32,201 bases of DNA from Gracilibacteraceae bacterium (GTDB lineage Bacteria > Bacillota > Clostridia > Lutisporales > Lutisporaceae), in NCBI GenBank assembly GCA_012519325.1, contig JAAYQK010000151.1:1-32201 (forward strand). The letters run 5' to 3'. Shown here piece after piece: positions 1 through 32,201 of this stretch (positions are counted from its first letter, which is position 1; each line of letters starts with the position of its first letter). Position numbers and translations under genes: made by a program. The notes under the pieces were generated by a model. The model was not told where the DNA came from. It did not search any database and saw only the letters and a list, made by a program, of their open reading frames with translations.

Positions 1-1
1 C

Positions 2-469
2 ACAATTGAACTAGCCAGAAGTATAAAGCACAGAAGCAGTATAATTGTTCTGACCAACTCATTGCCAATTGTCAATGAGCTTTCCAATTCTGATATCAGT
101 CTGCATATCATGGGTGGCAAGGTAAATAAAAGTTTTCTGTCTATGTCCGGAAGCCTGACATTATCCGCTCTTAAGCAGTATTATGTTGACATCGCTTTTA
201 TCGGAGCAGGCGGTGTCACTTTTAGGGATGGTATTTCCGACTTCAATATTGAAGAAGCACAGGTAAGAAAGTTTTCTATAGAACGTGCGAAAAAAACCAT
301 ACTCCTTGCAGATAGCAGCAAATTTGGAATGAATGCATTTGCAATTGTTTGCCCTCTTAACGCTGTTGATGTCATTGTAACGGATTGGAATATTGATCCG
401 GCAGTATTAAATGAATTAAGAGAGCAAAAAATTACAGTCGTAGTTGCCGATAAACCTGATGATGTTTAA
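2..469 (+). CDS. DeoR-family transcriptional regulator, C-terminal sensor domain (5' end outside window)
   Basis: The open frame enters from the left edge, so only about 155 C-terminal residues are seen and the N-terminal helix-turn-helix is missing. The visible part matches the DeoR sugar-phosphate sensor domain. It has the segment VLTNSLPIVNEL, then FIGAGGVTFRDG (the phosphate-binding-like glycine turn), then ADSSKFG and a closing strand ending VVVAD. Family members are usually repressors that release DNA when a phosphorylated sugar binds. A TTG near base 62 could be mistaken for the start, but the frame continues upstream with family-like sequence. The gene converges on the MlrC-type gene. 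Its proximity to an FGGY kinase gene suggests it may control that kinase, which is inference. Confidence 0.88.
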   Translation, partial: TIELARSIKHRSSIIVLTNSLPIVNELSNSDISLHIMGGKVNKSFLSMSGSLTLSALKQYYVDIAFIGAGGVTFRDGISDFNIEEAQVRKFSIERAKKTILLADSSKFGMNAFAIVCPLNAVDVIVTDWNIDPAVLNELREQKITVVVADKPDDV

Positions 470-489
470 ATTTTGCTGCCGCTTCTTAT

Positions 490-552
490 AAAACCAGCCG
501 CTGAATTACAAGTACCTGGACAGTATGTTCGTCTAATTCAGCAGCTGGTTTT
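490..552. terminator. Bidirectional rho-independent terminator between convergent genes
   Basis: Arms of about 18 bases at 490-508 and 534-552 (AAACCAGC...GCTGAATTA and its complement, one mismatch) enclose a 25-base loop. A-rich and T-rich flanks lie on both sides. It sits exactly between the stop of the DeoR-type gene and the stop of the MlrC-type gene, so it can serve both. Confidence 0.75.
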
Positions 553-555
553 ATT

Positions 556-2061
556 CTATAACCGGGAATATGCAATATCGTTTATTTGATATCCTTTCAA
601 ATCAGAAAAAGGGTAAAATGACTTAGGAATCTTCCTATACTTCAAAGACAGCAAGTGCACACTGGCAGCACCCGGTGTGTTCGTATCACAAATTTCCTTG
701 GCAAAAAGCCGGTAAGCTGCTCTGAATGAAGTACAAGCTTTTACTACTACCAATTGATAGAATGTCGGTTCAATACCAAAAGCCCGGTACAGCTGCGGGT
801 CACCATTTCCCATCATATGATGGCATACTACCACATCAATATTCCCGATTGAAAGCACTGCCGTATGTCCTATGTTTCTCACAAGCCCTCGGCCTGCCGG
901 ACCTTCCTGTATAAATACACCTTCATGAAGCGATTTTACATTTGCTTCCACCTTGACAGATTCACTCCCAACGGGATCTTCTGTACCTCCTATTGAAAAG
1001 ACTGCCTTTTTTCCGACACCCAACTGGTGTGCCAACTCTGCTGCAGGAGGATCATCAATTACAATTGCAGTTTTTATACTAAGCTTAGACTCAAGCAGCT
1101 TTTTCAATACATAGGCATTGTCTCCGACGGCACCTGCATTGGTAGAATCAGCAGAATCGACCAGTATAATCGGCCTATTTGATTTATTTTCAGCTGCCAT
1201 TCTGAATACCTCATCCACTGAATACAGCTTGGGATTGAATTCATTTCGCATGTCAAGCAGTCGTTTTGCCATCTCTACTGCATATGGTTCAGCAATCTTA
1301 TAGTCTGAAGCAATTGCCAGTACAACAGATCCACCTTCTGCAACATCCAGCCAGGGTTGCATCTGAAAAATTGAAAAGTCAAACAGCTTTCCTTCCTTTA
1401 CCAAAGACTCGCCGTATGCCATTAGCTCCGAAAACGGGCCTGATATTGTTGTATAGCCGCTAGCCGGCACTATCATTGGAATCATAACTCGCACCATGCG
1501 GGGCTTCTTCTCGCCCAGCAAGTATTCCATACCTAATTTTCCGGCACGGTATCCGGTCTCAAAAAAATCTTTGTGAGGATATGTATGATAGCCGCACACA
1601 ATATCTAGATTTTTTATCATTTTTTCTGTTGCGTTGCCATGAAGGTCACAAGAAGCAGCCATTACAACAGTCTCTCCAACTTCCCTCCTGATTGTTTCTG
1701 AAATAAGTCCGCAGATATCGTCATACTGCGTTGATTGTGTAGCTCCGTGAAAAGAAATAAATATACCGTCTACAGGCAGGTTTTGACGTATGAAAGTCAT
1801 AGTCTCCTGAAGAAATGCATCCACAACTTCTTGTTCCACAGGACCGCCGCTTTGAGCATACATTGAGAGTCCAGGTAATACTTCCGCATTTGCCTCTTTA
1901 ATTGCCTGCAGCATTCCTGCAACTGCGCACGGCTTATCCTTCAGTTCTCTGAGCATTTCTTCACCTCTATAAATTCCGCCCTGCTCATAGTCTTCCATTT
2001 TGGTTGTTACGGGGTTGAATGAATTCGTTTCCTGATTAAACTCGCAAACAACAATTTTCAT
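556..2061 (-). CDS. M81-family (MlrC-type) metalloprotein
   Basis: The 501-residue protein matches the M81/MlrC family over its whole length. That family is named for microcystinase C, but most members have unknown substrates. Visible family marks are NQETNSF near residue 10 (E11), FHGA (H105), DLHGN (D139, H141), and GYHTYPH (H159, H163). The C-terminal part has DVVVCHHMMGNGDPQ and a TPGAAS segment. As I recall the published MlrC metal site, E11, H105, D139, H141 and H163 fall at the equivalent spacing, so a bound divalent metal is likely. GTGAGG lies ten bases before the ATG. A sigma-A promoter is visible 100 bases upstream, so it is probably its own transcription unit. The genomic setting points to a small amide or sugar-derived substrate rather than a cyanobacterial toxin; that is inference. 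Confidence 0.85.
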   Translation of the reverse strand: MKIVVCEFNQETNSFNPVTTKMEDYEQGGIYRGEEMLRELKDKPCAVAGMLQAIKEANAEVLPGLSMYAQSGGPVEQEVVDAFLQETMTFIRQNLPVDGIFISFHGATQSTQYDDICGLISETIRREVGETVVMAASCDLHGNATEKMIKNLDIVCGYHTYPHKDFFETGYRAGKLGMEYLLGEKKPRMVRVMIPMIVPASGYTTISGPFSELMAYGESLVKEGKLFDFSIFQMQPWLDVAEGGSVVLAIASDYKIAEPYAVEMAKRLLDMRNEFNPKLYSVDEVFRMAAENKSNRPIILVDSADSTNAGAVGDNAYVLKKLLESKLSIKTAIVIDDPPAAELAHQLGVGKKAVFSIGGTEDPVGSESVKVEANVKSLHEGVFIQEGPAGRGLVRNIGHTAVLSIGNIDVVVCHHMMGNGDPQLYRAFGIEPTFYQLVVVKACTSFRAAYRLFAKEICDTNTPGAASVHLLSLKYRKIPKSFYPFSDLKGYQINDIAYSRL

Positions 2062-2161
2062 ATACTATCCTCACTTCTATACTAATTTTTGTACCTACTT
2101 TATATCATTATCTTTATTACTTTATTATTACTTGTTTATAACATTGAGTGTTTTTAACATT

Positions 2162-2190
2162 ATTATAAGACTAGAAGCATGATTTGTAAA
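2162..2190 (-). promoter_or_regulatory. Sigma-A promoter of the MlrC-type gene
   Basis: On the minus strand, TTTACA (2185-2190) is followed after exactly 17 bases by a perfect TATAAT (2162-2167). It is about 100 bases ahead of the MlrC-type start codon and just after the terminator of the kinase gene. Confidence 0.7.
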
Positions 2191-2200
2191 GGACTCTAAT

Positions 2201-2232
2201 AAAAAAAAGAAATGAATATTGTCATTCATTCC
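2201..2232 (-). terminator. Rho-independent terminator of the FGGY kinase gene
   Basis: On the minus strand a nine-base stem (GGAATGAAT pairing with ATTCATTTC, one G-T) with a six-base loop is followed by eight T's at 2201-2208. It lies about 50 bases after the kinase stop codon and separates that gene from the MlrC-type gene. Confidence 0.75.
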
Positions 2233-2281
2233 TTTTAGTCAACTATATTAACCTTGATGTATATACGGACCACACAGATTA

Positions 2282-3778
2282 TCAATAAGTACCGTTAATT
2301 TCGTTATATAGATTACTAAGGGACGGATATAAATTCGAATATATATTATATAGCTTGTTATATGTTTCAGCATTCTCTTTATTTGGATTGAATACTTTGG
2401 AGATTTTTACCGTATCATAAATTGCATCATAGTTTTCCAGATAACCAAGCCCTATCATAGCGCAGTAATAGGCACCCATAGCTCCGGTATTGCGAGGATT
2501 TTCCGGGATACATACACGTAACTGCAAGATATCAGCTAAGATCTGCATCCAAACATCGCTGACGGCACCCCCGCCAACAACACGGATGGAATCCAGTTTT
2601 TTACCCGTAAAGGCCTCGTACTTCTCCTTATACTGCCGATGAGTATAGCAGACACTCTCCATAATTGCTCTTACCATATGACGACGATCGTGACTGGATG
2701 TAACATTGAAGAATACGGCTTTCGCATTCTTTGCTGCTAATGGCGGCAGCTCACCATTAAGCCAGTGAGTAGCTACCATATTCATAGAACCTGCTTCAAT
2801 ACTGTTGATTTGTTTATCGACATATTCAAAAATCTCTTCCTTCAAAATGTCCCTCTCAGCTCGGTAAAACTGGTTCAATGCCCAATCAAATGCGAAACAA
2901 CCTGTTTGCAGGGCAAATATGGCACAGTCATGATTAGGGTCAAATATAGAATAAAGCGGGGCAAAATCCGGCATTCGTTCCGGAATAAGACTTATTAACC
3001 AGGATGAAGTACCGAAATAAATATGCACATCACCAGTACGACAGCAGCCGGTACCGACTGTGATTGCAGATAAATCGCCAAATCCTCCGAATACCGGAAT
3101 GCCTGGACGCAATCCCATTTCAAGAGCGGCCTTTTCAGTTGTTCCACCGACCTTTTCAGTCGAGAGCTTTGCTTTTGGGAATTTTTCCCTGTCAGCGTCC
3201 AATCCCGCAGCGGCAATCACTTTGTCATAGTATTCTTGTATTCTTGGGTTAAATGCATGAAAAAAATCATCCGATGGATCTGTTGCTATTTCTCCGGTGG
3301 CTTTCCATTTTAAAAATGTATTGATCCCCATAATAACTTCAGCCTTACTCCAAATTTCCGGCTCGTTCTCTTTAACCCACATCAATCTTGGCCAATATTC
3401 CTGACCTGTCCCTACAAAAAAGCCTGCTTTTTCGTTTAACCTTGAAGCTTGCTCGTTTGCACGGCCATCCATCCAAATAATGCTGTTTCTAAGTATATTC
3501 CCATCCTTATCTATTGGGATAATGTTTTTCCACGGTGCTGCAAAAACAATACCCTTTATATTGCTTGCACTTATCTCGGACTTTTCCATAACACCCTTAG
3601 TAGACGTGCATACGGCTTGCCACAGAACTTCAGGATCCTGTTCCGCCCAACCGGGATGTAATTGTATTAACGGATAATCTCGAGTAAAACTGCAAAGGAC
3701 TTGCCCCTTCAAATTAACTAATACTGCTTTCACTGCAGTTGTTCCAAAATCATAAGCCAAAATATACTCTTCTTGCAT
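2282..3778 (-). CDS. FGGY-family carbohydrate kinase (xylulokinase/gluconokinase-like)
   Basis: The 498-residue protein has the two-domain FGGY kinase layout and should transfer phosphate from ATP to a sugar, polyol or sugar acid in the cytoplasm. Key signs are YDFGTTAVKAVL at 9-20 (first phosphate motif), GWAEQDP near 43, WMDGRA at 102-107, GGFGD with the likely catalytic D235, and GGGAVSDVWMQILADIL near residue 400 (adenosine motif). Length is normal for the family. AGAGGGGTG precedes the ATG, which fits the start. The substrate cannot be read from sequence; it resembles xylulokinases most but lacks a neighbouring isomerase. Neighbours are the MlrC-type gene downstream and a two-component pair upstream. 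The nearby DeoR-type regulator is a plausible controller. Confidence 0.88.
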   Translation of the reverse strand: MQEEYILAYDFGTTAVKAVLVNLKGQVLCSFTRDYPLIQLHPGWAEQDPEVLWQAVCTSTKGVMEKSEISASNIKGIVFAAPWKNIIPIDKDGNILRNSIIWMDGRANEQASRLNEKAGFFVGTGQEYWPRLMWVKENEPEIWSKAEVIMGINTFLKWKATGEIATDPSDDFFHAFNPRIQEYYDKVIAAAGLDADREKFPKAKLSTEKVGGTTEKAALEMGLRPGIPVFGGFGDLSAITVGTGCCRTGDVHIYFGTSSWLISLIPERMPDFAPLYSIFDPNHDCAIFALQTGCFAFDWALNQFYRAERDILKEEIFEYVDKQINSIEAGSMNMVATHWLNGELPPLAAKNAKAVFFNVTSSHDRRHMVRAIMESVCYTHRQYKEKYEAFTGKKLDSIRVVGGGAVSDVWMQILADILQLRVCIPENPRNTGAMGAYYCAMIGLGYLENYDAIYDTVKISKVFNPNKENAETYNKLYNIYSNLYPSLSNLYNEINGTY

Positions 3779-3870
3779 TTATGACACCCCTCTATTATTA
3801 TATTATTTCAATTATTGTTCCATATATAGCAGATAATTAAGCATATAATAAATTACAACTTCTTGACAAT

Positions 3871-3879
3871 ATTATACCA
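3871..3879 (-). promoter_or_regulatory. Probable extended -10 promoter of the FGGY kinase gene
   Basis: The minus strand reads TGGTATAAT, a perfect -10 with the TG extension. The -35 position (ATAGAA, 17 bases away) is poor, which suits an extended -10 promoter or one needing help from a regulator. It is about 95 bases before the kinase start codon. Confidence 0.5.
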
Positions 3880-3923
3880 TATTTATTATCATATTCTATG
3901 CTTTTTAAAAAAACTCCTCTTTA

Positions 3924-4649
3924 TTAATATCCTCCCATAAACATAAGCAAAAAAGATGGTTTTGCCGGTGGTGCTTCCGGAATAAAATAAGGACACCATG
4001 TATGGTGTCCCCAGTTTTCCACGAGTCCCATGCGGGCTGCATAAGCTATAACCTGAGCCCTGTTTTCAAGATGCAGCTGCTCCAAAATTCTCGCCATATG
4101 GTACTTAACTGTCCTTTCAGTGAGTCCCAGTGCTTCACCTACATCCTTGTAGGTTACCCCTTTTGCCACCATTTCCAATACTTCCAATTGCCTCTTTGTG
4201 AGTTTTTTATCTTCAGAAACATCCGGTTCATAGTTCCTGAATTCCTTTAAAACCTTGTCAGCAAGCTCGGGAGAAAAGGTCGCTTCACCTTTTTCCAGAT
4301 CTGTCAGCATATCCACAAGCTCTTTTGCATTGGTATTCTTCAGCAGGTATCCCGAGGCACCGCATTTCACGGCATTAAAAAGATCTTCGTCCTCTTCCGA
4401 GGTAGTCAGCATCACTACCTTTATATCCGGCATTTCTGACTTTATCAGCTTTAATGCGTCCAACCCGCTGAGCCCAGTCATCTTTATATCCATTAATATT
4501 ATGTCAGGCTTTAATACCCTGGCTTTTTCAAGTGCCTCTCTCCCATTGCCTGCCATACCGGCAACCTCTATTCCGTAAGTTCCGAGCAAATATTGAAGGC
4601 CCTCTAAAAATATCATATGATCATCCACCAGCATCAATCTCATTTCCAT
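3924..4649 (-). CDS. NarL/LuxR-type response regulator with unusual C-terminal tail
   Basis: A receiver domain is followed by a LuxR-type helix-turn-helix. The receiver has acidic pair VDDH at 8-11, phosphorylation site ILMD (D54 from this start), MLTTSEE, and the conserved lysine in YLLK. The DNA-binding part runs from LTKRQLEVLEMVAKG through TERTVKYHMARILEQL. I place the start at 4649, preceded by AGAGGGGGA at good spacing, rather than at an in-frame ATG 18 bases earlier. The start sits immediately after the stop of the partner kinase frame. Family members normally end close to the final helix (about GLVE). Here about 29 further residues follow, encoded across a terminator-like hairpin, so the stop codon may have been lost. 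It should be phosphorylated by the adjacent sensor kinase, which is broken as sequenced. Confidence 0.88.
   Translation of the reverse strand: MEMRLMLVDDHMIFLEGLQYLLGTYGIEVAGMAGNGREALEKARVLKPDIILMDIKMTGLSGLDALKLIKSEMPDIKVVMLTTSEEDEDLFNAVKCGASGYLLKNTNAKELVDMLTDLEKGEATFSPELADKVLKEFRNYEPDVSEDKKLTKRQLEVLEMVAKGVTYKDVGEALGLTERTVKYHMARILEQLHLENRAQVIAYAARMGLVENWGHHTWCPYFIPEAPPAKPSFLLMFMGGY
3981..4010 (-). terminator. Terminator-like hairpin inside the 3' end of the response regulator frame
   Basis: The minus strand has GGACACCA, a four-base loop, and the exact complement TGGTGTCC, followed by a T-rich run (TTATTTTATT). It looks like an intrinsic terminator but lies about 60 bases before the present stop codon of the regulator. 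Confidence 0.5.
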
Positions 4650-4650
4650 C

Positions 4651-6191
4651 TTATTCCCCCTCTCCATTCAAAGGAACAATCAAAAAAATACGGCAGCCTT
4701 TCTCCTGTGCGGATTTTATATTAAACTTTGCAGATATTTCCGATGCACGTTCCCTCATAATATTTAGCCCGTATCTGTTTGTCAAATTAGTCTCAATATC
4801 AAAGCCCTTCCCGTCATCCTCCACAGTAACACATAACTGTTCCTTTGATATTTTAAATCCAATATATAATTATCAGCTTCCGAATGCTTCCTTATATTAT
4901 TCAGGGCTTCCCTTACAATATTCAATGTATTGATTCGAATATCCGGTCTCAGTCCATCTCCTGTAAATCCGGAGGGAATATCCAATTTTACCTTTAGCCC
5001 TGATTGCTCCTCAAAGCTATTAATATCCTTAAGCAATCCCCCCATGAAATCCTTCCTCAATGCTTCCGTGTTCCTTATGCTCCGGATATATTCCCTTATA
5101 TCATTGTGTGCTTCCTGAGAAACATTAACCAACTTGTCCAGCTTTTGAGATACTATGTCAATACCTGCATTCGCAAGCTCCTTTCTTATTCCCTGAGCTT
5201 GAAGGTTAATGAATCCCAGCACCTGCCCCAGGTCGTCATGTAAATCCCTGGCAAGCCGTTCCCTCTCCTCTGTGACTGCAAGTTTCCACTGCTGCTCCAT
5301 ATATCGCTGCTGTTCCTGCTTTTTCTCTGTAATATCATATACCACAATAAGTCTCCCGGAAGGTATACCTCTATTGTCATTAAGGGCAAAAAGGGACGCC
5401 TCATAAATCATTGGCATTCCATCCTTATGAATAACAAATTCGCAATGGGTTATATCTCCTTCTGTGCAAGCTTTTAAAAGCGCAGGTACTTTTTCGCTCA
5501 CTTCTTCAACCTTTACATCGTCAAAATTTCGAATATAATAACCTGTAATTTTTCTGAAAGCCGGATTCATGTCCAACACCCTATTCTGCATATCCAATAC
5601 CATGATCCCAGCATCCATATTCTCAATAACCGCAGCCCGTGCCACGGGAACAAGATCAAAAAGCTTGTACCTGAAAATTCCCAAAGCAATAATGATACCT
5701 GCCGGTCCGAAAAAAATAGGGGTAATATCAAATCGCTTCACCGGCCAAGCCCCGAAATATATAAAACATTCGGAATTACAAAAAGGGTCATTCCGACTAA
5801 CAATGACACTGCCTGCTTCCTGTAAACCGTATTCTGAAAAAATACTGTCCTTATCAGAAGTATCCATGCCAGTATATTCAGAGAATGTGAATATAAGGCA
5901 CGGATATAAAAAGCAGGTCCATATTTTTTATCAATAACCGGAAAGGAACCGCTGTAATCCATGTGCATATCATATCTTATCAATCCGTGCAGTCCATCTG
6001 TCCACACAAGAATCAAAATGATTGTCGGAATAACCGCAATCCACATTATTTTTCTGCACAAACATACTGAGTATAAAGCTTAAGGCGCCCTTTGAATTTC
6101 TCCGCTTCAGAATTACATATATCCCAAGGGACAATGAAATAAATGCAGAAACAACAAGGGGCCATATATATGGTATGCATTGTATCTGCAT
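4651..6191 (-). pseudogene. Sensor histidine kinase (7TM-PAS-HisKA_3-HATPase), broken by frameshifts and a deletion
   Basis: Three minus-strand frames together spell one kinase. It starts at 6191 behind GAGGTG with MQIQCIPYIWPLVVSAFISL. It then jumps near 6055-6065 into another frame beginning RKIMWIAVIPTIIL. Compared with this 7TM kinase family about 50 residues of membrane region are missing there. Near 5741-5746 a missing C shifts the frame between SGLG and PVKRFDIT. The third part carries a PAS domain (VLDMQNRVLDMNPAFRKITG) and the HisKA_3 phospho-acceptor RDLHDDLGQ. At 4844-4846 a missing A throws the ATPase part into yet another frame, where VEDDGKGFD and RYGLNIMRERA can be read up to the stop at 4651. 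As sequenced it cannot make a working kinase. Either it is a pseudogene or the assembly has indels. The adjoining response regulator is the natural partner. Confidence 0.82.
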
Positions 6192-6225
6192 TACATTTCA
6201 CCTCATAACTCGGTTCTATTCTCTA

Positions 6226-6254
6226 ATTATCTACTTTTTACCGTAACAAATCAA
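6226..6254 (-). promoter_or_regulatory. Sigma-A promoter of the kinase/response-regulator pair
   Basis: On the minus strand TTGATT (6249-6254) is followed after 17 bases by GATAAT (6226-6231), about 35 bases ahead of the kinase start codon. The two-component pair can thus be transcribed separately from the hydratase gene. Confidence 0.6.
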
Positions 6255-6272
6255 GTTTTTCATTATCTCTAC

Positions 6273-7061
6273 CTACACAAATTTTAGCGATACCTCTCCA
6301 AGCTCCGAGAATACTACATTGAAGTCATCTCCTGCTTCTCCGGCAAGTGCGGATGCCAGAGAACCGGATAGAACTACTTCTCCTTTTTTGAGTGTTACTC
6401 CATACTCCCACAGCTTATTTACAAGCCATGCCACAGAAATGGCAGGATCTCCAAGTACATCGGCACCAACTCCGGATAATATCTTTTCCCCATTTTTATA
6501 TAAAACCATTGATACGGTTTTTAGATCGATGCCATTGGGATCGACCTTTTTATTCCCCATTACATACATTGAAGAAGATGCATTATCGGCAATGGTATCT
6601 ACAATATTTATTTCCCAGTCCTTAATTCTGCTGTCCACCACCTCAATTGAGGCTGATACATACTCTGTGGCTTCCATAACATCTTTTGCGGTTACATTAG
6701 GTCCATGCATATCCTTTTTAAGTACAAAGGCAATTTCCCCCTCAACCTTTGGACTAATACACTTTCTTCTCTTCAATGTACCGTCTTTTACTTCCATAAA
6801 ATCAAACAACTCTCCGTAATCCGGCTGATCCACCCCAATAAATTGCTGCATTGCAAGGGATGTAAGTCCAATTTTCTTACCTGTTATCTTATAGCCTGAA
6901 GCTAAAAGACCATTATTATTTATTAGCTGTATTTCATAAGCATCCTTTATCCCAAATTCCGGATATGTTTTTGATATAGGGTTGATAGGAATACATGTCT
7001 CTTGAGCTTCCTTTAAAGCTGATGCGACCTTCCGATACAGGCTGTCTTTGTTTTTCTCCAT
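6273..7061 (-). CDS. 2-keto-4-pentenoate hydratase / 2-oxohept-3-enedioate hydratase family protein
   Basis: This is a MhpD/HpaH-type hydratase of the fumarylacetoacetase-like fold, which adds water to an unsaturated 2-oxo acid using a divalent metal. Supporting motifs are GKKIGLTSLAMQQFIGVDQP, DYGELFDFM, the metal-binding KVEGEIAF with a later IEVVDSRI, and DNASSS. The length, about 262 residues, is typical. I favour the ATG at 7061, because AAGGGA is nine bases before it, whereas an in-frame ATG at 7070 directly abuts that site. The gene follows the HpcH/HpaI-type aldolase by a few bases, so the two form an operon. In aerobes these two reactions finish homoprotocatechuate breakdown. No ring-cleavage gene is visible here, so the true substrate is unknown. 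Confidence 0.87.
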   Translation of the reverse strand: MEKNKDSLYRKVASALKEAQETCIPINPISKTYPEFGIKDAYEIQLINNNGLLASGYKITGKKIGLTSLAMQQFIGVDQPDYGELFDFMEVKDGTLKRRKCISPKVEGEIAFVLKKDMHGPNVTAKDVMEATEYVSASIEVVDSRIKDWEINIVDTIADNASSSMYVMGNKKVDPNGIDLKTVSMVLYKNGEKILSGVGADVLGDPAISVAWLVNKLWEYGVTLKKGEVVLSGSLASALAGEAGDDFNVVFSELGEVSLKFV

Positions 7062-7075
7062 CTTTATCATTCCCT

Positions 7076-7849
7076 TCAGGCTTTGATCTGTCTGACACAG
7101 TCCCTTAAGGCACTAACTAAAATATTGGTATCAAGGCTATATGCTATGCCATTAAAGCCGTCCTTTATATATTTCCTTGAAGCTTCCACTGATCCGCTGA
7201 ATATAAATATGAATTTTCCGGCAGCCTTGCAGACATTCAGTATCCTGTCGATCGATTCCGTAAAAACGGGATTCCTGAACTGTGCAGGTATCCCCAAGGC
7301 TATGGATAAATCGTAAGGGCCAATGAATATACCATCCACTCCTTCAATGGATACAATCTCCTCAATGTTATCCAGGCATCCCTTTGTCTCACACTGGGGT
7401 ATAATCATCGTCTCATTATTGGACATCTCAAAATAATCATTAATATCCGATGCAGCATGTTCAACAAATCCATATCCCCCGCACCTTGTGGGAGCAAAGC
7501 CCCGGCGGCCGACGGGATAATACTTGCCATACTCCACCAGCTTTTTTACCTGCTCCACTGTTTCTATGTTGGGAATAATCAGGCCCTTTGCTCCTACATC
7601 AAGCATCTTCAGTACAGAGGAACGTGTGTGGTCCTTTACCCGCACAAAGGGTTCAATTCCCCTCAGTTCCGCTGCACGTATAAAATCCATGGCGCTCTCC
7701 ACATCAAAGGGGCCGTGCTCTGTGTCGATTATAAGAAAATCCATCCCGGAAAGGCCTATGCACTCTACGGCAGTGGCATCACCCAATTCAAAGAATGTAC
7801 CGATAACAGGCAGCCCTTTTTCCATTTTCCTTTTTATTTCGTTTTTCAT
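7076..7849 (-). CDS. HpcH/HpaI-family class II aldolase
   Basis: The 257-residue protein matches class II pyruvate aldolases that cleave 4-hydroxy-2-oxo acids into pyruvate (or a related oxo acid) and an aldehyde. Visible key residues agree with the family: H45 in IDTEHGP (catalytic base), R70 in PFVRV (binds the oxo acid), E154 in PQCET and D180 in GPYDLS (metal ligands). GAGGAG stands before the ATG. It is the first gene of a two-gene unit with the hydratase. Members of this family also act on sugar-derived acids such as 2-keto-3-deoxy-rhamnonate, which would suit an anaerobe with a nearby sugar kinase; this is inference. Confidence 0.9.
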   Translation of the reverse strand: MKNEIKRKMEKGLPVIGTFFELGDATAVECIGLSGMDFLIIDTEHGPFDVESAMDFIRAAELRGIEPFVRVKDHTRSSVLKMLDVGAKGLIIPNIETVEQVKKLVEYGKYYPVGRRGFAPTRCGGYGFVEHAASDINDYFEMSNNETMIIPQCETKGCLDNIEEIVSIEGVDGIFIGPYDLSIALGIPAQFRNPVFTESIDRILNVCKAAGKFIFIFSGSVEASRKYIKDGFNGIAYSLDTNILVSALRDCVRQIKA

Positions 7850-8036
7850 TACTTTTCTCCTCGCTATCTGATAATTTTCTAAGATAGAATCTATACTCCA
7901 TTGATTGAAATATTTAACATACCTGTTTCAATTAGCTTAATACATATCTTTAAATATTTTCTCTATATAATAATACATTGAAAACATGTAGAAATTCAAC
8001 TGTCAATCTTCTTTTATTTTTCGAATAAAAAAGAAG
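7850..8036. other. Intergenic leader of the aldolase operon, left part of an 880-bp gene-poor stretch
   Basis: Very AT-rich. It holds the aldolase ribosome binding site, an inverted repeat ATTGAAA (7904-7910) / TTTCAAT (7926-7932) that could be an operator, and a hairpin of A/T-rich arms (about 8009-8037) abutting the left end of the IS remnant. No clear sigma-A promoter or coding frame was recognised here. Confidence 0.5.
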
Positions 8037-8086
8037 GGGAGTATGGTAAAATTTCGGACAGGATGGTAAGACGGAGGTAAAAAGAG

Positions 8087-8195
8087 ATGTCCGGAATCAG
8101 GGCGAAATATGATGAAGAATTCAAGAAAAACGCGGTATTCGACGCTTGAAGAAGAAATAAAAGCACTAAAGAGAGTATGCTGCACGGAGTATTGA
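8087..8195 (+). pseudogene. IS3-family transposase OrfA remnant
   Basis: Frame one (8087-8149) starts behind a good GGAGG and reads MSGIRAKYDEEFKKNAV, the usual N-terminus of an IS3-type OrfA. It then stops. In another frame (8133-8195) the sequence continues as RYSTLEEEIKALKR, which resembles the end of such a protein. The middle helix-turn-helix region is missing, so an internal deletion with frameshift has occurred. Confidence 0.65.
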
Positions 8196-8284
8196 TATAA
8201 AGGGCAAGTCGGTCGCATGAGGCAACTATGGGGTATGTCCAACTGTGGTTGGCCAACCCCTGTATCTATTATACTTAAAGTGCG

Positions 8285-8337
8285 TTGTCAAGGTCGGGTA
8301 GTATTTGCTTCGCAAATCTCCATCCTTCTCTTGACAA
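8285..8337. repeat. Nested inverted repeat
   Basis: An outer pair, TTGTCAAG (8285-8292) and CTTGACAA (8330-8337), encloses an inner perfect hairpin with arms ATTTGC and GCAAAT (8303-8317) around a TTC loop. An additional GG/CC pair extends the outer stem. It lies inside the decayed insertion element and does not correspond to any coding frame. Confidence 0.6.
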
Positions 8338-8361
8338 GGGTAATTGATGCGTATATCGGCA

Positions 8362-8490
8362 CTAAAAAAGTTGTTGCTTAACTTTCTGTCCGAAAAAATG
8401 TTGACATCCCTTGTATAACTCGACAAAATCACGGTCATCATCGGTCGATAATGTTAGTGGGTTTTCTATATTTTTCACCTGAGTAAACAT
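8362..8490 (-). pseudogene. Short ORF: 5' remnant of an unknown gene interrupted by the IS remnant
   Basis: A 42-codon frame begins at the ATG 8490 behind a strong AAGGAGGA. It reads MFTQVKNIENPLTLSTDDDR and then DFVELYKG before entering the terminal inverted repeat of the insertion element at about 8410. From there it is element sequence until the stop. The first 28 or so codons therefore look like the beginning of a real gene whose remainder is gone. I do not recognise the family. No continuation was found on the other side of the element. Confidence 0.4.
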
Positions 8491-8642
8491 TCCCTTATCA
8501 GTCCTCCTTGGCTCCTATAATCTCCATGTTCAGCCGTTATTGTTTATATTTAGTATATAGAGGGAAATTAGTAATAAATTGTCTATATTTCAATTTTACT
8601 GAAATATATTTTTGCTTACAATGTACGAGAGTACAGTCTTGT
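8491..8642. other. AT-rich spacer upstream of the interrupted ORF
   Basis: It contains the ribosome binding site of the short remnant ORF. On the minus strand a TTGAAA with a TAATTT 17 bases later is a weak promoter candidate. Nothing else was recognised. Confidence 0.3.
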
Positions 8643-8698
8643 CAAAAAAATGCAAATAAATAGCCAACCCTGAAATTATCAAGGTTGGCTATTTATTT
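8643..8698 (-). terminator. Rho-independent terminator of htpG
   Basis: A perfect 16-base stem (8654-8669 with 8683-8698, core ATAGCCAACC/GGTTGGCTAT) with a 13-base loop is followed on the minus strand by a T7 run at 8643-8650. It lies about 30 bases after the htpG stop codon. Confidence 0.88.
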
Positions 8699-8729
8699 GA
8701 CACTCATCACAAAATAATTAAATGTTTTG

Positions 8730-10610
8730 TTATTTCATAATTTTGCAAATTTTATTCGTAAACTCTACCGGATCACTGATGGGTAAACCTTCTATCAATA
8801 GCGCCTGATTGTATAAAAGGTTTGTATACAGATCCAGCTTATCCTTATCCTTTTCATAAGCTTCCTTAAGGGATTTGAAAACCTCATGATTAGTATTTAT
8901 TTCCAAAACCTTATCTGCTTTGATATCCGGACTGTTAGGCATTGAATTCAGTACCTTCTCCATTTCGATAGAAAGCTCTCCATCATTTGACAGGCATACG
9001 GGATGATTTTTAAGCCTTACTGACGCTCTGACATCCTTGACCTTCTCTTTAAGAATACTTTTCATGTACTCAAACAGCTCTTTATTGTCTTTTTCCTCCG
9101 AATCGGATGAATTCTCCTTCCCTTCAGTTTCAATGCCCAGATCGCTGCTCGATACCGACTTGAACTGCTTATCCTTGTATGTCATCATCATTTTTATTGA
9201 AAACTCGTCAACATCATCGGTGAAATACAGAATTTCATAGCCTTTATCAGATACCAATTCAGTCTGGGGCAGCTTTTCAATTCTGTCAATTGATTCTCCT
9301 GCGGCATAGTAGATGTATTTTTGTTCTTCAGGCATTCTGGAAACATATTCATCCAAGGTAACCATTTTTTTCTCTTTTGAAGAATAAAACATCAACAGGT
9401 CCTGAAGAGTATCCTTATTGCTGCCAAATTCGCTGTATATTCCATATTTCAACTGTCTTCCGAAGGCTTTATAGAATATCTCGTATTTATCCCTCTCGTT
9501 TTTCAACAGATTCTCCAATTCACTCTTTATTTTGTTTTTTATATTCTTGGCAATAAGCTTCAGCTGCCTGTCATGCTGGAGAATCTCTCTTGATATGTTA
9601 AGGGAAAAATCCTCTGAATCCACAAGGCCTTTAACAAAGCTGAAATAGTCGGGAAGCAAGTCGGGACACTTGTTCATTATCATAACGCCCTTTGAGTAAA
9701 GCTCCAAGCCCTTTTCATATTCCTTTGTATAGAAATCAAAGGGCATTTTTTCCGGAATGAACAGTATTGCATTATAGCTTACAGCGCCGTCAACACTTAT
9801 ATGAATATGCTTTATGGGTTTGTCAAAGCCATAGTGCTTTTCAGAATAAAAATTATCATAATCTTCCTTCGTCAGTTCGTTCTTGTTCCTTTTCCATATA
9901 GGAACCATGCTGTTTATAATTTGTTCCTCTTTATAGTCCTCATACTCCTTATCACTGCCTTCCTTAAGGCGTTTGCCGGTTATATCCATTTTTATCGGAT
10001 ACCTGATAAAGTCGGAGTATTTCTTAATAATGGCCTTAAGCCTGTATTCTTCCAGATACTCATCATATTTTTCTTCGTCAGTGTTTTCTTTTATCTTTAA
10101 TATGATATCCGTACCTACAGTCTCTTTTTTGCAGTGTTCTATTGTATAGCCCTCTACCCCTCTGGATTCCCACTTATACGCCTCATTGCTTCCAAAGGCT
10201 TTGCTTATTACTGTAACAGTATCGGACACCATAAAAGCAGAATAAAACCCAACTCCAAATTGACCGATTATGTCATGTCCGTCCTTTAACTCAATTTCTT
10301 TCTTAAATGCAAGAGAGCCGCTTTTTGCTATTACTCCAAGGTTATCGTCCAATTCCTCTTTTGTCATTCCGATTCCTGTGTCTGAAATCATGAGAGTCCT
10401 GTTTTCCTTGTCAGGAACAATCTTTATATAATAGCTATCCTTATCAAAGCTAATGGATTCGTCCGTCAACGCTTTGTAATACATCTTATCTATAGCGTCA
10501 CTTGCATTTGAAATAAGCTCTCTGAGAAAAATCTCCCTGTGGGTATAAATTGAATTAATCATAAGATCCAATAGCTTCTTGGATTCTGTTTTGAATTGCT
10601 TTTTCGCCAT
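8730..10610 (-). CDS. htpG: HtpG, Hsp90-family molecular chaperone
   Basis: The 626-residue protein is the cytoplasmic bacterial Hsp90. The N-terminal GHKL ATPase has [12 protein letters not shown] (E31, N35), ISDTGIGMT (D77), and [15 protein letters not shown] (116-130). The middle domain includes [38 protein letters not shown]-type sequence with the catalytic-loop arginine. The C-terminal dimerisation part ends without the eukaryotic MEEVD tail, as expected. Length matches the family. It is a single-gene unit: its own terminator lies downstream, and a sigma-A-like promoter with a perfect CIRCE operator lies upstream. That places it under HrcA control, unlike htpG of Bacillus subtilis, which is HrcA-independent. 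Confidence 0.97.
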
Positions 10611-10646
10611 ATTAGCTTCTCCTCCCGAAAAACGTCATATATATTG

Positions 10647-10673
10647 TTAGCACTCTACTCATTCGAGTGCTAA
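10647..10673 (-). promoter_or_regulatory. CIRCE operator (HrcA binding site) of htpG
   Basis: TTAGCACTC (10647-10655), nine spacer bases, then GAGTGCTAA (10665-10673): an exact match to the CIRCE consensus in both arms. It lies between the promoter and the htpG start codon, the usual place for HrcA repression. Confidence 0.95.
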
Positions 10674-10685
10674 CCCTCTATACAT

Positions 10686-10714
10686 TATTTATCACAATTC
10701 AAATTATGTGTCAA
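10686..10714 (-). promoter_or_regulatory. Probable sigma-A promoter of htpG
   Basis: The minus strand has a perfect TTGACA (10709-10714) and, 17 bases on, TAAATA (10686-10691), a weak -10. The predicted start of transcription falls just before the CIRCE element. Confidence 0.55.
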
Positions 10715-10749
10715 GACTTAATGCACAAAGAAGAATGCAACGTGAGACA

Positions 10750-10813
10750 CGAGAAACGTCCCCATGTCCTTCCCATGTCCTTCGCGAAACGTCCCCGTGT
10801 CCCCCGTGTCCTT
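10750..10813. repeat. Two-unit GC-rich tandem repeat
   Basis: Two near-identical units, 10750-10782 and 10783-10813, each begin CG(A/C)GAAACGTCCCC(A/G)TGTCC and end with a second CC(A/G)TGTCC TT. Each unit thus carries an internal duplication. They sit right after the glycosyltransferase stop codon and are much richer in C/G than the surroundings. Similar short GAAACGTCCCC/GGGACA elements occur dispersed in clostridial genomes, as far as I recall. Confidence 0.7.
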
Positions 10814-11833
10814 CTAATTAAATTTATATATCCTGCGCATGAGCCGGTACAGTCGTATTGTAAGCTTTCTCCCCGCCTTGCTGTAAGGATTGGATATTGT
10901 TCCGAGTAAGCGGTATCTCAGCCTGAAATACAGCATTTTGTTGCTCTCTTTAAGATATGACCACAAATCCTCCTTCTTCCTCATGTCCTCTTTTGTGGCG
11001 GAAATCTGCAAAAATACAGATGATATAGTCATCATCATGGAAAGATAACTTCTCATATAATTTGCCAGACGCCTGCTCGGCAGATTGTCATGGGAATTAT
11101 AAGCATCTATCATAAGCTTATTTACCCTGATCTGCTGATCAATTCGTTTTACCATGTTTTTTTCGTTTACTGACTGATCTTCTCTCCCGATAAAATAGCG
11201 ATACAGGTCAATATCCATATAATAAATGGTCTTTACATAGGGAAGCGGCTTGTATACAAAGAGGTTGTCCACATAAAAAGTATGCTTGGGTAATACCAGT
11301 CCGCATTCACGAAGAAACTCGGTACGATAAATGACTGAGTGCATGAGAAGATATTGAGTCGGTTTGAAGCTGCCTATTTCGTCCCAACCAAAAATACGGT
11401 TCTGAGGCAGCACATATTTATAATTTACAGTATGGCTGCTATTGTCTGAAGAATGCTCATAAACATAATTGCATACCATCATATCAGGGGCGGCGCCTTT
11501 TTCATGGAGCTCCTTCAGCTTGGACAGCACTTCCAACATTCCATCCGTATCCAGCCAATCATCGGAATCCACAACCTTGTAGTAAAGTCCGGAAGCATTT
11601 CTCAAGCCTGTATTGACTCCTTCACCATGTCCGCCGTTTTCCTGATGTATTGCTTTGACAATGCCTGGATACCGCGAAGCATAATCATCTGCTATTTCAC
11701 CCGTACCATCTTTTGAGCCGTCATTAACAATTATTATTTCAACATCTTCCCCTCCGGGGAGCAAGGATTCAATACAGTGCTTCATATATGCTTCAGAATT
11801 ATAGCAGGGAACCGCAAAAGTAATTATCTTCAT
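10814..11833 (-). CDS. Family 2 glycosyltransferase
   Basis: A GT-A type glycosyltransferase of about 339 residues. The N-terminal half has FAVPCYNSEAYM, the nucleotide-sugar motif IIVNDGSKDGT, and the metal-binding KVVDSDDWLD. The C-terminal half is helical and variable. I choose the ATG at 11833 (MKIITFAVPCYN), preceded by GAGAGTGG, over one seven codons upstream. It follows the UDP-galactopyranose mutase gene by 36 bases in the same direction. A reasonable guess is that it transfers a galactofuranose or a related sugar into a surface glycan, but the donor cannot be read from sequence. Confidence 0.9.
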   Translation of the reverse strand: MKIITFAVPCYNSEAYMKHCIESLLPGGEDVEIIIVNDGSKDGTGEIADDYASRYPGIVKAIHQENGGHGEGVNTGLRNASGLYYKVVDSDDWLDTDGMLEVLSKLKELHEKGAAPDMMVCNYVYEHSSDNSSHTVNYKYVLPQNRIFGWDEIGSFKPTQYLLMHSVIYRTEFLRECGLVLPKHTFYVDNLFVYKPLPYVKTIYYMDIDLYRYFIGREDQSVNEKNMVKRIDQQIRVNKLMIDAYNSHDNLPSRRLANYMRSYLSMMMTISSVFLQISATKEDMRKKEDLWSYLKESNKMLYFRLRYRLLGTISNPYSKAGRKLTIRLYRLMRRIYKFN

Positions 11834-11869
11834 ATTCCACTCTCTTTCTTGCATAATATGCTTCGCAGC

Positions 11870-13027
11870 CTATACAATGATGCTGTCGGCTAACATCAGT
11901 GCTCTTTCTACAATAACATCCATATTGTAATACTTGTACTCTGCCAGCCTTCCCAACAGGTAAAAATCGTCAATAGACTCAGCAAGCTCTTTATATCTTT
12001 CATATAATACCAAATTCTCCGTATTCATTATAGCATAGTACGGTATTTCTCTTCCAGCATCAGTATATTCCCTGGGGTATTCTTTCATTATAGTAGTTTT
12101 ATCAGGTACAATCTGGCCTGTAATATGCTTAAACTCTGTGATTCGTGTATAAGGCCGGTCAACTGTATAGTTTATGGTGCCCTTTGGCTGGTACCAGGTC
12201 TTTTCGTGGGTTTCAAACAAAAATTCCAAAGTCCTGTACGGCAATCGGCCGAAGCAGCAGTTAAAAAGCTCATCTATGGCACCGGTGTATATTACCCTGC
12301 CGTAAAAGGGCTTATCATTTAAAAACTTTTTGCCTCCAACCAGCTTAAGTACGGAGGCTGAATCAGTATTAAGCTGTAATTCTATATTGGGGTGGTCAAT
12401 CAGCTTTTCAAAAAGAGAAGTATATCCTTCGGCAGGAATACCCTGATACTTATCCTGAAAATACCGGTTGTCATAGGAAATCAATATTGGGACCCTTGCT
12501 GTCACGGAAGGGTCTATATCTTCCGGAGCAGTACCCCATTGCTTTTGTGTATAGTGCATGAATACATTCTCATAAATAAAGTCTGCAAGTTCAAGCAGTT
12601 CACTGTCTGTCTGTCCTCTCAGCTCAGATATTGTTACTCGTTTTTCCCATCCATAAACCGATATGAGCTTTTGCTCCAGCCTTTTTGCTTTGGCATGTTC
12701 AAAAGACAAGTAGAGAGAATTAAGGTTAAAGGGAACAGGAATCCGTTTTCCATAAATATCAGCCAGAACCTCATGAGAGTAATTCCTCCACTTTGTAAAT
12801 CGTGAAAGATAGTCAAACACACGGCTGCTTTGAGTATGAAAAATATGAGGCCCGTAATTATGTATGAGTATTCCGTCGTTGTTGTATGAATCATAGGCAT
12901 TGCCTCCAATATGACTGCGTTTGTCAATAATCAAAACCCTTTTCCCGCCCCGTTCTGCATGTTCCCGGGCTATAACAGCTCCTGCGAAACCACAGCCTAC
13001 AACAAGGCAATCCCATTCATTTTTCAT
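11870..13027 (-). CDS. glf: UDP-galactopyranose mutase
   Basis: The 385-residue flavoprotein converts UDP-galactopyranose to UDP-galactofuranose. The FAD-binding Rossmann turn GCGFAGAVIAREHAE sits at residues 11-25 and IDKRSHIGGNAYD at about 34-46. Family-specific stretches HNYGPHIFHT, YTQKQWG, RVPILISYDNRYF, and LGRLAEYKYYNMD follow, covering substrate and flavin contacts. Length is normal. GGAGG stands 13 bases before the ATG. It heads an operon with a family 2 glycosyltransferase, which fits supply of galactofuranose to a cell-surface polysaccharide. Confidence 0.96.
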   Translation of the reverse strand: MKNEWDCLVVGCGFAGAVIAREHAERGGKRVLIIDKRSHIGGNAYDSYNNDGILIHNYGPHIFHTQSSRVFDYLSRFTKWRNYSHEVLADIYGKRIPVPFNLNSLYLSFEHAKAKRLEQKLISVYGWEKRVTISELRGQTDSELLELADFIYENVFMHYTQKQWGTAPEDIDPSVTARVPILISYDNRYFQDKYQGIPAEGYTSLFEKLIDHPNIELQLNTDSASVLKLVGGKKFLNDKPFYGRVIYTGAIDELFNCCFGRLPYRTLEFLFETHEKTWYQPKGTINYTVDRPYTRITEFKHITGQIVPDKTTIMKEYPREYTDAGREIPYYAIMNTENLVLYERYKELAESIDDFYLLGRLAEYKYYNMDVIVERALMLADSIIV

Positions 13028-13143
13028 TTGTTAAAATAACCTCCTGCACTTATCAAATGCTCCTCTTAATTGTTCATGAAATGCACATATTCTTCTTTCA
13101 AATGAAAATACTAATAAAAATGAAATGAATATGAGGTAATACT

Positions 13144-13503
13144 ATGAGTCATTTGCATGGCAACAACAAGGAACATGATATATTTAGAGCACCTTCATGG
13201 TTTTTAAAGGCACGGCATGCAATATACTATATTCTCGGCATTATTGAGGTGCTTCTTGCATTTCGGTTTGTTTTCAAGCTTCTGGGAGCCAATCCGGAAA
13301 GCGGATTTGTTTCATTTTTATATTCCGTTTCAGGAATCTTTACTGCACCGTTTTCCGGAATTTTTGACCCTTTTGTATCACCGGGCCTTTCTGCGAAATC
13401 CATTTTTGATCCCGGTACCATTGTCGGAATGTCAGTATATGCAATAATTGCCCGGGGCCTTGTAGGCCTTATCAGACTTAAAGCGGTAAAAGGGGGATAC
13501 TGA
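13144..13503 (+). CDS. YggT-family integral membrane protein
   Basis: This 119-residue protein has two hydrophobic stretches (about 28-46 and 95-112) and the family-like segment LEVLLAFRFVFKLLGANPES-type sequence with FTAPFSGIFDPF. YggT-family proteins are small membrane proteins of unclear role, in some bacteria linked to cell division or osmotic tolerance. GAGG lies before the ATG. It is the only complete plus-strand gene in the window, divergent from glf. Its last three codons, GGA-TAC-TGA, are part of a hairpin shared with the converging dehydrogenase gene. Confidence 0.85.
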   Translation: MSHLHGNNKEHDIFRAPSWFLKARHAIYYILGIIEVLLAFRFVFKLLGANPESGFVSFLYSVSGIFTAPFSGIFDPFVSPGLSAKSIFDPGTIVGMSVYAIIARGLVGLIRLKAVKGGY

Positions 13504-13517
13504 TTTTTTCAGTATCC
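13495..13517. terminator. Shared hairpin over both stop codons of convergent genes
   Basis: Perfect nine-base arms, GGATACTGA and TCAGTATCC, around five T's. The left arm is the final Gly-Tyr-stop of the YggT-family gene. The right arm, read on the other strand, is the final Gly-Tyr-stop of the dehydrogenase gene. It probably works as a compact bidirectional terminator, although the T tails outside it are modest. Confidence 0.65.
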
Positions 13518-14450
13518 TTTATCAATATCCACTATGTTCAGGAGTGTTTCTCCCGTTATATACCTTCTCAGATTCTCATAAACGATATTAAATCTTCTTT
13601 CGGTTCTCATCTCGGATATCCAGGAATTATGGGGTGTAACGATTACATTACTCATTTCCCACAGGGGGCTTTCCGCAGGCAAGGGTTCCTCCTCAAACAC
13701 ATCCAACGCTGCACCAAAAATATTGCCTTCTCTGAGTGCCTCTACAAGAGCAGTCTCTTTTACAATACTTCCTCTTGCAATGTTTACCAGGCAAGCACCC
13801 TTTTTTATATAATTGATGTTGTTCTCATTAATTAAATGATGAGTCTCCTTTGTATATGGAATTGAAAGCACCACCACATCAGACTGGGAAAGAACATACG
13901 GCAGTTTCTCCATTGGAAAGCACTCATTGAAATACTCCGCTCTTCTGCCGGTAGAGTTTATTCCTATAATATTTACATCAAAACCCTGAAGTCTTTTTGC
14001 TGCCTCTGCAGCTATACTTCCTGTGCCTATAAAACAGACAGTTTTATTATAAAGCTCCAAAATTGTTGTATCTACTTTCCACTTTTTTTCTCTTTGCTTA
14101 TTATAAAATTCCTTGCTGTTTTTCATAAGCTCAAGGATTTTCATTACAATCCATTCGCCCACCGGTATTGAAAAACCTGATCTGTTATTTGTGACAATTA
14201 TTCCTTGCTCTTTTACCTTTTGCTTAGGAATCTGATCTATACCGACGCTGAAAAGTTGTATCCATTTTAGCTGCTTAAGCTTTGAAATATCAAGGTTAGT
14301 AAAGGGATTATAGCAAACAAGCGAATCCACATTGCAAATTTCGTCCCTGTAGGATACTTCATCTTCGCCTATATATACAACCTCATATCCCAGCTCTGAA
14401 ACTGACTTCATTTTTTCTTCACTGAATCTTTTTGTAAATAAAACCTTCAT
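13509..14450 (-). CDS. D-2-hydroxyacid dehydrogenase family protein
   Basis: The 313-residue NAD-dependent oxidoreductase acts on a D-2-hydroxy acid / 2-oxo acid pair. Signs are the Rossmann motif FIGTGSIAAEAAKRL near 140, NIARGSIV with the substrate-binding arginine, DVFEEEPLP with the glutamate of the charge relay, and TPHNSW with the catalytic histidine. It is closest in style to the phosphoglycerate-dehydrogenase-like group without an ACT domain. Exact substrate is unknown. GATGAGG lies before the ATG. It converges with the YggT-family gene; the unrelated chimeric ORF lies just upstream. Confidence 0.9.
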   Translation of the reverse strand: MKVLFTKRFSEEKMKSVSELGYEVVYIGEDEVSYRDEICNVDSLVCYNPFTNLDISKLKQLKWIQLFSVGIDQIPKQKVKEQGIIVTNNRSGFSIPVGEWIVMKILELMKNSKEFYNKQREKKWKVDTTILELYNKTVCFIGTGSIAAEAAKRLQGFDVNIIGINSTGRRAEYFNECFPMEKLPYVLSQSDVVVLSIPYTKETHHLINENNINYIKKGACLVNIARGSIVKETALVEALREGNIFGAALDVFEEEPLPAESPLWEMSNVIVTPHNSWISEMRTERRFNIVYENLRRYITGETLLNIVDIDKGY

Positions 14451-14505
14451 ATAAATACCTCATCAATTGTTAATTAGATGTATTAATTATACATTAAGAA
14501 TATGT

Positions 14506-14859
14506 CTAAATAAATAGCTGAGAGTAATTTATTACCTCAAATTCCTCCTCATGTTCATTGATAAACTTGATAATCTCTTCAGGCTTATCCTCACCGTATA
14601 TCATGCCAAACCCGTCATCTCCTTCTCCGATTTTATGCAATATAAAAAGAATTGTTTTCGGTTCTTCAAAGGATTGTACCAGTATATCCTTCACTTTGTC
14701 AGGAGATACATTCGTCAGCAGGTTGACTGTGATAACCGGAAAGTATTCAATTTTATCCTTATCCAATATTATTATGTTATCAGAAGTCCTGACATTTTTA
14801 TATCCTGCTGCTTTCAAACAATTAATTATGAAAAGGATACAGGTATGCTTCCCTTTCAT
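14506..14859 (-). CDS. Hypothetical protein; probable 3' remnant of an unknown gene
   Basis: A 117-codon frame whose first dozen codons are a shifted reading of the overlapping VTC-domain gene and so are not genuine. From about 14825 onward it reads LKAAGYKNVRTSDNIIILD and so on, ending VINYSQLFI, a plausible acidic soluble domain with alternating strands and helices. No ribosome binding site of its own is evident. It looks like the back part of a gene whose front was lost when it was joined to the VTC-type gene. I do not recognise the family. Confidence 0.45.
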   Translation of the reverse strand: MKGKHTCILFIINCLKAAGYKNVRTSDNIIILDKDKIEYFPVITVNLLTNVSPDKVKDILVQSFEEPKTILFILHKIGEGDDGFGMIYGEDKPEEIIKFINEHEEEFEVINYSQLFI

Positions 14860-15280
14860 AATCTATAATTATCGTCGGACGGTAATGGCTGCTGTTAAAA
14901 AAAGCATATGCCTTATTGGCTGCAGGTTCATTATAATTGCGAAGGGGAGAATAATCCCCGCAAATAAGCTTCTTTGCGTCTTCCTTCGTTATGCCGGCTG
15001 ACTCTTTAAGAGTCATACTGCCGAATTTGTTTTTTATCTCCAGTTTTACAGTATCAGTGCTTATATTGTATATGCGGAGCCGTATCTTCTTTCTTATGCT
15101 GTGGCCTGTGATTTTCTCATAGTAATCCCTGTTGCCCATAGTATCGAAGTACTGGCTTCTGACCCAATAAGAGCCTGTGCTATTTCCATTTGAATCCCGA
15201 TGCATGGAGCTTTTCAGAAAAAGCCTTAATTCGGCAGCCTGCCTTTTACTAATAAAGTATTTTATTTCATGCCTGTACAT
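14822..15280 (-). CDS. VTC-domain (polyphosphate polymerase-like) protein, C-terminally truncated
   Basis: About 152 residues match the first two thirds of the VTC domain, the tunnel fold that makes polyphosphate or related chains. Visible: YRHEIKYFISK, WVRSQYFDT, KKIRLRIY (basic tunnel residues), VKLEIKNK, and YRPTIIIDYEREAYLYPF. Normal proteins go on for about 70-80 residues, including the strand with a metal-binding glutamate near the end. Here the frame stops right after YLYPFHN. GGAGG is seven bases before the ATG at 15280; a GTG two codons earlier is less well placed. It follows the processive glycosyltransferase by under 20 bases in one operon. It is probably inactive. Confidence 0.75.
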   Translation of the reverse strand: MYRHEIKYFISKRQAAELRLFLKSSMHRDSNGNSTGSYWVRSQYFDTMGNRDYYEKITGHSIRKKIRLRIYNISTDTVKLEIKNKFGSMTLKESAGITKEDAKKLICGDYSPLRNYNEPAANKAYAFFNSSHYRPTIIIDYEREAYLYPFHN

Positions 15281-15298
15281 TTCCACCCCTCCGAAGCT

Positions 15299-16584
15299 TT
15301 ACAACTTATAGCAATTGTTCGTTCTCATCACTTTATACCAATATTCATTGTTAAAATAAAAAGTCACTATTCCTTCCAGGAAGAAGAGTATTCTCAGAAA
15401 TTGAAAAAATGCCATATCAAAAATAATCATAAAATACAGGGGGCCTGCTCTTAACGAAGGTGTATCTTTCTTTGCACCTTTTATAGCTATAACGGAATAA
15501 AAGATATTGAATATAATTGTTGTCAAGTAATAAATAAACTGCTTTAACGGAAAACCATACGCTATTTTCACAAGTACCAGAACAACATTGATAATAAACA
15601 CTATAGTTGCGAATGAATTGCTTAGCAGCGCATCTACTATTATCATAAAGGACAAGTTGTTGTTAAAAACATTCCTGAATAAGAAGCTGCTGTTATTCAA
15701 TACGGCACTGATAAATCCCTTTTGCCAGCGCACCCGCTGTCTTATCAATTCTCTCAGGCTTTCCGGGCATTCTGTATAGCATACGGCATTTCTTGTATAA
15801 ACAACCTTTTTATTATGCTTCTTTGCATACTCCTGAAGCCTTAAGGTAATATCAATATCTTCCCCTAAGCCTGCTTTGAAACCGCCTATTTCAATAATAA
15901 TATTCCTCCTGAATACACCGAAGGCCCCTGAAATTATGCTTAATGCATCATTGTATGCAAGGGATGCTTTGTATATATAGAAGCCTTTTATGTAATCCAA
16001 TACCTGCATCATAATTACAATTCCAGGTTTTCTGTACAGCTTGAACATCTGCATTATATGAACGACACCCCCTGATGCAATTACATCTTCATCATCAAAA
16101 GCGGTATTCATGTTTATTAAAGCGTTTTTTTCCAGTACGCAATCCCCATCCATTGTTACAATCAATTCTTTTTTTGCAAATAGCACTCCGGTATTAAGGC
16201 TGTCGACTTTTCCGCTGCTATATTTGTCAATTACGTTAATAAAGGGATATCTTCCGGATTTGTATAATCCCCTTACTTTATTTGGCAGTGGTTCCTCAAT
16301 GCCTGTATCCCAATGCCGCAATTCAAGGAGTTCATGCAATACGTCAAAGGTATTGTCTTTTGAACCGTCATTAATGAATATTACCTCCAAATCATCATAT
16401 TCAATATTTAGCAAGCCTTCAACAGTGTACTTTAGTATCGGAGCTTCATTGTAGCAGGGCACTATAATCGACATTCCCCTTTGCCTAACCGGGTACAACG
16501 CTTTTCTGTCCCTGAATTTATATGAACTTAATAAATGAAATATTAAAAAAATGTACTGGAAAATAGAATAAGATAAAACAGCAT
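15299..16584 (-). CDS. Processive family 2 glycosyltransferase, membrane-bound, with apparent frameshift near the start
   Basis: The body is a BcsA/hyaluronan-synthase-like enzyme. It has SIIVPCYNEAP, IFINDGSKDNT, the metal-binding VTMDGDC, GLGEDIDITLRL, and the RQRVRWQKG acceptor motif. Several membrane helices follow at the C-terminus. The main open frame reaches back to 16693, but the first 107 bases overlap the GH16 gene. A better start is the ATG at 16584, two bases after the GH16 stop and behind AGGCAGGA. From that ATG the frame reads MLFYLILFSSTFF and then hits a stop at a run of seven T's (16545-16551). One more T would join it to LIFHLLSSYKF of the main frame. So there is a one-base deletion or a sequencing error. 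Product is probably a beta-glycan, by inference. Confidence 0.85.
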
Positions 16585-16586
16585 GT

Positions 16587-17351
16587 TTAATTCCTGCCTT
16601 TCTTGAATATAGGCTCCAAATGGGCAGAATAAATAATGAATTTTTTAGGAAAAACAGTGCTGCCATCAGGATTTCCAGGCCAGTCCCCTCCAATAGCCTG
16701 ATTTATTATTATATACATATACTCCCGCGGTACTTCCTTGGTTGTAGAATACACCTCGGTATCATCTATGTACCAGGTAAGTGATTCTTCCGTCCATTTC
16801 AAAGCAACTAAATACATGTCCTTTACCGGTACATCATACGCAAAATAATCGGAATCCCGCACGCCATCCTCCTTAAAATGAACTACTCCGTAAAAAGTAT
16901 ATGGTTCACTTCCTATCATTTCAAATAAACCAATTTCCGGAAATGAATCCCCGTCCACAGGCATAAACCATATTGCCGGAAAAATACCCTTGCCTTCGGA
17001 TATCCCGATTGTAAATTCAAAATAACCGTATTTAAATGCACTAGTACTTTCCACAAGCCCTGATGTGTACATTTTACCTTCTTTTTTTTCTTTACTTGAA
17101 ATAATTTCAACAGTATCTCCTTTAATCACAACATTGTCTTTGCTATAGAACTGAAGCTCATTATTATAGCTGTCTCTCCTTTCAATAGGCTTCCAAAGAG
17201 GCTCTTCGTATTCCTGTTCATCCTGTGGTATATTTATATTTGCTTCTTCTTTAATCTGCTGAAAAGCAGTCTTTGATTCAGTCAGAAGCATAAGCAATAT
17301 ACTTGCCAGGAACAACAGAGGAAATATGACTTTAAGCATCCCTCTACCCAT
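16587..17351 (-). CDS. Glycoside hydrolase family 16-like protein with altered catalytic motif
   Basis: This 254-residue protein has one N-terminal hydrophobic segment (about 5-24) acting as signal or anchor. A beta-jelly-roll domain of the laminarinase/lichenase type follows: YTSGLVESTSAFKYGYFEF, IFPAIWFMP, FYGVVHFKEDG, WYIDDTEVY, MYIIINQAIGGDWPG. The catalytic stretch, normally ExDxxE, reads PEIGLFEMIG: the nucleophile and acid/base glutamates are present, but the aspartate between them is glycine (codon GGT). The enzyme may be weak, inactive or a binding protein. GAGG precedes the start. It leads an operon with the processive glycosyltransferase and the VTC-domain gene, so it may trim or bind the polymer made there. 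Confidence 0.82.
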   Translation of the reverse strand: MGRGMLKVIFPLLFLASILLMLLTESKTAFQQIKEEANINIPQDEQEYEEPLWKPIERRDSYNNELQFYSKDNVVIKGDTVEIISSKEKKEGKMYTSGLVESTSAFKYGYFEFTIGISEGKGIFPAIWFMPVDGDSFPEIGLFEMIGSEPYTFYGVVHFKEDGVRDSDYFAYDVPVKDMYLVALKWTEESLTWYIDDTEVYSTTKEVPREYMYIIINQAIGGDWPGNPDGSTVFPKKFIIYSAHLEPIFKKGRN

Positions 17352-17393
17352 AACAATACCTCTATACTTTAATCCAAAAAAGCGGTAATCTTA

Positions 17394-17422
17394 TGTATAT
17401 GTGTATTCAATCAAGCTCTCAA
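17394..17422 (-). promoter_or_regulatory. Sigma-A promoter of the GH16-glycosyltransferase-VTC operon
   Basis: On the minus strand TTGAGA (17417-17422) is followed after 17 bases by TATACA (17394-17399), about 40 bases ahead of the GH16 start codon. Confidence 0.65.
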
Positions 17423-17461
17423 TTTACTACATTAATCTAAAAATAAGCAAAAAAAAAAGTT

Positions 17462-18649
17462 TCAGATAAGCTCCTTTATCGCAATTCCTTCTTTTATTTC
17501 CGGAAGCTTGACCCTATTATCTACTGCCTTCTTAATTTTCATGGGCAGGCTAGGATCTCCGAATACAACAGCCCCGGTTATTATACCATTCTTTATTAAT
17601 AGCTTTATGTATCTTCCGCTCTCAAAATCAGCTTCCACAACGGGTAAGGAGTCTTCTGAAAATACATCTCCGATTGAGAACATTGTTATCCCTTTTATCT
17701 TGAGGCTTGTATAAGGGTGAATCTCAGAATATTCAGCTTTCCCTCCTGCTGCATTAGCTCCTGCAATTTTACCCTGTTCAACAGCAATAGGCCATATGCC
17801 ATAGCTTTTACCCTTATATTCAGCTATGTCACCTGCTGCATATACGCCCTCAATATTTGTTTTCATATGTTCATCCACAATTACAGACCTGCCTATATTT
17901 ATGCCTGAGCCTGCCAAAGGTTGTATATTTGCCCTGACTCCCACAGAAAGTATTACAAAGTCTGATTCTATTTTTGTTCCGTCACTAAGCTTGACATATT
18001 CTGCTCCAGTATCCCCTGCAATTTCCTGTACCTGTGAATTCAGATAAATTTTAATGCCTTTACCGGATATTTCTCTGTATAATAATTTTGCTCCTTCTTC
18101 ATCAATCTGATTTGGAAGCAGCCTGCTTGAATTATGTATAACATTGACATCACAGCCAAGCTGCTTTATTGCCCAAGCCATCTCAAGTCCTAAAAGCCCT
18201 CCTCCTATTATTGTGCACTTTTTTCCGTCACCGGACAATCTCCTTATTTTATCAGCATCAGCCACATTACGTACGGGAAAACAGTTTTCCAATTCTACTC
18301 CGGGAATAGGAGGGACATTTCCGCTGCTCCCGAGTGTAATAACCAGCGAATCATAATCATAATTTCCCTTATCTGTAATTATTGTTTTATGTGCAGCATC
18401 AATCCCTGTAATCCTGGTGTTCTTTTTATGGGTTATCCTGTTCTTTTCATACCAACTGTCATCATAAGGAAAAATTTCTTTATATGAAGCTGTACCGGAT
18501 ATATAGTCGGGAAGCCTGGTTCTCACATATGTATTTGTATTCAAGGCTTCCAGCATCACAATACTGCTGTCCGGATCCTGCTCTCTTGCTGCCTTTGCAG
18601 CATTCAATCCGGCAACCCCACCACCGGCAATTACTATTTTCCTGCTCAT
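17462..18649 (-). CDS. FAD-dependent NAD(P)H oxidoreductase (rubredoxin/nitrite-reductase-type)
   Basis: About 395 residues with two dinucleotide folds. The FAD site is IAGGGVAGLNAAKAA at 7-21, and the NAD(P)H site is CTIIGGGLLGLEMAWAI near 145-160. A late FAD motif, VYAAGDIAEY, is also present. It belongs to the pyridine-nucleotide-disulphide reductase superfamily without a redox-active cysteine pair, like rubredoxin reductases and the N-terminal part of NirB. Electron acceptor unknown. I start it at the ATG 18649, behind AAAGGA and clear of the MATE gene; the open frame extends 15 codons upstream into that gene. A run of ten T's on the minus strand follows the stop. It is co-transcribed behind the MATE gene. 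Confidence 0.85.
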   Translation of the reverse strand: MSRKIVIAGGGVAGLNAAKAAREQDPDSSIVMLEALNTNTYVRTRLPDYISGTASYKEIFPYDDSWYEKNRITHKKNTRITGIDAAHKTIITDKGNYDYDSLVITLGSSGNVPPIPGVELENCFPVRNVADADKIRRLSGDGKKCTIIGGGLLGLEMAWAIKQLGCDVNVIHNSSRLLPNQIDEEGAKLLYREISGKGIKIYLNSQVQEIAGDTGAEYVKLSDGTKIESDFVILSVGVRANIQPLAGSGINIGRSVIVDEHMKTNIEGVYAAGDIAEYKGKSYGIWPIAVEQGKIAGANAAGGKAEYSEIHPYTSLKIKGITMFSIGDVFSEDSLPVVEADFESGRYIKLLIKNGIITGAVVFGDPSLPMKIKKAVDNRVKLPEIKEGIAIKELI

Positions 18650-18669
18650 AATAACATTCCTTTCTCTAT

Positions 18670-20070
18670 CTATCTTATTTTGATATATTTCCATTTCCCC
18701 GTTCTAAATCTGAAGTAAACGAACGCCCATCTGACAAATTGGTCTATCAATAAGGCTATCCACGCTCCGGCCAAGCCATAGCCCATAATACTGACAAATA
18801 TATAAGCGAATACCACTCTTACCATTAACACACCCACAGTAGTGGATACCAATGGCCAGAAAGTATCTCCCGCACCCCTCATGGCTCCTGCCAATATGAA
18901 CTGGGATGATTGGAAGGGCTGGGCTACTGCAATTATTTTCATCGCGACAGAAGAATTCCTTATAATCATCGGGTCCCCTGAATACAGTCTCACAAGCTGC
19001 GGTCCAAAAAAGAAAAATATTACTGCCATAAATGTAGAAATTATTGATCCCATTTTTCGGGTTTTCCTGGCATACTCCTCTGCCATATCAAATTTCCCTG
19101 CACCCAAGGACATGCCTACCAAAGAAGAAGCTGCTATACCAAAGGCCTGGCCCGGCTGAAAAGAAAGACCCAATATGTTTAATGCTATCTGATGGGCAGC
19201 ATAAATTACAGTTCCCAATTCGGCAACTATCCTGACAAAAAGAAGTATACCCGTTCTCAATACCAATTGCTCAAAGGATGCCGGTACGCCTATTCTAAAC
19301 AAATTATATAAAATTCTCTTATTTACCTTAAAAGGCTTATTGATATTGAATCTTACTACGCTCTTCCCTTTTAAGACATATCCGAATATTAGTATGCATG
19401 CAATTGCATTCGACAATGCGGTAGATATGCCTGCTCCCGTAATCCCAAGCCTCGGAAATCCCAACAAACCATATATCAATACTGCATTTCCAAAAACATT
19501 CAAGAAATTACATCTCAAGTTTATCATCATTGGGACTTTTGTTTCGCCTATTCCCCTTAACGCCGCTGAAATTGCCATATTAAAGGATTGGAATATAAAG
19601 CTTATCATGATTATTTTGAAATAGCTTCTCCCGACTTGCAGGGTGTCTGCCTGAGCGCCCATAAAGGTCATGATGGAATCTGTAAAGACTAACCCCAGTA
19701 TAGACAGGGGGATTACAAGTACCAGCATACTTAACAGCATAACATGCTTCAAGGTTGTTTCTATCTTTTCCTTTTGATTGGCACCAAAATATCTTGCAAT
19801 CATTGCTGTTCCACCGACATTCAAAGCCTGTACAAGAGATAAGCCTATAAAGAGCGGTTGATTGGTCATTCCAACGGCAGCTACTGAAGCAGCCGCCAAA
19901 GCATTATCACTCATCCTTCCCAACATCATCATGTCTATCATTCCAAATAGCGATCCTAAAAGAAGTTCTGTCAGCACCGGCCAAGCAATCCTTAAAACCT
20001 CGACATCAGTTTTATTTTTAATTTTTAAAAAATTTATCTGTTTTTCCTTATCAACATTTACGTCACTCAT
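18670..20070 (-). CDS. MATE-family multidrug/metabolite efflux transporter
   Basis: A 466-residue integral membrane protein with the two MatE repeats expected to give twelve helices. Typical stretches include WPVLTELLLGSLFGMIDMMMLG, GTAMIARYFGA, ALRGIGETKVPM near 190, GAGISTALSNA, and later AGAMRGAGDTFWPL as the second-repeat counterpart. It would export cationic drugs or metabolites using a Na+ or H+ gradient. AAAGGGA precedes the ATG, and a clear promoter is 40 bases upstream. The oxidoreductase gene follows in the same unit. Confidence 0.92.
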   Translation of the reverse strand: MSDVNVDKEKQINFLKIKNKTDVEVLRIAWPVLTELLLGSLFGMIDMMMLGRMSDNALAAASVAAVGMTNQPLFIGLSLVQALNVGGTAMIARYFGANQKEKIETTLKHVMLLSMLVLVIPLSILGLVFTDSIMTFMGAQADTLQVGRSYFKIIMISFIFQSFNMAISAALRGIGETKVPMMINLRCNFLNVFGNAVLIYGLLGFPRLGITGAGISTALSNAIACILIFGYVLKGKSVVRFNINKPFKVNKRILYNLFRIGVPASFEQLVLRTGILLFVRIVAELGTVIYAAHQIALNILGLSFQPGQAFGIAASSLVGMSLGAGKFDMAEEYARKTRKMGSIISTFMAVIFFFFGPQLVRLYSGDPMIIRNSSVAMKIIAVAQPFQSSQFILAGAMRGAGDTFWPLVSTTVGVLMVRVVFAYIFVSIMGYGLAGAWIALLIDQFVRWAFVYFRFRTGKWKYIKIR

Positions 20071-20111
20071 TACTACTATCCCTTTGCATGTTAATCTTTA
20101 CTACAATAATT

Positions 20112-20140
20112 ATTATACCACACCCCACTACCCATACCAA
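20112..20140 (-). promoter_or_regulatory. Sigma-A promoter of the MATE-oxidoreductase unit
   Basis: On the minus strand TTGGTA (20135-20140) is followed after 17 bases by TGG-extended TATAAT (20112-20117), about 40 bases before the MATE start codon. Confidence 0.7.
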
Positions 20141-20142
20141 AC

Positions 20143-20183
20143 GAAAGCAGCAGGGACAATTTGATATGTTCCCCACTGCTTTC
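20143..20183 (-). terminator. Probable terminator of the alcohol dehydrogenase gene
   Basis: Arms GAAAGCAG (20143-20150) and CTGCTTTC (20176-20183) extend inward with GGG/CCC pairs. It is about ten bases past the dehydrogenase stop codon. The T tract is short, so efficiency is uncertain. Confidence 0.5.
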
Positions 20184-20191
20184 TACAACCA

Positions 20192-21349
20192 TCAGTCACA
20201 GTCGTAATATGCTTTATAAAACAGTGCCATATACTCATCCTTGGTTATTTTCCTCGGATTGCTGTTATTTGAACCATTCTTTTCGGACATTTCTGCCAGT
20301 AGTACAAAATCATCGGTATTGACATTTAAAGACCTTATTCCGGGCAGCCCTATTTCCTTTGACAATTTCTTTATGTGCCCAATACCTTTTACTGCCGCCA
20401 TGTAATCATCTTTTTCCTTTATTCCCATTGCCCTTGCTATTCTGGCATATTTACACACTGCAGCCGGCAGGTTGTACTCCATGACATAAGGAAGCAATAT
20501 GGCATTGCACATCCCATGAGGTGCATCATATAAACTTCCCAATGCTTCCGCCATGCAATGCACTGAAGCTACATCGGCATGGCTGAAAGATAATCCCGCC
20601 ATCAGGCTTCCCATCATCATTTTGTCCCTTGCGGCTAAATTCCTCCCGTTCTTAACCGCTTCTTCTAAATTGCCGGATATATATTCTACGGCATACAAGC
20701 CTACTGCTTCTGCAATCGGCTCAGTACAATTTGCCGTATACCCTTCTATAGCATGAGTCAAAGCATCTATACCTGTTGCGGCCGTTATCAGCGGCGGTAC
20801 GCTCAAGGTCAGTTCGGGGTCTATTATTGCTGTTTTGGCTGCTATGGCAGTGCTTTTTATTGTAAATTTGACTTTTTCCTTTGTATCTGTGATAACTGAA
20901 GAAAAGGTTATCTCACTGCCAGTACCGGCTGTAGTCGGTATTGTTATCAAGGGCAGGCAGTCATTTTTTATTTTACCCTTCCCCTTATAATCTCTGACCT
21001 TCCCCCCCTGCCTTACTAAAACAGATACTGCTTTAGCCGCATCTATAGGGCTTCCGCCTCCAAAAGCCAACAGCGTATCAACTGATTCAACCCTGGCTTT
21101 TTCGGCACATGCTTCCACATTATAGTCCTTTGGATTGGCTTCGATTTCATCATATATGATAGATTTCATGCCTTCAGTTCTGATTATTTCTTCAATCCTT
21201 TTTACCATCCCTGCGTTAACAAGACCCCCATCGGTTATTATCATTACTTTTTTCGCTTTCAATAACCTCAGTTCTTCTCCCAGTACTTTCAGTATGCCTG
21301 CTCCATACCTTATCTTGGTTGGCAGTACAAATTCAAAGGGATTGATCAT
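20192..21349 (-). CDS. Iron-containing alcohol dehydrogenase
   Basis: The 385-residue cytoplasmic enzyme of the group III (Fe-ADH) family interconverts an alcohol or hydroxy compound and its carbonyl with NAD(P). Seen are the cofactor motif AFGGGSPIDAAKAV near 95-108, PTTAGTGSE near 138, and the metal ligands: D and H in GIDALTHAIEGY, H in SVHCMAEALGSL, and H in DAPHGMCNAILLP. Length is standard. The start at 21349 is preceded by a GAGAGGAACGG-type site. It is a single-gene unit between two terminators and its substrate cannot be told. Confidence 0.94.
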   Translation of the reverse strand: MINPFEFVLPTKIRYGAGILKVLGEELRLLKAKKVMIITDGGLVNAGMVKRIEEIIRTEGMKSIIYDEIEANPKDYNVEACAEKARVESVDTLLAFGGGSPIDAAKAVSVLVRQGGKVRDYKGKGKIKNDCLPLITIPTTAGTGSEITFSSVITDTKEKVKFTIKSTAIAAKTAIIDPELTLSVPPLITAATGIDALTHAIEGYTANCTEPIAEAVGLYAVEYISGNLEEAVKNGRNLAARDKMMMGSLMAGLSFSHADVASVHCMAEALGSLYDAPHGMCNAILLPYVMEYNLPAAVCKYARIARAMGIKEKDDYMAAVKGIGHIKKLSKEIGLPGIRSLNVNTDDFVLLAEMSEKNGSNNSNPRKITKDEYMALFYKAYYDCD

Positions 21350-21411
21350 ACCGTTCCTCTCCTTAATCCATTAAATGATTATTCTCTCCCATTCCAGCAG
21401 TATGTACATAC

Positions 21412-21440
21412 TTTATCCATACCTATTCCTATTGTCCCAA
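21412..21440 (-). promoter_or_regulatory. Possible promoter of the alcohol dehydrogenase gene
   Basis: On the minus strand TTGGGA (21435-21440) and GATAAA (21412-21417) are 17 bases apart, about 60 bases before the start codon. Both hexamers deviate from consensus. Confidence 0.35.
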
Positions 21441-21585
21441 TCATATTATGGATGTTCTGGTATTTCAGAGTTGTGAAACCTCAAATATACTTAATATAGT
21501 TACATTTTTACAATAAATTTGCAAGCTTTTTTTATTTTCTTATAAAAGACATCTAAAAATAATACTTTCATGAACAAAAATAACA

Positions 21586-21614
21586 GCACCCCATTCTTTT
21601 ACAGAGTGGAGTGC
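21586..21614 (-). terminator. Terminator of the nucleoside ABC transporter operon
   Basis: Twelve-base arms (21586-21597 and 21603-21614, two mismatches; GCACTCCACTCT on the minus strand) with a five-base loop are followed on the minus strand by TGTTATTTTTGTT. It lies about 30 bases after the second permease stop codon. Confidence 0.65.
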
Positions 21615-21645
21615 CGTTTATGTGAGAAGCAATTACTTTATACTA

Positions 21646-22581
21646 TCAGCGTTCTTCTCTGAAATATGGAATCCCACACGCCTTTGGGCCTGCCTTTTCC
21701 CTTGACTTTCTCATTGACACTACAACAAGCACGGTGATTGTCACTAAATACGGCAGCATGTCTATGAAATATTGGGATACATTGATCCCCAAATTTTGAA
21801 TTCTAAAGCCTATGATGTCCAAACCACCGAAGAGATAAGCTCCGAAGATTGCCTTATAGGGGTTCCAAGTGGCGAAAATAACCAATGCTACGGCTATCCA
21901 ACCTCTCCCCGCTGTTACACCCTCTTGCAAGGCAGGTACATAAACTAGGGACAGATATGCTCCTCCTAAACCGCAGAGTGCTCCACCCAACAGGGTATGA
22001 AAATACTTATATAATGTAACATTTATTCCGGCAGCATCTGCTGCACCGGGATTCTCCCCTATAGATCGCAGGTTCATTCCCACACTGGTTTTAAAAAGGT
22101 AAATGCCCAGAAGTATAGCAGTCAAATAACCCAAATAAACAAAAACATCCTGCCTGAACAGTACCTGACCAATAAAGGGAATATCACCCAATACCGGTAA
22201 GCTATACGGTCTGAAAAACATTCTCAGCTTTTCGGGAGCTATCTGACCTATAAGATCCTGACCCACAAAATCCGCAAACCCTGAACCGAATATTGTAAGT
22301 GTCAAACCGGAAACAATTTGATTTGCCCTCAAGGTGATTGTCAAAAAGGCATAAATCAGTGCACCACCTGCTCCTGCAATCATTGCCGCTAGTAATGCCA
22401 ACACAGCACTTTCAGTAGCCAATCCGACCATGAATCCAATAACAGCACCCATCAGCATCATGCCTTCAACCCCAAGATTCAGATTTCCCGAACGCTCTGT
22501 TATAATTTCTCCCAGTGTGGCAAATAAAAGGGGCGTTCCTGCAACAATAGCCGCATGGAGAAAGGATACAGCCGCTTCCAT
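21646..22581 (-). CDS. BMP-type ABC transporter permease 2 (nucleoside/purine uptake)
   Basis: About 311 residues, strongly hydrophobic, matching the BPD_transp_2 permease family (YufQ/NupQ-type). Typical pieces are GEIITERSGNLNLGVEGMMLMGA near the N-terminus, AYLTITLRANQIVSGLTLTIFG-like sequence in the middle, IGENPGAADAAGINV (the coupling loop to the ATPase), and GGALCGLGGAYLSLVY. I take the ATG at 22581; a TTG two codons earlier overlaps the stop of permease 1 with spacing that is too short. The two permeases together form the channel of the importer whose ATPase and lipoprotein lie upstream. Confidence 0.92.
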   Translation of the reverse strand: MEAAVSFLHAAIVAGTPLLFATLGEIITERSGNLNLGVEGMMLMGAVIGFMVGLATESAVLALLAAMIAGAGGALIYAFLTITLRANQIVSGLTLTIFGSGFADFVGQDLIGQIAPEKLRMFFRPYSLPVLGDIPFIGQVLFRQDVFVYLGYLTAILLGIYLFKTSVGMNLRSIGENPGAADAAGINVTLYKYFHTLLGGALCGLGGAYLSLVYVPALQEGVTAGRGWIAVALVIFATWNPYKAIFGAYLFGGLDIIGFRIQNLGINVSQYFIDMLPYLVTITVLVVVSMRKSREKAGPKACGIPYFREER

Positions 22582-22583
22582 AA

Positions 22584-23678
22584 TCAACTTGCCCCCTTTC
22601 CTGCGGTAGTTGGATGTTTTATAGCAAATACAAACTTATAACGTACAAAGAACTCACTGCCCAATACAAAGAATAGAATTAAACCTTGAAGTATTTCCGC
22701 TGCTGACTGGGGTATACCAAAAACAGTCTGAATGTACGATCCTCCCTCCAGCAGAGCAGCGAAAAGAAAAGATACTATCAATATTAGCGGTGCACTTAGA
22801 GCAGCCAACCAAGCGGTTATTATAGCAGTATATCCGACACCTCCTGTTATTTCCACGGACAATGTGTAGTTAACAGCCGAAGCCTGTATCATACCGACCA
22901 GACCGCAAAGACCGCCTCTGAGCATTATGGCTATTAGTATCGTCTTTTTTATGTTAATGCCTGCATAACGTGCCGTATTTATGCTTTCACCTATAACAGC
23001 TATTTCATAACCTTTTTTTGTATGATTGATAAATATGTAGACTGCAACTACCAATATAAGTGCAAACACCCAGCCAATATGTACTCCTAACAGCTTGGGC
23101 AGGACCGCATTTTCAGGAAAATTAGCGATTTTGGGAAATCCCAAGGAATTGGGATCCCTCCATGGTCCATACTGTAAAAACATGACCCATTTAAGTGCGA
23201 TATAATTCATCATAAGAGTGACTATAGTCTCATTAGTCCCCCACTGTGCTTTAAAAAATGCCGGTATAAGCGCCCATAGCCCTCCTGCCAGCATGCTGGC
23301 CAGTATCATTACCAGAAGCAGCACAGGTTTGGGCATATCATTCATGTACAATGCGAAGTAACTGGCTGCAAAAGCTCCCATTGCTATCTGCCCTTCGCCG
23401 CCTATATTCCAGAACTGCATTTTGAAAGCTATCCCAATTCCCAGGGATGTAATCACCAACGGTATCGTTTTTACAATGGTCTCTTTTACCCTATAGGCAG
23501 TGCCGAATGCCCCTTGTACCATTTTTAAATATACATCTATAGGATTAAGTCTCAGCAGCAGAATAAAAAGTGAAGAGGCTGCAAGAGCCAGGATCATAGC
23601 ACCTATCCTTATTAAAGCTGCTTTCATTCTGCCGGGTTCGCTTTTTTTAATAGCTCTAATTGTAATTGGCATTATCAT
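22584..23678 (-). CDS. BMP-type ABC transporter permease 1 (nucleoside/purine uptake)
   Basis: 364 residues with about eight to ten membrane helices, of the YufP/NupP type. Recognisable: NIGGEGQIAMGAFAASYFALY, WGTNETIVTLMMNYIALKW, IGESINTARYAGINIKKTI (ATPase-coupling loop), and GGLCGLVGMIQASAVNYTLS. The start overlaps the end of the ATPase gene by 23 bases, so translation is probably coupled. A second ATG two codons in is equally possible. Confidence 0.92.
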   Translation of the reverse strand: MIMPITIRAIKKSEPGRMKAALIRIGAMILALAASSLFILLLRLNPIDVYLKMVQGAFGTAYRVKETIVKTIPLVITSLGIGIAFKMQFWNIGGEGQIAMGAFAASYFALYMNDMPKPVLLLVMILASMLAGGLWALIPAFFKAQWGTNETIVTLMMNYIALKWVMFLQYGPWRDPNSLGFPKIANFPENAVLPKLLGVHIGWVFALILVVAVYIFINHTKKGYEIAVIGESINTARYAGINIKKTILIAIMLRGGLCGLVGMIQASAVNYTLSVEITGGVGYTAIITAWLAALSAPLILIVSFLFAALLEGGSYIQTVFGIPQSAAEILQGLILFFVLGSEFFVRYKFVFAIKHPTTAGKGAS

Positions 23679-25212
23679 ACTCGCTCTTTTCCCCCTCTCT
23701 ATTTAAATTTACTGCTCCTGTCATCATCAAACCTATTGTTTCCTTTGTAGTATCCCTTGCATCAACTATCCCGGTTATTTCACCCGCACATATCACCATA
23801 ATTCTGTCGCAAAGCTCCAAAAGAACGTCCAGGTCTTCCCCTATATACAATACTGCGACCCCCTTCTGTTTTTCTTCATTGAGAAGATCGTATATCGTAT
23901 AGCAGGAGTTTACATCAAGGCCTCTCACGGGATATGCCGTTATAAGAACCTGCGGCTTTGAGTCCAGCTCTCTTCCCAATAATACCTTTTGGATATTGCC
24001 CCCGGAAAGCATACGTACAGGATGTTTTATCCCGGGTGTCTGAATGCTAAGCCTTTCAATAATCTCCATGGACTTTTGCTCTGCCGGCTTTCTGTTAATA
24101 AAGATGCCCTTCTGTTTTTGATATAGCTTAAGCACGACATTGTTTACGATATCCATTGAAGCAACCAATCCCATTCCTAGCCTGTCCTCAGGAATGAAGC
24201 TCAGGCTTATTCCTTTAGTTATTATCTCTGCAGGTGATTTGCCTACCAGATTCTCTCCGTTGAAAATAATCTCTCCCTGCTTTACAGGATGCAAGCCTAC
24301 AATAGCTTCACATAATTCCTTCTGTCCGCTGCCGGCAATCCCTGCAACACCCAGTATTTCTCCCGAATATATTTCGAAATTCATCCCTTTAAGCACTTCA
24401 ACGCCTTCTACATTTACAGCACTTAGATTTCTTACCTCTATAGCAACCTTGCTTTTCTCAGTCTCTATTCTCTTAATGGACAGGTCCACAGGGCATCCCA
24501 TCATAAGCTCCGCCAGATGCTTCGGGTTGGTGGCCGACTTCTCCACCGTCTTTACTGTTTCTCCCTTACGCAGGACAGTGATACGATCTGCAACCTCCAT
24601 AACCTCGTTCATTTTGTGTGTAATAAAGATTACCGCACATCCTTCTTCCTTCATCTTCCTCATGATTTTGAAAAGCTTTTCTGTTTCCTGGGGTGTCAAT
24701 ACCGCAGTAGGCTCATCCAAAATCAGTATTTCAGCTCCCCTGTACAACACCTTAAGTATTTCCAGAGTCTGCTTTTCACCCACCGACATGTTGTATACCT
24801 TTTTGTCCGGATCAATATCCAGGCCAAAGCGGACCGTCATCTCCCTTATCTTTTCTGAAAGCGCCTTTTCATTCAAAAAAAAGCTGTTTTTTTGCCCAAG
24901 AATTATGTTCTCCTTGGCAGTCAGTACATCTATCAGCTTGAAATGCTGATAGATCATGCCTATTCCAGCTTTTATCGCATCCTTTGGTGCTGCAAACTGT
25001 ACCTCCTCGCCTTTAATAAAAATAGAACCGCTGTCGGGGGTATAAACCCCTGACAGCATGTTCATCAATGTACTTTTTCCCGAGCCGTTCTCTCCCAGCA
25101 AGGCATGTATCTCACCCTGACTGACGGACAGGTTAACATTTCTGTTTGCAACTACCTTTCCGAAGGATTTATTTATGTTCTTCATTGAAATATAGTTGTT
25201 TTCCATAATCAT
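23656..25212 (-). CDS. BMP-type ABC transporter ATP-binding protein, tandem nucleotide-binding domains
   Basis: 518 residues with two ABC domains in one chain. The first is complete: Walker A GENGSGKST near 40, Q-loop YQHFKL, signature MSVGEKQTLEI, Walker B ILILDEPTAVLTPQE, and the switch histidine in FITHK. The second has GVAGIAGSGQKEL in place of a standard Walker A, signature LSGGNIQKVLLGRE, and a degenerate Walker B, LITAYPVRGLD, as usual in the second half of this family. It energises purine-nucleoside uptake with the two permeases. It begins 13 bases after the BMP lipoprotein gene. Confidence 0.94.
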   Translation of the reverse strand: MIMENNYISMKNINKSFGKVVANRNVNLSVSQGEIHALLGENGSGKSTLMNMLSGVYTPDSGSIFIKGEEVQFAAPKDAIKAGIGMIYQHFKLIDVLTAKENIILGQKNSFFLNEKALSEKIREMTVRFGLDIDPDKKVYNMSVGEKQTLEILKVLYRGAEILILDEPTAVLTPQETEKLFKIMRKMKEEGCAVIFITHKMNEVMEVADRITVLRKGETVKTVEKSATNPKHLAELMMGCPVDLSIKRIETEKSKVAIEVRNLSAVNVEGVEVLKGMNFEIYSGEILGVAGIAGSGQKELCEAIVGLHPVKQGEIIFNGENLVGKSPAEIITKGISLSFIPEDRLGMGLVASMDIVNNVVLKLYQKQKGIFINRKPAEQKSMEIIERLSIQTPGIKHPVRMLSGGNIQKVLLGRELDSKPQVLITAYPVRGLDVNSCYTIYDLLNEEKQKGVAVLYIGEDLDVLLELCDRIMVICAGEITGIVDARDTTKETIGLMMTGAVNLNREGEKSEYDNANYN

Positions 25213-25225
25213 TTCCTATCCTGAT

Positions 25226-26359
25226 TTATTTTATCTTGCCTTCCACTCCCTGCACAAACCAGTCAACGCTCATTATTTCATCAAAGGTCATCTTAGAACC
25301 CTCAGGTACTCTAACAGCACCTGTCTGATCCTTTATAGGGCCTTGGAATACATAGAAGGAGCCGTCTATAATCTTTGCCTTAGCTTTGTCAACCGCTTCC
25401 TGTGTGCCGGGAGCAACATTGTCTGTAAGCGGAGCCAGATCAACAAGCCCGTCTTTCATATTACCGTAGTAGTTTTCCTGCTTCCAGTTTCCGTCTATTA
25501 TTCTCTTCACTTCTGCAGCATAGAATTTACCCCAGTTCCATATGGGTGCTGTCAGATATGCATTTGGTGCTGAATCTCTTGTATCCAGGTCATAGCCTAT
25601 AGCCCAAACACCTTTTTCTTCAGCTGCCTGTTGTGTAGCGGTTGTATCCTGATGCTGTGTCAATACATCGCAGCCTGCATCCAATAAAGCCTTTGCAGCT
25701 TCCTTTTCCTTCGCCGGATCATACCAGGTATGGGTCCAGTTTACCTTTACTTTTACATTCGGGTTAACTGACTGTGCACCAAGGGTAAATGCATTGATTC
25801 CCCTTACAACCTCAGGAATCTCAAAGGCTGCCACATAACCAAGGTTATTGTTCTGGGTCCTAAGGCCTGCAACTATACCTGCAAGGTATCTTGCCTCTTC
25901 CATAGCTCCGAAGTAATTGCTGAAGTTCGGACCACTCTTGTAGCCTGAGCAGTGATAGAATTTAACGTCCGGATGAGCCTGTGCGGCTTTTTCAGTGTAA
26001 TCCATATGTCCGAAGGAGTTGGTGAATATTACCGTACATCCCTGATCGATCAAGTCATTGATTACCTTTTCGCATTCGCTGGATTCAGGAACTCCTTCCT
26101 TAAACATTGTAACAACCTTGTCCCCAAGCTGCTCTTCAAGATATACCCTGCCTTCATCATGAGCCTGGGTATAACCCCCGTCATTAGCAGAACCTATGTA
26201 GACAAAACCTACCTTAAGCGGTTCGGCCTTTGGCGTTTCCTCAGGTGCATCCCCCCCTGCCTCTGGCGGTGCAGCAGGTTCTTGTTTCGGTGCACATCCC
26301 GTGAACGCTGCTGCAAACAACAGGACAAGCACTAGTAGTAAACTAACAGTTTTCCTCAT
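25226..26359 (-). CDS. BMP-family lipoprotein, substrate-binding component of the purine ABC importer
   Basis: 377 residues beginning with a lipoprotein signal: basic start, LLLVLVLLFAAAF core, and lipobox FTGC with the lipidated C22. A short proline/alanine/glutamate-rich linker follows. The mature part matches the Bmp/PnrA/Med fold: VGFVYIGSANDGGYTQAHDEGR, IFTNSFGHMD, KFYHCSGYK, NYFGAMEEARYLAGIVAG, GYVAAFEIPEVVRGINAF, and WAIGYDLDTRDSAPNAYLT. Known members bind purine nucleosides. GGAGGAG is just before the ATG. It is the first gene of the four-gene importer and follows xpt by 156 bases, so riboswitch control may extend to it by read-through. Confidence 0.94.
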   Translation of the reverse strand: MRKTVSLLLVLVLLFAAAFTGCAPKQEPAAPPEAGGDAPEETPKAEPLKVGFVYIGSANDGGYTQAHDEGRVYLEEQLGDKVVTMFKEGVPESSECEKVINDLIDQGCTVIFTNSFGHMDYTEKAAQAHPDVKFYHCSGYKSGPNFSNYFGAMEEARYLAGIVAGLRTQNNNLGYVAAFEIPEVVRGINAFTLGAQSVNPNVKVKVNWTHTWYDPAKEKEAAKALLDAGCDVLTQHQDTTATQQAAEEKGVWAIGYDLDTRDSAPNAYLTAPIWNWGKFYAAEVKRIIDGNWKQENYYGNMKDGLVDLAPLTDNVAPGTQEAVDKAKAKIIDGSFYVFQGPIKDQTGAVRVPEGSKMTFDEIMSVDWFVQGVEGKIK

Positions 26360-26395
26360 ATTGATTACTCCTCCCTTATTTGATTTAGTAGTTCA

Positions 26396-26432
26396 TGCAA
26401 AATCATGAAACTGTTGGTAACAAGATTTTGCA
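26396..26432. repeat. Inverted repeat in the leader of the BMP lipoprotein gene
   Basis: Nine-base perfect arms TGCAAAATC (26396-26404) and GATTTTGCA (26424-26432) are separated by 19 bases, 40-70 bases before the start codon. It has no T tract, so it could be an operator rather than a terminator. A separate 14-base palindrome, ATTGATTAATCAAT, lies at 26474-26487. Confidence 0.4.
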
Positions 26433-26515
26433 AATGTATCTTGAAGGGTATCAGTCCCTTACAACCAAAATGAATTGATTAATCAATCAAAATATTACTG
26501 TATAATTATACATCT

Positions 26516-27085
26516 TTATTCAAAGATGATAATCCCTTCTTTCATGGATTTTATGACAGCCAGGGACTCTATACGAACTCCCTTCTGCATCAGCGCTTCT
26601 CTTCCCTTTTGAAAGCCCTTTTCTATAACGATTCCGACACCTGCAACTCTGGCACCGGCTTGACGTACTATATCCACCAACCCTGAAGCAGCTTTGCCGT
26701 TAGCCAGAAAATCATCAATTATGAGAACATTATCCTCTGGTGAAATGTATTTCTTGGAAACGCGGATGTTATAGCTCTTCTGCTTTGTAAATGAGTACAC
26801 TTCGCTCTGGTAAGTATCCGAATCAAGATTCAATGCCTCATACTTTTTTGCAAAAACCACAGGCACACTGAAATACTGTGCAGCTATGCATGCCACAGCG
26901 ATTCCCGATGCCTCCACCGTCAATATTCTGCTTATATTCTCATCGCTGAATCTTTTCTTAAATTCTTTTCCCATCTCATTGAACAACTCTATGTCCAGCT
27001 GATGGTTAAGAAAGCTGTCCACCTTGACAATACTATCTCCGATAACTATTGCGTCCTTTAATATTCTATTCTTCAGAAGCTCCAT
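26516..27085 (-). CDS. xpt: Xanthine phosphoribosyltransferase
   Basis: The 189-residue enzyme joins xanthine to PRPP to give XMP, the salvage step toward GMP. It matches Bacillus-type Xpt through its length: MELLKNRILKDA, VKVDSFLNHQLD near 25, VEASGIAVACIAAQYFSVPVVFAKK (base-binding side), and the PRPP motif VLIIDDFLANGKAASG. I begin at the ATG 27085 with GGGAG eight bases ahead; an in-frame TTG six codons upstream is less likely. A purine riboswitch of the guanine/xanthine class with its terminator lies right upstream, the classic arrangement for this gene. Confidence 0.96.
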   Translation of the reverse strand: MELLKNRILKDAIVIGDSIVKVDSFLNHQLDIELFNEMGKEFKKRFSDENISRILTVEASGIAVACIAAQYFSVPVVFAKKYEALNLDSDTYQSEVYSFTKQKSYNIRVSKKYISPEDNVLIIDDFLANGKAASGLVDIVRQAGARVAGVGIVIEKGFQKGREALMQKGVRIESLAVIKSMKEGIIIFE

Positions 27086-27161
27086 TATTCTCCCTTTCTT
27101 CAATGACTGTCCGTATATTATGCGTGTGAAGCTTGTACCGATTAAGAAAAGCCCTAAATAA

Positions 27162-27194
27162 AAACCCCCAGAATTAATTTATATCTGGGAGTTT
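27162..27194 (-). terminator. Riboswitch-controlled intrinsic terminator upstream of xpt
   Basis: On the minus strand AAACTCCCAGA (27184-27194) pairs with TCTGGGGGTTT (27162-27172), one mismatch, with an 11-base loop. A T-rich tract follows (27155-27164). Its 5' arm can alternatively pair with the 3' strand of riboswitch stem P1, giving an antiterminator (27187-27203 with 27282-27300). Confidence 0.85.
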
Positions 27195-27293
27195 ATATGT
27201 AGATTTGAATTTTTGGTGTACTTTATAACCGCTGACATGGAATATCCGCAGCATAATAGTGAAACACGAAAAATCAGAAAATCTAATATATAA

Positions 27294-27368
27294 ACAACCC
27301 GTAGTCCGGTAATTCAAGGTTACCTGGTAGAAACACTCAGACCATATTTCTAAGCATATACAAGTTGT
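27294..27368 (-). promoter_or_regulatory. Purine riboswitch aptamer (guanine/xanthine class)
   Basis: Read on the minus strand, it shows the complete purine fold. P1 is ACAACTTGTA (27359-27368) with TACGGGTTGT (27294-27303). P2 is CTTAG with CTGAG around loop AAATATGGT. J2/3 is GTTTCTACC. P3 is GGTAA with TTACC around loop CCTTGAA, and J3/1 is GGACTA. The GG of loop 2 and the CC of loop 3 allow the kissing contact. The specificity base in J3/1 is C, which marks the guanine/xanthine/hypoxanthine class rather than the adenine class. It sits 208 bases before the xpt start and controls a terminator; ligand binding should switch expression off. Confidence 0.93.
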
Positions 27369-27563
27369 CAGCTTCATGCAGAAACTACTATTAGATCATA
27401 TTCAGCCGGCAGCAAAACCATAATATTTGCAGCAGTAGAACATAGAGTACAGGCACTATTTTGACTGCTTATTTTTCTTAATTCTTACACATAGTATTCA
27501 CATCTACATAATATTTTACATTAAAAGCCTTATGAATGCAACAAGCTAATTGCTTAATGCCGC
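27369..27563. other. Intergenic region between the hydroxylase operon and the riboswitch
   Basis: AT-rich, about 195 bases. It must contain the promoter for the riboswitch transcript unless that is made by read-through. The best -10-like hexamers on the minus strand (TATTAT near 27423, TATGAT near 27397) lack good -35 partners. An imperfect GCAGT/ACTGC inverted repeat (about 27430-27470) might end the hydroxylase transcript. No coding frame is supported. Confidence 0.4.
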
Positions 27564-28040
27564 TCATTCATTCAAAACCCTTTTGACTGCATTGAAGATT
27601 TTGTTGTAACCTGTGCAACGGCACAAATGCCCTGAGATCTCACGCTTTATCTCCTCATCGGTGTATTTCCTGCCGGTTTGTGTAAGTGCAGTTGCAGTAA
27701 GCACAAGTCCGGGGGTACAGAAACCGCACTGTACGGCACCCTCGTCCACAAAAGCCTGCTGGACCCTGGACAATTCCCCAGCCTTTGAAATCCCTTCAAT
27801 TGTAGTAATTCTCTTGCCGTTAGCCCAAACCGCAAGGTAAATGCATGAATTCACCGGAAGCCCTTCCACCAGTACTGTACATGCTCCACACTCTCCTACG
27901 GAGCAGCCTTGCTTGACTCCGGTAAAATGAAGCCTGTTTCTCAGCACCTCAAGCAGTGATTCTCTTATATCAACCTCAAGGGAATAATTCTTGCCGTTTA
28001 CCACCATGCTTATCTTTTCATAATTATCCAATATCTTCAC
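27564..28040 (-). CDS. Xanthine dehydrogenase-type [2Fe-2S] small subunit
   Basis: 158 residues carrying two iron-sulphur clusters that pass electrons from the molybdenum site to FAD. The plant-type cluster uses C46, C51, C54 and C66 (KQGCSVGECGACTVLV...C). The second uses C105, C108, C140 and C142 (QCGFC...HLCRC). Length fits the family. The frame overlaps the end of the FAD subunit gene by 17 bases. The start could be the GTG at 28040, a TTG at 28031 or the ATG at 28007; the GGGGGTGA before the TTG makes the choice uncertain. It is the last gene of the three-subunit operon. Confidence 0.94.
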   Translation of the reverse strand: MKILDNYEKISMVVNGKNYSLEVDIRESLLEVLRNRLHFTGVKQGCSVGECGACTVLVEGLPVNSCIYLAVWANGKRITTIEGISKAGELSRVQQAFVDEGAVQCGFCTPGLVLTATALTQTGRKYTDEEIKREISGHLCRCTGYNKIFNAVKRVLNE

Positions 28041-28911
28041 CCCCGTCTCTGATTACGGCTTCCTTCAATGCTCTGAATACCAGTACTTCGATTAAATGCT
28101 CCCTGTAAGCCTTTGAAGCCCTCCAAGAGTCCCTTGCTCTTGATGCTCTTACTGCATATCTGCCTATTTCCCTTATGATTTCTGAAGATGTTTCCTTTCC
28201 TATGGCATAAGCCTCAGCTTCCCTACACCTTATGGGTACAGGAGCTGCGACTCCGAGGGCTATCCTGACATCAGTGAACTTGCCCCCTGCAGTTTTGCAT
28301 ACGACAGATACCCCAAGCATTGCGATATCCATTGCTTTTCTTGTACTGTGTTTTATATAGCAGCCGCTGGTTTTCCTATAGCCGGTTTCAGGAATCAATA
28401 TTGCAGTAAGTATTTCGGCCGGCTGCAGGTTTACTTTTCCCGGTCCTGCATAAAATTCTTCAATTGGTACTGTTCTTTCGCCTTCACGACTTAAAAGCTT
28501 CAGTTCCGCATTGTAAGCAAACAATGTGGTTGCACTGTCTGCCGACACGGCACCATTACAAATATTTCCTCCAATTGTAGCCATATTTCTTATCTGCGGA
28601 CCCCCAACGGATACTGCTGCTTCCGACAGGACAGGCAAATGCTCGTTTATGATGCTGCTCCTGAAAATTTCAGCAAAAGTGGCCATTGCCCCGATGGAAA
28701 TAGTGCCATTATCCATAATCCTAATATCAGCCATCCCCGGTATGTTTCTCAGACTTAAGAGAGCGATCTCCTCCAGAGCACCGTTACGCATCTGTACCAG
28801 TACATCCGTACCTCCTGCTATTATCTTAAGATTGGGGTTATTGCTGAGCATTTCTATAGCTGCCTCAAGGGTATCAGGACTTTCAATACCTACAATATCA
28901 TACATTCCCAT
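28024..28911 (-). CDS. Xanthine dehydrogenase-type FAD-binding subunit
   Basis: 295 residues of the FAD_binding_5/CO_deh_flav_C type, the middle subunit that takes electrons from the iron-sulphur subunit and passes them to NAD or another acceptor. The two pyrophosphate-binding stretches are visible: IIAGGTDVLVQMRNG near 35 and ATIGGNICNGAVSADS near 112. The C-terminal part has RKAMDIAMLGVSV and ALGVAAPVPIRC. It starts nine bases after the large subunit stop, behind an AAAGGAG-type site, and overlaps the small subunit gene. Confidence 0.94.
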   Translation of the reverse strand: MGMYDIVGIESPDTLEAAIEMLSNNPNLKIIAGGTDVLVQMRNGALEEIALLSLRNIPGMADIRIMDNGTISIGAMATFAEIFRSSIINEHLPVLSEAAVSVGGPQIRNMATIGGNICNGAVSADSATTLFAYNAELKLLSREGERTVPIEEFYAGPGKVNLQPAEILTAILIPETGYRKTSGCYIKHSTRKAMDIAMLGVSVVCKTAGGKFTDVRIALGVAAPVPIRCREAEAYAIGKETSSEIIREIGRYAVRASRARDSWRASKAYREHLIEVLVFRALKEAVIRDGGEDIG

Positions 28912-28920
28912 ATCTCCTTT

Positions 28921-31212
28921 CTACAGCAATCCGTTTTGCTTAAGCTTTTCAAAAACTGTCTGAGGTGTCATAGGTATTTTATTGAATGCAATGCCTGTGG
29001 CATTCAGAACCGCATTTCTGACAGCAGGTGCGGTAGAAATCGTTGTATTCTCACCCAGGGATTTTTGCCCTACCGAACCTTCGGGATCAGGTATTTGTAC
29101 GAATGCATACCCCACATCCGGAGTATCCATAATTGTCTGGAGCTTGTAATCCAGGAAATTATTATTAAGGGGCCTGCCTGTATTTGTATCGAACAACAGC
29201 TGTTCAGACAATGCATATCCAAGGCCCATGCTCACGCCTCCATGGACCTGGCCTTCAGCAAGCAGAGGATTGATTATCACCCCTGAATCATGCACATTAT
29301 ATATCTCAATTATCTCTATCCTTCCCGTCTCCATATCCACCTCTACCTCTGCAAAGGTAACTCCGTACGCCATTGCATTGGTTCTTACATTGGCAGAAGC
29401 ATTTCCCTCAATAGGTGCAGCATTTAATCTGTCATAATAGGATTCCATAGCGATATCTTCAAGGGTGCAGATTTCGCTGCCCGATTTCCTTTCTACTATC
29501 CTTGCGGATTTAATATCCATCTCTTCTATGCTTAATCCGGTCTTCCATGCTGCTATTTCAAGAACCTTTCTTTTTGCTTCCTCTGCCGCCTTTTTCACTG
29601 CCGCACCCGAAACAAAGGTCTGCCTTGAGGCATAAGCACCCAAGTCAAAGGGAGTAATATCCGTATCCTGCTGTGAAACCACATGGACCATGTCATAGGG
29701 CAAACCCAATACTTCAGCTGCTATCTGGGACAAAACGGTATCGCTTCCCTGTCCGATTTCAGTTGCTCCGACCTGAAGCTGTACCGAGCCGTCCTGGTTC
29801 ATAACAACCCTTGCTCCTGCTATTTCAAAGCCGTGAGGATAGGTACCCGAAGCATAGCTGAAGCAGGCCATACCCAGGCCTCTTCTTTTTATACCTTTCT
29901 GTTCCTTGTATTTTTCCAGCTTCTCATCCCATTTAATAAGCTGTTTTCCTTTTTCAATGCATTCCCGAAGTCCAAAGGTTCTTACCACAATATCCGAATG
30001 AGGATCCTTTTTCCCAACGCTAATCAGGTTCTGCTTCCTGAATTCTATGGGATCTATTTTCATTTCCCGGGCTATATCCTCTATATGGCTCTCCAGGGCA
30101 TAAAATATCTGGGGGCAGCCGTATGCCCTCATGGCTCCTGCCGAAGGCAGATTGGTATATACCGTCTTCGGCTCATATTTCATGGAATTGAAGTCATATA
30201 ACAGCCTGAACTTTCCACCGGCGCTCAGTGCGACTGTATGCCCATGGGAGGCATAAGCTCCGTTATTGCATATAGGTTTCATATGGAGACTTAACAGTTT
30301 TCCTTCCTTTGTAACCGCTGTCTTCAAATACAGCTTCATAGCATGTCGGGTTCTTGTATCGACAAAGCATTCTTCCCTTGTCAATGCGAAGCGTACAGGC
30401 CTTCCATTCACTGCAAGGGACATGGCTGCTGCAAGGGGTTCTACAACAACATCCTGCTTGTTCCCAAAACCTCCTCCGATGTAAGGCTTGATGACCCTAA
30501 TCTGTCCCCATGGCACACCAAGGGCTTGGCCGACAATCCTTCTTGCTATGTGCGGTATCTGTGTTGAAGAAACAATGACTATCCTTCCGTCAGCATCCAC
30601 GTATGCGTATGCGCTTTGAATCTCCAGATGGCAGTGCTGCACAATACTTGTTTCATAAACTCCCTCGAAAATATAGTCGGCTTTTTTGAAATCCTCTTCT
30701 ATATTTCCTATTTCTTCGCTTGTAGCTCCCAGTATATTATCCGGCCTTTCCTCATGAATCACCGGTGCGCCTGGCAGCATTGCCTTTTCGGGATCCAGTA
30801 CAAAAGGAAGAACCTCATACTCCACCTCAATCAACTTAAGGGCCTTTTCAGCAGTCAGTGCATCTACAGCTACAACGGCTGCAACACCGTCGCCTACATA
30901 CCGGGCCTTGTCTGTAAGTATATATCTGTCTGCCACATCCCTGTGCCCCGGGTCCAGAGACCAGGGGTGCCCTGCAGTTGCATACTTAAGCTTAGGCAGA
31001 TCCTCATGGGTGATTACAGCCTCAACTCCAGGCAAAGCTTTTGCCTTACCGGTATCTATGCTTTTTACAATTGCATGGGCATAAGGACTTCTCAATACCT
31101 TTCCCACAAGCATATCCCGTTCAAAAAAGTCATCAGCATATTTTGCCCTGCCTGTCACTTTGGCAGCCGCATCTTTTCTAACCGCTCTTTTTCCCACTAT
31201 TTCGAAAGCCAT
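28921..31212 (-). CDS. Xanthine dehydrogenase-type molybdopterin-binding large subunit
   Basis: About 763 residues. It hydroxylates a purine or related heterocycle at a molybdenum-cytosine-dinucleotide-type centre. It has AKVTGRAKYADDF at the N-terminus, IGGGFGNKQD and GAMRAYGCPQ (the arginine that positions substrate), GATEIGQGSDTVLSQIAAEVLG, ITPFDLGAYASRQTFVSG, and the catalytic glutamate in KSLGEN (about 43 residues from the C-terminus). The ATG at 31212 has AAGGTGAG just before it, and an in-frame ATG six codons earlier does not. Operon partners are the FAD and iron-sulphur subunits, with an SsnA-like gene upstream. In purine-fermenting clostridia such enzymes may be selenium-dependent; nothing here shows that directly. 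Confidence 0.93.
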   Translation of the reverse strand: MAFEIVGKRAVRKDAAAKVTGRAKYADDFFERDMLVGKVLRSPYAHAIVKSIDTGKAKALPGVEAVITHEDLPKLKYATAGHPWSLDPGHRDVADRYILTDKARYVGDGVAAVVAVDALTAEKALKLIEVEYEVLPFVLDPEKAMLPGAPVIHEERPDNILGATSEEIGNIEEDFKKADYIFEGVYETSIVQHCHLEIQSAYAYVDADGRIVIVSSTQIPHIARRIVGQALGVPWGQIRVIKPYIGGGFGNKQDVVVEPLAAAMSLAVNGRPVRFALTREECFVDTRTRHAMKLYLKTAVTKEGKLLSLHMKPICNNGAYASHGHTVALSAGGKFRLLYDFNSMKYEPKTVYTNLPSAGAMRAYGCPQIFYALESHIEDIAREMKIDPIEFRKQNLISVGKKDPHSDIVVRTFGLRECIEKGKQLIKWDEKLEKYKEQKGIKRRGLGMACFSYASGTYPHGFEIAGARVVMNQDGSVQLQVGATEIGQGSDTVLSQIAAEVLGLPYDMVHVVSQQDTDITPFDLGAYASRQTFVSGAAVKKAAEEAKRKVLEIAAWKTGLSIEEMDIKSARIVERKSGSEICTLEDIAMESYYDRLNAAPIEGNASANVRTNAMAYGVTFAEVEVDMETGRIEIIEIYNVHDSGVIINPLLAEGQVHGGVSMGLGYALSEQLLFDTNTGRPLNNNFLDYKLQTIMDTPDVGYAFVQIPDPEGSVGQKSLGENTTISTAPAVRNAVLNATGIAFNKIPMTPQTVFEKLKQNGLL

Positions 31213-31246
31213 CTTCTCACCTTCATTCAAACAGATTTTTCATGAA

Positions 31247-32201
31247 CTAAAAGCGCTTCCATACTTCACTGGCCAACTCGCGGCTTCTTGCCATCATTCT
31301 CTCTTCATCGATATCAACCAGTTTTCTGTCTTCCATCAGTACCCTGCCGTTAACAATTGTTGTATCAACAAAACGTCCGTTTATTCCAAACAATAGATGA
31401 CTGTTAATATTATCTTTGTTTATCTCAGTAGGAGGATTGTAGTCGACTATTATTATATCTGCCAGTGCCCCTTCCTTTAAAATTCCTACCTGTCCGTCAA
31501 TAAACCTCTCAACTATTTTCCTGTTGTTTATAAACAGCATCTCAGGAATCTCACCCCAAGCAACATTTGAATCCCCTTTTACGTGCTTGTGAATTATGTT
31601 TCCAACCTTATAGGATTCCATCATGTCTGCCGTATATCCGTCAGTCCCCAATCCCAGCAGTATTCTCTTTTCGAACATTTCCAGCACCGGTGAAGCACCT
31701 ACTGCATTTCCCATGTTGGATTCGGGGTTATGAACGACTATAGTGTCTTTTTCCTTCAGCATATCCATTTCCTTTTCAGAAATATGGATGCAGTGTACTG
31801 CTATGGTTTTACTCCCCAGCACTCCTGCATCATGCCACCTTTCTATTACTCCTTTCCCGTACTTTGCTCTTGAATCCTCCAAATCTTCAATTCCCTCGGC
31901 ACAATGTACATGAAACCCTGTATTCAGCCCGCTTATAGCATTCAGGCATTTATCCAGGGTTTTTTCCGAAATGGTCATGGAGGCATGAAGTCCGAACATG
32001 CCTTTAAGCATATCATCGTTTTTCTTGCTGCAGTATTTGATGAATTCTACATTTTCTGCAATACCTTCCTCAGCTATCTTTTCCCCGTCACGATCTGAAG
32101 TCTCATAGCACAGATTGCTTCGAATACCTATGTATTCTGCTGCCTCTGCTATTTTGAACAGGCTTCCTGTTATGGCATACGAGCTTGCATGATGGTCAAT
32201 A
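31247..32201 (-). CDS. ssnA: SsnA-like amidohydrolase (5' end outside window)
   Basis: The frame runs off the right edge, leaving about 317 C-terminal residues. It is an amidohydrolase of the guanine-deaminase/SsnA kind. IDHHAS is at the window edge, then NLCYETSDRDG, FHVHCAEG (metal-binding histidines), IAVHCIHISE, VVHNPESNMGNAVGASPV, and GLGTDGYTADMMESYK (metal-binding aspartate). It ends with the small beta domain carrying VDTTIVNGRVLM. In enterobacteria SsnA is encoded next to a xanthine-dehydrogenase-like enzyme, as here. It is the first visible gene of the hydroxylase operon. Guanine or another aminopurine is the likely substrate, by inference from neighbours. Confidence 0.88.
   Translation of the reverse strand, partial: IDHHASSYAITGSLFKIAEAAEYIGIRSNLCYETSDRDGEKIAEEGIAENVEFIKYCSKKNDDMLKGMFGLHASMTISEKTLDKCLNAISGLNTGFHVHCAEGIEDLEDSRAKYGKGVIERWHDAGVLGSKTIAVHCIHISEKEMDMLKEKDTIVVHNPESNMGNAVGASPVLEMFEKRILLGLGTDGYTADMMESYKVGNIIHKHVKGDSNVAWGEIPEMLFINNRKIVERFIDGQVGILKEGALADIIIVDYNPPTEINKDNINSHLLFGINGRFVDTTIVNGRVLMEDRKLVDIDEERMMARSRELASEVWKRF

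Follow-up and report, generated by a model that had tools for sequence, protein, structure and literature searches.

A probable guanine-I riboswitch with a long predicted hairpin between its predicted switch strands, upstream of xpt in a Gracilibacteraceae bacterium

The leader described here lies on the minus strand of contig JAAYQK010000151.1 (assembly GCA_012519325.1) from a Gracilibacteraceae bacterium; contig positions 1–32,201 were analysed and are referred to as the window. Upstream of the riboswitch, and likewise on the minus strand, are xdhC, xdhB, xdhA and part of ssnA. Downstream is xpt, encoding xanthine phosphoribosyltransferase (NF006671 280.6 bits, against a cut-off of 177), in agreement with the original prediction, made from the letters alone, of a riboswitch ahead of xpt. 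The next gene, the first of an ABC transporter cluster, encodes a BMP-family substrate-binding protein, and the cluster is likely to be co-transcribed with xpt. The five other genomes whose xpt has 79% identity or more (G001, G002, G004, G012 and G019) keep the xpt–BMP order. The SsnA-type aminohydrolase ORF (31247–32011) is the last gene toward the contig end and matches its profile from position 188–189 on, the first half of the protein not being in the ORF. Elsewhere in the window (4782–6061, minus strand), a sensor-kinase-like protein appears to be split over the overlapping frames 5738–6061 and 4782–5867, possibly by a frameshift or an assembly error. The features of the leader and the genes behind it are listed below.

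27513–27541, minus strand: likely promoter, assigned by eye, with -35 TTGCAT (27541–27536), a 17-base spacer and -10 TAAAAT (27518–27513)
27282–27383, minus strand: purine (guanine-I type) riboswitch aptamer, RF00167 76.2 bits over model positions 1–102 of 102, with U51 and a presumed C74
27295–27367, minus strand: P1 helix (27367–27359 with 27303–27295) and the part that it encloses, from folding
27279–27300, minus strand: antiterminator 5′ strand, including most of the P1 3′ strand; first 15 bases identical in four of four homologous leaders
27199–27287, minus strand: hairpin separating the switch strands, predicted for either state, -23.1 kcal/mol, z -4.26
27187–27206, minus strand: antiterminator 3′ strand, overlapping the terminator 5′ arm at 27187–27193; CAUAUAAACUCCC identical in four of four homologous leaders
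27163–27193, minus strand: intrinsic terminator stem-loop followed by a U-rich tail, 10 pairs, 11-base loop, -14.0 kcal/mol
26516–27085, minus strand: xpt, 189 amino acids from ATG, NF006671 280.6 bits, TIGR01744 245.7 bits
25226–26359, minus strand: BMP-family substrate-binding protein, first gene of the ABC transporter cluster, NF047927 72.1 bits, below the equivalog cut-off

The promoter falls below the threshold of the consensus scan. The aptamer match (27383–27282, minus strand) has an E-value of 4.3e-12 for the window and lies well above the gathering score of RF00167, which is 37; it is the sole match to this family in the 2.66-Mb assembly, all of which was scanned. In the Rfam alignment J3/1 reads GACUAC, and its specificity base is a C, which we take to be C74. 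The covariance-model search with the purine riboswitch family, proposed as a check when the leader was first noticed, thus returns the complete aptamer and the C at the specificity position that had been predicted.

Most of the P1 3′ strand is also part of a competing duplex. This comprises GGG (27300–27298) with CCC (27189–27187), GUUUAUAU (27295–27288) with AUAUAAAC (27198–27191), and UAGAUUU (27285–27279) with AAAUCUA (27206–27200), which gives 18 pairs in all, interrupted by two small interior loops (positions were counted along the sequence). About 15 pairs with small bulges had been expected, and 15 of the 18 lie inside the two segments originally proposed to pair. The duplex has an energy of -16.5 kcal/mol, which is equalled by 13 of 1,000 shuffles of one strand and 4 of 1,000 shuffles of both; taken alone, it exceeds chance only moderately, given the A+T richness of the sequence. 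In the terminator stem, 27193–27184 is paired with 27172–27163. The whole of 27187–27203 had been assigned to the terminator 5′ arm; this holds for 27187–27193, and the rest belongs to the antiterminator only. The terminator was not reported by a simple consensus scan of the window, because its 11-base loop exceeds the 3–8 bases that the scan accepts.

Folding without ligand places these helices in competition. In an RNA that stops just short of the terminator 3′ arm, the antiterminator form (-50.8 kcal/mol) is favoured over the P1 form (-47.6 kcal/mol), and for the full-length RNA, P1 with the terminator reaches -63.6 kcal/mol against -54.8 kcal/mol for the forced antiterminator. Folding of the growing chain proceeds from P1 to the antiterminator (ends at 27183–27171) and then to P1 with the terminator (27165 onward). 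The competing pairing sought by folding is accordingly the best structure until the terminator is complete and is replaced by P1 and the terminator thereafter. In prediction, the leader thus has the composition of a transcriptional OFF platform, namely an intrinsic terminator and a mutually exclusive antiterminator that uses the P1 3′ strand. The proposed logic, in which ligand-free RNA would antiterminate and ligand-bound RNA would terminate, is consistent with both sequence and folding.

Four homologous leaders with a long gap between aptamer and terminator were compared (the window, G003:C10, G012:C165 and G019:C301). All 28 bases of the switch strands agree among them; identity is 53–73% in the stretch that lies between and 83–99% in the aptamer part. 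Frozen switch strands around a variable middle would be expected of bases that take part in competing helices; covariation cannot test the strands themselves, because they are invariant in the four homologues. Ligand-free folding prefers the antiterminator in three of these leaders; in the fourth, G012, P1 is favoured by 1.0 kcal/mol. In G019:C301 (L139, 1781–1837), the terminator stem (-30.2 kcal/mol) takes in the 3′ strand of the antiterminator along its full length, and one and the same switch is thus balanced very differently from one relative to another.

In the window, about 100 bases separate P1 from the terminator; this gap had been described as roughly 90 bases and longer than in many xpt leaders, and of this the unusual length stands and the figure is revised. 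The gap is occupied by the hairpin at 27287–27199, for which none of 200 shuffles is equally stable. Its lowest seven pairs are the UAGAUUU/AAAUCUA pairs also counted in the antiterminator, and it is present in both forced states. When the hairpin is forbidden, the advantage of the antiterminator in the window drops from 3.2 to 1.1 kcal/mol, and across all four long-gap leaders it tilts the balance by 1.5–2.1 kcal/mol toward the antiterminator. Since it lowers the cost of the antiterminator in this way, the hairpin looks like a nucleating arm, which would set the competing strands side by side. It is clearly beyond chance in two of the four leaders (z -4.26 and -3.82) and not in the other two (-1.55 and -1.52), and of 28 consensus pairs one has a two-sided change, in an alignment of four sequences only. 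Smaller stem-loops seem, by eye, to occupy the same place in five short-gap leaders of other Clostridia.

Gap length was compared over a wider set of leaders. A scan of genome contigs with xpt yielded 80 loci, all of which were scanned against Rfam; RF00167 is present in 17, directly before xpt in 16 (L032–L038, L040–L043, L053, L056, L057, L074 and L085) and elsewhere in one (L087). These 17 loci, the window and eight further leaders of the family make 26 entries, L032 being the same record as G012:C165. Four entries with doubtful terminator picks, over-extended or of an unexpected type (L033, L036, L040 and L053), were left out together with L087, which has no terminator pick and an aptamer that is not next to xpt; this leaves 21 entries, or 20 distinct leaders, including G009:C41, whose terminator pick is over-extended by a few bases. 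Only three of the 20 have a gap longer than the 100 bases of the window (G019:C301 with 114, measured to its extended terminator, G012:C165 with 128 and G003:C10 with 131), and the remaining 16 have gaps of 28–83 bases. A covariance model built from the four long leaders (R1) added no new leader, either in a sample of 391 genomes of the class or in 22 genomes of the family: its matches, in 3 of 391 and 4 of 22 genomes, are all the model's own sequences, G019 being missed under the strict filters of the class search and found in the family search. Weak matches on the reverse strand at the same positions in G012, G003 and G019 reflect the complementary sequence of the long-gap hairpin.

The genomes also differ in the purine repressor PurR. 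Scored by TIGR01743 above its cut-off, PurR was found in none of the six genomes of the window's genus g1 (G000–G005), in all five of genus g2 and in 10 of 22 in the whole family; drafts may miss the gene, but completeness is 95–99% for G000, G003 and G005. A PurBox-like inverted pair (CGAA cores, with spacing as given in PMC8789054) was scored before the aptamer in 27 leaders (26 distinct), each against 200 shuffles. At most 14 of 200 shuffles are as good in 14 entries (13 distinct), including G012 with its L032 copy and G019:C138; weaker pairs are present in G009:C41 (20 of 200), G019:C301 (37) and L035 (44), and the window (90), G003:C10 (131) and the remaining eight leaders are at chance. 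For L038 and G019:C301 the best-scoring pair differs from the one marked by eye. At the matching place in G003:C10, the G012 sequence can still be recognised in altered form, and the PurBox-like sites of the sister genus g2 look decayed in the window and in G003:C10.

From the computed aptamer, helices, conservation and gene order, we infer that a guanine-I riboswitch very probably switches off xpt, and probably also the ABC transporter, through intrinsic termination at high guanine levels. In the absence of ligand, the P1 3′ strand and the bases that follow would pair with the strand that otherwise becomes the terminator 5′ arm, and transcription would read through. Bound guanine, the presumed ligand, would hold P1 during the short antiterminator stage; the antiterminator would then be unable to invade, and the terminator would form in vivo. 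In both states the gap hairpin may act kinetically by bringing the competing strands next to each other, which would reduce the switch to a local exchange of about 11 pairs.

The location of the aptamer between xdhC and xpt, whose products both act on xanthine, could suggest a guanine-class aptamer with altered specificity, for xanthine (xanthine-II), 2′-deoxyguanosine or adenine. The gene xpt is commonly controlled by ordinary guanine riboswitches, such as that of Bacillus subtilis xpt-pbuX. Xanthine-II riboswitches associate with xanthine dehydrogenase genes and are marked by junction insertions and a U51G change, according to PMC9295807, from which the U51 numbering is also taken. Neither mark is found in the Rfam alignment of the window aptamer: J2/3 reads UUUCUA(C) with U51 kept, and J2/3 and J3/1 align ungapped and free of insertions. 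With the C in J3/1 and a purine-salvage gene (xpt) downstream, these are the characters of the guanine-I group, and altered specificity, which we consider hardly credible, was rejected on the two bases and the intact junctions.

A different reading would make the gap stretch a second ligand-binding domain, in tandem with the guanine aptamer, and the terminator would then respond to two signals. The stretch has structure (z -4.26) and is kept in four genomes of two genera, three of the four leaders resemble each other in an internal loop around GUGUU/AUAAU, and tandem guanine–PRPP leaders, in which a guanine aptamer is followed by structured RNA before the terminator as in the window, exist (PMC5912903). 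In such tandems a ykkC subtype 2b aptamer begins 5–7 bases after the guanine P1, and no PRPP or ykkC-type match was found in 27080–27560 up to an E-value of 5. That the gap contains a second aptamer of a known class, or another RNA family, was likewise rejected, no Rfam family reaching its gathering score; the weak, chance-level matches (ohsC, His_leader, trpB, MIR862_2 and manA-II) fall well short of their cut-offs, and each of them takes in the terminator. Moreover, the stretch is 86 bases in the window against 113–118 in the others, to which it is 53–56% identical, and the shared internal loop is not kept in it. It sits in the loop of the antiterminator, where a plain hairpin suffices and where the short-gap relatives seem, by eye, to have small ones. 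We therefore judge a two-signal terminator very unlikely. The same low probability applies to its broader form, in which the stretch, found only in two genera in these searches, would be a second domain (a ligand sensor, protein site or pausing site) that complements or replaces the lost PurR in a two-input leader of an undescribed kind.

Read as a single-input guanine-I switch with a terminator platform, its ligand and termination predicted, the leader is a new example of its type and ordinary as a riboswitch. It shares its aptamer architecture, specificity C and xpt with the B. subtilis xpt-pbuX guanine riboswitch (guanine-I, RF00167), from which it differs in that a long hairpin occupies its gap of about 100 bases and a BMP-type ABC transporter follows xpt in place of pbuX. 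The predicted OFF logic of terminator against antiterminator is also the same, as that logic is set out in PMC10907184. In the B. subtilis yxjA purine riboswitch, the competition of P1, central helix and terminator was worked out experimentally (PMC9756952); the window shares this competition in prediction, and the mismatches in the central helix, whereas yxjA controls a nucleoside transporter, and the predicted central helix of the window is extended by the long hairpin. The platform hairpin of the Escherichia coli lysC riboswitch forms in the bound and unbound states and favours the antiterminator, like the hairpin predicted here (PMC10907184); there the ligand is lysine and the role of the hairpin was tested, whereas the window belongs to the purine class and its hairpin is assigned this role by folding. 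Covariation models of the full aptamer and platform of the purine riboswitch were published earlier, according to PMC13273304. Minor additions are the long hairpin, the relatives that lack the switch and the apparent decay of PurBoxes.

The locus takes different forms in the relatives of the window. G001, G002 and G004, of the same genus, share the xdhC–xpt–BMP order with an xpt 88–91% identical to that of the window, with only about 140 bases between xdhC and xpt; these loci have no riboswitch, and no Rfam match was found in them up to an E-value of 1. TAAAAT with a 17-base spacer is present in all five xdhC-linked leaders, with a -35 of TTGCAT in G000, G001, G002 and G004 and TTGTAT in G003, and thus G001, G002 and G004 have the promoter without the switch. 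Their leaders of about 90 bases (L143, L142 and L144, respectively) can form a hairpin without an Rfam family, which might be an operator or leader hairpin; both sides of its base (UAAUGUA/UACAUUA in G001, GAUAUGU/ACAUAUC in G004) seem variable. In G001:C125 and G002:C109 (L018 and L019), the only purine riboswitch of each genome lies before a gene that reads, by eye, like IMP dehydrogenase (guaB); the whole-assembly RF00167 scan found no such second riboswitch in the window's assembly. In G003, a long-gap riboswitch lies between xdhC and the BMP gene without xpt, and xpt (64% identical) is located elsewhere behind its own riboswitch. Ahead of the BMP gene in G003:C10 (L137), a MELL-like start that soon runs into a stop, seen by eye, may be a decayed remnant of xpt.

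In trees of four concatenated proteins from seven genomes, G003 groups with G012 and G019, and the window is placed next to G001, G002 and G004; the grouping of the last three is weak (bootstrap 61; corresponding FastTree split 0.741). With this arrangement, a single loss of the switch in the common ancestor of G001, G002 and G004 is the simplest reading, although not proven, the alternative being a gain in the lineage of the window.

One genus thus includes a locus with the switch and xpt (the window), one with the switch and no adjoining xpt (G003), and others with xpt and its promoter but no switch (G001, G002 and G004). The invariant switch strands around a fast-changing hairpin illustrate how an expression platform evolves, and the set of loci offers a natural comparison for what a guanine riboswitch costs or gains.
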